Origin: Candidatus Eremiobacteraceae bacterium
Lineage (GTDB): Bacteria; Vulcanimicrobiota; Vulcanimicrobiia; Eremiobacterales; Eremiobacteraceae
Assembly (NCBI GenBank): GCA_036511855.1
Contig: DATCBN010000107.1
Location: 1 to 64,000 of the forward strand
Length of the DNA: 64,000 bases
Reading direction: 5' to 3'
Shown here: in pieces, positions 1 to 64,000 of the stretch
How positions within the stretch are numbered: the stretch's first letter is position 1
Layout of the letters: each line of letters begins with the position of its first letter
The notes under the pieces: model-generated
Database searches by the model: none
The model's input: the letters and a program-made list of their open reading frames with translations, nothing else
Told to the model about the DNA's origin: nothing
Position numbers and translations under genes: made by a program

Positions 1-215
1 CCGCCGCCGCGCGGCACCTCGAGCACGTAATCGCCGGACGGGTCGTCATGCGTCAGCGCACGCGCGCCGCAAAATGCGGTGACGCCATGCGCTGCGGTCA
101 GCACGAGCGCACTCGCGGCCGCGCACACGATATCATCGCCACGATCGGCGAAGCCGGCATGACCGCTGACGGTCAACTTGACGATCGTGCCCTTCGGCGA
201 GCGCTCGCATCGCAC
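1..215 (-). CDS. prp: Prp, ribosomal-processing cysteine protease (3' end cut by window edge)
   Basis: This reading frame lies directly downstream of rplU on the same strand, the usual place of prp between the L21 and L27 genes. It is cut by the left window edge. It reads VSGHAGFADRGDDIVCAAAS, the Prp signature: the His of GHA and the Cys of DIVCAA form the catalytic dyad of a protease that, in Firmicutes, trims the N-terminal extension of L27. A GTG start at 215 fits the family N-terminus, leaving a 13-base gap after the rplU stop. No strong ribosome binding site is visible, so translational coupling to rplU is likely. The start codon is the least certain part. Whether L27 here has a cleavable extension cannot be seen. 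Confidence 0.85.
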   Translation of the reverse strand, partial: MRCERSPKGTIVKLTVSGHAGFADRGDDIVCAAASALVLTAAHGVTAFCGARALTHDDPSGDYVLEVPRGG

Positions 216-228
216 GATGAGACTGGGC

Positions 229-543
229 TTACGCGAGCGAGATCTTCTCAATCCGGAGTTCGGTGATGGGCTGGCGATGGCCATGACGGGTTCTCACGCG
301 CTTCTTCGGCTTGTAGCGGAAAGCCATGACCTTGGCGGCTAAGCCTTGCCGGACGACGCGAGCGCTCACGCTGGCGTTTTGGACGAGTGGCGAGCCGACG
401 ATGAGGTCCTTGCCGTCGTGCGCGAGCACGACGCGGTCGAACACGATTTCCGCGTCGGCGTCGCCGGCGATGCGGTCGAGGCGCAAAATCTCGCCTTCCT
501 TAACCTTGAGGTGTCGGCCATTTGCTTCGATGACGGCGTACAT
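229..543 (-). CDS. rplU: 50S ribosomal protein L21
   Basis: The 104-aa product has normal L21 length. It starts MYAVIEANGRHLKVKEGE and carries the family's basic C-terminal signature KKRVRTRHGHRQPITELRI. L21 binds 23S rRNA in the large ribosomal subunit. It is followed by prp on the same strand, giving the common rplU-prp(-rpmA) order; rpmA would lie beyond the window edge. It is divergent from speD, and the roughly 220 bases between them must carry both promoters. Confidence 0.95.
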   Translation of the reverse strand: MYAVIEANGRHLKVKEGEILRLDRIAGDADAEIVFDRVVLAHDGKDLIVGSPLVQNASVSARVVRQGLAAKVMAFRYKPKKRVRTRHGHRQPITELRIEKISLA

Positions 544-762
544 GGGAGTAGGTTGTGACCTTTCGAATAGCTTCGATACAGACGCTCAATCGTACCACGA
601 GGGGCAGTTGAGCGTCAAACGCAACGTGTCCCGCTGGCCGGCGATAATATCTATTTACAAACCTGAACAAATGCCCTAGTATTTGTTCTTGGTGGCCGGA
701 CGACTGCAACAAGGTTCACCGCACCGGAGGTGGGGCTTCCCCAAATTAAACGCTAGGGTTGC

Positions 763-1215
763 ATGGGGGCTGAATGGTTGAACGCTCTTGGGACTCACAT
801 TCTCGTCGAACTGTCTGAATGCGATCCGGAGATCCTCAGCGACGTCGACAAAGTAACGAACATTTTGGTCAAGGCCGCGAAAGAAGCAAACGCGGAGGTC
901 CTCCAAACCGCCTTTCACCGCTTTAATCCTCAGGGGGTTAGCGGTGTCGTCGTTATTGCGGAGTCGCACCTGTCCATCCACACGTGGCCGGAATACGGTT
1001 ACGCAGCCATGGACATCTACACGTGCGGCGACCACACCGATCCCTGGAAAGCATGCCGATTCGCGGCCGAGCAGTTCCAAGCAAAACAGATGCTGACCAC
1101 CGAAGTGCGGCGCGGAATGCCGGACGAAGCGGGTGTGTTCAGCCACGTCGTCGGCAAGAAGTCGACAGGGATCGAGCCCGGTGCCAAAAACCGAAAACTC
1201 TCAGTGGTACGTTGA
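763..1215 (+). CDS. speD: S-adenosylmethionine decarboxylase proenzyme
   Basis: This 150-aa class 1B AdoMet decarboxylase makes decarboxylated SAM, the aminopropyl donor for spermidine. The motif AESHLSIHTWPE holds the self-cleavage site: cleavage before Ser68 creates the pyruvoyl cofactor. His73 and Cys88 (YTCGD) complete the catalytic set, spaced exactly as in the Thermotoga enzyme (63/68/83). The ATG at 763 follows a hairpin-prone leader. The C-terminal tail after GKKSTGIEPG is slightly longer than in minimal homologues. It overlaps speE by about 35 bases, so the two are very likely co-transcribed and translationally coupled. Confidence 0.95.
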   Translation: MGAEWLNALGTHILVELSECDPEILSDVDKVTNILVKAAKEANAEVLQTAFHRFNPQGVSGVVVIAESHLSIHTWPEYGYAAMDIYTCGDHTDPWKACRFAAEQFQAKQMLTTEVRRGMPDEAGVFSHVVGKKSTGIEPGAKNRKLSVVR

Positions 1216-2068
1216 GCAGGTAGCCGACGGAGAACTGCACAGCCATGCGCTAAAGCAGACGTTGGCCCAAGGCAGATCTCACTACCAATCCTACGCAATA
1301 GTCGAAAGCCCGCTTTTCGGTAAGATGCTCGTACTCGACGGCGACACGCAAAGTGCCGCCCTAGACGAGCATATCTATCACGAATCGCTTGTGGCTCCCG
1401 CCTGCGCGGTGGCGGGCACACCCCGATCCGCGCTCATCCTCGGCGGCGGCGAAGGTGCGACGCTTCGCGAGTTGTTGCGCGTGCCGTCGATGCGCCGCGT
1501 GGTCATGGTCGACATCGACGGCGAAGTCGTCGAAGCGTGTCGCCGCTTGATGCCGGAGTGGAGCGCCGGCGCATTTGAAGATCCGCGCACCGAGTTCATC
1601 GTCGGCGACGCCAAAGCGTACGTAGAACGTTCGTCCGAGAAATTCGACGTGGTGCTGAGCGATCTCACCGAACCGCTCGAAGATTCTCCGTCTTACGGCT
1701 TGCACACCGCCGCGTTCTATCGCGCCACGCGCGCTCGTCTCGCTCCCGGCGGCGCGTATGCGATACAAACATCCACCGCCGGTCCTCACAATTTCGCGCT
1801 TCACGCCCGGATGATCGCGACGCTGCGCGCGGCGTGGCCGGCGGTGGCGCCGTATACTGCTTACGTGCCCGCGTTCGACACCGCGTGGGGTTTCGCGCTG
1901 TGCGCCGACCAGCTTGATGTGTTCGGCGAAATCATGTGGGAACGGGCGGACGAATTGGCGCGCGCGTGCGGACTGCGCCATTACGATGCGCAGACTCATC
2001 GTCATGCGTTCAATCTGCCCCGCTATCTGCGCGATGCATACGCGGCGGAAAAGCGCGTCTTCGAATAA
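1181..2068 (+). CDS. speE: Spermidine synthase (polyamine aminopropyltransferase)
   Basis: This enzyme transfers the aminopropyl group from decarboxylated SAM to putrescine. Visible landmarks are the N-terminal beta-domain ESPLFGKMLVLDGDTQ, then ALDEHIYHE, the Rossmann glycine loop LILGGGEGATLRE (about residues 85-97), the acidic residue pair VDIDGE, and DVVLSDLTEPL, which holds the catalytic aspartate. The open frame runs upstream to 1133 inside speD, but GTG at 1181 gives a normal 295-aa length and homologue-like N-terminus; GTG is therefore preferred. It is paired with speD, and together they form a complete two-gene spermidine module given a putrescine source elsewhere. Confidence 0.93.
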   Translation: MPKTENSQWYVEQVADGELHSHALKQTLAQGRSHYQSYAIVESPLFGKMLVLDGDTQSAALDEHIYHESLVAPACAVAGTPRSALILGGGEGATLRELLRVPSMRRVVMVDIDGEVVEACRRLMPEWSAGAFEDPRTEFIVGDAKAYVERSSEKFDVVLSDLTEPLEDSPSYGLHTAAFYRATRARLAPGGAYAIQTSTAGPHNFALHARMIATLRAAWPAVAPYTAYVPAFDTAWGFALCADQLDVFGEIMWERADELARACGLRHYDAQTHRHAFNLPRYLRDAYAAEKRVFE

Positions 2069-2078
2069 AATTCGGCGT

Positions 2079-2188
2079 GTAGGAGGGCAGGCATCGCTTG
2101 CCCAGTGGGTGAGCGATGCTCACCCTCGTACGGGATGGTCACCGTACTACGAACAAAACGACGGGGCAATCGATGCTTGCCCTCCTAC
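2079..2188. repeat. MITE-like element with terminal inverted repeats and REP palindromes
   Basis: The ends are inverted copies of each other: GTAGGAGGGCAGGCAT at the left and ATGCTTGCCCTCCTAC at the right. Inside are the palindromes GGGCAGGCATCGCTTGCCC (2085-2103) and GGGTGAGCGATGCTCACCC (2107-2125), then a weaker GTAC-bounded inverted repeat (2129-2148). Related copies lie at 15212-15301 and 20461-20572. It is noncoding and sits between convergent genes, so it could also end transcription from both sides. No transposase is seen in the window. Confidence 0.8.
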
Positions 2189-2198
2189 TCAAATGAAT

Positions 2199-2825
2199 TT
2201 ATCTGACGAGGTTGTTCGAGATCGCGTGAATCGCCGCTTGGGTTCGTGCGGTTATCTTCAATTTGCGGAAGATGTGCGAGATATGGTTTTTGATCGTCTT
2301 CTCGCTCAGGCTGAGCTTATCGGCGATCTGCCGGTTGGTGAGGCCAAGAGCGATCAGGCGGATAACGTCGGTCTCACGCAAGGATAGGTCGGGCCGCTTC
2401 GGCGGCGGACCGACGTCCGGCGTCTTCAGCAGAAGGCTCGCAATCTTCGGATCGATGTAGACTTGACCACGAGCGACGGCGAGCACCGCGCGGTGCAACT
2501 CCTCTATGCTGCAATCTTTGAGCAAGAAGCCGTCGGCGCCCAGGCTCAGGCATTGACGTACTGTGGCCGGCAGCGCGCGATACGCGAGCACGCAAATCCG
2601 CAGGTTTTGGCCTGTGCCAAGCAAGCGGCGCATGAGATCGCGGTGGTTCTCGGGTTGGAAGTCGAGGTCGAGGACGACCGCATCTATTCCGGGGCCGAAA
2701 CCGGCATCCGGAACATTTGGTACACCGAACGGTTCGACGTCCCCATACTGCTCAAGCGCCGCGCATAGCGACGACCTGAACACGCCTTGCGGAACGATGA
2801 CCGCGACCCTTAGCGCGTTTCCCAT
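2199..2825 (-). CDS. LuxR/NarL-family response regulator with atypical receiver
   Basis: The 208-aa protein has a receiver-like half (about 1-125) and a LuxR-type helix-turn-helix (about 145-205: [36 protein letters not shown]). The presumed phospho-acceptor Asp53 (VVLDLDF) and Lys of GFLLKD are present. The acidic pair that normally binds magnesium after the first strand is missing: the strand reads RVAVIVPQG instead of VLIADDH. Phosphorylation may therefore be weak or absent. It is a close paralogue of the regulator at 3203-3835, and no histidine kinase lies nearby. DNA targets cannot be told from the sequence. Confidence 0.88.
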   Translation of the reverse strand: MGNALRVAVIVPQGVFRSSLCAALEQYGDVEPFGVPNVPDAGFGPGIDAVVLDLDFQPENHRDLMRRLLGTGQNLRICVLAYRALPATVRQCLSLGADGFLLKDCSIEELHRAVLAVARGQVYIDPKIASLLLKTPDVGPPPKRPDLSLRETDVIRLIALGLTNRQIADKLSLSEKTIKNHISHIFRKLKITARTQAAIHAISNNLVR

Positions 2826-3202
2826 TTCGCGTTTCCCGGGCGCCGATCTCCATCGCCGGTGCCCTGTAATCTCGGTCGGGAGTCATTACTCAATAATCGA
2901 TTACGAGCGATCGCTCCCAAAAAAGCAAGCTTGACGCTCGCTCATTCGCCCGAAGTGTTCGTAACACCATAACATGCGGATGACTACACGTCGTCTGACT
3001 CGCGGCTCATTTACGCGCCGGACTCTCGACCTAACAGTCCGCACACCTACCGCGCGTTCCGTCTAGGACTGCAGTCTGGCTGCCTGACTCACGCTCATGG
3101 GACTAACCGGGGGGCCTATGTTCGAATGTGGACGCCGGGGAAAATGCGAAGGGCCGGTAATACTTCCGGCCCTACGAATTACCACTGAACTGGGGCTTTT
3201 GC
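2826..3202. promoter_or_regulatory. Regulator upstream region rich in GGACT/AGTCC words
   Basis: This gap between two same-strand regulator genes has no gene. It holds several copies of GGACT or its complement AGTCC (near 3019, 3035, 3066 and 3100), including the palindrome GACTGCAGTC at 3067-3076. The same words recur upstream of the paralogue (3936-4030). They are candidate operator sites for one of the LuxR-type regulators; this is inference from repetition only. Confidence 0.35.
3151..3172 (-). terminator. Hairpin after the response regulator gene
   Basis: GGGCCGG and CCGGCCC form a 7-bp stem around an 8-base loop, about 30 bases beyond the stop of the minus-strand gene ending at 3203. 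On the minus strand the stem is followed by TTCGCATTTT, a weak T-tract. Confidence 0.6.
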
Positions 3203-3835
3203 CTAGACAATTCCGCTTTTTATCGCGTAAATCGCTGCTTGCGTTCTCGCGGTGACGTTGAGCTTACTAAAGATCCTGCTGATGTGATTCTTGACCGTCT
3301 TCTCGCTCAAGAACAACTTTTCCGAAATCTGTTTGTTGGAAAGTCCGAGTGCGATGAGACGGATGACATCGGTTTCGCGCTCCGAAAGTTCGGTGGGGTC
3401 GTTGCGGTAGCGCTTGGTGCTGAGCCGGCGCAGCATGTTGCCCGCAAGTCTCGGATCGACGTAGACGTCGCCGCCGTGGATCATGAGCAGCGCGCGGGTG
3501 AGATCGGATGGGCTGATATCTTTGATTACGTAGCCTTCGACGCCGAATATGAGGCTTCGTGAGAGCAAATCTTGCTGTGCGTGCATGGAAAGCAGGCAGA
3601 TGCGAACTCCCGGATGCGACTCGCGAAGCGCGCGAACCGCGTCGACCGGATCCCCCTTGTGGAAGTCCACATCGAGAAGGACGATGTCGGGTTTTGCGGC
3701 AGCTATGCGCTGCAGATCGCACTGTTCGATGCACTCTGGGACGATGCTGAACCGCTCATCTTTTGCGAGGAGCTGGCAGAGCGATTTACGGAACAGTGCT
3801 TGCTGTTCGACGATAGCAATGCGGACGCGATCCAT
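3203..3835 (-). CDS. LuxR/NarL-family response regulator, paralogue of the 2199-2825 product
   Basis: The 210-aa product has the same plan as its neighbour: a receiver-like half with DIVLLDVDF (presumed phospho-Asp) and GYVIKDIS, then a LuxR helix-turn-helix with [35 protein letters not shown] as the recognition region (described in two parts, [11 protein letters not shown] and [10 protein letters not shown]). The magnesium-binding acidic pair is reduced to one Glu (RIAIVEQQ). A good ribosome binding site (GGAAGGAT) precedes ATG 3835. The helix-turn-helix parts of the two paralogues are nearly the same, so they probably bind related operators. The pair probably arose by tandem duplication. 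Confidence 0.88.
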
Positions 3836-4116
3836 TCTATATCCTTCCGGCCTGTGGTGGAGCTGTGGAGTCGGCTGATACGAAGGTGTCTTAGGACCAT
3901 GGAATGCTTTTGGTCCCGCTACCAGACCGGTTAGTATTGAGTCCCTAGACGTCTAGAGTAGTGCTTTCGGACTCGTTTATGTCGGTTCCGGTCCTAGGGT
4001 TATACCATAGTTCCTAAAGCGTAGTCCACCCCGGGAATCAGGGTACGTCCCATATAACATTGTAAGCTACGCCATAGGACCTAAGGGGAATTCACTTCGC
4101 GTCGAGGGCGCCACGC
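3836..4116. promoter_or_regulatory. Divergent regulatory region with several short inverted repeats
   Basis: This gap separates the minus-strand regulator from the plus-strand PAS-LuxR gene. It contains GGACCA...TGGTCC (3894-3916), AGTCC...GGACT (3940-3973), the palindrome CTAGACGTCTAG (3945-3956), and further GGTCCTAGGG and TAGGACC words. They resemble the words upstream of 2199-2825. I see no glycine riboswitch core. Confidence 0.4.
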
Positions 4117-4746
4117 TTGAGACGGGACTTGTTTACTCCTCGAAATGGACGAGAATTTTTTTTGCCTGATTTGAACCCAGGGTCCCCGACCCCAGCGGAT
4201 CGACCGTCATCTGTCCCAATCGGGGCCGCGCAGCACCGCCAAATGCCGGCGGTGATCGTGGTCGATGCAGACGATCGCATCGTGTTGGTCAACGACCGGG
4301 CGATGAAGCTGATGCGGGAAGTCGCCGGCGCGGAACTGGCCGGCAACGGCGGCGAGCTGTCACCTATATTGAAGGCACTCGTTCCGGAGCTGCGAGCCCG
4401 GGTGCGGGACCGGCTCGATACCTCGACCGTGGCCTTGCTGACGATCGACAACTGCGTCAGGGCCTGCCTCCTAGACGGCTCCGCGGGCCGCCACCTCCTG
4501 CTGGTCTTCGAGCGAGTCGAACGTAAGGACGCCGTTCAACACAATCTCGAGCGGTACGCCTTGAGCCCGCGCGAGTGCGAAGTGGTGATGCTCGTGCTCT
4601 ACGGCTACTCAAACCGCCGCATCGCCGACCAGCTCTTCCTCACCGAATATACGGTCGAAGATCATTTCAAGCGAATATTCGCAAAGCTCGGCGTCCGGTC
4701 GCGAACGGCGCTCGCCGCCAAAATCCTCGGTTGGCACGCGGGTTGA
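4117..4746 (+). CDS. PAS-like/LuxR-type transcriptional regulator
   Basis: The 209-aa product starts with a low-complexity stretch. A PAS-like segment follows (about 43-125: PAVIVVDADDRIVLVNDRAM) and then a C-terminal LuxR helix-turn-helix (about 148-205: LSPRECEVVMLVLYGYSNRR, then TEYTVEDHFKRIFAKLGVRS). A later ATG at 4243 would keep the PAS start and is a possible alternative. The PAS part would sense a small molecule or protein partner; the ligand is unknown. It ends less than 60 bases before gcvT and may share its transcript, so control of glycine cleavage is a fair guess from position alone. Confidence 0.8.
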   Translation: MRRDLFTPRNGREFFLPDLNPGSPTPADRPSSVPIGAAQHRQMPAVIVVDADDRIVLVNDRAMKLMREVAGAELAGNGGELSPILKALVPELRARVRDRLDTSTVALLTIDNCVRACLLDGSAGRHLLLVFERVERKDAVQHNLERYALSPRECEVVMLVLYGYSNRRIADQLFLTEYTVEDHFKRIFAKLGVRSRTALAAKILGWHAG

Positions 4747-4803
4747 GCTTTGCGCACCGCAGCGTCACTAGGACGCATTCGCCACCTGAGCGAACCAACG
4801 CGC

Positions 4804-5904
4804 GTGACCGTAGACGCCGACGTAGCGCGGACACCCCTATACGATGTCCACGTCAGCCTGGGTGCAAAAATGTCCCCGTTCGGGGGCTTTCTTATGCCCA
4901 TCTCTTACTCGGGGATCATCGAGGAGCATAACGCCGTTCGCGGAGCGGTCGGTCTCTTCGATCTTTCGCATATGGGCCAGTTCGTCGTCAGGGGCGAGGG
5001 CGCCGCGCGGTGGCTGGATTCGCTGACGTGCAACGACGTCGAGACGATGAAAGCCAATCAAGCCCGCTACAATATCTTCACGAACGATCTCGGCGGCGCG
5101 ATGGACGATGCCATCATCTACCGGCTCGACGGCCGATGGCTAGTCGTCGTCAACGCCTCGAACGCACCGAAGATGTGGGCGGCGCTCTCGAAGAACGTTC
5201 CCGACGGTGTGACGATCGAGAACCGGACACCGCGGTCCGCACTTATCGCGCTGCAGGGGCCGCGATCGTACGAGCTGCTGCAGACATTCACCGGCGTCGA
5301 TCTTTCGGCCATGAAATACTACTACGCCGCTGAAGGCAAGGTCGCCGAAATCCCCGCCGAGATCGCGCGTACGGGCTACACCGGCGAAGACGGCTTCGAA
5401 TTGTTCGTGGCGGCCGATGCCGCGGAAGAATTATGGCAGCGGCTTATGACAGACGCGGGCCGCGTCGGCATGATGCCCGCCGGACTTGGCGCGCGCGACG
5501 TCTTACGGCTTGAGGCCGGGATGCCGCTGTATGGCCACGAGTTGGAAGAAGACATCTCGCCACTTTCAGCGGGGTTGGATTGGGTCGTCAAACTCGGTAA
5601 GCAATTCCGCGGCAGAGACGCACTAGCCGCGCAGGCGGCCGATCAGCTTTACCCTCGCATCGCCGGCATCATCATGGCCGGCCGAGCACCCGCACGCGCG
5701 GGATACCCGGTCTTCCTCGACGGTGTCCGCGTCGGCGAGGTCCGCAGCGGCTCGCCGGCACCCAGCCTAGGGGGCAAGAATATCGGGACGGTGCTCGTCA
5801 CTGCCGAAGCGGCGTCGGCGGGGACGGAATTGGAGGTCGAGATCCGCGGTCAGCGGCACGGCTGCCAGGTGGTGCCCCTTCCATTCTACAAGCGGAAAAA
5901 ATAA
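4804..5904 (+). CDS. gcvT: Glycine cleavage system T protein (aminomethyltransferase)
   Basis: GcvT moves the methylene unit from the aminomethyl-lipoyl arm of GcvH to tetrahydrofolate, releasing ammonia. The 366-aa product shows TPLYDVHVSLGAKMSPFGGF near the N-terminus, LFDLSHMGQ, RYNIF, ARTGYTGEDGFELF and the C-terminal barrel ending GCQVVPLPFYKRKK. The frame is open upstream to a TTG at 4750, but GTG 4804 places the start just before the conserved TPLYDVH, so it is chosen. It leads the gcvT-gcvH-gcvPA-gcvPB cluster. A dihydrolipoamide dehydrogenase is not in the window. Confidence 0.93.
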   Translation: MTVDADVARTPLYDVHVSLGAKMSPFGGFLMPISYSGIIEEHNAVRGAVGLFDLSHMGQFVVRGEGAARWLDSLTCNDVETMKANQARYNIFTNDLGGAMDDAIIYRLDGRWLVVVNASNAPKMWAALSKNVPDGVTIENRTPRSALIALQGPRSYELLQTFTGVDLSAMKYYYAAEGKVAEIPAEIARTGYTGEDGFELFVAADAAEELWQRLMTDAGRVGMMPAGLGARDVLRLEAGMPLYGHELEEDISPLSAGLDWVVKLGKQFRGRDALAAQAADQLYPRIAGIIMAGRAPARAGYPVFLDGVRVGEVRSGSPAPSLGGKNIGTVLVTAEAASAGTELEVEIRGQRHGCQVVPLPFYKRKK

Positions 5905-5918
5905 AAGGAGACACCGAA

Positions 5919-6308
5919 TTGCCCGCTCCCACCGACCGCCTTTATACTAAGGAACACGAATGGGTGAAGATCGACGGCGCGAACGCGACGATCGGCATCT
6001 CCGATCACGCGCAGTCGGCGCTCGGCGACATCGTCTACGTCGAGCTGCCGAAGCCCGGCGCAACTCTCGCGCAGGGCAAGCCGATCGGCGTCATCGAGTC
6101 CGTGAAAGCCGTCTCGGATATCTACGCCCCGATATCGGGAACCGTCACCGAGGTGAACGGCGCCGTGGAGGACGATCCGGCCAAAGTCAACGCCGATCCG
6201 TACGGAACGGGTTGGCTGGCGAAGATCACGATCACAAACGCGGATGAGGCAAAATCGCTTCTCGACGCGGCGTCGTACGAACAGTTTTTGAAGAGCGAAG
6301 ATCACTAG
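5919..6308 (+). CDS. gcvH: Glycine cleavage system H protein (lipoyl carrier)
   Basis: The 129-aa protein carries the lipoyl swinging arm that shuttles the aminomethyl group between the P and T proteins. The motif GVIESVKAVSDIYAP holds the lipoylated Lys63, and GDIVYVELPKPG matches the family. A TTG start at 5919 is supported by the strong site AAGGAG at 5904-5910 and the normal family length. It lies 14 bases after gcvT. Confidence 0.96.
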   Translation: MPAPTDRLYTKEHEWVKIDGANATIGISDHAQSALGDIVYVELPKPGATLAQGKPIGVIESVKAVSDIYAPISGTVTEVNGAVEDDPAKVNADPYGTGWLAKITITNADEAKSLLDAASYEQFLKSEDH

Positions 6309-6361
6309 ATTCCCGGACGATCAAGGGCCACCGGAACAGATAAGGATACCAACGACCAGCC

Positions 6362-7723
6362 ATGCATGCACCTCACACCGACCGCGACGTTCGGGAGATG
6401 CTCGACGTCATCGGGGCGCCGTCGCTTGCGTCGCTTGCGGCGCCGCCGAAGGGTCTCGAGGTCAAAGGTGCGTTCGATGTCGCGCCGGCGCTGCCTGAAG
6501 CACTGGCGTTCGCGCATCTGACCGAACTGGCGAACAACAATCTCGGCGCGCGCATGACGAGCTTCATCGGCGCCGGCGCGTACCGCCATTATCAGCCGCC
6601 GGCAGTACCGTACCTCGCCACGCGTTCGGAATTCATCACGGCATACACGCCGTATCAGGCAGAAGCAAGCCAGGGAAGTCTACAAGCGATCTTCGAGTGG
6701 CAGACCTACATCTGCTTGCTCACCGGGCTCGACGTGAGCAACGCGTCGCTGTACGACGGATCGACCGCGCTGGTTGAAGGCGTCATCATGGCGTCGCAGG
6801 CTACCGGCCGGCGGCGCGTTGCAATTAGCCGCTCGGTGCATCCGGGCTATCGCGCCGTGCTCGACACGTACGCGCGCGGCATGGGCATCGAGGTTGTCGA
6901 GCTTCCGGTTGGTGAAGACCTGTTGGTCGACATGAAGTCGGCGGCCGTCAAAGATCTCGTCGCCGGCGCCGGTGCCATCATCGTGCAAAGTCCGAATTTC
7001 TTCGGGTGCATCGAAGACGTGGCCGGGGCGGCCGCGCTTGCCGGGGCCGCAGGTGCGCTCACCATCCAAGTGATCGTCGAGGCGATGTCGCTGGGCGCGC
7101 TCAAAACGCCAGCGGAATGCGGCGCCGATATCGCGGTGGGTGAAGCGCAGTCGTTCGGGCTGCCCGTGGGCTACGGCGGTCCTTACGTGGGATTCGTCGC
7201 CACCACAAAACAGCACGTGCGCCGGCTTCCCGGACGTTTGGTGGGCGAGACCCACGACGTCGACGGCCGCAAAGCATATGTGTTGACGCTGCAAGGGCGC
7301 GAGCAGCACATCCGGCGCGAGCTGGCTTCATCCAACATCTGCACTAATCAAGCGCTGTGCGCGCTCTTCGCTACTATATATCTTGCGACGGTGGGCGCGC
7401 ACGGCTTGCGCTCGATCGCGGCGGCGAACATGGCACGCGCGCGCGAGCTTCGCGCCGCGGTGCTGACCGTGCCGGGCATGCGCCCCGCCGGGAGCGCGCC
7501 GTTCTTCAACGAGTTCGTCGTGCACACGCCCTTGCCGGCTGCACTGCTCACGGAGCGCATGGTCCGGCGCGGTATCCTCGCAGGGGTGGACCTTTCGCGT
7601 TGGTATCCCGACATGCCGCAATCGCTGCTTCTGTGCGCCACCGAACTCACGTCGGCAGACGACATCGCCCGCTTCGCCGGAGCGCTTGCAACGGAGATCG
7701 ACAATGCTGTCGCTGCTGTTTGA
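6362..7723 (+). CDS. gcvPA: Glycine dehydrogenase (decarboxylating) subunit 1
   Basis: This 453-aa protein is the N-terminal half of the P protein, which is split in two subunits here, as in many deeply branching bacteria. It shows FIGAGAYRHYQPPAVPYLAT, TAYTPYQAEASQGSLQAIFE, the YDGSTALVE loop and GLPVGYGGPYVGF. Together with gcvPB it decarboxylates glycine using pyridoxal phosphate, which is bound by the partner subunit. It overlaps gcvPB by 20 bases, so translation is coupled. Confidence 0.95.
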   Translation: MHAPHTDRDVREMLDVIGAPSLASLAAPPKGLEVKGAFDVAPALPEALAFAHLTELANNNLGARMTSFIGAGAYRHYQPPAVPYLATRSEFITAYTPYQAEASQGSLQAIFEWQTYICLLTGLDVSNASLYDGSTALVEGVIMASQATGRRRVAISRSVHPGYRAVLDTYARGMGIEVVELPVGEDLLVDMKSAAVKDLVAGAGAIIVQSPNFFGCIEDVAGAAALAGAAGALTIQVIVEAMSLGALKTPAECGADIAVGEAQSFGLPVGYGGPYVGFVATTKQHVRRLPGRLVGETHDVDGRKAYVLTLQGREQHIRRELASSNICTNQALCALFATIYLATVGAHGLRSIAAANMARARELRAAVLTVPGMRPAGSAPFFNEFVVHTPLPAALLTERMVRRGILAGVDLSRWYPDMPQSLLLCATELTSADDIARFAGALATEIDNAVAAV

Positions 7724-9158
7724 CCAGGGCGCGCCCGGCCGGGGAAGCGATTTCGTCGCGCCCGCGGGCACGCCGTCCGACTACTTGGATGCCGGTCTGC
7801 TGCGTGCCGACTTGCCGTTGCCGGATCTCGCCGAATTTGAAGTGACGCGCCATTTCGTGGCGCTTTCGCACCGCAATTTCTCGGTGGACACGAATTTCTA
7901 TCCGCTTGGATCGTGCACTATGAAGTACAATCCGAAGCTGAATGAGGCGGTAGCGGCGTTCACCGGTTTCACCGATCTCCATCCGCTCGCACCCGACGCC
8001 ACCGCGCAAGGCGCGCTCGAGCTCATGTGGACGTTAGAGCGCACGTTGTCCAGCCTTTTCGGCATGGAAGCGTTTTCGCTCATGCCGTGTGCGGGCGCTC
8101 ATGGCGAGCTCACCGCGATGCTCATGGCGAGGGCCTACCATCGCGATCGCGGCGACGACAAGCGCCTCACCTGCATCGTGCCCGACACGGCGCACGGCAC
8201 GAATCCCGCGAGTGCGGCGATGGTGGGCTACAAAGTCGTAGCGATACCGTCCACGCCGAAGGGCCGCACCGATATCGTGGCACTTCGTGCAGCGCTCGAC
8301 GACACCGTGGCCGTCTGCATGATGACCAACCCGAACACGCTCGGTCTGTTCGAAGACGATATCATCGAGATGACTAAAGCGGTGCACGACGCCGGCGGTC
8401 TCATGTACTACGACGGCGCGAATGCCAATGCCATCGTGGGCCTCTGCCGCCCGGGCGACATGGGCTTCGATCTCATGCACCTCAACCTGCACAAGACGTT
8501 TTCCGTGCCGCATGGCGGCGGCGGTCCCGGCGCGGGCCCGGTCGGCGCGTCGGCACGTCTTGCCCCGTATCTGCCGGTTCCCCGCGTCGGCAAAGACGCC
8601 GACGGGCTTTTCTCGCTGCAGGAAGCAGAGCCGAAATCCGTCGGCCCCGTGCGCGTCTTCGCGTCGCACTTCATCGCGCTGGTGCGCGCGTATGCGTACA
8701 TCATCGTCCATGGTGCGGAAGGTTTGAAGCGCAACAGCGAGCTCGCGGTATTGAACGCCAATTACGTGCGCGCGAAAGTGAAAGATATCCTCACGGTGCC
8801 GTACAGCGACTACTGCCGGCATGAATTCGTCTGCTCGGCGGAGTCGCTCAAGAAAGAGACGGGCGCGCGTGCGCTCGACCTCGCCAAAGGACTGCTCGAC
8901 GCGGGCGTGCACGCGCCCACGATGTACTGGCCGCACGTCGTGCCCGAATGCCTCATGATCGAGCCCACGGAGACCGAGACCAAGCAAACGCTCGACGCAT
9001 TTTGCGAGACGCTGCGCGCTTTGGTCAAGCAAGCGCACGACGATCCGGCGTCGATGCAGGAGCTTCCATTGCACACCTACGTCCGCCGGGTGGACGAAGC
9101 GCAAGTCGGGCGGCTTGCCAATAAAGGCATCGGGTTGCGTTGGACCGGCGAAAAGTAG
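7704..9158 (+). CDS. gcvPB: Glycine dehydrogenase (decarboxylating) subunit 2
   Basis: The catalytic subunit has 484 aa. The motif LNLHKTFSVPHGGGGPG contains Lys264, which forms the Schiff base with pyridoxal phosphate; AHGTNPASAAM, YDGANANAI and TNPNTLGLFE are also typical. The frame opens at 7686, but ATG 7704 with ACGGAGA just upstream gives the family N-terminus MLSLLFDQG. It overlaps gcvPA upstream and the nudix gene downstream. Confidence 0.95.
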   Translation: MLSLLFDQGAPGRGSDFVAPAGTPSDYLDAGLLRADLPLPDLAEFEVTRHFVALSHRNFSVDTNFYPLGSCTMKYNPKLNEAVAAFTGFTDLHPLAPDATAQGALELMWTLERTLSSLFGMEAFSLMPCAGAHGELTAMLMARAYHRDRGDDKRLTCIVPDTAHGTNPASAAMVGYKVVAIPSTPKGRTDIVALRAALDDTVAVCMMTNPNTLGLFEDDIIEMTKAVHDAGGLMYYDGANANAIVGLCRPGDMGFDLMHLNLHKTFSVPHGGGGPGAGPVGASARLAPYLPVPRVGKDADGLFSLQEAEPKSVGPVRVFASHFIALVRAYAYIIVHGAEGLKRNSELAVLNANYVRAKVKDILTVPYSDYCRHEFVCSAESLKKETGARALDLAKGLLDAGVHAPTMYWPHVVPECLMIEPTETETKQTLDAFCETLRALVKQAHDDPASMQELPLHTYVRRVDEAQVGRLANKGIGLRWTGEK

Positions 9159-9625
9159 CCGCGCCCGCCTCGCGCCGGTCGCCTCGGATCAAGCACGAAC
9201 GCTCGGCCGGCGGGCTCGTGCTCATGCGCGAAAACGGCACGTATTCTGGTCTTTTGATCGGGCGCAACACGCCGCGCATCTGGTCGTTGCCCAAAGGGCA
9301 CGTCGAGGCGGACGAGACCATCGAGCAAGCGGCCGTCCGCGAGGTCCACGAAGAGACGGCCGTCCAAGCCACCATCGTCTCGAAACTCTCCGACATCCGC
9401 TATTGGTTCTATAGCCGCGACGTCAAGCACAGCAAGATCGTGCACTTCTTCCTGATGCGCTATGTGACCGGCAAGCCCAAGCCACAGGAAGGCGAAGTCG
9501 ACGAAACCGCGTGGGCGAAACTCGATGAGATGCCGGAGATCATGACGCATCGCAACGAGCGGCGGTTGATCGAGATGGCGCGCACGATCGTCGCGGAGAA
9601 TCCGGCGGGCGATCTAGGCTTTTGA
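9140..9625 (+). CDS. Nudix hydrolase
   Basis: The 161-aa product contains a Nudix box, GHVEADETIEQAAVREVHEE, which binds the metal and positions a nucleoside-diphosphate-type substrate for hydrolysis. The usual Gly after EE-T is Ala (HEETAV), a mild deviation; the catalytic REVHEE glutamates are intact. The TTG start at 9140 lies inside the end of gcvPB (about 19-base overlap). Substrate cannot be told; house-cleaning or nucleotide-cofactor turnover are possibilities. It overlaps the next gene by 4 bases. Confidence 0.85.
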   Translation: MDRRKVAAPASRRSPRIKHERSAGGLVLMRENGTYSGLLIGRNTPRIWSLPKGHVEADETIEQAAVREVHEETAVQATIVSKLSDIRYWFYSRDVKHSKIVHFFLMRYVTGKPKPQEGEVDETAWAKLDEMPEIMTHRNERRLIEMARTIVAENPAGDLGF

Positions 9626-10665
9626 AGGGGACCTTGAGCGCTCGGCTCGGGCTCGCGCCGCTCACGCTGTGTGCGGCGGTCGTACTCGCAATCGCAGGGT
9701 GCGCCCGGCATGCGGCGCCGCCGGTGCCGAAGCCCTCGCCGACGCCAAGGCCGAAGATTCTCGCCGTGGACCCGCTCGACGGCGTGCTGGTCGATCCACC
9801 CACACTCAAGCATCGCATCGCCGCCGTGATGATCGACAACTATCCTATCGACGCGCGGCCGCAGAGCGGCCTGCACGACGCCGAAATCGTCTACGAGGTC
9901 GAGGCCGAAGGCGGCATCACGCGCTATATGGCGCTCTACTTGACGTCCAAGCCGGCCAAGATAGGGCCGGTGAGATCGGCCCGGACGTATTTCGTGGAGC
10001 TTGCCCGCCCCTACAACGCGCTTTTCGCCCATGCGGGCGAGAACGACGACGTTTGGGGCCCCCTCAAGCTGCTGCGCGCCGACGGCTTCGCGGATATGGA
10101 AGAGATCGTGGGTACGCCGGAGGCGTTTTGGCGCGACAACACCCGCGAAATGCCACACAATTTGTACACGTCGGTCACGAGACTGCGGGCGGCCGCCCCA
10201 AATCACGGCTGGCCCGACAGCGCATTCAAGCAGCCCGAGTTCGATTTCGACTATATGAGACCGCCGATCGTGAACTCGGCCATCGTCTCGTTCTGGATGC
10301 ACTACCAGGTCGACTACCGCAGGTCGGGGTTTGCGTTCGAGCGCTCGATCTCGGGCGACGTGCAGCACGATCGCGACGACTCGCGCCCATACCAAGTCTC
10401 CGACATCATCGCGATTTGGATTCCGGCGCAAGTGCTCGACAATCTCGGCGATCTCGCCATGTCGGTCTACGGCGATTTTCCCGCCGAGGTCGTGCGGCCC
10501 GATCGCGTTGAAGCGGCGCACTGGATCGCGACCGGTCCGGACGCGCCGCCGGAAATCGTGGACGACGTGGGCAACCCGATCGCATTGGCGCGCGGCCAGA
10601 TCTACATCGAGGTCTTGCCGCAGGGCGGAAGCGTGACGGTCGGGAAACTCACCATCAGCCACTAG
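9622..10665 (+). CDS. DUF3048 (YerB-like) lipoprotein
   Basis: The 347-aa protein has a signal peptide ending in a lipobox (VVLAIAGC), so it should be a lipid-anchored extracytoplasmic protein. A Pro-rich linker follows. The body matches DUF3048/YerB: AVMIDNYPIDARPQSGL, AEIVYEVEAEGGITRYMALY, GPVRSARTYFVELARPYNA. The family is widespread in Gram-positive and related bacteria, with no established enzymatic role. A TTG start overlaps the nudix stop by 4 bases. Confidence 0.85.
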   Translation: MKGTLSARLGLAPLTLCAAVVLAIAGCARHAAPPVPKPSPTPRPKILAVDPLDGVLVDPPTLKHRIAAVMIDNYPIDARPQSGLHDAEIVYEVEAEGGITRYMALYLTSKPAKIGPVRSARTYFVELARPYNALFAHAGENDDVWGPLKLLRADGFADMEEIVGTPEAFWRDNTREMPHNLYTSVTRLRAAAPNHGWPDSAFKQPEFDFDYMRPPIVNSAIVSFWMHYQVDYRRSGFAFERSISGDVQHDRDDSRPYQVSDIIAIWIPAQVLDNLGDLAMSVYGDFPAEVVRPDRVEAAHWIATGPDAPPEIVDDVGNPIALARGQIYIEVLPQGGSVTVGKLTISH

Positions 10666-10694
10666 CACGACGGGAGCGAATCGATATCCTGGTA

Positions 10695-11468
10695 GTGACG
10701 ACAGCGCCTACCGCATCCGCCAAGCCGGCACTGCTGGTCAAACTCGACGTCTTCGACGGGCCCCTCGATCTACTTCTCCAACTCGTGCTGCAGCAAGATC
10801 TCGACATCACGCAGGTCAGCCTGGCTTCGGTGTGCGAGCAATATCTTTCGTATCTCTCGTTGATGGAAGCGCTGGATATCGGCATCGCGAGCGAATATCT
10901 CGTCATCGCCGCCACGCTCATCTTCATCAAATCGAAGAAATTGGTGCCGCCGCCGCCGCCGCCGTTCGATCAGGATTTCACCGACGATGCGGCCATCGCC
11001 GAAGAAGCGTTGCGGCAACGGCTCATCGCGTACCGGCACTTCAAAGATGCAGGCGGCCACTTGCGCGAGCGCATGGAAACCGCTGCGGCCTATTATCCGC
11101 GGCCCGCGGAAGCGTTCGAACTCGAAGGTCTGGTGCAGCGTTACGTCCTCGATTCGAAGACGCTCGCCGCGGCGTTCATGCGGGCGTTGGAAAACGCCGA
11201 AGTGCGTCCGGCCGTGCTCAAGCGCGAGGCGTTCTCGGTCGTCGTCAAGATGAACTACGTGCTGCGCTTGGTGCGCGAGCGTGAGAGCCTGACCTTCACC
11301 GAACTCGTCGCCGGCTGCGCGCCGCTGGAAATCGTCGTCACATTTCTCGCCGTGCTCGAGCTGATCCGGGCGCGCAAAGTCCGCTACGAACAGTCGAAAC
11401 TGTTCGACGACATCGTGTTCACGCCAATGCCGAAAGGTGCGGTCGACGACCTTGCCCAGTCTGCGTAG
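10695..11468 (+). CDS. scpA: Segregation and condensation protein A
   Basis: ScpA is the kleisin that bridges SMC heads in the bacterial condensin. The 257-aa product shows the N-terminal signature FDGPLDLLLQLVLQQDLDI, SEYLVIAATLIFIKSKKL, and a C-terminal winged-helix region (VVTFLAVLELIRARKVR). A run of seven prolines follows the SMC-neck-binding helix. It starts at GTG 10695 and overlaps scpB by about 32 bases, the normal scpAB arrangement. Confidence 0.93.
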   Translation: MTTAPTASAKPALLVKLDVFDGPLDLLLQLVLQQDLDITQVSLASVCEQYLSYLSLMEALDIGIASEYLVIAATLIFIKSKKLVPPPPPPFDQDFTDDAAIAEEALRQRLIAYRHFKDAGGHLRERMETAAAYYPRPAEAFELEGLVQRYVLDSKTLAAAFMRALENAEVRPAVLKREAFSVVVKMNYVLRLVRERESLTFTELVAGCAPLEIVVTFLAVLELIRARKVRYEQSKLFDDIVFTPMPKGAVDDLAQSA

Positions 11469-12129
11469 CCGCCTCGAAGCGGTGCTCTTCGTCGCGAGCG
11501 AGCCGGCAACGCTCAAGGATTTGTGTGCGGCCACCGACGCCGAGCCCGGCGCGATCAAAGCCGCGCTCGCCGATCTCGCGGAGTTCATGCGCGATCGCGG
11601 CATGACGCTGCGCGAAGTAGGTGGCGGCTGGCGCCTGACCGCCAATCCGGCGTGTAGAGAAGACGTCGAACGCTTTTTGCTGCCTCCGAAGAATCATCTT
11701 TCGCCCGCGGCGCTAGAGACGCTCGCTATCGTCGCGTATCTGCAGCCCGTAACCCGCGCCGAAGTCGAAGGTCTGCGCGGCGTCATCTCCGACAGCGTCA
11801 TGAGCACGCTCGAGCAGCGCGACTTCGTCCAAGAGCTTGGCCGCAAGGAAGTCGTAGGGCGTCCGATCCTCTACGGCACCACTGAGTTCTTTCTCGAATC
11901 GTTCGATTTGCAGTCGCTCGACGATTTGCCGCCGCTGCCCGACAGCGCGCCGAAGCGCGTGGACGGCAGGGTCATACAACTTCCGTTGCCCGAAGGGCGC
12001 GAGCAAGCCATGGCACAAATCCACGATGCCGTTGAAGGCCATGAGGACGATGTCTCCGCCATGGGCGATGCAAAGCTCAGCGACGACGTCTCGCACGAAC
12101 TCGAACGCGCGCTCTCCGACCCGGATTGA
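11437..12129 (+). CDS. scpB: Segregation and condensation protein B
   Basis: ScpB dimers bind ScpA and regulate the SMC ATPase during chromosome segregation. The 230-aa product shows RLEAVLFVASEPATLKDL, GGGWRLTANP, HLSPAALETLAIVAYLQPVT and GRKEVVGRPILYGTTEFFLE, all typical of its paired winged-helix domains. The C-terminal 60 residues are acidic and poorly conserved. A start at GTG 11437 or TTG 11452 is possible. Confidence 0.93.
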   Translation: MRSTTLPSLRSRLEAVLFVASEPATLKDLCAATDAEPGAIKAALADLAEFMRDRGMTLREVGGGWRLTANPACREDVERFLLPPKNHLSPAALETLAIVAYLQPVTRAEVEGLRGVISDSVMSTLEQRDFVQELGRKEVVGRPILYGTTEFFLESFDLQSLDDLPPLPDSAPKRVDGRVIQLPLPEGREQAMAQIHDAVEGHEDDVSAMGDAKLSDDVSHELERALSDPD

Positions 12130-12929
12130 CGAAGGCCGCCGCGCACCGTTCCGACTTTTCGTCACTTGCAAAGCAATACGCGGCGTATCGGACATCGTAC
12201 GGTGACGATCTTTTCGACACGATAGCGTCGTTCGCGCGCGCGTCGCTGGCTGACGATTCCATCGACGCGCGACCGGCGAGCCTTCGCGCGCTCGATCTCG
12301 CCTGCGGCACGGGACTCAGCACCGCGGGATTGACGGCGCACGGTTATGCGGTCAGCGGCGTCGACATCGCAGCCGGGATGCTCGCGCAAGCGCGCCAAAG
12401 CGTCGACGGTGACTGCACGTTTTACGAAGCCCGCGCCGAGGCGCTGCCGTTCGCCGATGGTGCGTTCGAACTCGTTTCGTGCGCACAGGCATTTCACTGG
12501 TTCGACGCTCCCAAGAGCCTTGGAGAGATCGCGCGGGTGTTAAAGCGCGGCGGCGCGGTCGCGCTCTATTGGAAGCACGCGCTGCCGGACGACCCGTTCG
12601 AAACGCGCGCCGTCGAGCTGATGCGCGAGATCTCCGGCCGCGATGATCCGTACAATGTTTCGCGTTCGTTGACCGATCGATTCGAAGAATTCTGGTCCGA
12701 GCGTCGTGCGTTGCGCGATCACGAGCAATGGCGCCTGCCGCTCGAGCTCTCGTTCACCGTCGAGTCGTTCGTCGGCTATCACTCATCGCGCGAGATCGCG
12801 CGGTTCCAGTTGGGCGATAGGCGCGCGGAGTTCTTGACGCGGCTGCAAAAGGACGTCGCCGAAATGGCGCCCGGCGGATCGTTCGCCGTGAAAGCTCTGC
12901 AATATCTATTTCTGGCGAGGAAGCGATAA
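12126..12929 (+). CDS. Class I SAM-dependent methyltransferase
   Basis: The 267-aa product has motif I LDLACGTGLS, an acidic SAM-ribose residue in VSGVDIAAGML, and ALPFADGAFELVSCAQAFHWF, the Methyltransf_11 pattern. The rest (FEEFWSER, LPLELSFTVESFVGYHSSRE) resembles small-molecule methyltransferases. The TTG start overlaps the scpB stop by four bases. Substrate is unknown. Confidence 0.85.
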   Translation: MTKAAAHRSDFSSLAKQYAAYRTSYGDDLFDTIASFARASLADDSIDARPASLRALDLACGTGLSTAGLTAHGYAVSGVDIAAGMLAQARQSVDGDCTFYEARAEALPFADGAFELVSCAQAFHWFDAPKSLGEIARVLKRGGAVALYWKHALPDDPFETRAVELMREISGRDDPYNVSRSLTDRFEEFWSERRALRDHEQWRLPLELSFTVESFVGYHSSREIARFQLGDRRAEFLTRLQKDVAEMAPGGSFAVKALQYLFLARKR

Positions 12930-12930
12930 T

Positions 12931-13797
12931 ATGAGGTTCGGCGTTCATGTGGGCATCGCAGGCAAATTCGCCGGAACGGTGGCAGAGGCCACGGCGGCAG
13001 GCTGCGAGTGCATCCAAATATTCGCGGGCAATCCTCGAGCGTTCAAGATCGGCGCTTACGACGCCGGCTCATGGGATGCGTTCGCCGCGCAACGGCGCGC
13101 GAACGACATCTACCCGACCGTCATCCATACGTCGTATCTCGTCAACCTCGCCACCGACAACAAGACGCTGCGCGCGAGCAGCGAGAAGCTCGTCGCAAAC
13201 GATTTAAGCGTCGCGGCCAGCGCCGGCATCGAATACGTGAACACACATCTCGGCAGTTACGGCAAGCAAGATCGCGGCGTCGGGTTGGCGCGCGTCTGCG
13301 ACGCGGTGGCACGGCTTATCAAAAGCGCGAAGGCGGGTCCGATGCTGCTGCTGGAGAATTCGGCGGGCGCCGGCAGTCTTTGCGGCGGAACTATGGAAGA
13401 ACTCGGTGAGATCGTCGCCGCGGCGAAGAGCAAACGCGTGGGCGTCTGTCTCGACACCGCGCATGCGTGGGCGGCCGGTTACGATCTCTCGACACCGGCC
13501 GGCGTTAAGACATTTCTTGCGTTGGTCGAAAAACACATCGGTCTCGCGAACGTGCGTGCGTTGCACCTCAACGATACGGAAGTCGATCTCGGCGGACGAC
13601 GCGACCGCCACTGGCATGTCGGCAAAGGACGCATTGGCGATCGCGGCTTCAAAGCTATTCTCCGTACGAAGTCGCTCTCGCACGCCGCCGGTATCTGCGA
13701 GACGCCGAAAACGCCGGAACTCGACCGCGAAAATCTTGTCACCGTGCGGCGGCTTGCCGGAGCGAAGGGGCCGCGACGGAAGTCGCTCAAAGGTTGA
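12931..13797 (+). CDS. nfo: Deoxyribonuclease IV (AP endonuclease, endonuclease IV family)
   Basis: This 288-aa TIM-barrel enzyme cleaves abasic sites in base-excision repair with three zinc ions. The metal ligands are visible in order: His in VIHTSYLVNL, His in VNTHLGSYG, Glu in LLENSAG, Asp/His in CLDTAHAWAAGYD, His in ALHLNDTEVDLGGRRDRHWH, and Glu in GICETPKTPE. Start ATG 12931 sits directly after the methyltransferase stop. It ends a closely spaced run begun by scpA. Confidence 0.94.
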   Translation: MRFGVHVGIAGKFAGTVAEATAAGCECIQIFAGNPRAFKIGAYDAGSWDAFAAQRRANDIYPTVIHTSYLVNLATDNKTLRASSEKLVANDLSVAASAGIEYVNTHLGSYGKQDRGVGLARVCDAVARLIKSAKAGPMLLLENSAGAGSLCGGTMEELGEIVAAAKSKRVGVCLDTAHAWAAGYDLSTPAGVKTFLALVEKHIGLANVRALHLNDTEVDLGGRRDRHWHVGKGRIGDRGFKAILRTKSLSHAAGICETPKTPELDRENLVTVRRLAGAKGPRRKSLKG

Positions 13798-13936
13798 TGG
13801 CTCGAGCGGGAACGTGCTCATGCAGCCCCTTCCGCAGGCTAACTTCTTCAAAAGAGGCCGGATAGTCCAAAGGCCGGGACGTTTTTTCCCCGAAGTTCGT
13901 AACCTCGGCCGCGATTCCGCAGTAGACTCAGTCGAC

Positions 13937-14845
13937 ATGGCAATGAAACACTTACGTCCGTATGCATATGCTTCGATTATCTGCGCGCTCGCCGTTGCAG
14001 GTCCAGCCGTTGCTTTGGCCCGGGCGGGCGGCGGCCAAGGCTTTGGCGGAGGCGGCGTCGATATCGGCGGCGACGGCTTCGGCCTGTGGAGTCTGTGGCC
14101 GTTGTTATTCCTCGGGCACGGCAGCGGTTTTGGCGGAGTTTTCGTCGTCCTGTTCATCCTATGGATCGTCTCCCGGCGAAGCCGCGCGGTCAACATGGCC
14201 TTCGGCGCGAGCACGCCAAATCCGGGAATGCATGCGTCTGCGTTGATGGACCCGCCCGCGCCGGCGAGAACCTTCGATCAAAGCGCGATCGACGCCGGCC
14301 TCGGCGCCATCAAACTGCACGATGCCAACTTCGACGAGCGAGCTTTCTTGGACCGTGCGCAAACGGCGTTTTTCAAACTGCAGCAAGCGTGGACGGCGCG
14401 CAATCAGGATCTCGCGCGCGACGTCATGAGCGACGCGCTCTACGAGCGCCACAAGATGCAGACCGACCAGCTCATCGCGGCGCATCAGATCGACGTGCTC
14501 GAGAACATCGTCATCGGCAGCGCGCGCATCGTGGATGCGCATCCCGGCTCGGCATTCGATTCGATCGCCGTCGCGTTCACCGTGAGCATGACCGACTATA
14601 CGATCGACGACCATACGAGACAAGTCGTCTCGGGCGATCGCTACCAGCAGACCTTTACGGAGATTTGGGATTTCATCCGCCGTGCCGACGCGAAATCCGT
14701 CGTCGGCGCCACGACAACGGCCGCCACGTGCCCGAATTGCGGCGCGCCGTTCCACACGAGCGGCGGCAAATGCGATTACTGCGGGTCGTATGCACGCACG
14801 TCGTCGTCGGATTGGGTCGTGGACACCATCGAGCAGACGAATTGA
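13937..14845 (+). CDS. Tim44-like domain membrane protein with C-terminal zinc ribbon
   Basis: The 302-aa product begins at ATG 13937; the frame is open much further upstream inside nfo, but this start gives an N-terminal hydrophobic signal/anchor. A Gly-rich segment and a second membrane span (FVVLFILWIVSRRS) follow, then a Tim44-like fold (AFFKLQQAWTARNQDLARDV, with IDVLENIVIGSARI). A zinc ribbon of two CxxC pairs closes it (CPNCGAP and CDYCGSY). Tim44-like bacterial proteins are of uncertain function. It overlaps the PilZ gene by four bases. Confidence 0.82.
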   Translation: MAMKHLRPYAYASIICALAVAGPAVALARAGGGQGFGGGGVDIGGDGFGLWSLWPLLFLGHGSGFGGVFVVLFILWIVSRRSRAVNMAFGASTPNPGMHASALMDPPAPARTFDQSAIDAGLGAIKLHDANFDERAFLDRAQTAFFKLQQAWTARNQDLARDVMSDALYERHKMQTDQLIAAHQIDVLENIVIGSARIVDAHPGSAFDSIAVAFTVSMTDYTIDDHTRQVVSGDRYQQTFTEIWDFIRRADAKSVVGATTTAATCPNCGAPFHTSGGKCDYCGSYARTSSSDWVVDTIEQTN

Positions 14846-15183
14846 CCGGTAAACCCACTTCCGATCGCCGCCACTCACCGCGATTCAACATTTCGCTTCC
14901 GGTGACGTTGAGCATCAAGAGCACAGGCCGCATCTGTGCGGCGACGGTCGACAACATCTCAATGGGCGGCGTCTTGCTGCTCACCGATGTTCCGCTCGCC
15001 AACGACACCGAGATCGTCATCCATCTGCCGATCGACGTCGACGCCACCATCAACGTTCATGCCAACGTCGCGCGAACGACCAAAGTCGGCGAGTTCGGCG
15101 TCGCATTCATCCATCTCACGGACGACGAGATGGAGCGGATTTCTACGTTCGTCGAGAGTCGCGCCGCGGGGAAACCGTACTAG
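14842..15183 (+). CDS. PilZ-domain protein (c-di-GMP receptor)
   Basis: The 113-aa protein is a stand-alone PilZ domain. RRHSPR supplies the RxxxR motif and DNISMGG the D/NxSxxG motif, both needed to bind cyclic di-GMP. The TTG start at 14842 overlaps the Tim44-gene stop (ATTGA), so the two are coupled; the longer frame to 14086 is a shadow. Its output target is not visible. Confidence 0.88.
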   Translation: MTGKPTSDRRHSPRFNISLPVTLSIKSTGRICAATVDNISMGGVLLLTDVPLANDTEIVIHLPIDVDATINVHANVARTTKVGEFGVAFIHLTDDEMERISTFVESRAAGKPY

Positions 15184-15211
15184 GGCGAGCATCGCTCGGC
15201 CGTTTTAATAT

Positions 15212-15301
15212 GTAGGAGGACCGCTGTACTAGGGCAAGCATCGCTTGCCCAAAAAATGGGTGAGCGTTGCTCACCCTAGTACGGGTTGCTCACCCGCCTA
15301 C
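15212..15301. repeat. MITE-like/REP element, second copy
   Basis: The element starts GTAGGAGGACCGC and ends in the inverted form CACCCGCCTAC. It contains GGGCAAGCATCGCTTGCCC and a GGGTGAGCGTTGCTCACCC palindrome, as at 2079-2188. A degraded extra palindrome (GGGCGAGCATCGCTCGGCC) lies just before it, from 15183. Confidence 0.8.
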
Positions 15302-15352
15302 AACAAAAATGCAAACAAGGGAAACATCGGGCCGCCGCACTAACGGCCCGTC

Positions 15353-16366
15353 ATGGCGGAAACGCTGGGTGTCCACTTCGAGCGCGAGATACGCGAGCAG
15401 CCCGGCGTATGGGAACGAATCGCCGCAGGCAGCCAAGCAAAAGAGTTGGCGGGCGCATTCGACAACGACATAGTCTTGGTCGGCAGCGGCAGCTCGTTGT
15501 TCGTCGCCGAGTTGGGCGCGCTCGCGCTGCGCAGGCGGGGCATCCGTGCGCACGCGCTCGCGGCCACCGAAGCGCAGCTCGATCACAATGCCTATGAAGG
15601 CCTTACGGTCGTGGCCATCTCGCAAAGCGGCGGCTCCACCGACCTGCTTGAAGCGCTCGACGTGTTGGCGCCGCGGCGCCTTATCGCGCTCACCAATACG
15701 GCAGAATCACCACTTGCTACGCGCGCGGACGTCACCATCGACGTCGGCGCAGGCCGGGAAGTCGCCGTCCCCGCCACCAAAAGCGTCACAGCCACGGTCG
15801 CAGTCTTGCTGCACGCAGCCTCAATCGCAGTCGCGGACGAGAGCCGAAATGCCGGCGTGTTATTGCATGTCGCAACTGCGGTGCGTGCCTGGATGGATGG
15901 TCCCAAACTCGACGACGTCGCTCGCGCCGCACGCAGGATCGCCTTGCGCCGCAGCGTCGCGGTTCTGGGATCGGACTATGGCTAGCCGATCGCACGCGAA
16001 ACTGCCCTCAAGATCAAAGAAGCGAGCTACCTGCACGCAGAGGGGTTTGCGGCCGGCGAGTTCCGCCACGGCAGCATCGCGATGATCGATGCGTCGTCGG
16101 CCGTCATCGGCATCGTGGATCGCGACGCTTTGCGAACCGTCGCCGCGCCGATGCGAGAGATCAGGTCGACGGAAGCACTACGCTACCTTATCGGCACGGA
16201 GACAATCGACGACGTGCCATGCTTGGGACCCGTTGTCGACGATCCATACAACACGCTTGCGTGGCTCGTCACGGCGCAATTGTTGGCGCTGTACGCGGCA
16301 CGATCGCGGCAGGTCGACAGCGACAAGCCACGGGCCATTGCGAAGGCGCTCATCGAAAGGCGTTGA
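15353..16366 (+). pseudogene. SIS-domain sugar isomerase, interrupted by an in-frame amber codon
   Basis: Both halves lie in one frame: 15353-15985, then 16082 onward, with TAG at 15983-15985 as the only break in 338 codons. The first SIS domain is clear (VLVGSGSSLFVAELGALALR, VAISQSGGSTDLLEAL, ALTNTAESPLA). The second begins GSDYG-stop-PIARETALKIKEASYLHAEGFAAGE, matching the GlmS/AgaS-type pattern in which Tyr often stands where the stop is. One base change from TAC or TAT would produce it. The rest of the protein shows no decay, so the mutation is recent, a sequencing error, or read through. Confidence 0.85.
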
Positions 16367-16373
16367 CTAGAGA

Positions 16374-16465
16374 ATGGCGACTGACACGGCTGCCGCCCCT
16401 GCACCGACACGCCTCACTCGCTCGCTCACGCTTTGGGACCTGATACTGTACGGCGTGATCGTCGT
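16374..16465 (+). pseudogene. APC-family permease, N-terminal remnant
   Basis: About 31 codons read like the start of an amino acid permease (APTRLTRSLTLWDLILYGVI). The similarity stops at about 16465 and the rest of the transporter is missing. It lies 7 bases after the isomerase gene. Confidence 0.5.
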
Positions 16466-16632
16466 CCAGCGCAAGTGCACTGGACTGCTTGTCGAAAGAG
16501 AAGGTACATGGCGACGCGGCCGGCGATATCGTGACGCGGCCGTGGGGAGAGCGATCGTTTTACGTGGTGGATCCTTACGGGAACGGGCTGTGTTTCGTGG
16601 ACGAAACGACGCTCTTCACGGTAGCGCGCTAA
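16466..16632 (+). pseudogene. VOC/glyoxalase-family C-terminal remnant
   Basis: In a frame shifted from the permease remnant, this stretch reads VTRPWGERSFYVVDPYGNGL and ends CFVDETTLFTVAR with TAA at 16630. This is the C-terminal metal-binding strand region of a vicinal-oxygen-chelate protein. The N-terminal half is missing, so a deletion probably joined two former genes. Confidence 0.6.
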
Positions 16633-16643
16633 CGACGGCGCCG

Positions 16644-18245
16644 CTACTTCTCGAGAATGACCCGCGTGTTCGGATAGTCCAGGAACACGGCGCCGAATTT
16701 CGAAAGGGCGCCGGCGCCAAGGATGCCGTCGGATTGGGTCGGGGCGAACGCACCGGTTGAACGAAGAACTACCTGTGTGAACAGATCGACGATGGAGAAT
16801 TGTCCGAGGTCCATCCGCGAGATGGTCGCGAGCCGCACGGGGATATCGCCGCCGCCCGCTCCACTTGCGCTGTCGACCGCGGGTTTGATCGGCGAAGCCA
16901 GGTCCGGGCCTCTGGTCACGCGCGAATCCATGGGGTCCATATTGCCGAGACTCAAGGTTTCGAAATCGTCGGCGTGCGAATCGGCGTACGACCGATAGAG
17001 GACGAGCGCGCCGTCGCTGCCGGTATCGACGGTCAAGGTCACCGCGTCGTGGCTGCGGCCCAGCTTCGCGTCGATTCGGGGAACGCGGTTCGTGATCGTC
17101 ATCGGCATCACAGCGCCGGTCCCCGAATACTTGAACGCGGTCGGCAACGTGAACTGCACGTTGTTATTGTAATAGGAAATGCGCGCGACTAACTGCGCGA
17201 GCACATCGTAGCCGATGATGCCGTCGATGTGATCTTGCGCGAGCGCGCGCGGTAGATTGAGCGGCACCGCCTCCATCACGAAGTCATGAAACGTCGCGTC
17301 GCCAACCGTGAGCTTGTCGGCGCGCGTGATCGTTCCGTCGAGTTCGCTGGCAGCGTTTATCTTGGCGACGCCGCCCGTCGGCATGCCGAGGCGGGTTGCC
17401 GAGCTGGAATCGATCACATTGGTCGACGAGCCCGAGTCCAATAGCAGCTTCACCGGCTTGTCGTTGATGCGGCAGTCCAGCTCGATGAGACCGCGCTCCG
17501 ATTCGAACGGTACGGTGATCTGACTGACTCCAGCGGGCATGTCCGGTTCGCGTTGCGTCGGCGCGGCGAACGTGGCGGCGCTGGTGTGGGTCGCGAACTG
17601 CACGCTATCCACTGTTGTGGTGGTGCTCGTCGTTCCGTCATCGTCGATCGCCTGAGTCGGCACCGGCACGCCCTCGAATCGCTTGTACGCGTGATAACGG
17701 ACCGTGCGCGAGCCGAAGTCGCCGCCGTCCACGAGCGCCGACGCCACATCGATATAGAGGACCGCGTCGGTTGCGCCGATCCGGGCATGCACGGCGTAGG
17801 CCAGGTGACCGTCGATGTTCATGATGCCCGCGACGGTCGCCCCGGCAACGTCGAATTTGTAGTCGTTGAGCCGCAGAAGCCGGCTTACCGCGCCGTGATG
17901 GGAGGTGGCTGGAACGGAGGTCACGTTCCCGTTTTCGTCCTGTTGCCAATATACGTTGCCGTCATCGCCCTCGGCGTGGGTCGAGAGCGGCAAGTTCGAG
18001 TCTTGGCGGTAGTGGCCAGTGGAGTCCGCGACGACTTCGTACGTGGCTTGCGTATCGCCCGACGTGAGCGTGCCCGACCAACGAATGCCGCCGAGCGGCA
18101 GCAGCCCGTAAGCGCGGGAATGGCGTTGGAATAGTGTCGAAGGCGTGGGCAAGGAAAGATTCGACGGCGCGGATGCTCCCGGCGCCGGCGAAAGTGGCGA
18201 ACCAAACCGAATCGCGAAAGCGATCGCGATGGGAGCGATGAGCAT
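16644..18245 (-). CDS. Secreted double retropepsin-fold aspartic protease-like protein
   Basis: The 533-aa product starts at the internal Met (MLIAPIAIAFAIRFG), which gives a signal peptide; the longer frame to 18341 lacks one. Residues of about 60-250 form an unassigned beta-rich domain. Two retropepsin-like halves follow: VKLLLDSGSSTNVID (Asp-Ser-Gly) and VTLTVDTGSDGALVL (Asp-Thr-Gly), each followed by a flap/strand pattern (HIDGIIGYDVLAQ and SDGILGAGALSKF). Two D[ST]G sites in one chain suggest an intramolecular active site, as in gag-polyprotein-type bacterial proteases. It ends 12 bases from the VOC remnant. Confidence 0.8.
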   Translation of the reverse strand: MLIAPIAIAFAIRFGSPLSPAPGASAPSNLSLPTPSTLFQRHSRAYGLLPLGGIRWSGTLTSGDTQATYEVVADSTGHYRQDSNLPLSTHAEGDDGNVYWQQDENGNVTSVPATSHHGAVSRLLRLNDYKFDVAGATVAGIMNIDGHLAYAVHARIGATDAVLYIDVASALVDGGDFGSRTVRYHAYKRFEGVPVPTQAIDDDGTTSTTTTVDSVQFATHTSAATFAAPTQREPDMPAGVSQITVPFESERGLIELDCRINDKPVKLLLDSGSSTNVIDSSSATRLGMPTGGVAKINAASELDGTITRADKLTVGDATFHDFVMEAVPLNLPRALAQDHIDGIIGYDVLAQLVARISYYNNNVQFTLPTAFKYSGTGAVMPMTITNRVPRIDAKLGRSHDAVTLTVDTGSDGALVLYRSYADSHADDFETLSLGNMDPMDSRVTRGPDLASPIKPAVDSASGAGGGDIPVRLATISRMDLGQFSIVDLFTQVVLRSTGAFAPTQSDGILGAGALSKFGAVFLDYPNTRVILEK

Positions 18246-18328
18246 GACCGATGGTTCGCTGCGACCGCGGCCGTTGCCCTCGCGAACATCCCCAGGACAC
18301 CCCAGCACGCGCGCAAAATCGGCGCAAT

Positions 18329-18895
18329 ATGAAAAGACCAACCCGAGCGAGCCCGCTCGCGCCCACGTGGCTGGTCGGTGAAAAAGTGCGCCTCCGCGCG
18401 ATCGAGCCCACCGACGTGCCGATGCTGTTGCGATGGTTCAACGAGTCGCCGGCGCGGACGTGGCTCATGACGCGGCTGCCGCTTTCGCGCAATGCCGAAC
18501 AGGAATGGGCCGCTCGTGCTGCCGTGAGCCCAGGCACGCCCACATTCGTGGTGCAGACGAAAACCGGCGAGGATATCGGCGTCGCCGGCCTCACGCTGTT
18601 CGGGGCGCGCGCCGAACTAGGCATCGCGCTGCACGAATCGCGCCGTTGGAACGGCGGCTACGGCACCGACGCCGTACGCACGCTGGTCGATGGCGCGTTT
18701 CGCGCGCTGCCGTTGCAGCGGATCGAATTGTTCGTCTATCCGGATAACGTGCGCGCCATCCGCTGCTACGAGAAGGCCGGCTTCGCGCGCGAGGGCGTAT
18801 TGCGCGGGCGCGAGTACCGCAAAGGACGCTACGACGATGTCGCCATCATGAGCATCCTTCACGAAGAGTGGGCTCAAGCGCGTACCGATGGCTAG
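18329..18895 (+). CDS. GNAT-family N-acetyltransferase
   Basis: The 188-aa product matches the RimJ/RimL-like branch of GNAT: VRLRAIEPTDVPMLLRWFN, GIALHESRRWNGGYGTDAV (acetyl-CoA loop), and ELFVYPDNVRAIRCYEKAGF. ATG 18329 is favoured over earlier frame starts because it sits next to the family N-terminus. It overlaps the following GNAT gene by 8 bases. The two may act on related substrates, which are unknown. Confidence 0.85.
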   Translation: MKRPTRASPLAPTWLVGEKVRLRAIEPTDVPMLLRWFNESPARTWLMTRLPLSRNAEQEWAARAAVSPGTPTFVVQTKTGEDIGVAGLTLFGARAELGIALHESRRWNGGYGTDAVRTLVDGAFRALPLQRIELFVYPDNVRAIRCYEKAGFAREGVLRGREYRKGRYDDVAIMSILHEEWAQARTDG

Positions 18896-19403
18896 AATTT
18901 CCAAGGCCGGACCTCTTGGCGTGCGCATCGTGCCGCGAACTGAGCGGCATCTGCCCGAGATCCAACACGGCTTCGATTCCGGCGCCGTCTCCGCGACCAC
19001 CGTCTATCACTTGCCGCGTTCGCTTTCTGTCGCGTCGGCGACGCTTGCACAAAGCAAACGGCGGCGCGACCGCCCATTGTACTCGATCGTCGCCGGGCGC
19101 CGCGTCGTCGGCGTGTGTTCGCTTCGCGCCCCGCTGTTCGCCGGCGTCGAGCTGACGATCGCCATTTTCGATCCAGCTTATCGCGGCGCGGGGGTCGGCG
19201 CGTTTGCCGTGCGCACGCTATGCGACACGGCCTTCGGGGAACTGCGGATCGGCCGCGTTGAGCTTGGTGTGTATCCCGATAATTTGGCGGCGATCAAGTG
19301 CTACGAACGGTGCGGTTTCGCACGCGAGGCGCTGTTGCGGCGATTCGTCTACCACGACGGTGCATGGCGCGACCTGCTGTGGATGGCTAAAACCAGCGCC
19401 TGA
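18888..19403 (+). CDS. GNAT-family N-acetyltransferase, second of a pair
   Basis: The 171-aa protein has IAIFDPAYRGAGVGAFAV as the acetyl-CoA binding loop and ELGVYPDNLAAIKCYERCGF as the C-terminal GNAT motif. It shares this end with its upstream neighbour, suggesting an old duplication. The N-terminal third is divergent. Its 3' end overlaps the convergent CorA gene by 17 bases. Confidence 0.83.
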   Translation: MARISKAGPLGVRIVPRTERHLPEIQHGFDSGAVSATTVYHLPRSLSVASATLAQSKRRRDRPLYSIVAGRRVVGVCSLRAPLFAGVELTIAIFDPAYRGAGVGAFAVRTLCDTAFGELRIGRVELGVYPDNLAAIKCYERCGFAREALLRRFVYHDGAWRDLLWMAKTSA

Positions 19404-20424
19404 CTTTGAAGAAGATCACGAGCAGGGCGATCGCGAGGATCTCCGTGCCGAACCCGAATATGTAGAAGCTCGTCGGCGTCTGGATGTGCGCGACCATGAA
19501 CGCGAAATTCTGGCCGAAGAATCCGGTGATGAATGTGAGCGGCATGAAGACGGTTGCGATGATCGTGAGCTGTTTGACCACTTCGTTTTGACGATTCGCG
19601 ACGAGCGATAAGTTGAGATCGAGCGCACCATTGACGAGGTCACGCGCGGCATCGATTTGATCGAGTAGGCGGATCGCGTGATCGTAGACGTCGCGGAAAT
19701 ACGCCAGGTCGGTGTGCGCGAACAACGGGATGTCTTCGCGCAAGATGGCGTTGAGCACGTCGCGGAGCGGAGCGACCGCGCGACGAAAGTATTGCAGATC
19801 GCGTTTGAGCGAGAAGATCTTGCGCGGAATGACCGTGACGACCGCGGCGCCGCGGAATAGCGCCGCCTCGAGTTTTTGGATCTCATCGTCGATGGCGTCG
19901 CCGACATCAAAAAAACGATCGACGATGGTGTCGAGGATGACGTAGAGCAAGCCGCTGGACGATTTTCGCGATTCTGCCGGCCTCGCGAGCCAGCGCTTTT
20001 CGATTTCGTCAAGCGAGAACGACGAATCGCGCCTGATGGTGATGATGTAGTTCGCCGCCGCGAAAATGGCGATCTCACTGCCTTTGATGCCGGTCGGAGT
20101 TGGTGTAGCTCCGTGCACGATCAGGAAATAATAGCCGTCGAACGCTTCGATCTTCGGACGCTCGTGCGGCGTGGCGGCGTCTTCAAGCGCGAGGGGGTGC
20201 AGATCGAATTCGTTCTTCAGCAGAGCGTAGTCGACTGCCGTGGGCGATGCGACATCAAGCCAGACGAGTTTGCCCGGCTGTTTGAGGACGTCGCTGATGT
20301 CGTCAAGGTTGTCGGGTGCCTGCGTTGGCTGTCCGTCTGTGTAGACGGCACAACGGATTGCGTGCTGCTCGTCTTTCGCAACCTCGCCATCCGGATGCTT
20401 GAGAGATACCCAAGTCTGCGCCAT
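19387..20424 (-). CDS. CorA-family divalent cation transporter with GQN in place of GMN
   Basis: The 345-aa product is a CorA-like protein. It has an N-terminal cytoplasmic alpha/beta domain, a long helical stalk (DAIDDEIQKLEAALF), and two C-terminal membrane spans (TIIATVFMPLTFITGFFGQNF, then FYIFGFGTEILAIALLVIFF). The selectivity signature GMN at the end of TM1 reads GQN, a variant I believe exists in some CorA-family groups. Mg, Co, Ni or Zn transport cannot be separated by eye. The basic C-terminus (KVRRWF) is typical. Confidence 0.85.
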   Translation of the reverse strand: MAQTWVSLKHPDGEVAKDEQHAIRCAVYTDGQPTQAPDNLDDISDVLKQPGKLVWLDVASPTAVDYALLKNEFDLHPLALEDAATPHERPKIEAFDGYYFLIVHGATPTPTGIKGSEIAIFAAANYIITIRRDSSFSLDEIEKRWLARPAESRKSSSGLLYVILDTIVDRFFDVGDAIDDEIQKLEAALFRGAAVVTVIPRKIFSLKRDLQYFRRAVAPLRDVLNAILREDIPLFAHTDLAYFRDVYDHAIRLLDQIDAARDLVNGALDLNLSLVANRQNEVVKQLTIIATVFMPLTFITGFFGQNFAFMVAHIQTPTSFYIFGFGTEILAIALLVIFFKVRRWF

Positions 20425-20460
20425 CGGTTTCCTTTTGCTGTAATCTAAGGATTCGTACTA

Positions 20461-20572
20461 GGGCAAGCACCGCTTGCCCCTCGTCGCGAACTCGTAGCGA
20501 CGATATCCGTACTAGGGCAAGCATCGCTTGCCCATAATGCGCGATCTGTAGGAGGGCAAGCATCGCTTGCCC
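20461..20572. repeat. Three REP palindromes next to selC
   Basis: GGGCAAGCACCGCTTGCCC (20461-20479), then GGGCAAGCATCGCTTGCCC at 20515-20533 and again at 20554-20572. The first two are preceded by GTACTA and the third by GTAGGA, as in the copies at 2079 and 15212. Each can form an 8-bp stem with a 3-base loop. They lie between the CorA gene and the 3' side of selC. Confidence 0.8.
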
Positions 20573-20590
20573 ATCTATTTAATAATCGGC

Positions 20591-20681
20591 GGGAGAAGAT
20601 AGGAATCGAACCTACCAAGCCCCTTGCGAAGCCCAACACGGTTTTGAAGACCGGCAGCGGCACCAGCCGCAGACTTCTCCC
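20591..20681 (-). tRNA. selC: tRNA-Sec (anticodon TCA)
   Basis: The minus strand folds as a selenocysteine tRNA. The 8-bp acceptor stem is GGGAGAAG/CTTCTCCC. It has a long D stem (GCGGC/GCCGC), anticodon loop CTTCAAA with TCA, a long variable arm closed by a GCAA tetraloop with several G-U pairs, and T arm TAGG-TTCGATT-CCTA. Position 20590 supplies the discriminator G; CCA is not encoded. The anticodon stem has four pairs (CGGT/ACCG) plus an outer C-U mismatch. The gene implies UGA recoding; selA, selB and selD are not in this window. Nine copies of its 5' half lie to the right. Confidence 0.93.
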
Positions 20682-20790
20682 GTACTAGCGGAAGCGGCCA
20701 TTTGACGGGGGTTTGTGGGGTTCCCGTGACCGCATGCAAGGTTCGAGCTCACCTCACGTCACATATATCGTTCCCGCGTCTGTCTGGCAA
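20643..20790. repeat. selC 5' half plus 5' flank: reference copy of the island repeat (copy 0)
   Basis: This segment runs from the anticodon loop through the tRNA 5' end and about 110 bases of 5' flank (GCGGAAGC, then TTTGACGGGGGTTTG, and CAAGGTTCGAGCTCACCT further right). It is repeated with few changes down the island. The flank next to the tRNA 5' end presumably carries the selC promoter, reading leftward. The right part is shared only with copies 1 and 5, which also precede Kelch genes. Confidence 0.85.
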
Positions 20791-20825
20791 CGGATAGACT
20801 CGTCGGAGCAACGAGGAAGAAATAA

Positions 20826-21833
20826 ATGTCTCAACGAGCGTCCGTCGTCTGCACGATGATTCTTATCGCGCTGATTTCCGCAGTTTCCGGATGCTCAAGC
20901 GTCTCGCATCCGACGTTTGCGCTTCCTTCTGGCGCGTCTGGCATTCGAATGACGCCGCAATCCCTCGGGAAGTGGACCACCTTGACACCCATGCCGACGG
21001 CGCGCAGTAGTATAGCGGGAGGTGTCGTCAACCGCATATTTTATGCTGTCGGCGGCCTTAACACAATCCAATCGAATACAGCGTATGATCCTGCGACGAG
21101 TATCTGGACCGTCAAGGTGCCCCTGTCGACGCCGCGCTTGGGCCTAGCAATGGGCGTCATAAATGGCATACTCTATGCTGTCGGGGGCTGCTGTGATATC
21201 AACGGTCAGAGCTTGAACACGGTTGAGGCTCACGATCCTGCAAGTCCTGCGACGGACACTTGGATCACCAAGGCATCGATGCCTACGGCGCGCTTCGGCC
21301 TAGCTGCGGGCGTCGTCAAGGGTATACTATATGCCGTCGGTGGCGCTAACGACATCAACGGCGGCGGCACCTTGAATACGGTTGAGGCCTACGATTCGGC
21401 GACAAACACTTGGACCACCAAGGCATCCATGCCGACGGCGCGCTCCGGTCTTGCAGTGGGCGTCATCAACGGAATACTCTACGCCGTCGGAGGCTGCGAC
21501 AACAACACGACCCAACCTCACAACTTTAATACGGTCGAGGCCTACAATCCTACGACGAATACCTGGACCACCAAGACATCTATGCCGACAGCACGACAGT
21601 ACCCAGCCGTTGGAATCATCAACGGAATACTCTATGCCATCGGCGGCCTCAACGTTTATGACCTGAATACGGTTGAGGCCTACAATCCCGCAACAGACGC
21701 TTGGACCACCAAGGCATCCATGCCGACGGCACGCGACGGCCTAGCTGTAGGCGTCATCGGGCGGAGACTGTACGCTGCCGGCGGCTGGAACGGCGGTAGT
21801 TTGAAAACGTTTGAGGTTTTCGACCCACGATAG
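20826..21833 (+). CDS. Kelch-repeat lipoprotein 1 (six-bladed propeller)
   Basis: The 335-aa product has a signal peptide with lipobox (ISAVSGCSS) and six repeats of about 47 residues. Each follows MPTARxxLAxGVVNGILYAVGG with a Gly-Gly doublet, then TVEAYxPATxTWTTK. This is a Kelch beta-propeller, lipid-anchored outside the cytoplasm, probably for binding proteins or glycans. A ribosome site (GAGGAAG) precedes ATG 20826. It is the first cargo gene right of selC, with a 52-base gap to Kelch gene 2. Repeats are very similar at the DNA level, so recombination between blades and between genes is likely. Confidence 0.9.
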   Translation: MSQRASVVCTMILIALISAVSGCSSVSHPTFALPSGASGIRMTPQSLGKWTTLTPMPTARSSIAGGVVNRIFYAVGGLNTIQSNTAYDPATSIWTVKVPLSTPRLGLAMGVINGILYAVGGCCDINGQSLNTVEAHDPASPATDTWITKASMPTARFGLAAGVVKGILYAVGGANDINGGGTLNTVEAYDSATNTWTTKASMPTARSGLAVGVINGILYAVGGCDNNTTQPHNFNTVEAYNPTTNTWTTKTSMPTARQYPAVGIINGILYAIGGLNVYDLNTVEAYNPATDAWTTKASMPTARDGLAVGVIGRRLYAAGGWNGGSLKTFEVFDPR

Positions 21834-21885
21834 TTGGAAGAGCTCGGCTGTAAGGATTGGCTCATTTCCACGATAGGGGGACATT

Positions 21886-22875
21886 ATGACTTGTCGATTG
21901 TCGATGGCTTGTACGATGATCGCTCTTGGGTTTGTCTCCATTGTTTCAGGCTGCTCGAGCATCTCGAATCCGAACATAGCAACTCACTCTCATGCAGTCG
22001 GCATTCAAAAGACGCCGCAATCGATCGGTAGCTGGGCCACCAAAGCTCCCATGCCGACGGCGCGCGCCTTTCTAGCCGCGGGTGTCGTCAACAGCATACT
22101 CTATGCCGTCGGCGGCATCGGCATTCACAGCGACATCTTGAATACGGTTGAGGCGTACAATCCTGCGACGGACACGTGGACCACCAAGGCATCGATGCCG
22201 ACGGCAAGTTATGGCCACGCTGTGGGAGTCGTTAACGGCATACTCTATGCAGTTGGCGGCTATGATGGTATCCGCTACCTAGATACAGTTGAGGCGTACA
22301 ATCCTACGACGAACACTTGGACGACCAAGGCATCGATGCCGACACCGCGCTATGGCCTAGCTGTAGGAGTCGTTAATGGCATACTCTATGCTGTCGGCGG
22401 TACCGGCATTCACGGCCGCTCGGATATGGTCGAAGGGTACGATCCGGCGACGGATACGTGGACGATCAAGGCATCCATGCCGAAGGCGCGCGAGAACCCA
22501 GCAGCGGGTGTCATCAATGGTATACTTTACGCCGTTGGCGGCTACGCCTACGGCCCCAGGCATGACAATCAGGCTTACAATCCCGCGACAAATACTTGGG
22601 CCGCCAAAGCACTAATGCCGACGGGGCGCTGGGACCTTGCCGCGAGCATCCTCGGGCAGCGTCTTTATGCTGTCGGCGGTTATAATTACACCAATCGCTT
22701 TTCAAATACAGTTGAAGCTTACAATCCTGCGACGGATACCTGGACCACCATGGCACCCATGCCGACGGCGCGGGATGGATTGGCTACGCGTGTGGTCGGG
22801 AACACACTCTATGCCGTCGGCGGCCTTCATAACGGCGGCTACTTGAGTACGGTTGAGGCCTTCACCCCACGCTAG
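21886..22875 (+). CDS. Kelch-repeat lipoprotein 2 (six-bladed propeller)
   Basis: The 329-aa lipoprotein (lipobox SIVSGCSS) has six Kelch blades of the same pattern as its neighbours. Blade five uses the variant LAASILGQRLYAVGG and blade six LATRVVGNTLYAVGG; such variants also end other members. There is no tRNA-Sec half-copy between it and Kelch gene 1, so this cassette carries two genes, or an att copy was lost between them. GGGGGAC precedes the ATG. Confidence 0.9.
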   Translation: MTCRLSMACTMIALGFVSIVSGCSSISNPNIATHSHAVGIQKTPQSIGSWATKAPMPTARAFLAAGVVNSILYAVGGIGIHSDILNTVEAYNPATDTWTTKASMPTASYGHAVGVVNGILYAVGGYDGIRYLDTVEAYNPTTNTWTTKASMPTPRYGLAVGVVNGILYAVGGTGIHGRSDMVEGYDPATDTWTIKASMPKARENPAAGVINGILYAVGGYAYGPRHDNQAYNPATNTWAAKALMPTGRWDLAASILGQRLYAVGGYNYTNRFSNTVEAYNPATDTWTTMAPMPTARDGLATRVVGNTLYAVGGLHNGGYLSTVEAFTPR

Positions 22876-22959
22876 TTACGAGGATACTGCGCCAGACTCA
22901 CTATTAGGTTCTCTTGCAGGGTGCGCGGATATCGAGCAGATCGCAGGTCGGTTGGAAAG

Positions 22960-23225
22960 CTGCTACTGGATTGCTAATCCGACCAGCGATACGCCATGAT
23001 ACTGGATGAGACGAAGTTAGCCAATTCACGCGACAACACGCCACTCAACGATACTTGGTGCTACTGCGCGTCACGAAGCAAGCACAATTTGAAGACCGGC
23101 AGCGGCACCAGCCGCAGACTTCTCCCGTACGTGCGGAAGCGCCCATTTGACGGGGGTTTGCGTGCTTCCCGCGGCGGCACGCAAGGTTCGAGCTCACGCA
23201 ACGTCACAGATAGCGTCCCCGCGGG
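22960..23225. repeat. tRNA-Sec half-copy 1 with flanking arms
   Basis: The core begins at TTTGAAGACCGG (23088), matches the selC 5' half and 5' flank, and continues as a leader (GCAAGGTTCGAGCTCACGC) into Kelch gene 3. To the left lies a conserved flank with GGATTGCTAAT, GCGATACGCCATGATACT and further ATACT words. Sequence left of the core bears no tRNA 3' half. Confidence 0.85.
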
Positions 23226-23269
23226 TATTTTGCCAGGGGTTTGGTTCACATATGATGGGGAGTCACCAC

Positions 23270-24265
23270 ATGTCTCGACGATTGTGCATCGTTTACACGA
23301 TGTTCGTTCTTGCATTTGCGTCGGCCGCCTCCGGATGCTCAAGCGCCTCTGCTCCAACGCCGCTGCCTCACTCTGGCGCGGCTGGCATTCGAGAAATGCC
23401 GCAAGCCAAAGGGAGTTGGACCACCAAGTCACCCATGCCGACCGCGCGCGCCGATCTAGCCGTCGGCGTCGTCAACGGTATCTTGTATGCGGTTGGTGGC
23501 AATTCGCCGTCGTGCGAACCCTTAAGCATTTGCAATACGGTCGAAGCCTATGATCCCTCGAGCGATACCTGGACCACCAAGGCATCGATGCCGACGGCGC
23601 GCGGCTGGTTAGCTATGGGCATCGTCTCCGGCATACTTTATGCCGTCGGCGGAGTTAATAGCTCCAACAGGTACTCAAATGCGGTTGAGGCGTACGATCC
23701 TGCGACGGATACCTGGACCACCAAGGCATCGATGCCGACCGCGCGCTCAAGCCTAGCCGTGGGCGTCGTCAACGGCATACTCTACGCCGTCGGCGGCCAG
23801 CCCGGCTACTTGAAAACGGTTGAGGCGTATAATCCTGCGACGGACACCTGGACCACCGAGGCGTCCATGCCGAACGGACGCTTCGGCCTCGCTGCGAGCG
23901 TCCTCGGGCACAAGCTCTATACGGTCGGAGGCTATAACCACCAAGGCTCGAGGAGCACTGTTCAAGCATATGATCCTACGTCGAATACTTGGACGGGCAG
24001 GGCACACATGCCGACCGCCCGCGCAGAATTGGCTGCGCGCGTAGATAACGGCAGACTTTATGCGATCGGCGGCTCCACAAACGGCTACGACTTCTTGAAT
24101 ACGGTTGAAGCTTACAATCCTGCGACAAACACTTGGACCGCCAAGGCGCCAATGCCGACGCCCCGGGATTTTTTAGCCGCAGGCGTCGTCAACGGCATAC
24201 TCTATGCAGTTGGCGGCTTCGCCGGTGAGACGTTGAGTAGGAATGAGGCCTTCACCCCAAGATAG
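23270..24265 (+). CDS. Kelch-repeat lipoprotein 3 (six-bladed propeller)
   Basis: The 331-aa lipoprotein (lipobox SAASGCSS) has six Kelch blades. ATG 23270 is chosen because GGGGAG precedes it and the signal peptide MSRRLCIVYTMFVLAF follows, nearly the same as in Kelch gene 5; the open frame upstream crosses the tRNA half-copy and is not coding. Blade four (LAASVLGHKLYTVGG) and blade five (LAARVDNGRLYAIGG) are the most divergent. It forms a one-gene cassette between half-copies 1 and 2. Confidence 0.9.
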   Translation: MSRRLCIVYTMFVLAFASAASGCSSASAPTPLPHSGAAGIREMPQAKGSWTTKSPMPTARADLAVGVVNGILYAVGGNSPSCEPLSICNTVEAYDPSSDTWTTKASMPTARGWLAMGIVSGILYAVGGVNSSNRYSNAVEAYDPATDTWTTKASMPTARSSLAVGVVNGILYAVGGQPGYLKTVEAYNPATDTWTTEASMPNGRFGLAASVLGHKLYTVGGYNHQGSRSTVQAYDPTSNTWTGRAHMPTARAELAARVDNGRLYAIGGSTNGYDFLNTVEAYNPATNTWTAKAPMPTPRDFLAAGVVNGILYAVGGFAGETLSRNEAFTPR

Positions 24266-24363
24266 CTGCAATAAATCCCCCAAATCCGATACCGCAGTTT
24301 TCTTGGTAGTGCGGGGGCATCCAGACATTCGGCCGCCGTCGGCGTCTTACGATCGAATGGATG

Positions 24364-24705
24364 GCTGCTAATGGATTGCTAATGCGCTCAGCGGCACGCC
24401 ACGACACTAGATGGGACGAAGCCCGCCAATATACGCGACACCACGCCACTCTGCGATACTCGGCGATACTGCGCATCACGAAGCATACACAATTTGAAGA
24501 CCGGCAGCGGCACCAGCCGCAGACTTCTCCCGTACTCGCGGAAGCGCCCATTTGACGGGGGTTTGAGCCGTTCCCGCGCTCGGCCGAAAGTGGCCGAAAA
24601 GGGCAAGTTGCTAATGGATTGCTAATGCGATGGGTGATACAAGGCGGCACTCCACGATACTGAGCGGCACTTCGATCGCTCGAGCTAAGTCTGCGCTAGT
24701 GTGCG
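24364..24705. repeat. tRNA-Sec half-copy 2 with arms on both sides
   Basis: The core starts at 24493 and runs to about 24575. The left flank (GGATTGCTAATGCG, then several ATACT words) and a right flank (GATTGCTAATGCGATGGGTG, GGCGGCACT, CGATACTGAGCGGCACT) both carry arm-like words. The right flank, including CGATCGCTCGAGC, is shared with half-copy 9 at 40,260. Confidence 0.85.
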
Positions 24706-24826
24706 TTATCCCGGCGTCTCGGGTCCGATTGATCCATGCGACGGTCAAACATGAAGAGCCGGCGGGTCCCCACTCGTCGACCGCGAACCTGTACCGACTG
24801 AGAATCGCTCAGACTGAGGGGCAGCA

Positions 24827-25867
24827 ATGCGTCGTTTCTCTGTTCTCGCCGCCGTTAGCGTAGCGGCAGCGATGGCGCTGCTCCCCGGTTGCTCATCCGG
24901 TACGGCGGTTCCACAGAAACCGCCCACCTTGAGCAGTCACATGCGTTCTTTAGCGAGCTTCATCGCTACGTCTCGGAGCCCCCTCGGTTTGCACGCCGAT
25001 AATCTGAACGCTGGTCATCAGCTCAAATCTTTTTATACGTGCCCCGCGACGATCTCTATCGAGTACTTTTCAGATTACAAGAATAACATCATAAATGTAT
25101 TTGCAGGAAAATTCGAAGGTCAGATCCCGTGTGGCAAGATTACAGACGTAACCAACCCGCAGGGCTTGTATGTAAATGCCTCCACCCACGATCTATACGT
25201 GGCAAACACGGGCGGACACAATGTTCTGGTCTTTCACCGAGGCGAGACTGTCGCATCCAATTCTTATACCGATCCAACCAATCAATTCCCTTATGACGTC
25301 ACGATGGCTAGAGACGGCACCGTTATCGCCAGCAATGTCTTCCAGACGGGCGGTCCCGAGGCAGGCTCCATTTCAACTTGGGTTGGGGGACCGAACGGTG
25401 GTGCATTCGTCGGCAATTTTCCAATGACAAACGACTCCGTAGGCTTATGGATTACCGTCGACAAGCACGGCACCGTTTATTACAATGATATCGATCTTAC
25501 TTCAGGTATCGGTGCGCTCTGGTCTCTAACATGCCCATCCGGTGCGTGCGGCAACCAGACTCAGGTCGCTGGCGTTTCTTTCAGTGCACCCGGTGGCCTT
25601 GCAATTGACCGTACAAACGACTTACTCGCGAACGACGCGCAACCTGGCACAGCCGATACCTTTGAGCTCCCTAATCCAAAACCCAAGACCTTTCCAATCG
25701 CCAGCGGTTCACTTGACCTGGCCATCGATATGCTGAACCGCCATTGGTTCGCTCTCGACAGTCAGAATAGCAACGCCGCAGAATACTTGTACCCGAGCGG
25801 CGTACTCGTTGGCACGGTTTCGTGCGGGACGAACTGCATCGCGAGCGGAATCGCCGTCGATCCCTAG
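24827..25867 (+). CDS. NHL/SMP-30-like beta-propeller lipoprotein
   Basis: The 346-aa lipoprotein has a signal peptide ending LLPGCSS. It contains several strand pairs typical of NHL/SMP-30 propellers: PQGLYVNASTHDLYVANTGG, PYDVTMARDGTVIASNVF, PGGLAIDRTNDLLANDA. This is a surface protein of unknown ligand. GAGGGG precedes the ATG. It is the sole cargo between half-copies 2 and 3, showing that cassettes carry more than Kelch genes. Confidence 0.8.
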   Translation: MRRFSVLAAVSVAAAMALLPGCSSGTAVPQKPPTLSSHMRSLASFIATSRSPLGLHADNLNAGHQLKSFYTCPATISIEYFSDYKNNIINVFAGKFEGQIPCGKITDVTNPQGLYVNASTHDLYVANTGGHNVLVFHRGETVASNSYTDPTNQFPYDVTMARDGTVIASNVFQTGGPEAGSISTWVGGPNGGAFVGNFPMTNDSVGLWITVDKHGTVYYNDIDLTSGIGALWSLTCPSGACGNQTQVAGVSFSAPGGLAIDRTNDLLANDAQPGTADTFELPNPKPKTFPIASGSLDLAIDMLNRHWFALDSQNSNAAEYLYPSGVLVGTVSCGTNCIASGIAVDP

Positions 25868-26125
25868 AGCAATACCAGACGGACGACATTGTTCTTATTG
25901 ACATGCGGGGCGGGTGATTCGCCATCTACCTCGGATTTTATTGCCGCCAAATAATAGCGGCGTCCGCGCAAAGAGCCCAATCGCAGAATAAAGCGATTTG
26001 TACTCTATCGCTGCACTTTGCACACAATCGCGCCGCGATTAGAGAATCCGACGAACCACAAATCCGCATCGAGTGTCTGTGTTCTTGAACAAGTCGACAC
26101 GTTGTGGCGCTCCAGGATTTGCCGC

Positions 26126-26303
26126 GATACGGCCATGCTGAAATTTGAAGACCGGCAGCGGCACCAGCCGCAGACTTCTCCCGAACGTGCGGGAGCGCCC
26201 ATTTGACGGGGGTTTGAGGGGTTCCCGTGGCGGAGTGAATTATGTCGAAAATGGCGAATTGCTAATGGATTGCTAACGCGATACACGATACGCTATGATA
26301 CAG
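26126..26303. repeat. tRNA-Sec half-copy 3
   Basis: The core begins at 26144 (AATTTGAAGACCGG) and includes CACCAGCCGCAGACTTCTCC and the TTTGACGGGGGTTTG flank, ending near 26227. The right flank has GGATTGCTAACGCGATAC followed by two more GATAC words. The left arm region is short or lost. Confidence 0.82.
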
Positions 26304-26345
26304 GGTGCCATTCAACCGTTTTCAACCTACAAATTGAGGAAAAGA

Positions 26346-26672
26346 ATGTTCCGACTTCAGGCTACTTTTCCTGATCTTTGTGACGAGCTGGGGCGCCTAT
26401 TCCTTAAGCTGGGCGAACAACGGCTCGCATCAGAGGTTTCGGCGCTAGAAATCCGAGACCGATGTCGATGCAGCGACGATTTCTGCGCCACGATGTTCGT
26501 TCGGCCTCGACCAAGAAGTGGGGTAGAGGGCCAAACCGGTCGAACCGTCGATATGGAGTCGGAAGATGGATACTTAATCGTGGATATCGTTGACGATCAT
26601 ATCGCCGAAATCGAGATTCTCTATCGAGACGAGGTTCGGTCCCGTCTCAACGAATTGATGCCAATCGTTTAG
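26346..26672 (+). CDS. Small conserved protein with CRC-x-D-D-F-C motif
   Basis: The 108-aa product begins at ATG 26346 after TTGAGGAAAAG; an earlier in-frame start at 26295 lies in the repeat flank. It shows FRLQATFPDLCDELGRLFL, ALEIRDRCRCSDDFCATMFV and YLIVDIVDDHIAEIEILYRD. I recognise this as a family of small uncharacterised bacterial proteins; the Cys cluster may bind metal. Its neighbours say nothing about function. It is the only gene between half-copies 3 and 4. Confidence 0.75.
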   Translation: MFRLQATFPDLCDELGRLFLKLGEQRLASEVSALEIRDRCRCSDDFCATMFVRPRPRSGVEGQTGRTVDMESEDGYLIVDIVDDHIAEIEILYRDEVRSRLNELMPIV

Positions 26673-26683
26673 GTGATCGTGGA

Positions 26684-26855
26684 AAACACCGACATCCCCA
26701 GCCGCAGATTTCTCCCCTACTAGCGGAAGCGCGCATTTGACGGGGGTTTGCGCCGTTCCCGCGCCGGGCGGTAAGGAGCCGCGAATGGCGATTTGCTAAT
26801 GGATTGCTAATGCGACGGGTTGTACCAGACTGCACTAGACGGTACTACCTGGCAT
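26684..26855. repeat. tRNA-Sec half-copy 4 (degenerate)
   Basis: The anticodon-loop part is worn (AAAACACCGACATCCCCAGC), but GCCGCAGATTTCTCCC, CTAGCGGAAGCG and TTTGACGGGGGTTTGCG remain. The right flank reads GCTAATGGATTGCTAATGCG followed by diverged GTACCA/GCACTA/GTACTA words. It is the oldest-looking copy by mismatch. Confidence 0.7.
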
Positions 26856-27066
26856 AACAATCTTAATCCGCGCGGCTATTCAAGACCAGGATTCTTACCT
26901 CGACAGATTCTGCCATGGCCTAGGACACGCCGCGACGCGCTCTTCCAGAGCGACAAGCGTTCCATTTCGTGCTGTCTTCTCGCGCTTGCGAACCGCCTGG
27001 GCGTGTGTTACGCTCGCATCATCCGCGGGTACAAGTGCGCTTGACGCGTTACGAAGAGGTACGAAT

Positions 27067-27456
27067 ATGAAAATACAACTTGGCACGGTTTGGCATTTCA
27101 GTCTTGCCGTCAGAGACCCGGAGAAGCACGCGCACTTTTGGACCAAGAACTTCGATCTGCAGGAAATGTTCCGGTCCGATGAGGCCATCGCGCTGACGAA
27201 CGACGCCATGATCATCGGGTTCTTCAAAGGCACACCACATCCCGACACGATCGACCACATGTCGTTTCACCTCGACGGTATGCGCGCGCTGCGCGAAGCG
27301 CTCGAGACGTTGAAGAAAAACGGCGTAGAACTGGAAGACCCGGGTGACGAGATCGGCCCTACATCGCCGGGCTCGCCGCATTTGGGCCTGTGGTTTCACG
27401 ATCCGGACGGGTATCGCTGGGAGCTCTCGGTTCAGAACGGTGCCCACGAGCGCTAA
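27067..27456 (+). CDS. VOC-family (glyoxalase/dioxygenase-like) protein
   Basis: The 129-aa protein has the VOC pattern: WHFSLAVRDPEKHAHFWTKN, a central DHMSFHLDGM, and the C-terminal HDPDGYRWELSV. The His and Glu positions could bind a divalent metal (His of WHFSL, His of DHMSF, Glu of WELSV). ATG 27067 follows GAAGAGGTACGA. It may be a glyoxalase-like enzyme or resistance-type binding protein; the substrate is unknown. Confidence 0.82.
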   Translation: MKIQLGTVWHFSLAVRDPEKHAHFWTKNFDLQEMFRSDEAIALTNDAMIIGFFKGTPHPDTIDHMSFHLDGMRALREALETLKKNGVELEDPGDEIGPTSPGSPHLGLWFHDPDGYRWELSVQNGAHER

Positions 27457-27639
27457 CCGCGCAGCGCTGCGCTAAGTCCCCTTGCGCTAGATCGTCTCTG
27501 ATCATTCTCGTCACGATGCAACGCGCGGGGAACGGTGGCAGACCAGCCGCTACATATCTCTTGCATAGTTTTTCAGTCGAAACGACGTAATCGGGTTTCC
27601 CCGGTACCTGCGACGAACGCGTGGAACCCATGCGTTGCG

Positions 27640-27777
27640 ACACCATGCATGTCACCCATGCCGACGGCGCGAGGCTACCTAGCTGCAGGCACCATCGGTC
27701 GCAGACTCTACGCAGTCGGCGGCTATGACGACAACTATGTACTTTCGGCTAAGGTTGAGGCCTTCAACCCGCGATAG
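27640..27777 (+). pseudogene. Kelch lipoprotein remnant (last blade only)
   Basis: The stretch reads SPMPTARGYLAAGTIGRRLYAVGG and ends KVEAFNPR, the final Kelch blade and the typical gene end. Signal peptide and earlier blades are missing. It lies directly left of a conserved post-Kelch trailer and the arms of half-copy 5, so it is the tail of a deleted Kelch cassette. Confidence 0.75.
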
Positions 27778-27874
27778 CTTGGAGTCCCCGCCTGAATCCA
27801 CTACTCGTGTGTTGCTGGTGCGGTCCATCCAGATATTTGACCGCCCCGTCGGCTACTTCCGATCGAACGAAAAT

Positions 27875-28137
27875 CTGCTAATGAATTGCTAATGCGATGA
27901 GCGATACGCCATGATACTAGATGAGACGATACCCGCTATTTTACGCGACAACACGCCACTCGGCGATACTCAGTGATACTCGGCGGCACGAAGCATACAC
28001 AATTTGAAGACCGGCAGCGGCACCAGCCGCATACTTCTCCCGTACTAGCGGAAGCGCCCATTTGACGGGGGTTTGCGCCGCTCCCGTGCAGGCATCCAAG
28101 GTTCGAGTTCACCTAACGTCACATATAGCGTCCCCGC
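27875..28137. repeat. tRNA-Sec half-copy 5 with arms
   Basis: The left flank has GCTAATGCGATGAGCGATAC, CCATGATACTAGATGAGACG and three further GATACT words. The core starts at 28003 and passes into a Kelch leader (CCAAGGTTCGAGTTCACCTA, TAGCGTCCCCGCG) like that of selC itself and copy 1. It precedes Kelch gene 4. Confidence 0.86.
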
Positions 28138-28183
28138 GACTTTTTTGGCCGGGACCATGCCTTACGTGATGAGGGGTTACTTT

Positions 28184-29188
28184 ATGGCTCGACGATTGTT
28201 TATCGTTTGCACGGTGATCGCTCTTGCATTTGTGTCGGCCGCGGCCGGATGCGCTAAAGTCTCAAATTCAGCATTGGTCCCTCGTCCTGGCGGAGCTGGC
28301 ATCCAAGAGGCACCGCAATCACTCGGGACCTGGACCACCAAGGCACCCATGCCGACGGCGCGTTATTTGCTTGCTGCGGGCGGCATTAACGGAATACTCT
28401 ATTCCATCGGTGGTAATGACGGCAACAACGGCCTGAAGACGGTTGAGGCCTACGATCCTGCGACGGATACCTGGACCGCTAAGGCATCCATGCCGACAAG
28501 GCGATCTGGATTTGCGGCGAGCGTCCTCAAGCGCAGGCTCTACGCCGTCGGCGGCTTTAAAAATCACATCGGCTTTTTGAACACCGTTGAGGCTTACAAT
28601 CCCGCGACGAGCAAATGGATCGCTAAGGCATCCATGCCGACAGCGCGCGCTGATCTAGCTTCGGGCGTTATCAACGGCATACTCTATACCGTTGGCGGCG
28701 ATAATGGCAATCCCCAAGTGGCCTTGAATACAGTTGAGGCTTATGATCCTGCGACCAATACCTGGGCCACCAAGGCATCCATGCCGACGGCGCGCTCAGG
28801 CTTAGCTTCGGGTGTCATCAACGGCATACTCTATGCCGTCGGCGGCTGGAAAAGCGGCTACCTTACCGCCCTTAATACGGTTGAGGCTTACAATCCTGCG
28901 ACGGATACCTGGACCACGAAAGCGTCCATGCCGACGGCGCGCGGGTGGCTAGCGGCTGGCGTCGTCAACGGTATACTCTATGCGGTCGGCGGCACAAGCA
29001 ACGGCTACCCCTTTAATACAGTTGAGGCTTACGATCCTGCGACTGATGTCTGGAGCGCCAAAACGAACATGCCAACGGCGCGATTCTGGCATGCCGTTGG
29101 CGTCGTCCACGGCATACTCTATGCGGTCGGAGGCTACGATGATAACAACGATATCTTTAATACGGTTGAGGCCTTCAACCCACGATAG
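28184..29188 (+). CDS. Kelch-repeat lipoprotein 4 (six-bladed propeller)
   Basis: The 334-aa lipoprotein (lipobox SAAAGCAK) has six Kelch blades; ATG 28184 follows GAGGGG. Blade one is atypical (LAAGGINGILYSIGG), blade two is the SVLKRRLYAVGG variant. It is a single-gene cassette between half-copies 5 and 6 and the best example of the repeating unit: half-tRNA core, leader, Kelch gene, trailer, arms, next half-tRNA core. Confidence 0.9.
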   Translation: MARRLFIVCTVIALAFVSAAAGCAKVSNSALVPRPGGAGIQEAPQSLGTWTTKAPMPTARYLLAAGGINGILYSIGGNDGNNGLKTVEAYDPATDTWTAKASMPTRRSGFAASVLKRRLYAVGGFKNHIGFLNTVEAYNPATSKWIAKASMPTARADLASGVINGILYTVGGDNGNPQVALNTVEAYDPATNTWATKASMPTARSGLASGVINGILYAVGGWKSGYLTALNTVEAYNPATDTWTTKASMPTARGWLAAGVVNGILYAVGGTSNGYPFNTVEAYDPATDVWSAKTNMPTARFWHAVGVVHGILYAVGGYDDNNDIFNTVEAFNPR

Positions 29189-29280
29189 CCGCAACTATTT
29201 CGCTGAATCCAATTCTACGTTTTCTTGCTTGTGAACCGAGACAGTTGGGCGCAGTAGGCTAACGAGGATCGAATGGATAG

Positions 29281-29545
29281 CTGCTAATGGATTGCTAATG
29301 CGATGAGCGATACGCCATGACACTAGATGAAACGATGTCCGCTATTTTACGCGACAACACGGCACTCAGCGATACTCGGCGATACTGCGCATCACGAAGC
29401 ATACACAATTTGAAGACCGGCAGCGGCACCAGCCGCAGACTTCTCCCGTACTAGCGGAAGCGCCCATTTGACGGGGGTTTGCGGCGTTCCCGTGTCGGAC
29501 TGGAACCGGGCGAAAACGGCGATTTGCTAATGGAGGGCCAACGCG
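29281..29545. repeat. tRNA-Sec half-copy 6 with arms
   Basis: The left flank (GCTAATGCGATGAGCGATAC, CCATGACACTAGATG, GCGATACTCGGCGATACTGC) leads to the core at 29409. The right side keeps GGCGATTTGCTAATGG and then diverges. A minus-strand gene follows instead of a Kelch gene. Confidence 0.86.
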
Positions 29546-29721
29546 GTTCTCATTCGACTTGGCTTTGCATCCAGCGTGCGCGATGATGCCCAAGCGGCGC
29601 AGGCCGACGCCGGACGCCGCCAATCACGCAGGTCAGCGTCCGGACGACCGTATTGAAAGTAGCCTCGTTCTACCACGCGTTGTGGGCGAGCGTGTTAAGG
29701 ATTAATGCGCGGATCGGAACC

Positions 29722-30765
29722 CTATCGGAATCCGTTTGACGGCGCATCGTATGTGTGGACGACGTTGCCGCTTGCAGGAACGTCGAACGCCCTGAGTTTC
29801 GGCATCGTTGATACAAGAGGCAGACGGGAAGCGTTCGTATCAAATGGCTTTGCGACGATTCGGTACCCAAAGCCAACGGTTGCCCGACCGCCACGGTTTT
29901 CGCGCACGACGAATCCTTGCGGTGATTTCGATGTCACATAAACGCCGTTCGTGTCGCCTTCAGGTGTCACGAGAACGGTATAGACTGTGTTCTCATCGAT
30001 CGCAGTTGCAAATTTGGGGTCTATGCGGACATACGATGAGCCGTTGACCAATTGCGCCTCGCCTGTGTCTTCGATCGTCGGTTGACTTTGGCGAGATCCG
30101 TAAGATAACACTTTCACTCCGGTAGTCGTTTGCGTCACGAAGGTCGGCACCCCATTTTGGGTGATAGATCCGCGCGCAATCAAATTGCCGTTGACATCTA
30201 GTGACAAGACGTAGCAATTGCACGTCGCTTGAGCCGCTCGAATCAACGCCCCTGTGCCATCTTGCCAAATAAAGAGTGATTGTTTCGTTGAGGAACCTGA
30301 TTCCGCTCGGACGCCGGTGCCGTCGGATGATAGCCCATACACTCCGAACCGGGCGCCGTTGCCTTTGACGGCATCGAGTGTCGTTGAGAATCCTACTACC
30401 CCGATACCGGCGTTTGATACGCCGTCGACGCCGGCGCCGTTCGTCGACAAACCGAGAATACCGACGTTGAAGCTACCGCTCGTCGACAGATCTTGTCCCA
30501 GGACTCCAATCTGGCCATTGCTTTGTGATGTGCTATTGAATTTGGTCTGGCCAATCATGCCCGAGCCCTTTTTTGAAATGCCGGTGACTGCCGAACCGGT
30601 TGATTTATTTGTTTCGCTGAGACACGGACTAGGGCTCGTGCACGTTACGTCGGGTCCGACACCGTTGCCAGCGGCGGCTTGGCGCGGCGAGCGGAGACTG
30701 ATGCCGACAACGAGGAGGGCCGCGAGTATCGCGACTGCTGCGATTTTCGATCGCAATATATCCAT
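29722..30765 (-). CDS. Secreted GxGVxG-repeat (collagen-like/beta-helix) protein A
   Basis: The 347-aa product starts at Met30765 after AAAAGGAAA, with a signal peptide (IAAVAILAALLVVGISL). A middle section of short Gly-rich repeats (GILGLSTNGAGVDGVSNAG) follows. The conserved C-terminal domain contains IEDTGEAQLVNGSSYVRIDP, YTVLVTPEGDTNGVYVTSK and GFVVRENRGGRATVGFGYRI. The repeats suggest a triple-stranded beta-helix or collagen-like stalk. Three paralogues are in the window (31194, 48934, 61187). Function unknown; cell-surface role inferred. Confidence 0.82.
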   Translation of the reverse strand: MDILRSKIAAVAILAALLVVGISLRSPRQAAAGNGVGPDVTCTSPSPCLSETNKSTGSAVTGISKKGSGMIGQTKFNSTSQSNGQIGVLGQDLSTSGSFNVGILGLSTNGAGVDGVSNAGIGVVGFSTTLDAVKGNGARFGVYGLSSDGTGVRAESGSSTKQSLFIWQDGTGALIRAAQATCNCYVLSLDVNGNLIARGSITQNGVPTFVTQTTTGVKVLSYGSRQSQPTIEDTGEAQLVNGSSYVRIDPKFATAIDENTVYTVLVTPEGDTNGVYVTSKSPQGFVVRENRGGRATVGFGYRIVAKPFDTNASRLPLVSTMPKLRAFDVPASGNVVHTYDAPSNGFR

Positions 30766-30949
30766 TTCAGATTTCCTTTTCCGGGCTTGGGAAATAAAGT
30801 TGTCACGACACCTTATCACTAAGATGCCGGGGCGTGACACTGCTGCCAAAGGTGACCGGATACCTTGGCCGAGGAAGCACAAATGCCGACGGCCTACTTA
30901 TTAGCAGCTATGATCGTCTGAGAGCAAAGATTTTTATGCGCCCGGGCGT

Positions 30950-31006
30950 GTCAAAATGGATTGCTGATGCGATGAGCGATACTGGGTGACACCAGGCGAT
31001 ACTATG
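30950..31006. repeat. Solitary arm-type flank without a tRNA half
   Basis: GGATTGCTGATGCGATGAGC, then GATACTGGGTGACACCAGGCGATACT matches the flank found beside the half-copies, but no tRNA-derived core follows. It lies between two minus-strand GxGVxG genes, so a core may have been deleted here. Confidence 0.6.
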
Positions 31007-31144
31007 CCCACTTAAGGCAAATCCAATCATCGCTTGAAATATGATCCACGCGCGGGTTAGATAAAATGACGCCAAGTCCGCTTGCGAGAGGTTTGTGGGG
31101 GCCAGCCGACGGTCGGGCCTTTTCTTGGCGCTCGTATGCAAGCA

Positions 31145-31173
31145 AACGACCGCCGCGAGCGGCGGCGGTCGTT
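31145..31173 (-). terminator. Strong hairpin after GxGVxG gene B
   Basis: AACGACCGCCGC pairs with GCGGCGGTCGTT around a short loop; on the minus strand it follows the stop at 31194 and is followed by TGCTTGC. A similar hairpin lies after the paralogue at 61187. Confidence 0.75.
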
Positions 31174-31193
31174 GCGTTGTGATGTCGTACTGG

Positions 31194-32312
31194 TCAGTGG
31201 ATTGGAGAATGGTCCGGCGCGTGCCCACGTATGATCTTGGGCGGCGAGAATTTGATGGCCGGGAGGCGCCCCGATGTGACCCCCGCCGCACGCCCGATGA
31301 TTCGATAGTCAAACGAAAGCGTCGACTGGCCGCCTTGCGACTCGCGCACTTCGAAGCTAGCTGGCGATTTCGAAGCGACATACAGACCCTTGCTGTCGCC
31401 CATCGGCGTTAAGAATACGTGGTAGCCGGATCGCATGTCGAGCGTCCGTGCGAACGTGGAATCGAGCTGGACAACGCCGCGTCCGTCCACAATGCGGCCC
31501 GTGCCGACATCGGACATCTCGGCGTCAGCCGACTGAGCGGCGTACGACGTCACATGTCGTCCGTCGCTGGTAGTCGCACGGAGTTGCGTAACGAACCCTT
31601 GCGCGTACATCGTTCCGCTTGCTATCACGTTGCCAGCACCATCCATTTCTACGACGCCGCCCGGACTCTGTGCGGCGAAGGTGTAGCCGCCGCTCGCGTC
31701 GTTGGCTACGGTGAGGGCGAAGATGTCGGCCGTGCTGTTCTCGAAAGCTCCGCCCGAGTTGTTAGCTGAGTAAGCGTAGACACCTGAGCCATTTGTTGAG
31801 TCGCCCTGGATGCCATTAGCGTTGGTTGAGATACCGAAGACGCCGAGTCCGTTGGTTGAGCTGCCGCTGACGCCCGAGCCGTTGTTTGAAGAACCTGCGA
31901 CACCGACGTTCTTGGTGCCGCCGTCCGTCGAGTCGTCGTGGCCCCAGACGCCGGAGCGGCCAGGATGTGTCGTGCTATTGTTGTTCGTGCCTGAATTTAG
32001 GCCGTCGTTATTGTTCGAGTAGGATTGAATGCCATCGCCATTCGTCGACGTCGAGAAGGTGGCGCTGCCGTTTGTCGATACAGCAATGACGCCATTCCCA
32101 CTTCCCGCGACACCCTTAACCCCCGCACCGGCACCGGAGTTCTTGAATTGCTTGCAAGCACCCGACGTGGAGCATGTCGTGATGCTGAGCGCCTTGAGCA
32201 TTGAATTGACGTCTTGAGCCGTAGCTGGATTTGTAGCGATGCTCGCCCCGACGGTTGCAGACCCGACGACAAGGGCGGCCACGCGCAATACTAAACCATG
32301 GATCGAATTCAT
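31194..32312 (-). CDS. Secreted GxGVxG-repeat protein B
   Basis: The 372-aa product begins MNSIHGLVLRVAALVVGS after AGGAAGGG; an earlier in-frame ATG at 32330 overlaps that site. Signal peptide, CSTSGACKQFKN, then many STNGxGVxGxS repeats (about 60-180), and a C-terminal domain ending ASFEVRESQGGQSTLSFDYR. It is very similar to the interrupted gene at 61187-62302, including upstream DNA. It presumably forms a surface fibre or adhesin-like trimer; that role is inferred from the repeats only. Confidence 0.85.
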   Translation of the reverse strand: MNSIHGLVLRVAALVVGSATVGASIATNPATAQDVNSMLKALSITTCSTSGACKQFKNSGAGAGVKGVAGSGNGVIAVSTNGSATFSTSTNGDGIQSYSNNNDGLNSGTNNNSTTHPGRSGVWGHDDSTDGGTKNVGVAGSSNNGSGVSGSSTNGLGVFGISTNANGIQGDSTNGSGVYAYSANNSGGAFENSTADIFALTVANDASGGYTFAAQSPGGVVEMDGAGNVIASGTMYAQGFVTQLRATTSDGRHVTSYAAQSADAEMSDVGTGRIVDGRGVVQLDSTFARTLDMRSGYHVFLTPMGDSKGLYVASKSPASFEVRESQGGQSTLSFDYRIIGRAAGVTSGRLPAIKFSPPKIIRGHAPDHSPIH

Positions 32313-32473
32313 GACATTGCCCTTCCTCATGAATAGAAGCTGTCAGCCGACACATGTAGTGCGTCGACATCAGCAATATGATACCACGCCGCGTCCACCC
32401 GGTGAAGCGGTCCGACCTAGGTCCAAGGCACCGGGCGAGGTACGATTCGCCCGTCAAGGCGGACACGAGCAAC

Positions 32474-32712
32474 CGATGTCCGCTTATTTTCGCGATAACA
32501 CGCGATTCAGCGATACACGACGGCACGAAGCATACACAATTTGAAGACCGGCAGCGGCACCAGCCGCAGACTTCGCCCGTACTAGCGGAAGCGCCCATTT
32601 GACGGGGGTTTGCGCGGTTCCCGGGTCGCGCGAGAAATGGCCGAAAATGGCAATTTGCTAGTGGACTGCTAACGCGATGGGTGGCACGAGGCGGCACTTA
32701 ACGACACTTAAC
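32474..32712. repeat. tRNA-Sec half-copy 7 with arms
   Basis: The core starts at 32540, with one change in the acceptor part (CTTCGCCC). The left flank is short (CAGCGATACACGACGGCAC). The right flank has AATTTGCTAGTGGACTGCTA, then GGTGGCACGAGGCGGCACTT and ACGACACTT words. It closes a cassette holding the two minus-strand GxGVxG genes. Confidence 0.84.
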
Positions 32713-32764
32713 GCGCCGACAGTGCTTTGCCAACGCAACGTCGGACACGCCGAAGCGCGGTGCT

Positions 32765-32998
32765 TTAGTGCGCATCTGTTTCGACAAAACTAGATCGTAA
32801 AGCTCTTGGCGGCTTATTCATGACGTTTTCCTCGATTCTTTCCGGTACATAGTTTTCCTCCACTTCAACCAGCTTGGAATGACGGTCGAGTAACACGGTA
32901 AAGAAACCCACGTCAAAGGGGCGGCCGGTCAAAGTTAGCCGAAATCCGCCGAGGGCGACTGAGAATCCCGCCATTTTTATGACGCAGAATTTCGCCAT
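32765..32998 (-). CDS. Hypothetical protein, 77 aa
   Basis: An open frame of 77 codons with MAKFCVIKMAGFSVALGGFR at the start and acidic VEVEENYVPERIEENV later. No family recognised. It lies alone between half-copy 7 and Kelch gene 5, on the opposite strand, in otherwise empty sequence. Coding nature is uncertain. Confidence 0.4.
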   Translation of the reverse strand: MAKFCVIKMAGFSVALGGFRLTLTGRPFDVGFFTVLLDRHSKLVEVEENYVPERIEENVMNKPPRALRSSFVETDAH

Positions 32999-33225
32999 AC
33001 ACCTAAAATTAGTTGCATCGAATCCAAGCGCCCTTGACAGCTCTGACGTGCCGTAGATTCACCCGCCGAATGTATTGAGCGAGGTCCGTCTCACACGGCG
33101 GCGAAACAAGCTTTGTGGCCCAGATTAAGAGGCCAAGCGCCATATGAAGTTGCGCTTTGCAATGTATCAGATCGGCTAAAGTAGGCCGGCCGGATTGTCT
33201 TATCAACATTATAGGGAGTCATGAT

Positions 33226-34227
33226 ATGTCTCGACGATTGTCCATTGTTTGCATGATGATCGTTTTTGCATTCACCTCTGCGGCCGCCGGATGCTCAAGC
33301 ATCTCTAATCCGATTCTGGCGCCTCATTCTGGTGCGGCTGGCCTTCAAAAGGCCCCACAATCCCTCGGATCCTGGACCACGAAAGCACCCATGCCGACGG
33401 CGCGCTTCGAACACGCTGCGGGCGTGGTCAACGGCATACTCTATGCCGTCGGGGGCTGCGATCTTTACACTTGCTCCAACGTGTTGAATACGGTCGACGC
33501 ATACGATGCTGCGACGGATACCTGGACAACCAAGAGCCCCATGCCGACGGCGCGCTACGCACTAGCTGCGGGCGTCGTTAACGGCGTCCTCTACGCCGTG
33601 GGCGGACTGAATAATAACGGCTACTTGAATACAGTTGAGGCCTACGATCCTGCGACGGATAGCTGGACCACCAAGACATCAATGCCGTCGGCGCGTGCGA
33701 CCCTTGGCGTCGGCGTCATCAACGGCATCCTCTATGCCGTCGGCGGCGATAATGGCTTTTTTGGTACGAATGAGGCATATGATCCTGCGACGGATAGGTG
33801 GACAATCAAGGCTCCCATGCCGACGAAGCGCGCCGCCCTAGCTGTTGGGGTCATCGATGGCATACTTTATGCCGTCGGCGGGACTACACCTAACGGCAAT
33901 TTGCACACACTAGAGGCTTACGATCCTGTCACGGATTCCTGGTCCAGTAGGGCAAATATGCCAACGAAGCGATTTGGACTCTCTGTGAGCGTCCTAGGAG
34001 GCAAACTTTATGCGATCGGCGGCTGCTGCAAGAGCAATAACCGAGCCTTGCATACGGTTGAGGCTTACAATCCTGTAACGAACACTTGGACCGCCAAGAC
34101 CCCGATGCCGACGGCGCGCTTCGGATTAGCAACGCGCGTTGTCGGGGGCCTACTCTATGCGGTCGGCGGCGCTGACTCCACTAGCCCCAACCCGTTTAAT
34201 ACGAACGAGGCCTTCACCAAACGATAG
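33226..34227 (+). CDS. Kelch-repeat lipoprotein 5 (six-bladed propeller)
   Basis: The 333-aa lipoprotein (lipobox SAAAGCSS) has six Kelch blades; AGGGAG precedes ATG 33226. Its signal peptide MSRRLSIVCMMIVFAF nearly matches Kelch gene 3. It has two Cys-rich loops (GGCDLYTCSN, GGCCKSNNR) between strands, also seen singly in other members. Unlike genes 3 and 4 it is not immediately preceded by a tRNA half-copy leader; about 500 bases separate it from half-copy 7. Confidence 0.9.
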   Translation: MSRRLSIVCMMIVFAFTSAAAGCSSISNPILAPHSGAAGLQKAPQSLGSWTTKAPMPTARFEHAAGVVNGILYAVGGCDLYTCSNVLNTVDAYDAATDTWTTKSPMPTARYALAAGVVNGVLYAVGGLNNNGYLNTVEAYDPATDSWTTKTSMPSARATLGVGVINGILYAVGGDNGFFGTNEAYDPATDRWTIKAPMPTKRAALAVGVIDGILYAVGGTTPNGNLHTLEAYDPVTDSWSSRANMPTKRFGLSVSVLGGKLYAIGGCCKSNNRALHTVEAYNPVTNTWTAKTPMPTARFGLATRVVGGLLYAVGGADSTSPNPFNTNEAFTKR

Positions 34228-34294
34228 CTGCAACAATTCCGCTCTACCCGATACTCTGGCTTTCTTGCGAGTACGAGGGCGTTCGGGCGAATGG

Positions 34295-34468
34295 ATGAGC
34301 AAGCATGCGCGTGGCCGCACCGTTTCGACCGATGAATTGTGGAGTGGACTACAGAACACGGTTCCTACTGTTCAACATTATCAAGACGCCAACGTCGCCC
34401 TACTGCAGGCCGCACGCGAGGCGCTCGATATCGCCGGCGAATTCCTGCGGCGCCATCTCGCGCGATGA
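34295..34468 (+). CDS. Possible 57-aa helical protein
   Basis: The frame reads MSKHARGRTVSTDELWSGL and later HYQDANVALLQAAREALDIA, ending FLRRHLAR. It is mostly helix-forming and lies 49 bases before a conserved gene, so it could be co-transcribed with it. No family recognised; the start could also be earlier. Confidence 0.4.
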   Translation: MSKHARGRTVSTDELWSGLQNTVPTVQHYQDANVALLQAAREALDIAGEFLRRHLAR

Positions 34469-34517
34469 ACAACGTTTCGCGAATTTCCGATCAACCCCAC
34501 CCGAATGGAGAAACCAA

Positions 34518-34907
34518 ATGACCAAGATCCTATTCGTCGGCCAGAAGCCTGAAACGGTCGATTTCTCAGACCCTTCCCTGCCGCCCGGTTTCAATGCCGA
34601 AAAGATCAACGCCGGGATCGCCTTGGGTGTCAAAAAGATCGAGGAACACGATTGGAAGGGCGATACGTGCATGATCACGCCAGATGCCGCTGGGAGCGCG
34701 ATGCTCGAGAAGGCGCTGGCGGGCGCCAACTATGACTGTGTGGTGATCGGCGCCGGCATGCGACTCCCGCCCAAGGGCCTCGTGCTGTTCGAGACGGTGG
34801 TGAACATCATCCATAAGGCCGCCCCAGACGCCACGATTGCGTTCAACACCCGGCCCGAAGACACCGCCGACGCCGCTGCCCGTCAGGTGAAGGCCAGCTT
34901 AGCTTAG
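34518..34907 (+). CDS. Conserved hypothetical protein, Rossmann-like, 129 aa
   Basis: ATG 34518 follows TGGAGAAACCA. The product begins MTKILFVGQKPETVDFSDP and continues with YDCVVIGAGMRLPPKGLVLF and AFNTRPEDTADAAARQV. I recall similar proteins of this length in proteobacteria without known function; the alternating strand-helix pattern and GAGMR turn suggest a small flavodoxin- or Rossmann-like fold. It converges tail-to-tail with the HNH remnant, with stops adjacent in a GCTTAGCTAAGC palindrome. Confidence 0.7.
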   Translation: MTKILFVGQKPETVDFSDPSLPPGFNAEKINAGIALGVKKIEEHDWKGDTCMITPDAAGSAMLEKALAGANYDCVVIGAGMRLPPKGLVLFETVVNIIHKAAPDATIAFNTRPEDTADAAARQVKASLA

Positions 34908-35317
34908 CTAAGCGGGCCTTGGATGTTTTATTAACCAAGCCAGTTGCCGACGTTCGACTTCTTTTCGTAAGAGTAGCTTTTCCCTGAGACCCTTCTTGAA
35001 TGAAGGCGGAAGCTTTCGCGTTGGTACGACGTGACCACTTAATTTCAATGTCCACATTCCGGCGTCGAACATCGCGTGATGGTTCGCGCACAATGATAAA
35101 CCATTACACGGATGATCCGGCCCATTGTGTTTTACCTGTCTGATGTGTGCAGCCGTAAGTGCGCAAGCGCTTTGAAAGTTTTTTGGTCGGAGCAAGCGGC
35201 GCATTTGCCGTCGACGCTGTTCTCGAATAACGGATGACTCAGGCGGCCTGATGTATGATCAAGAACACTCCACCAAAGCGGGCCAGCTCCACAATACTCC
35301 CGCTCGACTCCTTGCAT
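34908..35317 (-). pseudogene. HNH endonuclease split by a one-base frameshift
   Basis: The first frame reads SHPLFENSVDGKCAACSDQK, the second ACALTAAHIRQVKHNGPDHP, then CNGLSLCANHHAMFDAGMW. Together they give the CxxC, AAHI and NGLxLCxxHHxxFD parts of an HNH nuclease of the restriction-associated type. The frames join at a run of six A (minus strand, about 35190); seven would restore one frame. The gene may be recently broken, miscalled, or frameshift-read. Start is taken at Met35317, but the protein may begin further upstream in another frame. Confidence 0.7.
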
Positions 35318-35396
35318 TAAACATAGTCTTCGCCTCGTCTCACGTTTGGCGTCGAAAGCGAGTCGGTCTTCGGCTTTTGCGCGAATGATCTTCGGT

Positions 35397-35855
35397 TCAC
35401 GATAACTCCCTCGCGACCGTTAAGTGCTTACGCGCCAGCAGGACCGCAGCGAGCATACCGAACGCCGCGAAAGTCACGAGTGTTTCGGCGACACGAAACG
35501 GAACGGCGTTATAGTCTGGACCGCGCATGATCGCCACGAGCAACAACGGCAGAACCCCGACGGCGACGGAGTTGACGCACGCAATGCACCATGCGCGCCG
35601 ATCCCCCACGCGAACTCCGAAGCTCGCGATCAGCGTGTTGATTCCGAGTGGAAAAAGCAAGACACCTACGACGACGTGATTGAGCAGAAACGGCGGGCCG
35701 AGAACCGGCAGTGCGTTACGGACGCTGCGCCCAAACCAACTGTAAAGCTCCGGGGAAATCCACAAGTGGATGATCGCCACCACAATGAGCGTGACGCCGC
35801 AAATCGCCAAGACGATCGATGCTAATCGAATCTCGCGGGGGGCCGTTCCTCTCAT
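35397..35855 (-). CDS. Four-helix integral membrane protein
   Basis: The 152-aa product has four hydrophobic spans (about LASIVLAICGVTLIVVAII; FLLNHVVVGVLLFPLGINTL; CVNSVAVGVLPLLLVAI; ETLVTFAAFGMLAAVLL). No family recognised. It stands alone on the minus strand between the HNH remnant and a Kelch remnant. Confidence 0.65.
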   Translation of the reverse strand: MRGTAPREIRLASIVLAICGVTLIVVAIIHLWISPELYSWFGRSVRNALPVLGPPFLLNHVVVGVLLFPLGINTLIASFGVRVGDRRAWCIACVNSVAVGVLPLLLVAIMRGPDYNAVPFRVAETLVTFAAFGMLAAVLLARKHLTVARELS

Positions 35856-36180
35856 TTGCTTGTCCTCGCTAGTGTGTTACGGCAACTCAAATGAAGATTT
35901 TCATAATTCGTTCATCTCAATTATGACCTGGAATGCCATCATCTTCTGGATACAACGATGCCTTGCGAAAGTTTCATCCGCGAGCGGACCGTGCGGTGAG
36001 TACGCTTCGAGAGGCGCCATCATCGGCGGCTGCGCCGAGGGGCGGATCGGACCGCGTAGCACGGGCATTAGCGAAGCGGTGGCGGATGTCGCACAGACCA
36101 TTCGCACTTCGAGATCCTCGCGGTTGTAGAGCCGGCATTGTCCGCTTCGATGTCTCTTCGGCTGCTGCCCATCGAAAAAG

Positions 36181-36489
36181 GTTTGGGCTTACGATCCGGC
36201 GACAAACAAGTGGTCGGGGGGAAGCCCCCTCTCGATGGCGCGCGACTTCTTCGACTCAGGCGTTATCAACGGCAGACTCTATGCCGTTGGCGGCGATTCG
36301 AAAGGCTATTTGAATTCGGTCGAAGCCTACGACCCTGAGACGAACAATTGGATCGCCAAAGCATCCATGCCGACGGCCCGCGACGGTCTGGCCGCGGGCG
36401 TCGTTAACGGCACGCTCTACGCCGTCGGCGGCTGCTGCGACGTCAACGGCAATGCATTCACTACGAATGAAGCGTATAACGCACGATAG
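36181..36489 (+). pseudogene. Kelch lipoprotein remnant (last two blades)
   Basis: The stretch reads VWAYDPATNKWSGGSPLSMA, DSGVINGRLYAVGG, SVEAYDPETNNWIAKASMPT, then GVVNGTLYAVGGCCDV and ends NEAYNAR. Signal peptide and the first four blades are missing. It has drifted further from the consensus than the intact members. Confidence 0.75.
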
Positions 36490-36834
36490 CTGTCATTGGA
36501 TGGTCCCCAGAATCGAAGGTGTCGCCGCCACCGCGGTTAGAGGGGCGCCGAAGCTATCACTGAGCGCCCGCGCGGCAGTAGCAGACTGCACTAGCCGATA
36601 TCAACTGGCACAACTATCAGTTAACCTAGCTTAGCGCTTCGTTGCGCAATCCAGATCCGAATCGCGCTGCGGCGGAGGTCCGGCGCATCGTACCGGACCG
36701 GTGTGTAACAAGTCACTGAGAATCGGGTCTAAGTGATAGAGAGTTGCCGTAGACGGCCCGCAATTTTCCTCGCCGAGGAAGCCGACATACGACGGCCATC
36801 ATATGATTTCCCATAATCGAACGGACGTCTTCGG
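36490..36834. other. Noncoding gap, nothing recognised
   Basis: This 345-base gap between the Kelch remnant and the pilin gene shows no convincing frame, RNA or repeat. It presumably contains the pilin promoter. Confidence 0.4.
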
Positions 36835-37266
36835 GTGAAGAGGCTGCAAAAGGGATTCACGTTGATCGAGCTGATGATCGTCATCGCGATCATCGCGATT
36901 CTGGCTGCCATCCTTATCCCAAACTTCATCCATGCGCGTGCGGAATCGCAGACATCGGCCTGTGAGGACAACGAAAAGGCCATCGCCACCGCGATGGAAG
37001 AATACGCAGTCGACAACGCCGGCCAGTACACTCAGACCCTGCCGTCCAGCTATCTTTTGCAGCAGCCGAGAGACCCGGTCGACGGATCCTCGTACGTCAT
37101 CGATGCCTCTGCTAACGGCTCATACGGATCCTATCAGATAACCGACTCGGGTGGTCACGACCAGACCACGATGGGCAACCTGAATCAGAGTGGCGGAACG
37201 ACCTGCGGTCAGGCCACCTGCACTAGCGTCCTCTTCAATCAAAACTCGGGATTGCTCGGCAAGTAA
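36835..37266 (+). CDS. Type IV pilin-like / type II secretion pseudopilin
   Basis: The 143-aa protein has a prepilin leader (MKRLQKG), the class III cleavage site G-FTLIELMIVIAIIAIL with Glu at +5, and a hydrophobic N-terminal helix. A globular domain with Cys residues (TCGQATC) follows. GTG 36835 is the start. It should be cut and N-methylated by a prepilin peptidase encoded elsewhere and assembled into a pilus or pseudopilus. No other pilus genes are here; it is island cargo between half-copies 7 and 8. Confidence 0.88.
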   Translation: MKRLQKGFTLIELMIVIAIIAILAAILIPNFIHARAESQTSACEDNEKAIATAMEEYAVDNAGQYTQTLPSSYLLQQPRDPVDGSSYVIDASANGSYGSYQITDSGGHDQTTMGNLNQSGGTTCGQATCTSVLFNQNSGLLGK

Positions 37267-37314
37267 GTAAGCCGGACGCGGACAGATACGTGCTGCAGAC
37301 GGATCGGCTTCTTG

Positions 37315-37566
37315 ATGATAACGAAGTGCGCCAATTCACGCGACAATACGCCACTCGGCGATACTGCGCGTCACGAAGCAAACCACAATTTGAAGACCGG
37401 AAGCGGCACCAGCCGCAGACTTCTCCCATAGTGGCGAAAGCGCCAATTTGAGGGGGGTTTGCGGGTTTCCGGGTCGCGCGAGAAATGGCCGAAAATGGCA
37501 ATTTGCTAGTGGATTGCTAATGCGATGGGTGATACGAGGCGGCACTCGATGGCACTATGCGGCACG
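37315..37566. repeat. tRNA-Sec half-copy 8 with arms
   Basis: The core starts at 37389 (AATTTGAAGACCGGAAGCGG, one change) and keeps the acceptor part CTTCTCCC and a worn flank (TTTGAGGGGGGTTTG). The left flank has CACTCGGCGATACTGCG; the right has TGGATTGCTAATGCGATGGG and GATACGAGGCGGCACTCG. Confidence 0.84.
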
Positions 37567-37758
37567 ACGATCAACTTTCGCCCGGACGAGGTCCCACTGC
37601 CTGGCTTTAGTGTAGTCTTGTTGGTGTGAATATCGAGGAGCCTTTCATCGCGACCATGGCTGGGACCCTAACGACTGTGTCCTCTCCGTAGACCTCGATG
37701 TCGACACAGCGATGAGCGATCCACCACTAAGCGTTCTGCGTTCGGAGCTATAGTCACA

Positions 37759-38274
37759 GTGCCAAAATCGGAATGTGAGTACGTGTTCCAGTACGGCTCC
37801 AACATGTGCGGCCAGCGGATTCGCGCCGGGGATAGAATACCCGAGGCGCGGAGTGTGGAGGCCGCCTGGACGGACGACACATTTGACTTTACATTTCCGG
37901 TCTGGAGCCGCACGGCCAATCGCGCCGCTTGCGGTATTATAGGGAGCGACACGGGGAGGCGCATTTTCGGAGCAATATATCTTATACCGTATAACCTGAT
38001 CGACCGCAGCTGCGCCCGACGTGGCCGGAAGACGCTTGACGTGATCGAGGGTGAAGGCGTCAACTACGAGCGCCGGAGTATCCGGGTTATCGGCGTCGAG
38101 TCCGGGCAGCACTTTTCGGCGCTCACGTATTTGCCTATAGAGCAGTCGTGGAGAGCTCCAACGGACCAAGAGTACGCGGAGTACATCTTTTCGGGGCTTG
38201 CCGAGTTGCGACCCGAGCAGAAACGGTCGCGGGCAAATCCATCGGAGGATTGCCTCGGTCTAAAAGATGGTTAG
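37759..38274 (+). CDS. Gamma-glutamylcyclotransferase-like protein
   Basis: The 171-aa product matches the GGCT/AIG2-like fold: YVFQYGSNMCGQRI near the N-terminus (substrate loop YGSN), RIFGAIYLIPYNLIDR, a Glu/Gly turn VIEGEGVNYERRSIRV (the conserved Glu position), and LTYLPIEQSWRAPTDQEYAEYI. GTG 37759 starts right at the family N-terminus. Members cyclise gamma-glutamyl amines or peptides; the exact substrate is unknown. Confidence 0.75.
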   Translation: MPKSECEYVFQYGSNMCGQRIRAGDRIPEARSVEAAWTDDTFDFTFPVWSRTANRAACGIIGSDTGRRIFGAIYLIPYNLIDRSCARRGRKTLDVIEGEGVNYERRSIRVIGVESGQHFSALTYLPIEQSWRAPTDQEYAEYIFSGLAELRPEQKRSRANPSEDCLGLKDG

Positions 38275-38475
38275 AAGCCCATATCGATTTGAATCGTCGA
38301 CGGCCGCTTAATCGCCACTCCCTCTCCGCTCGCAAACTTTCGGACCGTGCTGCGCATGATTTTCTCTGCCACAAGCAAGAGGAATTCGATCCATATCCGC
38401 AACCGTTATAGAAATAGCGATCCGGTAAAGGGTTAACAGCCTCCCGGATCGCGTCGCATGTTTGAAACTAGACCG

Positions 38476-39012
38476 CTAGGATTTCGTGCAAACCCCACTC
38501 GCGGTAGCCGCTTGCGGGTCCCCCATCTTGTTGTTGCCCATCGTTTTATATTTATATTGAGTATCGCTGACTTTCGTTACCACGTTGGTGCCTTTTGTGC
38601 CGTCGGGATTTGTTTGACTCCAAGTCATCGTGTTGTCGACCCAGCCAGGCGATGTCGAAAGACCGTATGTTCCGAAATTGTCAACAGCCTGATTGATCCA
38701 TAGTTTAATAGTAGGGTCCCACGTTGTCCAATCGTCGCCTACTTCATCCCGGGTGCGATTCTTGTCGAACGGTGGCGAAACGCTATGATTTTGCATTTGC
38801 CAACCATCGTACGCCATGCTGTACGTATCGGTCTCCAAACGAGTGCCGGGTCGTCCGACGATGGCCTGACGGCAATTCCAAGTGCCAATTTGAAAACTCA
38901 TCGACGAGAAATCGGGAGCAGTGTTAGGGACTGGGGTCGGCTGTGCCGCTAGCGCGACGCTTGTGCCAAGCAACGCGAGTACGAGACCGCAGACAGCGGA
39001 TATCCGAATCAT
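38476..39012 (-). CDS. Secreted protein of unknown function, 178 aa
   Basis: A clear signal peptide (VCGLVLALLGTSVALAA) precedes FSSMSFQIGTWNCRQAIVG, DTYSMAYDGWQMQNHSV and WTTWDPTIKLWINQ. The WxxWD and strand pattern suggest a small lipocalin- or DUF1579-like beta-barrel. I do not recognise a named family with confidence. It lies between half-copies 8 and 9. Confidence 0.65.
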   Translation of the reverse strand: MIRISAVCGLVLALLGTSVALAAQPTPVPNTAPDFSSMSFQIGTWNCRQAIVGRPGTRLETDTYSMAYDGWQMQNHSVSPPFDKNRTRDEVGDDWTTWDPTIKLWINQAVDNFGTYGLSTSPGWVDNTMTWSQTNPDGTKGTNVVTKVSDTQYKYKTMGNNKMGDPQAATASGVCTKS

Positions 39013-39454
39013 TGATTAACCTTTCACAGCAAAATGAAGCTTCCAGTCATTGCAACGGAGACCCGAGGCATTGACATAGAGCAGTAATGTGCGATCAACA
39101 TATTTTCGTGGAATAATTTGCCCGTCCTTTACAGCGTTGCCAATAAGATCGCAACCTTACGAATTATCCGCCCTAATTATAGACATACGTACGTTCGTAA
39201 AGGATTGAACGCGGCTTGGCGGAGTTGTTAATCGAATCGACACACGTAGTACTGTGGTGCGCGCGGTCAGCGCAGCATCAAGTTAAGCTGGGTTTCTCCG
39301 AGAAAGGGGAATTGCAACCAGTCAGCGATGCCAACGGCCAGTGACAGCAACCATCAGCCGATCTTGCCTCGGATGCGAGTATTTGGACATTGAGTATCGC
39401 CTGAACGATTCAGGGGTGTCGGTCGCCTTTGGTCTCAGGTAGGTGTGTGGGCCG
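39013..39454. other. Divergent gap, nothing recognised
   Basis: This gap between two divergent secreted-protein genes has no convincing frame, RNA or repeat of the island type. Confidence 0.4.
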
Positions 39455-40016
39455 ATGTCTCGATCAAAAAACTTTGTAAGACAAATTGTCATCATGCTGG
39501 TACCGCTGCTTATGGGAATCATGGCAGATGCAGCATTCGGTGCTTGCCCGGAATTGACCGACGAGATAAACGGACAGATCGCCACACTCAACCTTGCGGA
39601 GACGGCAACGGACGCTCAAACAGCACTGACGTACCTAAGGCAAGCTGATAGCGAGGATCGCAAGATGATACTCGAATGTCCCCACAGCGTTCCAACAAAT
39701 CGCTATTAGCAAGCTTGCCAAACAATCCCATCTTCGAGTATGTCTAAACTACTACGAGGCGAACGCCAGGTATGCGCTTGCTACGAGTTGGGACGAGCTC
39801 ACACTTTTCTATCCAACACGAGCTCAAATCGGCGAGATATACACGAGAGCAGAGCTGGCTGCTATGAAGGCCGCTGCGTTTTGGAAGATGCGGTTGTCAA
39901 ATCTTGCAGAGGGCGCTGATAGAGCAGATCAGTTGATGAAGAAGTACCAGCCCGCCGCAGACGCGGCCTTAGAAACCCTTAATGCCAAAACCCTCTCCGA
40001 TTGTCCTCATCCGTAA
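39455..40016 (+). pseudogene. Secreted helical protein split by a one-base frameshift
   Basis: ATG 39455 begins a signal peptide (IVIMLVPLLMGIMADAAFG) and ACPELTDEINGQIATLNLAE, then the frame stops at 39709. The +1 frame continues without a break (FQQIAISKLAKQSHLRVCLN, then YYEANARYALATSWDELTLF) to TAA at 40014. Removing one C from the CCCC run near 39680 joins them into a protein of about 186 aa. Loss, sequencing error and frameshifting cannot be told apart here. No family recognised. Confidence 0.65.
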
Positions 40017-40057
40017 GGGCGCGTGCGGTCTCGCTGGCGTGTCATTTAAAATTGATT

Positions 40058-40335
40058 CTGCGATACTGGGCGATACTTACCGGCACGAAGCAAACACAAT
40101 TTGAAGACCGGCAGCGGCACCAGCCGCAGACTTCTCCCCTAGTGGCGGAAGCGCACATTTGACGAGGTTTGCGGGTTTCCCGGGTCGAGCGAGAAATGGC
40201 CGAAAATGCCGTTTTGCTAATGGACTGCTAATGCGATGGGTGATACTAGCCGACACTAGGCGGCACTGCGATCGCTCGAGCCAACTTTACACTAGGAGCC
40301 AGTCATTCCGGCGCCCCGTGTCCGATTCGTGCGGA
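40058..40335. repeat. tRNA-Sec half-copy 9, right-most copy
   Basis: The core starts at 40100 and ends near 40181 (flank slightly shortened: TTTGACGAGGTTTGCG). The left flank has CTGCGATACTGGGCGATACT; the right flank reads GGACTGCTAATGCGATGGG, GATACTAGCCGACACTAGGC, and CGATCGCTCGAGC as in half-copy 2. No further copy was found to the right, so this may be the original 5' flank side of selC. Confidence 0.84.
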
Positions 40336-40505
40336 ACCGCCTCGTCAATAACGGCCCAAAACGCCTCTTGCCAGATTGATTTTCTGCGAAGGTCGGGCTC
40401 AGGCGGCCGACGATGACGCCGTTGAGGTCGATATTGTAGAGGAGGACGTCGCCGGTGTTTGGGCGCGCAATCCCGCGTCGCGGCGTCACGTTATGCCGTC
40501 GACCC

Positions 40506-40814
40506 TTACCTCCGACGGAGAACCGCACCTAGTTTCTTGAGGATCACGCCAAGCAATTCATCATCGCCGCGCGCGAAGAACATCGTAAGTGCGACCTCGA
40601 CTATGGAACTCTCGCTTAGCCTGTGGGTATAGGCCAAGCTGCGAAGGCGTTCGGAGATATCATGGCTCACGTTGACCGAAAGTTTGCTACGCGACGCAGC
40701 GGAGTCGGAACCAGCCTCGTGCTCGGGATACGCCGACGGCTGAGGCGTACGAATCATTTCGCTCGTTGCGTTACCAACCTGTCCGCTTGGGATCTGACTT
40801 CCTTCGTTTAGCAT
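40506..40814 (-). CDS. Ribbon-helix-helix-type DNA-binding protein
   Basis: The 102-aa product has a disordered N-terminal half, then KLSVNVSHDISERLRSLAYT and HRLSESSIVEVALTMFF, a CopG/Arc-like strand-helix-helix. Such small proteins act as dimeric repressors, often of toxin-antitoxin or plasmid genes; no toxin gene is beside it. It lies just outside the last tRNA half-copy and could regulate the island, but that is only positional inference. Confidence 0.65.
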   Translation of the reverse strand: MLNEGSQIPSGQVGNATSEMIRTPQPSAYPEHEAGSDSAASRSKLSVNVSHDISERLRSLAYTHRLSESSIVEVALTMFFARGDDELLGVILKKLGAVLRRR

Positions 40815-41083
40815 CTTGACGCCTGCTCAACCCCTTCTGGCATGCACATTCTGCGCATCCCGCTCGAGTTATCGGCTGGTTATGCAATAAAGATAAGAAT
40901 GCAGTTATAGAATCGTTCAACGACCACTTCAGCCCACCTCGTCCGCCGATGACGCTCGTTCCCAGCCCCGGTGGCACCCCCAAGCCCAACGGGCCCGCTA
41001 GCCCCGCTCAACGTCCGCAACGCAGCGGACGAGCCGAGACTAGACTGCCCTCTCGGGATTGACTGCCGTTCGCGACCCCAATC

Positions 41084-41272
41084 TCAGGATCTGAGCCGCC
41101 GCTTTTCGTGCGGCGTTGCTCTGCCCTGCACGATATCACGCCAGCGTCGCTCGGACATCCCGAGCGCGGTGGCGACCCGCTGCTGCGGAAACCTGCTCAG
41201 TACGTCAAGTGCCGTCAGCAGCTCGGCATCTATGGCATCACAGAACGGGGACGGATACGTCCTCCGCGAAAC
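41084..41272 (-). pseudogene. Helix-turn-helix protein fragment
   Basis: In a frame with no usable start, the minus strand reads CDAIDAELLTALDVLSRFPQ, then QRVATALGMSERRWRDIVQG and RATPHEKRRLRS before TGA. The VATALGMSERRWRDIV part looks like a helix-turn-helix. The N-terminal part is missing or frameshifted. It may be the tail of a lost regulator. Confidence 0.4.
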
Positions 41273-41475
41273 GGATTAATTTATCAATCGGCATTTTATA
41301 AGATGTTCGGTCTAGGTAAGGCTGATAGAGCCAGATACTGCGTCGCGCGAGCAATCTCTACGTGTCAAATTCTCGCTGCGTTAGTATGCGGCACTTGGCA
41401 ATAAAGCAGGACGGCCGCGATTAGCCGCGCGACCGCCCTTGAGCTTGAACCGCCCGCTCGGGCTAGCCCGTCGCG

Positions 41476-41703
41476 TTACTGGCCGCCCGGATTTGTGATA
41501 AGCGAGCCGCCGGCCACCGGGATCGAAACGGCTCCAGTCCCCAAAGCGCTGCCGCCCGCGAGCGCTCGGCCGGTTAACCAAATTGACAACCAACGTCTCA
41601 TCGCATATGAAGATCCGATTCTCGCTGCGGCGGAGGTTCGAAAGTCCTGTGCGCGAGGCGACCGGGCTGGCGAAATGATTGAATTGTTTGTAAACGGGAA
41701 CAA
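41476..41703 (-). CDS. Possible small protein, up to 75 aa
   Basis: The frame includes MRRWLSIWLTGRALAGGSAL and ends SLITNPGGQ. A G/C-rich hairpin lies downstream at about 41405-41440 on the same strand. No family recognised; the true start may be the internal Met, giving 41 aa. An overlapping plus-strand frame (41495-41707) is equally possible. Confidence 0.3.
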   Translation of the reverse strand: MFPFTNNSIISPARSPRAQDFRTSAAARIGSSYAMRRWLSIWLTGRALAGGSALGTGAVSIPVAGGSLITNPGGQ

Positions 41704-41848
41704 CTAGTACACAAATCCGATTGTCGAACTTATATTGTTACCATGTGCTGCGATGCGTCGATTTTACTCGCAGCGCGCGGCGGTTTCTCGGATACGAGCG
41801 GCTGTCTTGCGTCGCCCGTATACTCACTCAAATTCGAAGGTGTATCCA

Positions 41849-42646
41849 ATGCGTATTCTCACACCACTTCAAGCGCTGAGCGCAGCGGCGGCGTTAGCGC
41901 TGCTTGCTGGCTGCTCCGGCGGTTCGGCGATCGCGCCGAACCCGTCCACCCCCCGAGGCTTCATCCCCATGACGATGGGTGGCATAGTTGCCCCTGTGGG
42001 CCAGCTGCCCCAGCCCAACGCGATTATAGCGGATGTGCCCCTTGGATCGGACTCCAGATTTGCGGTGCTGGCCGGCTCCACGGTTACGAACTCCGGTCCA
42101 ACAATAGTGACAAGCAATCTCGGGTTAAGTCCGGGCTCGGCGGTGACCGGATTCCCGCCGGGAATCGTGAAAGACGGAAAGATCCACGCTGGTGATATTC
42201 ACGCGGCGCAGGCTCAACTCGATTTGACCACCGCATACAACAACGCGGCCGGACGAAAGAACCCGACTAAGGTACCCGCTGATATTGGCGGGATGGTAAT
42301 CGGACCTGGCCTTTACAAGGCACCGGTTTCGCTTGCGATCACCGGAAACTTGACCCTCGACGGGCAGAATAAAAAGAACGGCGTCTTCATTTTCCAGGTG
42401 CCATCAACTCTCACTACCTCGGTCAATAGCAGCATCACGCTGATTAACATGGCCAAGCCGTGCCACATTTTCTGGCAGGTCGGCAGCTCGGCAACTCTTA
42501 AAACGGGATCGGTCTTCAAAGGGGTCATTCTGGCGCAGGCATCAATCTCTCTTGGTAAAGGCGTCTCGGTCGAGGATGGAAGACTGTTGGCGCGGTCCGG
42601 TGCGGTAACATTGCTCCGAGACATTGTTACTGAGCCGGGCCCGTAA
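41849..42646 (+). CDS. DUF3494 (ice-binding-like) lipoprotein 1
   Basis: The 265-aa lipoprotein (lipobox LALLAGCSG) carries a full DUF3494 domain: RFAVLAGSTVTNSGPTIVTS, LGLSPGSAVTGFPPG, GLYKAPVSLAITGNLTLDG, NGVFIFQVPSTLTT, IFWQVGSSATLKTGSVFKG. This is a right-handed beta-helix fold known from ice-binding and adhesion proteins. Ice binding is not implied; many members probably act in surface attachment. ATG 41849 is chosen for the signal peptide. A near-duplicate lies at 45515. Confidence 0.9.
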   Translation: MRILTPLQALSAAAALALLAGCSGGSAIAPNPSTPRGFIPMTMGGIVAPVGQLPQPNAIIADVPLGSDSRFAVLAGSTVTNSGPTIVTSNLGLSPGSAVTGFPPGIVKDGKIHAGDIHAAQAQLDLTTAYNNAAGRKNPTKVPADIGGMVIGPGLYKAPVSLAITGNLTLDGQNKKNGVFIFQVPSTLTTSVNSSITLINMAKPCHIFWQVGSSATLKTGSVFKGVILAQASISLGKGVSVEDGRLLARSGAVTLLRDIVTEPGP

Positions 42647-43397
42647 GGAACACACGACGGAAAGTCCAAATGAGCGCGAAGCATTCGCTTAGCGTAATTT
42701 CCTTCGACTAACGAGTCAACCGTTGATTTCCATATCGACACGTGAGGCGGGCGCTGCGGCGTCCGCCCCGTTCGTAAGCGAGGCAGTGAGCAATATCGCT
42801 CCGGCCATCCGCACTGCTAGATCTTCGCGGACTTCGCGATGAGCGCTTGTTTCTTTCCCGGCCTCATCAGTTGGCGCGAACGCGTCAGCATTGCCCGTCG
42901 CTGCGTCCGATTCCAGGTGCAACTCGGTCAAGGTCGAGGTGCAGCACCACTGCAGCGTCAGGTGAAAGGCTGTGAGAAGGCGACGCGGTAAAGCCAGGCC
43001 CACCGCGCGCCAATTTGCATATGTCACCGACATTCGAAGGCCAGCGCCCGCCGCGGCAATACGCCATATAAGTAACGCTCCGCGGCGATCAGCGGGTCTA
43101 GGTGGGGGGTTTATCGGCTCGGCGCACGTATGGTCTGGGTCGTCCCCGTCTTCTTATTATGCGTTAGCGGCAATAGGCCCACTTCATGGACAAGAGAGCG
43201 GCCAGGAACTAACGCAGAAACGAGATCGGCGGATGGATATTAGCGGCGTTTGGAACCGCGCTCCTTAGAGTGCGCGGCGGTTGGGCAACACGACATGAAT
43301 CACCGCAGTTCGCGAAGGCCGTGAAGAACGCGGATGGAAGCTGCCAACATACAGGTCTCGTCGGTAAGCCCTAAGCGGTTCGAAAGGAACCAAAACG
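42647..43397. other. Gap with duplicated trailer and possible minus-strand small ORF
   Basis: The first 200 bases repeat after the second DUF3494 gene (46331-46515). On the minus strand both encode a similar peptide (REDLAVRMAGAILLTASLTN, then VDMEI here). In this copy the frame extends to 105 aa (42716-43033); in the other it is short. A related REDLxVRM word occurs near 36100. I cannot decide whether this is a real gene family. The rest shows nothing. Confidence 0.4.
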
Positions 43398-43568
43398 ATG
43401 ACTAAGGGGATATACTACCATACCAATTCTGTGGATTATCCGCCGAAGCATAGAAACGTACATCACGATCACGAGAATTGCCTCGACGGTAAGCGCATCG
43501 AACTGAAACATCGAGAAGGTGGAACCGGCGGTAAGCCGCTGTGCAAGGCGTGCGAGAAGCTCGGTTAG
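43398..43568 (+). CDS. 56-aa putative zinc-binding protein, paralogue 1
   Basis: ATG 43398 follows AAAGGAACC. The product reads MTKGIYYHTNSVDYPPKHRN, then VHHDHENCLDGKRIELKHRE and ends PLCKACEKLG. A His/Cys group (HHDHENC) and a C-terminal CxxC could bind one zinc. The same length and pattern occur in the product of 44727-44897. It leads a run of three small genes. No named family recognised. Confidence 0.7.
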   Translation: MTKGIYYHTNSVDYPPKHRNVHHDHENCLDGKRIELKHREGGTGGKPLCKACEKLG

Positions 43569-43616
43569 AGGAGTCTGTTCCGAATCGTTATTTCCATATA
43601 CGAAGGTAACAAGAAC

Positions 43617-43841
43617 GTGATTCGCTATCTGAAACAGACTCTGGTCGAAAAATTAGGCGAGGCCACGGAATTCAACGTTTCCGAGGACGTCAGCGACGGC
43701 GCTGGGAATATGCCGACCGTGTCCATGAAAAGATACCACCTGAAATGGGGTTGCGGACGCCACTCCGGTTCACCCAATCCGGATGACGTTTATCAAATGC
43801 ATGACATCTGCCCGGGCCATGTCGGCGTCGTCTCGACCTAA
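43617..43841 (+). CDS. 74-aa hypothetical protein
   Basis: A GTG start at 43617 gives MIRYLKQTLVEKLGEATEFN, with WGCGRHSG and MHDICPGHVGVVST later; two Cys/His pairs could bind metal. It lies 48 bases after the first zinc-type small gene and 36 before the next, suggesting one transcript. No family recognised. Confidence 0.55.
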   Translation: MIRYLKQTLVEKLGEATEFNVSEDVSDGAGNMPTVSMKRYHLKWGCGRHSGSPNPDDVYQMHDICPGHVGVVST

Positions 43842-43877
43842 CGACGTACTCCAAAGCTCAGAGCCGGGGGACCGCTC

Positions 43878-44168
43878 GTGACGACCATTGACTTCGTGGA
43901 ATGGTTAGACTTGGTTTGTGACGCGCTAGAGAGTCACGTGAATATACTCGGAGGATGGAACCCCCGCACGATGGTCTACCACACTGCGGTCGGAATTCTA
44001 TTCTTCTTCGAGCAGGAAGGCGACAAGGTTCGCGTCCGGTTCAGAGATGAAACTCGCCAGTCAGCCAACATGGCTATCGAGATTGACCGCGCTAAAAAGC
44101 CAGCAGATGCGGCTGCGGACATCGCACAGGGCATGCGCGTGTTCGTGAGCAGCCTTAACAAAAACTAA
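43878..44168 (+). CDS. 96-aa hypothetical protein
   Basis: The GTG start at 43878 gives MTTIDFVEWLDLVCDALESH, then GILFFFEQEGDKVRVRFRDE and a helical C-terminus (ADIAQGMRVFVSSLNKN). An alpha-beta-alpha pattern of a soluble protein. It closes the three-gene run and is followed by a hairpin at 44195. No family recognised. Confidence 0.6.
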   Translation: MTTIDFVEWLDLVCDALESHVNILGGWNPRTMVYHTAVGILFFFEQEGDKVRVRFRDETRQSANMAIEIDRAKKPADAAADIAQGMRVFVSSLNKN

Positions 44169-44194
44169 CGAGCCTTGTGGACGTTTCCAATGAG

Positions 44195-44223
44195 AAGGGC
44201 GGCGACTTCGTGTCATCGCCCTT
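44195..44223 (+). terminator. Hairpin after the small-gene run
   Basis: AAGGGCG pairs with CGCCCTT. A similar hairpin (AGGGCGA...TCGCCCT) stands at 44560-44588. Neither has a strong T-tract; the likeness suggests duplication of small-gene modules. Confidence 0.5.
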
Positions 44224-44559
44224 GGGGTGTTGTGGTCTGTGGCTCTAGATGCGCGGTTCAAGAGAACAGTTTGTAGTGTTGCACTCCGCAAGTGTCAATA
44301 TAGAGCAGACCTGACGAATCGATGTCTGCCGTCACGCAACCGCACCTGAATCGGAGCGGCGCGCGATTTCGCGGGGCACAACCACGACGACTCCGCCACC
44401 CAGTGCCGGCGGAAACTTCGGTATAGGTGAGTTGGGCCATGTAAAACGACATTGAGTGGGGCTTCTCCGAGCGCTTACCCACGTTCAGCGATCTTCCGTT
44501 GAGCGCGTTGGCGCTTATTCGCGGCGCTCGAGCATGACATCGTGCTCTCCAAAGATGAT

Positions 44560-44588
44560 AGGGCGACGACCTTGCCGGTCATCGCCCT
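44560..44588 (+). terminator. Second hairpin of the same type
   Basis: AGGGCGACGACC and its near-complement CGGTCATCGCCCT surround a TTGC loop, 140 bases before the second zinc-type small gene. It may end a lost upstream gene. Confidence 0.45.
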
Positions 44589-44726
44589 TCGCCCTGATCT
44601 ATGGCGGCGTTAGATAATGTCATTGTAGCACTTTGATGCGGTTAGCGGCGCTTCCAGGAGAGTATCGTCTTCGAATCACGAACATGTTTGATGCGTCAAT
44701 TGGCGCAGAAACTTGGAGGAACGTAA

Positions 44727-44897
44727 ATGTCTAGGGTTCCCTACTTCTACTCGATCAATGAGGGAATGAAACCAAAAGCCGATCGCGTCTATCACAACAA
44801 CAATACGTGTCCTCCTGGTCTTGACATACCGAAGAACGAGCGGCGGAGGGGCAAGAACGAGTATCGACCGTGCAAAGACTGCGCAGGGCGCGACTAA
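44727..44897 (+). CDS. 56-aa putative zinc-binding protein, paralogue 2
   Basis: ATG 44727 follows a strong GGAGGA site. The product reads MSRVPYFYSINEGMKPKADR, then VYHNNNTCPPGLDIPKNERR and ends PCKDCAGRD. Like paralogue 1 it has exactly 56 aa, an xHxxNxC group in the first half and a final CxxC; the region between is basic. The pair supports each other as real genes although both are short. Confidence 0.7.
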   Translation: MSRVPYFYSINEGMKPKADRVYHNNNTCPPGLDIPKNERRRGKNEYRPCKDCAGRD

Positions 44898-45514
44898 CGC
44901 CTACGGTCAGAAGGGGTAGCGGCATCGTAGAGCGGCTCCTGATGGCGCCGCTCAAATTTATTACCAAGCCCAGCTGGTGGTATCAGGCGACACGCCATGA
45001 CACTCATCGTGGGAGCCGAACGGCGACAACGTCTTGACGTGCCTTTTCACCTCATTGAAAATGAGCACACTTGCATCTTTACACGCAAAGCGGTAGTTGG
45101 GGGTCTCGGCGATTTGAAATTATTGCGATAATGATTACGACGGAAGCTGTAGCCTCTGCACACAAAGCGGCGTCGCGAAACGTCGCCGTTCGGTTGTGCT
45201 GAAAGGCATTGGCGAGCGCGAGCGCCGCACCAGCATGTCGCCGAACGGCTTCGAACGAGCCGCCACTGTGACGGCTGGGATCGAACCCATTGAACGGTGG
45301 CATTGGCCCCGTAAACGGAGGTCCTATTCCGTTCGTGCACCACGCCACATAACCGTATCGCATATGAGCTAGGGGCCCGCATCCTACTATAGAAGTAGCA
45401 TTGTTACCATTGGCTGCGGCGCGTCGATTGTACTCGCAGCACGTGGCGATTTCTCATATACGAGCGCCTGTATTGCTTTGCTCGTTTACTCACTCAAATT
45501 CGAAGGTGTATCCA
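44898..45514. other. Gap with duplicated leader of the DUF3494 gene
   Basis: The last 115 bases (45401-45514) match the leader of the first DUF3494 gene (41735-41848), including GTTACCAT, CTGCGGCGCGTCGATTGTAC and the shared ACTCACTCAAATTCGAAGG before the start. A minus-strand frame at 45079-45363 is not recognisable. A short arm-like word (TATCAGGCGACACGCCATGA) lies near 44980. Confidence 0.4.
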
Positions 45515-46330
45515 ATGCGTATTCTCACACCACTTCAAGCGCTGAGCGCAGCGGCTGCGTTAACGCTGCTTGCCGGCTGCTCCGGCGGTTCGGCAATTGC
45601 GCCGAAGCCGTTCACTCTCCAAGGCCACGAGCACACGACGATGGGCCGCACAGTTGCCGCTGTGGGCCCGATGGCCCAGCTCACGGCAGCCGTCAATCCT
45701 GATAGGGCGATAAAGCGAGTGCCACTTGGATCGGCCGCAAAATTTGCGGTGCTGGCCGCCGACACCGTCACCAACGCCGGTCCGACCATCGTGGCCGGCG
45801 ATCTCGGCGTGAGTCCGGGCTCGACGGTGACCGGATTCCCGCCGGGAAAAGTGATCGACGGTTCGATACATGCCGGTGATCCTGTCGCGGCGCGAGCTCA
45901 TCGCGATTTGACCACCGCGTACAACAATGCGGCCGGACGAAAGAACCCGACCATGGTGCCCGCCGATATCGGCGGCATGACCCTCCGGCCCGGCCTCTAC
46001 AAAGCGCCGGTGTCACTGGCGATCACTGGGAACGTCACGCTAGATGGTCACAACGACTCCGACAGCGTCTTTATCTTCCAGGTGCCGTCCACCCTGACGA
46101 CGTCGGTCAATAGTAGCGTCACGCTGATCAACCGCGCCAAAGCGCGCAACATCTTCTGGCAGGTCGGCAGCTCGGCAACCCTTAAGACGGGGTCGATTTT
46201 CAAAGGGGTCATTCTGGCGCACGCATCGATTTCTCTGGGTAGAGGCGCCACGGTGGTGAATGGGAGATTGTTGGCGCGGATCGGTGCAGTAACATTACTC
46301 CGTAATACAGTTACCGAGCCCGACCCGTAA
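45515..46330 (+). CDS. DUF3494 (ice-binding-like) lipoprotein 2
   Basis: The 271-aa lipoprotein shares its first 16 residues (MRILTPLQALSAAAAL) and lipobox with the first copy and most of the DUF3494 domain: AKFAVLAADTVTNAGPTIVA, LGVSPGSTVTGFPPGK, GLYKAPVSLAITGNVTLDG, VFIFQVPSTLTT, IFWQVGSSATLKTGSIFKG. Differences cluster in the linker after the lipobox, where seven residues are inserted. Same inferred surface role as copy 1. Confidence 0.9.
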   Translation: MRILTPLQALSAAAALTLLAGCSGGSAIAPKPFTLQGHEHTTMGRTVAAVGPMAQLTAAVNPDRAIKRVPLGSAAKFAVLAADTVTNAGPTIVAGDLGVSPGSTVTGFPPGKVIDGSIHAGDPVAARAHRDLTTAYNNAAGRKNPTMVPADIGGMTLRPGLYKAPVSLAITGNVTLDGHNDSDSVFIFQVPSTLTTSVNSSVTLINRAKARNIFWQVGSSATLKTGSIFKGVILAHASISLGRGATVVNGRLLARIGAVTLLRNTVTEPDP

Positions 46331-46621
46331 GAAACAGACGACGGCAGAGTCCAAACGAGCGCGTAGAGTTGCTTAGAGTAACTTCCTTCGACTAGCCAGC
46401 CAACAGTCGATTTCCATATCAACATGCGGGGCGGGCGCAACGGCGTCCGCCTCAGTTGTAAACGAGGCAGTGAGCGGAGTTGCCATGGCCATTCGCATTG
46501 CTAGATCTTCGCGTACTTAGCGATGGGCTCTCGTTTCTTTCTGTATGATGTGTATTTTTCGCAGGGTAAGAAAAAAGTGCCACACTTCAAATATCTAATT
46601 TAACGAGCAGTAACCTCGCCA
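46331..46621. other. Duplicated trailer, otherwise noncoding
   Basis: About 185 bases repeat the trailer after the first DUF3494 gene (ACTTCCTTCGACTA, GTCGATTTCCATATC on the plus strand). No intact gene. Confidence 0.45.
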
Positions 46622-46904
46622 GATGAGACGATTATTGCAATCGGCGATTTTAACACTGGGCGCAACGATCTCTTGAACTAGAAACGCATTGGAGCGAAGC
46701 CTGGCGCCAATTGCACCCGGAGGGCGACGAATACTCTTGGTATTCCCGCCTTTACAAGCGGGCGGAGCAAGTGGCTGGCGCATTGATCACTGTTTTTTGT
46801 CTTCATGCCTGCGAGCTCGGCTTAAGGACGGGTTCTACATTCAAGATGTACGATTGGAGAGGTTCACAGACCACTCCGCGCTCGTCGTCGATATCGAGCT
46901 CTGA
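46622..46904 (+). pseudogene. Exonuclease III / EEP-family nuclease, decayed 3' part
   Basis: Reading across frames gives DETIIAIGDFNTGRNDLLN, a stop, then EAWRQLHPEGDEYSWYSRLY, a frame change near 46758, and GWRIDHCFLSSCLRARLKDG ending FTDHSALVVDIEL. These are the GDFN, the LHP-YSW-S-R and the GWRIDH...SDHA blocks of the exonuclease III fold, in the right order. The N-terminal part is missing. At least one stop and one frameshift make it nonfunctional. Confidence 0.75.
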
Positions 46905-47167
46905 TGTCGTAAACGTCCGCCCGTGAGATGGTCACGAGTGGCGTCCGGTTTCCATAACTCGGGACGCGATGGACTCGTAGAGAAAAGGCGTTTGTCACGA
47001 AGCGGTTTCATGCAACCAACCTTAGTCCCTAAGTCCCACACGGCGAAGATAACCGTTAGCGTGCGCCAACGTGAATCTTGTATAGAGATGTTTTCGAATA
47101 GGTGTACGTTTGCATATATAGCTACCGAAGCTTTGACGTTATTCGGGCACTCATGTGTGGGGCGGTC
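46905..47167. other. Noncoding gap before the Vgb-like gene
   Basis: No gene, RNA or repeat recognised; presumably contains the promoter of the next gene. Confidence 0.4.
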
Positions 47168-48589
47168 ATGAAAAAGCGTTATGCAATAGCGGGTCTAGTT
47201 ATCTTGTTGGTCAATTGTTCGGCCAGCAATGCTGCGAATCCGACCAGTGTATTACCAGGCGCTCGAAGTCTCGTGCCGCAGGACGTCGTCGATTCCTTCA
47301 ATCAATCCACGAAGAACGTTATCTTCAGGTACCCGCTGCCGCATGCAAATTCGTTTCCTTCCTATATGGCTACCGGCTCCGATAAGAACGTTTGGTTTAC
47401 GGAAAATAACGCAGCGCGCATCGGCAAGATCACGCCAAGCGGTGTCGTTACCGAATACGCGATTCCAAGCAGACAGACTGGATATGACATTGCAGCGGGA
47501 GCGATGGGCACATTGTGGTTTAGCGAATCCGGCGGCATCATCGGCAAGATCACAACCGTCGGAAAAATCACTGAATACCCGCTGCCGTCACGTTCATGTT
47601 CATTCGGGATAGGCAAAGGTCCGGACGGGAACATGTGGTTTACTGACGCCTGTTCCAATCAAATCGGAAAGATCACACCCACGGGGAGGGTTACCGAATA
47701 TCCCACCCCGACAGCGGGCGCCTCTCCATACGATATTGTCACCGGACCAGACGGCAATCTTTGGTTTGTCGAATGGAGTCATAAGGTTGGCAAGATAACG
47801 ACTGGCGGCACAATCACCGAATATACCGCTCCAACGAATGACAACCCATTCGCGATCGCCGCTGGTCCAGACGGTAACCTGTACGCCAGCACATATCTCG
47901 GGATTTGGCGCATAACGACTGCCGGTGTGATCACGCAATACTCGGACCCGGCGACCGCGTTCTGGCAAGATATAATCCTGGGTCCAGACAAGCAGATGTG
48001 GCTGAGTAGCTTCAACTACGGCGACTATGGCGCTCTACAAGAGTTTAATCCAAAGACGCAGACGTTTTCTGCGACGATTACGCCAGACCCAGGCAAAGTA
48101 ATCGGCGGTCTCACCGTTGGTGGGGACGGCGATATCTGGATCGCAGGTTACGGCAATAATACAATCGATGTCTACGAAGATAAAATTACTACCATCGGCA
48201 TCCGCCTCATTGGCGAAATGTCAATCATCGATCCAAAGTACGGCTTCGAGTTAGGCTACGCGGTCGCCACGACATCGACTCAGACGCAAACGATCAGCCT
48301 GAGCATGGGGGAGTCGGTCCTGTTTCAAAATGTCGATACGATTCCGCACTCTGCGGCATTCCTCGGTAACGCGACCAGCAACAGCGCTCCATGGCCGACG
48401 TCGTTTAACGGTTCAACCACGCGATCGGTGGCGGGTACGGCAATAGGAACGACCGGCTTTGCCACGGGCAGCCTCAATCCAAACGAGAAGTCTCCCGTCT
48501 ATGAGACTGGCCTTCCCGGTTTCTACATGATCGGATGTCAATACCACTACGAGAGCAACATGATACGAACGGTGATTATCGTTCACTAG
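47168..48589 (+). CDS. Vgb-like beta-propeller fused to a plastocyanin-type copper domain
   Basis: The 473-aa exported protein begins at ATG 47168 with a signal peptide (AIAGLVILLVNCSAS; possibly a lipobox). Residues of about 40-360 are a propeller of the virginiamycin B lyase type, with repeats such as GPDGNMWFTDACSNQIGKIT and TEYPTP. The C-terminal 110 residues form a cupredoxin: His in DTIPHSAAFLG, then GFYMIGCQYHYESNM, the Cys-x2-His-x4-Met of type 1 copper sites. Streptogramin lyase activity is not implied; many such propellers are of unknown role. The fusion suggests periplasmic redox or binding. Confidence 0.85.
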   Translation: MKKRYAIAGLVILLVNCSASNAANPTSVLPGARSLVPQDVVDSFNQSTKNVIFRYPLPHANSFPSYMATGSDKNVWFTENNAARIGKITPSGVVTEYAIPSRQTGYDIAAGAMGTLWFSESGGIIGKITTVGKITEYPLPSRSCSFGIGKGPDGNMWFTDACSNQIGKITPTGRVTEYPTPTAGASPYDIVTGPDGNLWFVEWSHKVGKITTGGTITEYTAPTNDNPFAIAAGPDGNLYASTYLGIWRITTAGVITQYSDPATAFWQDIILGPDKQMWLSSFNYGDYGALQEFNPKTQTFSATITPDPGKVIGGLTVGGDGDIWIAGYGNNTIDVYEDKITTIGIRLIGEMSIIDPKYGFELGYAVATTSTQTQTISLSMGESVLFQNVDTIPHSAAFLGNATSNSAPWPTSFNGSTTRSVAGTAIGTTGFATGSLNPNEKSPVYETGLPGFYMIGCQYHYESNMIRTVIIVH

Positions 48590-48608
48590 ATCCTGTTAAA
48601 GTGAGATG

Positions 48609-48642
48609 AGGCCAGGACTCCAATCCTGGCCTTTATCTTTTA
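48609..48642 (+). terminator. Rho-independent terminator
   Basis: AGGCCAGGA and TCCTGGCCT form a 9-bp stem, then TTATCTTTT. It lies 20 bases after the propeller-cupredoxin gene. Confidence 0.9.
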
Positions 48643-48874
48643 GATTGTCGTTCTAGTGCAGTGAGCGCTCAACACTTTGCCGTCGGATGAAGCCCATAGA
48701 CCCTCATGATCACCCATGCCTGCAATAACACCGAGACTAGGTTGCCCACCACGATACCAAGCGTCACATGTCGACATTTTGGGACGAGTTTCGCGTATCC
48801 GATGCAACCGGGCGTTGCCGGGCATTCCGGCGAATCTGCCGCGCAGCGTCTTATGCGAAGATTACTCAGAAAAC

Positions 48875-48906
48875 CCAAGCGTCGCCGCCTAGGCGGCGAC
48901 GCTTGG
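48875..48906. terminator. Perfect 32-base palindrome
   Basis: Sixteen bases (CCAAGCGTCGCCGCCT) are followed directly by their exact complement, centred on the CCTAGG junction at 48890/48891. It lies just beyond the 3' end of the minus-strand GxGVxG gene and may stop transcription from both sides; there is no T-tract, so a protein-binding site is also possible. Confidence 0.55.
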
Positions 48907-48933
48907 TCGTAAGGATCGCCGGGCAAGCCCGAC

Positions 48934-50211
48934 TTAGTAGCCCTTTATCCTAGATTTCGGAACGTGGTGGAGCGTGGCCGGATGTGGCAGTTGGTGCGAC
49001 GGTGCGCGCTCTGGACGCATCGCAGCTGGCGCCGAGCCGAACGGCTTGGCTACGACCCGGTAACTAAATACCGCTTCCGAGCGTCCACCCTGATTCTCTC
49101 GTACGACAAAGCCGGCAGGCGTTTTTTGCGTCACGTAGAGTCCGCGCGTATCGCCCTCCGGTGTGATGAATACCATGTACGAGTACCGCGAATCGATCGC
49201 GGAGGCATACGCGGGCCTGAGGCTCACGTATGCCTGGCCGGCGGTCAACTGCGCTTCGCCGAAGTCCTCGATATTCGGCGTGGTCGATGTAGTCGCATAG
49301 GAGGTAATTCTCTGTCCACCCGGGGTATCGAAGAAGTTGATGAATTGGTGCGCGAACACGCTTCCGTCATCCTGTATTTGTAGCTTCAGGTTGCCGCCGC
49401 TGTCGAATCCGTTGACGAGGACGCCGGTACCGGACGCATCCTGCATCTCAAGTGCTGTACCACCACTGGTCGAGAAGTTGACGCCGAAGACGCCCGTGGG
49501 GTTCGCTCCTACGCCGACTCCCTGAACACCGTTGGCACCACCTCCGAAAACGCCGATGGCAGAGGTGCTATTGCCCACGGTGAGAGCGTCAACAAACTGC
49601 TCGCCTTGGACGACCTCGCTGCCCGCCACGAACGTGTTGCCGTTGTCGTTCACGGTGAAAACGTCGGCGCCTCCCGAGTTGTTTCCGTCGAAGAGCAGGC
49701 CGCCGAAGCCGTTTGCCCGGACGGCGGTTGCGGTGGCGTTGTTAGATCCTTGGACGCCGGCGATGTACGAGCTAGTTGAGCTCGTTGCACCCGAGACACC
49801 ATAGGACGAAGCCGAGCTTCCAACGACACCGGCGGACGAGGTCGAATTTCCCACGACACCGATGCTCGAAGTCGACTCTCCGAAGACGCCGAACCCGCTC
49901 GCCGACGTTCCATTCACGGCGTTACCCGCCGTCGCCTGACCCAGAACTCCAGTGCCGTTCACCGTCGCGGTTCCGAGTAGGCCTGCACCTGAGAAAGAGC
50001 TATTTGTATTGATACCTTGCAGGCCGGCGCCTGTGCCGCCATTGTTGTATTTTATACACGGTTTCGTCTTATTGCATGTTATGAATGGACTCACCATCGC
50101 GGATCCGACGACCGCGAAAGCCGGCCGAAGGGCGAGTCCGCCCGCCAAAATTCCGGCCGAAGCGACGATTGCCGCCGTCATCAACGTCGGACGCATGAAT
50201 GTGATTCGCAT
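48934..50211 (-). CDS. Secreted GxGVxG-repeat protein C
   Basis: The 425-aa product starts at Met50211 (MRITFMRPTLMTAA) after GAGGAGAGG. Signal peptide, ITCNKTKPCIKYNNGG, then long Gly/Ser-rich repeats (GVVGNSTSSAGVVGSSASSY) to about residue 260. The family C-terminal domain follows (NIEDFGEAQLTAGQAYVSLR, YMVFITPEGDTRGLYVTQK, GFVVRENQGGRSEAVFSYR). It has the longest repeat region of the four paralogues. Surface fibre role inferred. Confidence 0.83.
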   Translation of the reverse strand: MRITFMRPTLMTAAIVASAGILAGGLALRPAFAVVGSAMVSPFITCNKTKPCIKYNNGGTGAGLQGINTNSSFSGAGLLGTATVNGTGVLGQATAGNAVNGTSASGFGVFGESTSSIGVVGNSTSSAGVVGSSASSYGVSGATSSTSSYIAGVQGSNNATATAVRANGFGGLLFDGNNSGGADVFTVNDNGNTFVAGSEVVQGEQFVDALTVGNSTSAIGVFGGGANGVQGVGVGANPTGVFGVNFSTSGGTALEMQDASGTGVLVNGFDSGGNLKLQIQDDGSVFAHQFINFFDTPGGQRITSYATTSTTPNIEDFGEAQLTAGQAYVSLRPAYASAIDSRYSYMVFITPEGDTRGLYVTQKTPAGFVVRENQGGRSEAVFSYRVVAKPFGSAPAAMRPERAPSHQLPHPATLHHVPKSRIKGY

Positions 50212-50337
50212 TGATCCTCTCCTCAATCTCAAGCAGCGGGCCAATGAACGCGCCTCGTGGCGAAGTCCGCACCGGCCGCAACAGGGAGAGTCTAACTTAT
50301 CGCCGTTCCAAGTTCGTTCCCAACGTGTCTCAAACGC

Positions 50338-53300
50338 CTATTCGGGATCGCTAAGGCGGATTGGGACGGATCGGTCACTGAGATACTCGATGGTGTGGCG
50401 ATGCCAGGGCAAGCGCGAATAGGATTCAGCCAGATCGGCATCCATCCGCATCGCCCCCTCGACAAATGCACGTGCGGCCGATTCCGCGAAGTGCCAGGCG
50501 CGAGCGCTTTCGCCCAACAGAACATGTGCAGCGGCGAGGTGCCACGCTTGCTCCGCGAAATGCTGAATCTGAAAACCCTCTGCCAGGGCGATTGCCTGCG
50601 CTGCGTGCGCCCGCGCCGCCGCAAAGTCACCGACGCCCGCACTAAAGCGGGCGAACAGCGCGCGCGTTTCCATCGTGAGGGCTCGCTGCTCGAGACGCTG
50701 TAGTCCGGTAAGTGCCTCGTCCAGAAACGTTCGCGCTTCCGCATCGCGCCCCATCCGTGCGCAGAACTCGCCATGCAGCGCCGCGACGCGTGCTATATAC
50801 AGTTCGTTCTTAAGTCGCGTAGCAAGGTCGCGCACCTCGACGAGGTGGTTTTCAACCTCAGACATGCAACCGGAACGCATCGCGAGTGCTGCTCGGGTGT
50901 AGATTACGCGTAGTGCAATTCCTGGCTGTTCGAGCGTTTGGTCCGGCAACTCATTAAACAGCGCTTCGGCACCTTCGCGGTCGCCGCAAAATCCGCGAAC
51001 CGTGGCGAGATTCACGATCGATGCAGCGACGCCGGCGACGTCGCCGACGTCCCGGTACGCCTCAAGCGCCCGCTCGTGCTCGCGAAGGGTCGTCTTGAAC
51101 TCGCCCATTTTCCCGAGGTATACCGCGGCGTTTTGGTGACCGCGCGCCTCGGCAAATCGATCGCCGACCCTTAACGCGAGCTCCAGTGATTGACGCGCAT
51201 CGTTCAAAGCGATCTCGGGGAGCTCTCCGAGTAGCGTGGATGCGACGTGGTGGAACTCCATTCGCAGTTCCACGTCTTCGTTGGCCTCGTATGCCGGCCG
51301 CACGTTTGCAATTTGTTCTGCAGCATGCTTGTAGTCACCCAACCGGCAGAGCGAGTTGACGTATTGCGCCCAGGCAAGAAAGGCCGCGCGTGGGTCACCA
51401 AGCCGCTCGAATGCTTGCGAGGCTCGAAACGCAGCATCCCGCGACGTGGTGAAATCATGCTCCAAGAATGCATCGGTGGCCGACATGCGGTCAAAGATCG
51501 CAGCATTTCGTTCGGAGGCCGATGCGAGCACTTCCAGACGCGCAAGCGTCTCGCGTCGCATAAGTGCGTCATCGCGGTACGCGTCAAAGACTCGTTCCAG
51601 GGCACTGCACGAACGCTCTGCATCGCCTAGAGAAAGCTCGCGCAACGAAAGTGCGTCCGTCCGGCGCTCGGCAAGAGCGCCCATGCGCGCGAAAGCGCGC
51701 TCGCGAATTGCCAGCAAATCGTAGGTCAAACGCGCCTGTGCGGGATCGCTCCCATCGATGAGCGATAGACCTGCAGAGGCGGTATCCCGAGCCTCTTCAT
51801 TCGCGAACACATCTAACGCGTAACGCGCGGCTCGCAAGAAATATTCAGCGGACTTCGCCGCGTTGCGGGCGGCTTGGAAATGCCGCGCGATTTCCGCAGA
51901 ACGGGCGCTATGGCTTTGCGGCAACGACGCAAGCGCGCGCGCCACCAATGCATGCGCGACTTCGAGCTCCTGCGCCGAGAGATGCTCGAGTGCCGCAGCA
52001 TACGCGAGATGGTGCGTGAACGAAAAAGCAAGCCCGGGAGCCCGTGCGCTCGCGCGTATGAGGCCCAGTTCGATTGACTCGCGAAGAGCATCAACCAGTT
52101 GATCGTCGCTCCAGCCGGTTGCCGCTGCCAAGGCCGTCACATCGAAGCGTGCACCGATGACGGCACCATACATGAGGGCTGTCTCGGCATCGGACGAGAG
52201 TCGAGCTAGGCGCGACTTGAAGACCTCTTCGATTCCGCCGCTATTCGTCTGCCGCCCAGACACAATGTCCTGCAGCGCTTCGTGCAAGAGTAGCGGCACG
52301 CCGCCGGACCGCGTCACCGCTTGCTTCAGCATTTGGTCGTCTACCGAATCCGGAACAGCAGTTCGGGCAGCGGTGTTCGCATCGACAGCGTCGAGCGGAC
52401 CAAGCTCAAGCTCGCTCGCATTGCCGTGACTCTGAAGTTGACGGCGCAGAGCGCGAAGCGGATGCGCGGTCGGCAATTCATCGCTTCTGAATGTCACGAC
52501 GATCAGCACTTGCTCATTGCCAAGTCGCGTCGCCACGAATTCGAGCAGGTCGATCGTTGCCGCACCAGCCCAGTGGACGTCCTCGAGGATTACGGTTGCA
52601 GGGCGAGTGCGCGCCAGATCAGACAATCCACGCCGCACCGATTCAAAAAGTCGAACTCTCGCGGCTCGGTCGTCAACAAAAGTCGCGCGCGCATACTCGT
52701 CCAGCAACTCATCGAGCATGCGCTGCCAAACGTCGTTCTTGTCGCGTGGCGCGGATCGCGCACGAATCGGGGCTGCATTCCGCAACGCCTCCACAAATGC
52801 TTCGTACGGGCGATGTTCCCCGCCGGCGGCGGTCTCGCCACGGACGACGACGCCACCTTCGCGCTCGATCGCACGCGCGAGTTCGGTCGTAAAACGGCTC
52901 TTTCCGATGCCGGCTTGACCTGCAACGAAAAGCACTTTCGCGCGCCCGTCCGCAGCAGCGTGCCAAAGACGCAGCCCACTATCCATGGCAATTGCTCGGC
53001 CTGCGAATGGCAATGTCAGCGAGGGCGCCCCTTGAGTCTCAGGCCCGCGGGCCGGAGACTCGCTGGACGCCAGGCGGACACCGCTCAAGATCGCGTCGCG
53101 AATCGCCAGCGTTTCCGGCATCGGCTCGACATTCATGTCGGCATGCAGACGAACAGCGAACCGCTCGAATTCAGCGAGTGCTCCCGCGCGATCGCCGGCC
53201 TCATAGCGGATCGCTATCAATTGGCGCACGATGTCCTCCCGCCATGGGTCCTCATCCAACAAGCGGTGGGCGGACTCAACGGCGCGATCGAATCGCCGCA

Positions 53301-53841
53301 GCGATCGATCTCGCATGATCGTGCGCGCTAACGCATCATGATAAACGTCGCGCAATCGCTCGCGCTCGCCGTTGGTCCAATCATCGTACAGCGTGGGAAG
53401 AAGATCCCCGGTGTAGCACGCAAGTGCGTCACCATCGCGGCCTTCGGCAACGGCGCGGTTGAACGAAAATACGTCCACATCCGCTGCGGCCGTCGGATTC
53501 CACGCAATTCGGTCGAACTCCGAAAGGACGAAGCGTGCCTCGTGCGGCGTTTGGGGCAGCGAGGACAGCAAATAGGAGAGATTTCGCCGCAAGTGACCGC
53601 GCGCGGTCTCCTCGTCATCGTCGGGGAATAGAGCGTACGCGATCGAGTCGCGCGCCGTGTGCCGCCCGCAATGCAGGATCAAGTACGCCATCACGTTGAG
53701 CGTCTTGCGCGGCAATGGAAACTCGCGTGAGTCGTCAGCTGCGGCGACGCGCGGCTGCCCAAAGAGCGAAATGCGAACCGGCAGCACGCCCGGAATTATG
53801 TCGGGCGTGACTGTTCCTGACATATCGAGAGTGGTTGGCAA
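50338..53841 (-). CDS. BTAD-type transcriptional activator with AAA ATPase and TPR domains
   Basis: The 1167-aa protein has an N-terminal winged helix (about 20-105: VRISLFGQPRVAA, RKTLNVMAYLILHCGRHTAR), a bacterial transcriptional activation domain (about 110-255, DVDVFSFNRAVAEGRDGDAL to LIAIRYEAGDRAGALAEFER), a STAND-type ATPase (Walker A GQAGIGKS near 310; Walker B PATVILEDVHWA), and C-terminal TPR-like helices (about 650-1160). Such proteins are signal-integrating activators (SARP/AfsR-like plan). A TTG start directly follows the stop of the 63-aa gene; ATG 53823 is an alternative. Target genes unknown. Confidence 0.88.
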   Translation of the reverse strand: MPTTLDMSGTVTPDIIPGVLPVRISLFGQPRVAAADDSREFPLPRKTLNVMAYLILHCGRHTARDSIAYALFPDDDEETARGHLRRNLSYLLSSLPQTPHEARFVLSEFDRIAWNPTAAADVDVFSFNRAVAEGRDGDALACYTGDLLPTLYDDWTNGERERLRDVYHDALARTIMRDRSLRRFDRAVESAHRLLDEDPWREDIVRQLIAIRYEAGDRAGALAEFERFAVRLHADMNVEPMPETLAIRDAILSGVRLASSESPARGPETQGAPSLTLPFAGRAIAMDSGLRLWHAAADGRAKVLFVAGQAGIGKSRFTTELARAIEREGGVVVRGETAAGGEHRPYEAFVEALRNAAPIRARSAPRDKNDVWQRMLDELLDEYARATFVDDRAARVRLFESVRRGLSDLARTRPATVILEDVHWAGAATIDLLEFVATRLGNEQVLIVVTFRSDELPTAHPLRALRRQLQSHGNASELELGPLDAVDANTAARTAVPDSVDDQMLKQAVTRSGGVPLLLHEALQDIVSGRQTNSGGIEEVFKSRLARLSSDAETALMYGAVIGARFDVTALAAATGWSDDQLVDALRESIELGLIRASARAPGLAFSFTHHLAYAAALEHLSAQELEVAHALVARALASLPQSHSARSAEIARHFQAARNAAKSAEYFLRAARYALDVFANEEARDTASAGLSLIDGSDPAQARLTYDLLAIRERAFARMGALAERRTDALSLRELSLGDAERSCSALERVFDAYRDDALMRRETLARLEVLASASERNAAIFDRMSATDAFLEHDFTTSRDAAFRASQAFERLGDPRAAFLAWAQYVNSLCRLGDYKHAAEQIANVRPAYEANEDVELRMEFHHVASTLLGELPEIALNDARQSLELALRVGDRFAEARGHQNAAVYLGKMGEFKTTLREHERALEAYRDVGDVAGVAASIVNLATVRGFCGDREGAEALFNELPDQTLEQPGIALRVIYTRAALAMRSGCMSEVENHLVEVRDLATRLKNELYIARVAALHGEFCARMGRDAEARTFLDEALTGLQRLEQRALTMETRALFARFSAGVGDFAAARAHAAQAIALAEGFQIQHFAEQAWHLAAAHVLLGESARAWHFAESAARAFVEGAMRMDADLAESYSRLPWHRHTIEYLSDRSVPIRLSDPE

Positions 53842-54033
53842 TTATCTCAAGTCGCGCCTCCCTTTGCAGGAGGCAAAGAAATCGAGCAGTTCGGCGATGT
53901 CGCCGAAATACAAGCGGCGCCCGCTCTTCAGATGCTCGACGCTCCCACGTCGCCATCCGCGGTCGGCCCGAGTTCCAATGTCGTCCGGCTCTAACCACAG
54001 ATTCACGAGAAATGCTTGTTTGCGCTCGTTCAT
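53842..54033 (-). CDS. 63-aa conserved small protein upstream of the BTAD regulator
   Basis: The product reads MNERKQAFLVNLWLEPDDIG, then WRRGSVEHLKSGRRLYFGDI and AELLDFFASCKGRRDLR. The W-RG-V-H--SG--Y-F---EL--F pattern occurs in small bacterial proteins of unknown role. Its stop is adjacent to the start of the regulator, so the two are coupled and the small protein may be an accessory subunit. Confidence 0.7.
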   Translation of the reverse strand: MNERKQAFLVNLWLEPDDIGTRADRGWRRGSVEHLKSGRRLYFGDIAELLDFFASCKGRRDLR

Positions 54034-54450
54034 CGCTAGAATGTAACAGTTCTGCGTTCCGGTCGCGTTCCGGAACGATGTCGGTACAGTGTTGCTGCGC
54101 CGGACGTCGGATTCACAAAATTCGAGAATGACGGCAAACTGTCACCAGGATGCGGAACCGGAGCGCCACCCGTGCTTCTGGTGCCGTCGCCTCCGAACAC
54201 AATTCGACGGGATATGGCCCTGGCAGCCGTTAAACCCAAATTACGGAATGCCAGGGTCGACGGACCCGGCGGACGGCTACGACATCATCGATTGATGTAT
54301 ACTGGAAATTCCAGGCTAGTGGGATTACTCACGATGTGGCCGTCCAAGCAAAGGACTGGAGCACGGTCGAGCAGACCAGTCGGTGTAATGGTCTCTCGTT
54401 CTGGGTCTCAAGATGGCGCAATCGCAGCGGCGCGCGGGGATTGGTAGAAG
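54034..54450. other. Divergent gap, nothing recognised
   Basis: No convincing gene. It holds promoters for the minus-strand regulator pair and the plus-strand methyltransferase. An inverted repeat (GTTCCGGTCGCGTTCCGGAAC, reading ACCGG words) near 54056-54076 may be an operator. Confidence 0.35.
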
Positions 54451-55173
54451 ATGGACTTCGTCAACAGCTATGAGGATGCCAAACGCGCCAACGCCTACTC
54501 CACGCTCCAATTTGCCAACACGTACTTCCTCGCATACCGTGACTTGCCGGCGATAATCGCCAACCACGTGGCGGGAAAGAGTGCGCTCGATTTCGGCTGT
54601 GGGACTGGCAGATCGACCAGATTTCTCCAATCGCTTGGGTTCGACGTCATCGGCGTGGACAGTTCGGAGGACATGCTGAGGCTAGCTCGCGACACCGATC
54701 CTTCCGGCGATTACCGTTTGATTCCGGGCGATGACTTCACCGGACTTGGCGTTGGGAATTTCGACCTCGTGCTCTCCGCCTTTACACTCGACAACGTTCC
54801 GGGCGTGATGAAGGGGAGAATCATTTCCGATCTCGGCAAGCTGCTGACACCGAACGGGGCCGTCGTCAGCATCGTTTCGTCTCCCGAGATTTACACGCAT
54901 GAATGGGCATCGTTTTCGACCAAAGATTTCCCGGAGAACGCTTCGGCGAAGTCCGGCGATGTCGTACGCATCGTCGTGACCGATCTCCATGATCGCAGAC
55001 CGGTCGAAGACATCCTGTGTACCGACGACTCATATCAGGAGATATTCGCTAATGCCGGCCTGAACGCGATCCAAACCCTGCGGCCGCTAGCAACCCGTAG
55101 TGAACCTTATGCGTGGGACAACGAGACCACCTTAGCTCCGTGGGTGATTTACGTTTTGAAGCGAGCGTCGTAG
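54451..55173 (+). CDS. Class I SAM-dependent methyltransferase
   Basis: The 240-aa product shows motif I ALDFGCGTGRSTRFL, the acidic residue in VIGVDSSEDML, and FDLVLSAFTLDNVPG (motif II region). The C-terminal part (SYQEIFANAGLNAIQTLRPL) is typical of Methyltransf_11/25 enzymes acting on small molecules. It stands alone and ends in a terminator at 55213. Substrate unknown. Confidence 0.85.
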   Translation: MDFVNSYEDAKRANAYSTLQFANTYFLAYRDLPAIIANHVAGKSALDFGCGTGRSTRFLQSLGFDVIGVDSSEDMLRLARDTDPSGDYRLIPGDDFTGLGVGNFDLVLSAFTLDNVPGVMKGRIISDLGKLLTPNGAVVSIVSSPEIYTHEWASFSTKDFPENASAKSGDVVRIVVTDLHDRRPVEDILCTDDSYQEIFANAGLNAIQTLRPLATRSEPYAWDNETTLAPWVIYVLKRAS

Positions 55174-55212
55174 TGGGGAGCGATCGCCGGAGGTGACGGT
55201 GTGGAAAATTCC

Positions 55213-55241
55213 CACGGCCGCCACGGGCGGAGCCGTGTTTT
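55213..55241 (+). terminator. Hairpin with T-run after the methyltransferase
   Basis: CACGGC pairs with GCCGTG, with an inner CGCC/GGCG pairing, followed by TTTTG. Confidence 0.7.
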
Positions 55242-55392
55242 GAGATTGGCTACGCCTTTAAAAGGTGCGTGTTTCTATGAACGAACAAGCGAGAATTCCA
55301 CTACAACGTTGATACCACTAAGGGCAGCACATCTCCACCATACCTAATCCCGCCGGCTGTAAGGTCTTGCGGGATTACATTCTTTCCCCGAG

Positions 55393-55917
55393 TTAACCGT
55401 GGGGCGGCGCGACGCGGAAATCGACTTCCGGCTTTATCCCACTTGCAAGCGTCTGATAGACGACGCAATATCGTTCCGTCAATTTTTGAAGTGTGGCAAC
55501 TTCGTCGGGCGTTATATCCGCGTCAAGGTCGAAGCGAAGCCGAATATTCTTGAAGCCGACCGGCGCAGCGCGGTCGACACCCAAGGTGCCGCGGAAGTCC
55601 AAGTCTCCCTCCGCATAAACGGTTCCGCTTCGTAGCTGAATGTTTTTCGCCGTTGCGACCGACCTCAGCGTAACGCCTGCACACGCGACGAGTGCCTGCA
55701 ACAACATATCACCTGAACAAGCAAGCGTACCATCGCCACCCGTTGCCGGGTGCAGGCCGGCTCTCACGAGCGCCCGTCCGGTCTCAACGCTGCAGCTGAG
55801 CCCTTCGGGGTCATCGACCCGGCCGCTTGCCCTAAGCGTGATGAGCGCGGCATCGGGCTCGGTGCGATAACGATCCTTAATCGGCGCCTGTAGAGCGCGC
55901 AAGCTCTCGGTATCCAT
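55393..55917 (-). CDS. OsmC-family protein
   Basis: The 174-aa product starts at Met55917 after GGAGG. It has the two conserved cysteines of OsmC/Ohr-like peroxidases: LVACAGVTLRSVA and ERYCVVYQTL, with the swapped-dimer beta sheet (VDRAAPVGFKNIRLRFDLDA). OsmC proteins reduce organic hydroperoxides; this branch, with an N-terminal helical extension, is less studied. It lies alone, downstream of the cyclase-ATPase gene on the same strand. Confidence 0.85.
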   Translation of the reverse strand: MDTESLRALQAPIKDRYRTEPDAALITLRASGRVDDPEGLSCSVETGRALVRAGLHPATGGDGTLACSGDMLLQALVACAGVTLRSVATAKNIQLRSGTVYAEGDLDFRGTLGVDRAAPVGFKNIRLRFDLDADITPDEVATLQKLTERYCVVYQTLASGIKPEVDFRVAPPHG

Positions 55918-56023
55918 GTGCGTCCTCCGTTCCTGCTGAATGTTCAATGTTACCTACGATCGCTGCCCCTGACTCGCATATTGCCGCAACGCCCGGCACT
56001 CGCCGAAAATCTTTTGGCGTGCC

Positions 56024-58015
56024 TTATGAGTAGAGCAAGCGCGACATGAGAAGCGCAAGTGCCCGCCGGAGTCGCATAGCCACGTCCGCCTGCTCGCTCT
56101 CATCGATTTTACGGAGCGCCGCCTTGATCCAACGGAGGCCCTCTGCCTCGGCGCCGCCGTGCCACCAGAACATCTCCAAAGCACCGGCGATCGAGCCGCC
56201 TAGAACCACGTCTTGATCTCTGACTAGCGCCCACTCCATTGTCGCGCGAAAGTTTTCTACGTCCGACTCGAGTATCGCAAGCCATTCGCTCAGCGGCATT
56301 GCGCCAAAGCTTCTCTCCGCCTTTTGAGCGATGTCCCGGAAGTAGCCGGCATGCCGGCGCGCGAGCCGCTCGCGCTCACCGCTCGCCGTTAATTTTGCCA
56401 GCGCGTACTCGCGAGTGGATTCAAGCACACGATAGCGCTCCTGTTTGCCTCTTGTATCTACCACTAGCAGCGACTTATCCGCAAGCGAAACAATCAGGTC
56501 AAGCACATCGTCTTGCTCGATGCCGTCGTCGGTGCATACGACGGCTGCGGCATCGAGAGTAAAGCTGCCGGCAAAAATCGCCACACGATCGAACAGCTCC
56601 TGCTCCTGAGGCGAGAGCAAATCGTAGCTCCAATCGATGAGCGCACGCAGCGTCTTCTGCCGGGGAAGAGCTGTGCGGCTGCCTCCGGTAAGAATCTTGA
56701 AGCGCTCGGTTAGCCGTTGCGCGAGGTTGGGAATGCTCATCACTTTCACGCGTGCCGCGGCCAGTTCGATCGCAAGTGGGATGCCATCGAGCCGACGACA
56801 AATATCCGCCACGATCAGCGCGTTGTCGTCGTCGAGGCGAAACGATTGATCGACGAGCGACGCGCGGTCAGCAAAAAGGGCCACCGCACCAAATCTGAGC
56901 GCAGCCGTGGGGTCGAGATTAACCGCACTATCGGGTACCGCCAGCGAGGCGAGCCCTAACACTTTTTCCCCGCTCACTCCTAGCGCCTGGCGTGAGGTGG
57001 CAAGAATGCGCGCGTTCGGACATTGGCGATGAATCGCATCGGCTAGGGCAGCAGCGGCTCCAAGCACGTGCTCGCAGCTGTCGAGAATTAGGAGAAGCTG
57101 CTTTAATTTGAGAGACTGCGTCAGCGACTCGTCGATCGGGCGCATTTGCGCTTGGCTAACGCCCACTGCCTTGGCGACAACGCTCGACACCAATTCCGGG
57201 TCGGTGATCGGTGCGAGATCGGCGATCCATACGCCGTCTGGAAAGCGATCGAGGACTTCGGCGCCAAGTTGAACCGCTAGCCGCGTCTTGCCAATGCCCC
57301 CGGCTCCAAAGAGCGTGACCAAACGGTGTTCGACGATGTGCACCTTCAGATCTTCAAGGTCTTGCTCGCGGCCGCGGAAGCTCGTGACTTGAATCGGCAG
57401 GTTATTGGGAAGCGTATCCAGCGATTTAAGCGGCGGGAAATCGCTTGATAGGCCGCTTAAGGTGACTTGCCATACGTGCTCGGGCTCGGCAAGATCCTTG
57501 AGTCGGTGCAAGCCGAGATCTGTGAATATCCGGTCACGAGATGCTTCGTGTTGCACGAGCGCGTGGGTGGCACCCGATAACAGTACCTGCGCACCGTGGC
57601 CGATGGACATGAGCCGTGAGACGCGGTTGACGGCGGTACCAAAATAATCGGCGTCACGTTCGTCTGCGTAGCCGGTATGCAGACCCATTCGAACTCGCAG
57701 GCCGCGGACCGCTAAGAAGTCCTCTGCGCTGAGGGCACGCTGAGCGTCGAGTGCGGCATTTACGGCGTTTGGGGCTGTGGCGAATGCGGAGCAAAATGCA
57801 TCGCCGAGGGACTTGAAAACATAGCCGTCATATCGTGCGATCGCCGCCCGCATCAGCTCTTCATGTCGGGCAACGGCGGCCTTCATCGCGTCGCGATGCG
57901 TTTCCCATCGCTCGCTGCTGCCTTCGATGTCAGAGAACAGAAAGGTGACCGTTCCCGAGGGCAACGACACCGGATGTTTGGATTGCCGTTTCTCGGCCTG
58001 GGTGTGATGTGGCAT
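56024..58015 (-). CDS. Class III adenylate/guanylate cyclase-like domain fused to a STAND ATPase
   Basis: The 663-aa product begins with a cyclase homology domain (about 20-190: TVTFLFSDIEGSSERWETH with the metal-binding Asp, KSLGDAFCSAF with the second Asp, FGTAVNRVSRLM). An NB-ARC-like ATPase follows (Walker A LFGAGGIGKTRLA, Walker B LLLILDSCEHVL, GLPLAIEL-type GIPLAIELAAARV), then ALIDWSYDLL and winged-helix parts. Homologues usually continue into several hundred residues of TPR; this one stops after MRLRRALALLMSRLLYS and has no LuxR domain, so it looks truncated. Met58015 is preferred over the upstream Met58072. Confidence 0.87.
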   Translation of the reverse strand: MPHHTQAEKRQSKHPVSLPSGTVTFLFSDIEGSSERWETHRDAMKAAVARHEELMRAAIARYDGYVFKSLGDAFCSAFATAPNAVNAALDAQRALSAEDFLAVRGLRVRMGLHTGYADERDADYFGTAVNRVSRLMSIGHGAQVLLSGATHALVQHEASRDRIFTDLGLHRLKDLAEPEHVWQVTLSGLSSDFPPLKSLDTLPNNLPIQVTSFRGREQDLEDLKVHIVEHRLVTLFGAGGIGKTRLAVQLGAEVLDRFPDGVWIADLAPITDPELVSSVVAKAVGVSQAQMRPIDESLTQSLKLKQLLLILDSCEHVLGAAAALADAIHRQCPNARILATSRQALGVSGEKVLGLASLAVPDSAVNLDPTAALRFGAVALFADRASLVDQSFRLDDDNALIVADICRRLDGIPLAIELAAARVKVMSIPNLAQRLTERFKILTGGSRTALPRQKTLRALIDWSYDLLSPQEQELFDRVAIFAGSFTLDAAAVVCTDDGIEQDDVLDLIVSLADKSLLVVDTRGKQERYRVLESTREYALAKLTASGERERLARRHAGYFRDIAQKAERSFGAMPLSEWLAILESDVENFRATMEWALVRDQDVVLGGSIAGALEMFWWHGGAEAEGLRWIKAALRKIDESEQADVAMRLRRALALLMSRLLYS

Positions 58016-58150
58016 GGATAACCGTGGTTCTTCTGCCGTCCGCCGCCTTAGCCCTAGCCGCGCTTGCCTCATCGAAGGCGTACGCGCTCTAATGTTCGAA
58101 CAAAATGGCCGCGAAGTTGATGTTGTGCGCCAAACGATGGAGGGATTTGT

Positions 58151-58423
58151 ATGCCGCGATACATTATCGAACGTACGTTCAAGGACGGGTTATCGATTCC
58201 GATCACAAACGAGGGAGCCGATAAATGCCGAAGTGTTGTTGACGTAAACGAAGACCTCGGCGTGACATGGATTCATTCATATGTTTCAAAAGATCACACG
58301 AAGACATATTGTGTTTACGATGGTCCGAGTGTCGACGCTATTCGAAAAGCGGGGGAACGTAACGGACTACCGGTCGATAGCGTTTCTGAAGTCAGCGTCC
58401 TGGATCCGTACTTCTACCACTAG
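58151..58423 (+). CDS. DUF4242 (SCO4226-like nickel-binding) protein
   Basis: The 90-aa protein is a complete DUF4242 domain: MPRYIIERTFKDGLSIP, GVTWIHSYVSKDHTKTYCVY, AIRKAGERNGLPVDSVSEVS, LDPYFYH. The Streptomyces relative SCO4226 forms a ferredoxin-like dimer that binds nickel. GGAGGG precedes ATG 58151. It is divergent from the cyclase-ATPase gene. Confidence 0.88.
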   Translation: MPRYIIERTFKDGLSIPITNEGADKCRSVVDVNEDLGVTWIHSYVSKDHTKTYCVYDGPSVDAIRKAGERNGLPVDSVSEVSVLDPYFYH

Positions 58424-58845
58424 CAGCTGATTTTTTCAACAATATCAGAACCGCGAGAAGTTACTTGGCCACCACACCCCCGACGAATTTCTCGCACTCC
58501 ATGAAATCACGCCAACAACATAAAACTCGCTGGTGCAAATCGAGGTCAGAGGCGGCCCCGCATAACCGAACAGTCACCTACGTGATGATTCTGCCTCCGA
58601 GGGCGAAGAAAGCCTTCGAAAATCAGCAGTTCGTGGCCAGACGTTCTCGCCGCAACCACGCAAGGTCCTGAACAAACAAAAGCCGGCCTTGCCTGGCCGG
58701 CTTAGAGTCTTGTCGTATACCTGCGTTCCAATGTTGGAGCTCGCAAAGGAAACTGAAGGGTCTCACCCTGCATCTCCGTTAGGCAATAGGTCGAACTCCG
58801 AAATGATCGACGTTATCGCAGCCTGAGCCGGCGAGGAAATCGTAT
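58424..58845. other. Convergent gap with terminator, otherwise nothing clear
   Basis: A frame at 58465-58671 (VMILPPRAKKAFENQQF within it) is not recognisable and may be noncoding. The terminator at 58680 is the only firm element. Confidence 0.4.
58680..58703 (-). terminator. Rho-independent terminator
   Basis: AAGCCGGCC and GGCCGGCTT form a 9-bp stem; on the minus strand it is followed by TTGTTTGTT. It serves the minus-strand gene ending at 58846, though about 140 bases away. Confidence 0.75.
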
Positions 58846-59352
58846 CTACAAGTAAGCCGGTCTCTTTCCGGACGTGTTGTTGCAGAAGTACATGTACTCC
58901 GAGCGAGGTATGTACCACGCGTGGATGTCGTAGTGCGGAATCGCGTAGGCGGGATGGCCGTGCGCTTCGTACCAAATGTCGACGTGATCGATCTTGTAAC
59001 CAGGAAGCGGCTTCAACACGTCATCCCAGCTCTTGCCGCTCTTGAACAAGTTGGCGTCGACCATGATCTCGGTGAAGGTCACCTTTCCATTGTACCAGCC
59101 ATAGATCGGCCCAAAGGGCCAGTCTTTTGGTTTTGCATAGTGGTAGCCCATCGTCGGGATGCATCCAAGGTAAGGCTGGACGCCCGCAGGCAACCCGGCA
59201 GGGTGCGCGGGACCCGGCGTCATGATCATCTTATAGATCGCCGGCGTCATCCCCGGCGGCAGCTTCTGAGGCGTGTCCGCCGAGAGCTTCGCCGACGTTG
59301 TGGCGAGAAGTACCAAAATCGAGCACGCCAATATCAGGGTGCGCTGAAACAT
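58846..59352 (-). CDS. Secreted DUF5602-like (TTHB210-type) protein
   Basis: The 168-aa exported protein (signal peptide TLILACSILVLLATTSA) shows CIPTMGYHYAKPKDWPFGPI, YGWYNGKVTFTEIMV and DHVDIWYEAHGHPAYAIPHY, DIHAWYIP. The His-rich GYHY / HVDIWYEAHGHPxYxxPHYDIH pattern matches DUF5602 and could bind metal. Role unknown. It begins right after a clear ribosome site (AGGAGG before Met59352). Confidence 0.8.
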   Translation of the reverse strand: MFQRTLILACSILVLLATTSAKLSADTPQKLPPGMTPAIYKMIMTPGPAHPAGLPAGVQPYLGCIPTMGYHYAKPKDWPFGPIYGWYNGKVTFTEIMVDANLFKSGKSWDDVLKPLPGYKIDHVDIWYEAHGHPAYAIPHYDIHAWYIPRSEYMYFCNNTSGKRPAYL

Positions 59353-60020
59353 CGGGCATCCTCCTTTATCAGGTGTATTGCTCTCGATGTTCAGGCTTCG
59401 AAGGACTCGGGCCTTCTAAGCCGATCGTCAGAGACTCGTTTAAACTCAATTCCCTCGTATATAGATCCTTGTTTACAAGCGCGCGCGATTCTTGCCGCTG
59501 CCCCCTCTGCTAGAATCTTCCCCACATTTTGTCCACAAAGTCCAGGTTACGTAAAGTAGTGACGAGCTACCAAACAGCACGAAGTGCGCTCTCGGCGAAA
59601 GCCTACGATGTACGAGATTCGACACTTGTGGATTCTCGCAATCGAGTGTTCTTCGCAACGATTGGCGTTCCCGCGCTGGCAAACGTCTTCCATGTCTTGA
59701 ATACGCTTACTTTAGTGTTTGCAATCCACCGACGCGTTCGCGGTTGACTATCCATCTCTCGCGTCGTAGCGAAACGTTAATGAGGTTTTAGTCGTAGCTG
59801 ATGCCTACCTAAACATGATCATTGAGACATTCATCATGCAACGTGCTGTTAAGTTCTCCGAAGTGAGAATCAAAATGTGCTATACTAGTGACACAGCGAT
59901 TCAAGGCATTTCCAAATGGCTGCCCACGTACCGCCGAATGGCGTACATCACTGTCGGGCAGTTAATTTATTGGTGAAGACCCACGATATCGACTGTTATC
60001 CAACCATCGAAGGAGTCCCA
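59353..60020. other. Divergent gap of about 670 bases, no gene recognised
   Basis: The frame at 59529-59747 reads FFATIGVPALANVFHVLNTL with a hydrophobic segment but has no recognisable family or ribosome site. The rest is AT-richer than its neighbours. Two small promoters are expected here. Confidence 0.35.
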
Positions 60021-60341
60021 ATGTTTGCACGTATAGTGAAGTCCAACCTGAAGCCCAATCACGTTGCTGAATTCAACCAAACGTTTGAGAAGCAGGTCAT
60101 TCCGATGCTTCGCAAGTCAAAAGGCTTCCAGGACGAAATCACGTTCGCCGGCGCGAGCGGCACCGAGATGATCTCGATCAGCTTTTGGGATCTCAAGGAG
60201 AACGCAGAATCCTACAACGGCGCGACGTACCCAGAAGTGCTGAAGGCATTGTCGACCTCGCTAGAGGGTAGCCCGCAAGTCAAGACCTACGAAGTCTCGA
60301 ACTCAACATTCCATAAGGTCGCGATTCACGCAACTGCCTGA
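60021..60341 (+). CDS. Antibiotic-biosynthesis-monooxygenase-like (ABM fold) protein
   Basis: The 106-aa product reads MFARIVKSNLKPNHVAEFNQ, with VIPMLRKSKGFQDEITFAGA and SISFWDLKENAESYNGATYP: a ferredoxin-like ABM/dimeric alpha-beta barrel pattern. AAGGAG precedes ATG 60021; the longer frame to 59916 is not needed. It may be a small monooxygenase or a binding protein. It has its own terminator at 60367. Confidence 0.78.
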   Translation: MFARIVKSNLKPNHVAEFNQTFEKQVIPMLRKSKGFQDEITFAGASGTEMISISFWDLKENAESYNGATYPEVLKALSTSLEGSPQVKTYEVSNSTFHKVAIHATA

Positions 60342-60724
60342 GACCCGACGATCGACATAAGACACGGAGCGGCCGAATATCGGCCGCTCTCATTTTGTAA
60401 CGGCAATGCATTCTTATTGCGATAGGCGATACTAGGCAGTTCTAGATGTTACCCGCAAGGCGACGATCCGGTTGAAACGCGCCGCTGTTTCGCTACAGCC
60501 AATGCCTCGATAGATAGCTCGTTTTCGTCAGGGCCAAGAGTTCGCGCGGAACCCAATTGAATGGCAAACGCCTTCACGACGTTGGCAAAGCCAAATAACG
60601 CTCCCTGCGTGAAACGAAACAGCCGGTGTGAACCTCCGATGAACAGCGCGGAAACTTCATCTCAACGCACGCGGGGTTAGGAGTGAAAGTAGCGGAAGAA
60701 AAAAATCGGAGGGATATGCGTGTT
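60342..60724. other. Gap with terminator and a faint arm-like word
   Basis: It holds the terminator at 60367. Just after, GCGATAGGCGATACTAGGC (from 60419) resembles the flank words of the selC island, but no tRNA half-copy follows. Nothing else is recognised. Confidence 0.4.
60367..60400 (+). terminator. Rho-independent terminator
   Basis: GAGCGGCCGA and TCGGCCGCTC form a 10-bp stem with a short loop, then TCATTTTG. Confidence 0.88.
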
Positions 60725-61090
60725 ATGTATAAATCAATGCTAATGATTCTTGCCGCACTCGCCGTTCTCGCTGCTGCGTGTTCTCGAGGCGGTGTATCGA
60801 TCACGCCCACGATTAACATCACCCCAGGGTCCAGTCCGTCGGATCCCATAAACCTTTCGAAAAACAATCTTTATCCCGGTGACACTGCTACGCTTAAGGC
60901 GTCGGAGTCCGGATACTCTGGAAGCTATACGGCAGTAGCCAATGGAAGCTGCATTTCAGTCACTCCCGTTGCGGAAACCGACAATGAGTTTTCGATTGCA
61001 AATGCCGGCGACTGTGGAGGCAAGAACGTGCGGGTCGTAATTTCGGATTCGCTCGGCCACTCCACAACTGCATACGTGACGAACAACTAA
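60725..61090 (+). CDS. Small exported lipoprotein, 121 aa
   Basis: ATG 60725 lies 11 bases after GGAGGG; the nearer ATG 60716 is too close to it. The signal peptide ends in a lipobox (LAVLAAACS). The mature part is Ser/Asn/Gly-rich with beta-strand character (LYPGDTATLKASESGYSGSY, SITP, SDSLGHSTTAYVTNN), resembling one Ig-like or BACON-like domain. Function unknown. Confidence 0.7.
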   Translation: MYKSMLMILAALAVLAAACSRGGVSITPTINITPGSSPSDPINLSKNNLYPGDTATLKASESGYSGSYTAVANGSCISVTPVAETDNEFSIANAGDCGGKNVRVVISDSLGHSTTAYVTNN

Positions 61091-61137
61091 GCATGCTTTC
61101 CGCGGCGCAAGCGCCGCCCAAACGGCCGCACGCAAGC

Positions 61138-61174
61138 AAACGACCGCCGCTCCGCGCGGCGGTCGCTGCGTTTT
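61138..61174. terminator. Bidirectional hairpin between convergent genes
   Basis: CGACCGCCGC pairs with GCGGCGGTCG; on the plus strand it is followed by CTGCGTTTTG. The same hairpin type ends the paralogue at 31194. Confidence 0.78.
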
Positions 61175-61186
61175 GATGTCGAGTCG

Positions 61187-62302
61187 TTAGTGGGTTGGAA
61201 TGTGGCCTGGAGCGTGCCTTCGCAGAATTTCAGGCGCCGAGAGTCTGATGGCCGGGAGACGGCCCGATTTGACTCCCACCGCTCGCCCGACGATTCGATA
61301 ATCGAACGAAAGCGTCGACTGGCCGCCTTGCAATTCGCGCACTTCGAAGCTAGCCGGCGACTTCGCGGCGACAAAGAGACCTTTGCAGTCGTCCAAGGGC
61401 GTCAAGAAGACGTGATAGCCGGAGCGTACGTCGAGCGTCCGTGCGAACGCGGGATCAAGTTGGACGATCCCTTGTCCACCCGCGATGCGGCCTGTGCCGA
61501 CGTCGGACATTTCGGCATCAGCCGAGCGCGAGGCGTACGACATGACATGCCGTCCGTCGTTGGTGATCACATCGCTGTCGACATTGAAGGATTGCGCGTA
61601 CATGGCGTTGCTTGCCTGGACGTCGCCCGATTGATCCATGACCACATATCCACCCGGGCTGGTGGCTTGGAAGGGGGCACCGCCGCTCGCTAAATTATCT
61701 ACGGCGAGGGTGGTGCCGAGGTCTTGATTCTGTATGATCCCGCCATTTGAGTTTTGCGAAAATGCCATGTTGGCGATGTTGTTGGTTGAGACATCGTTCA
61801 AGCCTATGCCGTTGGTTGAGACAGCCGAGATGCCTGTGCCGTTGCTTGAGACCCCCTCGACGCCTGCGCCGTTGGTCGAGGAACCGACGACTCCTACATT
61901 TTTGGTGCCGCCATCTGTCGAATCGTCGTGGCCCCACGCACCCGAGCGCCCAGGATGTGTCGCGCTATTGTTGTCGGTGCCCGAATTGGTTCCGTCGTCG
62001 TTGTTCGAATATGCTTGAACGCCATCGGCATTCGTCGACGTCGACAAAGTGGCGCTGCCGTTCGTCGACACAGCGATGACGCCGTTCCCATTGCCTGCGA
62101 CGCCCTTGACACCCGCGCCCGAACCGGTGTTCTTGAACTGCTTGCAAGCACCCGACGTCGAGCATGTCGTGATGCTGAACGCCTTGAGCATCGATGTGAC
62201 ATCTTGAGCCGTAGCCGGATTGGAAGCGATGCTCGCCCCGACGATCGCTGACCCGATGACAAGGGCGGCAACGCGCAAGACTTAACCATGGATCGAATTC
62301 AT
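61187..62302 (-). pseudogene. GxGVxG-repeat protein D with a stop at codon 7
   Basis: The gene is closely similar to GxGVxG gene B. The aligned start is ATG at 62302 with GAAGGGC upstream, but codons read M-N-S-I-H-G-TAA, where gene B has TTA (Leu). The rest is intact for more than 360 codons (signal peptide VAALVIGSAIVGAS, STNGxGV repeats, then ASFEVRELQGGQSTLSFDYR). A TTG at 62278 could restart translation and keep part of the signal peptide, without a clear ribosome site. Either a fresh pseudogene or a lowered-expression allele. Confidence 0.8.
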
Positions 62303-62447
62303 GACTGTGCCCTTCATACATAAGATGACGCGCCAGCCGACGCATATTCCGCGTCGACATCAAGATTATCATACCACCCAGCGACCATCCGGTGAAGAGA
62401 CCAGCAATCGTAGGCTTTTTGGGCGCGAGTGCACAACCCGTCGCCGC

Positions 62448-63149
62448 ATGCTTCCGCTGATTGGCGTTCTCGTCGTCGCCGCCGGATTTGCCCTGCGCCG
62501 CAATCCGCTTATCGTCGTCACGATTGCGGGCATCACGTCCGCGCTGCTCGCCGGCATGCCGCCCGCGCGCATCATCGACGCGTTCGGCTCCGGCTTTGCG
62601 AACAGCCGCTCGATCTCACTCGCGTTCATCGTCTTGCCCGTCGTCGGGCTCGCTGAGCGATACGGCCTCCAGCAGCGCGCGAAGCTCTTGATCGCGAAAG
62701 CGGCCGGCCTGACGGCAGGGCGTCTTCTCCTCGTTTACCTGTTCGTTCGCCAGCTCGCGTCGGCGCTCGGCCTGGCGAGCATCGGCGGCGTCGCGCAGAT
62801 GGTGCGCCCGGTGATCTATCCGATGGCAGAGGGCGCCGTCATGCGCGCATACGGCGACGATTTGCCGGAGCGGGTCAGCGACGAAGTGAAGGCGCACTCG
62901 GCTGCGGCCGATACGATCGGGGTCTTCTTCGGTGAGGACGTCTTCGTCGCGGTCGGTGCGGTGTTGCTCATCACCTCGTACGTCGACGCGACGTATCACC
63001 TTACGCTCGACCCGTTGCAGATCGCGCTGTGGGCGATCCCGACGGCGATCGCGGCGTTCGTCATCCACGGCTTTCGGCTGCTGCGGCTCGACGGACGGCT
63101 GAAGGCGATGCTCGAAAGCGGCAGCGACCCTCGCGAGAAAAAAGCGTGA
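62448..63149 (+). CDS. DUF969 membrane protein
   Basis: The 233-aa product begins at ATG 62448 with MLPLIGVLVVAAGFALRRNP and shows ITSALLAGMPPARIIDAFGS, LAFIVLPVVGLAERYGLQQR and SIGGVAQMVRPVIYPMAEGA: DUF969, with several membrane spans. DUF969 and DUF979 are adjacent in many genomes, often near pyroglutamyl peptidase, so they may form a two-part transporter, possibly for 5-oxoproline. Upstream in-frame codons to 62301 look noncoding. It overlaps DUF979 by 4 bases. Confidence 0.86.
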   Translation: MLPLIGVLVVAAGFALRRNPLIVVTIAGITSALLAGMPPARIIDAFGSGFANSRSISLAFIVLPVVGLAERYGLQQRAKLLIAKAAGLTAGRLLLVYLFVRQLASALGLASIGGVAQMVRPVIYPMAEGAVMRAYGDDLPERVSDEVKAHSAAADTIGVFFGEDVFVAVGAVLLITSYVDATYHLTLDPLQIALWAIPTAIAAFVIHGFRLLRLDGRLKAMLESGSDPREKKA

Positions 63150-64000
63150 TCACCGCCGAGTGGATCTTCTGGCTCGCGGGCGCGTTCTTCCTCGCGACCG
63201 GCGTGCAGATCGCCTTCGACCACTCGCATGCGCAACGCTGGACGAACTGCGCGTTCTGGTCGCTGCTCGGCCTTTCGTTCTTCTACGGCAGCTTCGTCTC
63301 GCTGCTTCCGCTGTGGCCGCTCGGTCTGGCGGTCATCGCCATGGCGCTCATCGCCGGCTTCGGCCTCACGTCGCCCGGCACGGTGAGTACTACGACCGAG
63401 GCCGAACGCGAAGAGGGTGCGCGCAGCAAAGGTGATCTGCTGTTCGCGCCGGCATTGACGATCCCGGTCGTGACGATCGCTTTTGCCGTCGGCATCAGCA
63501 AGATCGCGATCGGCGGCGTGCCGCTCCTCGCGAAAGGTCAGGCGACGCTCGTCGGACTGGGCGTTGCGGTCATCGTCGCGCTGATCGTCGGCGTCGTGCT
63601 GCTGAAGCCGAAGCAGCCGTTCGTCGCGCTGCGCGAGGGCCGTCGGCTGCTGGAATCGGTCGGCTGGGCGGTATTGCTGCCGCAAATGCTGACGGTGCTC
63701 GGCGGGCTGTTCACGCAGGCTGGCGTCGGCACCGCCGTCGGAGCGATCGCGCAGCACGTCGTACCCGAGCAGTCGAGAATGTTTGCAGTGATCGTCTACG
63801 CGCTCGGCATGGCATCGTTCACGATCATCATGGGCAACGCGTTCGCGGCCTTCCCGATCATGACCGCCGCCGTCGGATGGCCTGTCCTGGTGGAACGCTT
63901 CGGCGCACACCCGGCGCCGCTCTTCGCCATCGGGATGCTCGCCGGGTACTGCGGTACGCTCTGCACGCCGATGGCGGCGAACTTCAACCTCGTGCCGCCC
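63146..64000 (+). CDS. DUF979 membrane protein (cut by window edge)
   Basis: GTG at 63146 overlaps the DUF969 stop (GTGA). The frame stays open to the window end and shows ITAEWIFWLAGAFFLATGVQ, FAPALTIPVVTIAFAVGISK and MGNAFAAFPIMTAAVGWPVL, typical of DUF979, with repeated membrane spans. The C-terminal end lies beyond the window. Probable partner of DUF969 in one membrane complex. Confidence 0.88.
   Translation, partial: MITAEWIFWLAGAFFLATGVQIAFDHSHAQRWTNCAFWSLLGLSFFYGSFVSLLPLWPLGLAVIAMALIAGFGLTSPGTVSTTTEAEREEGARSKGDLLFAPALTIPVVTIAFAVGISKIAIGGVPLLAKGQATLVGLGVAVIVALIVGVVLLKPKQPFVALREGRRLLESVGWAVLLPQMLTVLGGLFTQAGVGTAVGAIAQHVVPEQSRMFAVIVYALGMASFTIIMGNAFAAFPIMTAAVGWPVLVERFGAHPAPLFAIGMLAGYCGTLCTPMAANFNLVPP

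Follow-up and report, generated by a model that had tools for sequence, protein, structure and literature searches.

The N-terminal metal-binding domain of Ada carries four cysteines and lies within a longer protein, and in true Ada domains the cysteine that acts as the first ligand is the methyl acceptor. The DksA/TraR proteins combine a C4 finger with a helical body. According to the title of a paper on this group, small zinc proteins of the DksA/TraR type reprogram host transcription (PMC9239242). Single zinc finger micro-proteins of less than 70 amino acids from haloarchaea are expected to complex zinc (PMC10716476). In Haloferax tailed virus 1 (HFTV1), annotated small zinc proteins (gp04 and gp08-gp11) are encoded between the terminase and portal genes (L252:2053-3793).

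The two mini-genes W1 and W2 described here encode members of one unnamed family of stand-alone mini-proteins of about 48-65 amino acids. By predicted fold, the nearest named zinc module is the Ada N-terminal domain (PF02805), which likewise has a C-terminal CxxC with two ligands upstream. The mini-proteins differ from Ada in that the predicted site is of the His-Cys3 type and is contained in a single free domain.

Two mini-genes in the window

The window, i.e. the whole analyzed stretch of 64,000 nucleotides from a Candidatus Eremiobacteraceae bacterium (GCA_036511855.1, contig DATCBN010000107.1, positions 1 to 64,000), contains W1 at 43398..43568 and W2 at 44727..44897. Both are on the plus strand and both encode exactly 56 amino acids, as the original prediction had stated. 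Both are supported by the ORF list, tblastn, profile matching and the tree, W2 also by dN/dS analysis and AlphaFold2 modeling. Their claimed location between DUF3494 copies agrees with the PF11999 matches on either side (E 1.4e-60 and 1.9e-63). Good ribosome sites had been claimed for both genes. This is correct for W2, which is preceded on the same strand by a clear GGAGG site at 44709..44726 (TTGGAGGAACGTAA-ATG), whereas the site of W1 is weaker (AAAGGAACCAAAACG-ATG) and consists of a moderate ribosome-site-like stretch, AAAGGAAC, at 43380..43397 of the plus strand. A scan for promoters and terminators gave no clear excess over shuffled sequences, and the plus strand 5' of W1 and W2 was without a site.

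The anticipated terminal CxxC is found near the end of both proteins as C49-x-x-C52, and the motif common to W1 and W2 is H23-x4-C28 ... C49-x2-C52. An H-x-x-N-x-C group, also claimed for both, is present in W2 as HNNNTC and absent from W1, which has HDHENC instead. When all six-frame stop-to-stop frames of the window were searched for [HC]-x4-C...C-x2-C with the CxxC at most 12 residues from the end, only W1 and W2 were found; a looser pattern, allowed anywhere in the frame, also matched two unrelated frames. The subfamily of W1 has the signature YHT...PPKHRNVHHDH..C..GKRI and that of W2 the signature FYSINE..KP...RVYHNN..CPPGRDIP..ER. With GC contents of 0.51 (W1) and 0.52 (W2) the mini-genes are AT-richer than the window (0.586), and the net charges of the proteins are +3 and +5, respectively.

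Two further plus-strand ORFs lie between W1 and W2, at 43617-43841 and 43878-44168 (74 and 96 amino acids). These may form one small gene cluster with W1 and W2; the other fetched loci gave no relative of either, and Pfam gave nothing above cut-off. At 20826-29188 and 33157-34227 of the window, several similar lipoprotein-like genes, whose shared start motifs end in GCSS or GCAK, were noticed by eye.

That W1 and W2 are functionless ORFs that arose by chance would fit their short length, the lack of a Pfam family and the existence of decayed copies. However, a homology search, proposed with the original prediction and run here with tblastn, showed that each ORF alone matches other genomes. Outside the genome to which the window belongs (G000), W2 has its best match in G032 (E 5.7e-19), and W1 matches G004 (E 3.8e-15) and G049 (E 5.6e-11). 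At E <= 0.001, W2 alone detected 8 and W1 alone 7 of 61 genomes, G000 included; at E <= 1 the two queries matched 35 of the 61, most of these matches being weak and probably due to chance. MAGs labelled as other phyla contain members at E 7e-18 to 1e-13, values that are relative to the candidates only.

Selection also speaks against chance ORFs. Pairwise dN/dS was determined for pairs with more than 62% identity, a limit above which W1 had no relative, and many pairs were saturated at synonymous sites. Where dS was measurable the ratio was mostly 0.04-0.2, with low values for W2/L084 (0.15), two G032 copies (0.08), L107/L108 (0.11) and L114/L121 (0.04), and weaker constraint for L103/L104 (0.60), L105/L106 (0.39), L122/L133 (0.30) and L082/L115 (0.23). 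Judged by these ratios, most measurable close pairs are under purifying selection. The original prediction named a lack of homologues together with ratios near one as the outcome that would count against it. Because homologues exist and selection is mostly purifying, it withstands this test, and its view of W1 and W2 as real genes that are easily missed is borne out: on the sequence evidence both are genes. The chance-ORF explanation, already contradicted by homology and selection, has a negligible probability.

Invariant residues and predicted fold

In 36 of 36 selected intact members, W1 and W2 among them, seven positions do not vary: H23, C28, G31, I34, G42, C49 and C52. The predicted ligands in both proteins are H23, C28, C49 and C52. 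In a larger set of 90 distinct members found with a profile score of at least 40 bits, H-x4/5-C...C-x2-C is kept in 85 (L179 only through a dubious match), a count that is not independent of the profile because the profile itself favours the motif. The remaining five members are decayed, truncated or frame-broken.

The AlphaFold2 model of W2, calculated with a 35-row alignment, has a mean pLDDT of 85.5 and a pTM of 0.61. Its strands span residues 3-9, 21-25 and 39-41, a helix at 50-55 lies at the C-terminus, and no helix is longer than six residues. A sequence search of solved structures gave nothing convincing (best E 0.34), and a fold search of the PDB with the model gave no convincing match. 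In the BFVD the first Foldseek match is an 'Ada-like Zn-binding domain protein' of HFTV1 (probability 0.98, TM 0.61, E 0.045), and a 'Metal binding domain of Ada' protein follows further down at E 0.97; no match in this database reaches E 0.001. This HFTV1 protein, gp09, aligns with the mini-protein family at all four ligands, and the profile comparison with it is weak (probability 11.7%, E 0.0026).

In view of the Ada-named fold matches, the mini-proteins could be small Ada-type sensors or repairers of methylated DNA phosphates. This is highly improbable, since a histidine replaces the methyl-accepting cysteine as the first ligand in 36 of 36 family rows, whereas a cysteine is found there in seven of seven Ada domains of relatives. 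Profile comparison with the true Ada domains of relatives fails as well (hhalign probability 5% over 16 columns), and family members gave no profile match to Ada_Zn_binding, PF02805. With the acceptor cysteine absent and the profiles failing, membership of the Ada family was rejected.

A different role for the C-terminal CxxC would be that of a disulfide pair in a redox protein, with the histidine and the first cysteine not acting as metal ligands. Thiol-redox proteins can also have a CxxC where a helix begins, and the model has a helix at 50-55. Yet the CxxC shares its invariance with H23 and C28, and the listed fold matches contain no thioredoxin-like protein, which makes a redox function improbable.

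The invariance and the predicted fold suggest that a single zinc ion is most likely coordinated by His23, Cys28, Cys49 and Cys52 and would tie the N-terminal strands to the short C-terminal helix in an Ada-like module. With moderate confidence, the protein would function in the manner of such a module. The plausibility of zinc binding, raised in the original prediction, is supported indirectly by the four invariant ligand-type residues and by the weak Ada-like fold match. Of 82 members, about 87% carry a positive net charge; the median is +3 and the range -5 to +10. Such a mostly basic platform would most likely bind and modulate nucleic acid or a nucleic-acid-handling protein. The mostly positive charge points in this direction, that of the nucleic-acid or protein contact which the original prediction held plausible, and values down to -5 in some members speak against it. 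This predicted binding is the weakest step of the explanation and is held tentatively, at a little under even confidence.

Distribution and mobile setting

W1 and W2 had been described as paralogues. They are indeed homologous, though distantly, but they belong to different subfamilies and did not arise by local duplication. The two proteins are 25-27% identical and match each other alone at E 0.24-0.36; a profile including both ORFs joins them, with E 6.8e-20 for W2 and 2.2e-18 for W1, both being themselves rows of that profile. In a tree of 47 rows, which has few columns and long branches, they group together in 0% of 200 bootstrap trees. W1 is placed with G004 and G123. The rows placed with W2 are G119, G032, one viral contig and two Acidobacteriota MAGs. 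G119 too has one member on each side of the tree. The separate positions, together with the two members of G119, suggest that W1 and W2 are separate acquisitions or an old pair rather than local copies.

The surrounding DUF3494 (Ice_binding) genes are part of a diverged direct repeat, detected by repeat comparison and Pfam PF11999, with a left copy at 41715..42857 and a right copy, holding the second DUF3494 gene, at 45381..46541, both on the plus strand. The copies share 79-84% identity over the listed pieces (D1-D3). Because the repeat units exclude the mini-genes and the tree separates W1 from W2, a local duplication of the mini-genes along with the DUF3494 repeat was rejected. A third similar DUF3494 gene is located on the same contig at 66815-67588 (G000:C107), and none of six searched genomes that share its genus or family, including both congeners, gave a DUF3494 protein match at E 1e-10.

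Within the phylum, the profile with both ORFs found members in 14 of 149 genomes, G000 included; neither of the two congeners gave a match at E 0.001. Seven loci with members were obtained from the genome_contigs set. Among them, two Candidatus Eremiobacterota MAGs have complete copies and a third has a fragment; the rest carry the labels Acidobacteria, Edaphobacter, Alphaproteobacteria and Deltaproteobacteria. Plasmids of Bradyrhizobium, Mesorhizobium, Rhodococcus, Curtobacterium, Dietzia and Arthrobacter carry members, with a weak one in Hymenobacter, and viral contigs gave many matches. The rates for Alphaproteobacteria (4 of 289 genomes with a match) and Acidobacteriota (4 of 297) are rough, because each count takes in one genome that was selected for its known member and only 22-23 candidates were scored in most of the genomes listed. 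With W2 and the Bradyrhizobium member as queries, tblastn gave no match among the annotated phages of INPHARED, and W1 as query found no relative in the viral contigs. Members that look W1-like by eye surfaced in the partner search described below (L219 and L228, and L196, which is not tail-to-tail).

Several candidate matches were discarded. The match on a Serratia plasmid is part of a long membrane-like ORF and is without the cysteines, that of L098 sits within a terminase-like protein, and the Shinella matches are located in transporter genes. An apparent 'GIY-YIG' fusion in Dietzia was rejected, since the feature under the match reads in another frame and there is therefore no fusion.

Decayed members, in which ligands are lost, the protein is truncated or the frame is changed, were observed at L069 (G023), L073/L090 (G024), L100 (a Bradyrhizobium plasmid), L136 and L167. 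Seven matching copies are present in G055, two of which, found by profile match at 4762-4911 and 5211-5354 of L072 (G055:C35), stand side by side at a contig end. Some plasmid copies are without a listed gene, in a gene table that is incomplete.

Of ten proteins chosen among the neighbours of the zinc gene in viral contigs, seven were named by PHROGs (head protease, endolysin, terminase small subunit, portal, scaffold, DNA methyltransferase and major head protein) and three had no match. No phage or integrase gene was recognised by eye beside W1 and W2 in the ORF list of the window. The patchy presence of the family and the decayed copies are consistent with mobile accessory cargo. In view of the patchiness, the tree and the decay, the family would travel in this way with mobile DNA such as phages and plasmids, and its two subfamilies would be present in this lineage through separate acquisition or as an old pair.

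The joint reading, i.e. a family of stand-alone zinc mini-proteins with an Ada-like module that moves as cargo and contacts nucleic acid or a nucleic-acid-handling protein, is the one we favour, with somewhat better than even confidence. W1 and W2 are probably solo zinc-binding accessory proteins, predicted to touch nucleic acid or a nucleic-acid enzyme.

The convergent partner and known systems

In many viral contigs the zinc gene lies tail-to-tail with a gene of a second unnamed family, encoding a protein of about 110 amino acids with the consensus GIETxESCEGGxGHxFPEPTVRFxG...LRRxW...GELxGPxWE. The window copies are without this partner. Partner-bearing loci are L107, L108, L110, L112, L115, L122, L127, L133, L135, L091, L096, L097 and many of L178-L240. 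Clustering of neighbours placed the partner in 13 loci, against three for the next non-overlapping neighbour. By profile search it was detected at 22 of 74 distinct zinc loci, with convergent orientation in all 22. Six of these do not come from viral contigs but from a Mesorhizobium plasmid, from MAGs of Edaphobacter and Alphaproteobacteria, and from G123, G119 and G495. The copy of the Alphaproteobacteria MAG is split between two frames.

Used alone against the viral contigs, the partner profile found 63 loci, 35 of which have a zinc gene, convergent in 34; this search is not fully blind because the profile was built from copies beside zinc genes. After removal of 15 contigs already known from the zinc queries, which were recognised by contig names, 19 of 48 loci have convergent pairs and one has a non-convergent neighbour. 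Among the 28 partner loci with no zinc match, three have less than 320 bp of sequence on that side. The spacing of convergent pairs ranges from an overlap of 51 bp to a distance of 53 bp. For 40 distinct pairs the median is a 4-base overlap, which is found exactly in 11, and the protein distances of zinc gene and partner correlate (Mantel r 0.32, with 2 of 2000 permutations as high).

The zinc protein could accordingly be seen as half of an undescribed two-gene module, for example for counter-defence or superinfection exclusion or as a toxin-antitoxin-like pair. The window copies would then be solo derivatives, or relics of which the ancestral function needs the partner. The convergence at all 22 zinc loci and in 34 of the 35 pairs of the reciprocal search, the co-divergence of the 40 pairs and the rank of the partner as the most recurrent neighbour argue for such a module. 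However, 52 of the 74 zinc loci, including W1 and W2, have no partner (some lack sequence), the origin of the profile makes the search lean toward zinc genes, and the correlation of distances is modest. The best match of the partner in the window is at E 0.26, and a search of G000 at E 0.01 did not find the partner. Among 61 relatives one marginal match was found, yet the class members G119 and G123 have the partner. Pfam and PADLOC gave no match to the partner, and its best PHROG match (E 0.015) is not convincing. The predicted fold of the partner is generic alpha/beta (pLDDT 85.6). Its best VIA match is a type II secretion periplasmic domain with Z 7.3, which the tool rates as ordinary, and no function was assigned from it.

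This two-gene reading, with W1 and W2 as derivatives or relics, is rather unlikely, and the reading of W1 and W2 as solo accessory proteins is retained. A broader proposal is that the zinc gene and its convergent partner form an undescribed mobile two-gene system, with genes that often overlap at their ends and spread by phages over several bacterial phyla, of which the window retains the zinc half alone, as two subfamilies in a bacterial chromosome. We consider this possible, at clearly less than even confidence. The tight convergent link provides a handle on function, and the pair is testable in laboratory phages.

The libraries of described families offer few points of contact. In Pfam the best single-member matches have E 0.052 (GATA, one of 13 members) and 0.053 (one of 36), with no family match. 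The lowest NCBIfam value comes from one of 36 members that weakly matched the DksA/TraR profile PRK11019 (E 0.013 only), and in PHROG one member matched phrog_19181, for which no function is named, at E 0.002; neither was counted as a family match. A conserved zinc family known from dozens of viral contigs and from several phyla thus has no convincingly fitting Pfam, NCBIfam or PHROGs model, and because of its small size it is readily missed in gene lists. At abstract level, the literature gave no description of the zinc family or of the zinc-partner pair.

Like the mini-proteins, DksA/TraR-type zinc proteins are tiny and are found on plasmids and phages (PMC9239242). The mini-proteins differ from them by the His-Cys3 pattern and by a model in which no helix exceeds six residues. 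The haloarchaeal micro-proteins have two C(P)XCG motifs (PMC10716476), whereas the family of W1 and W2 has one H-x4-C and one CxxC. HFTV1 gp08 and gp09 (QAS68841, QAS68842) are likewise small stand-alone proteins, of viral origin and with VYH-x4-C ... C-x2-C. They belong to an archaeal virus, and the aligned HFTV1 protein shares 14-24% identity with six family rows and is without the GNNIE/GTGG core of the zinc family. Phages and plasmids are known to carry small zinc proteins, and the family of W1 and W2 with its convergent partner appears to be a previously undescribed form of this kind.
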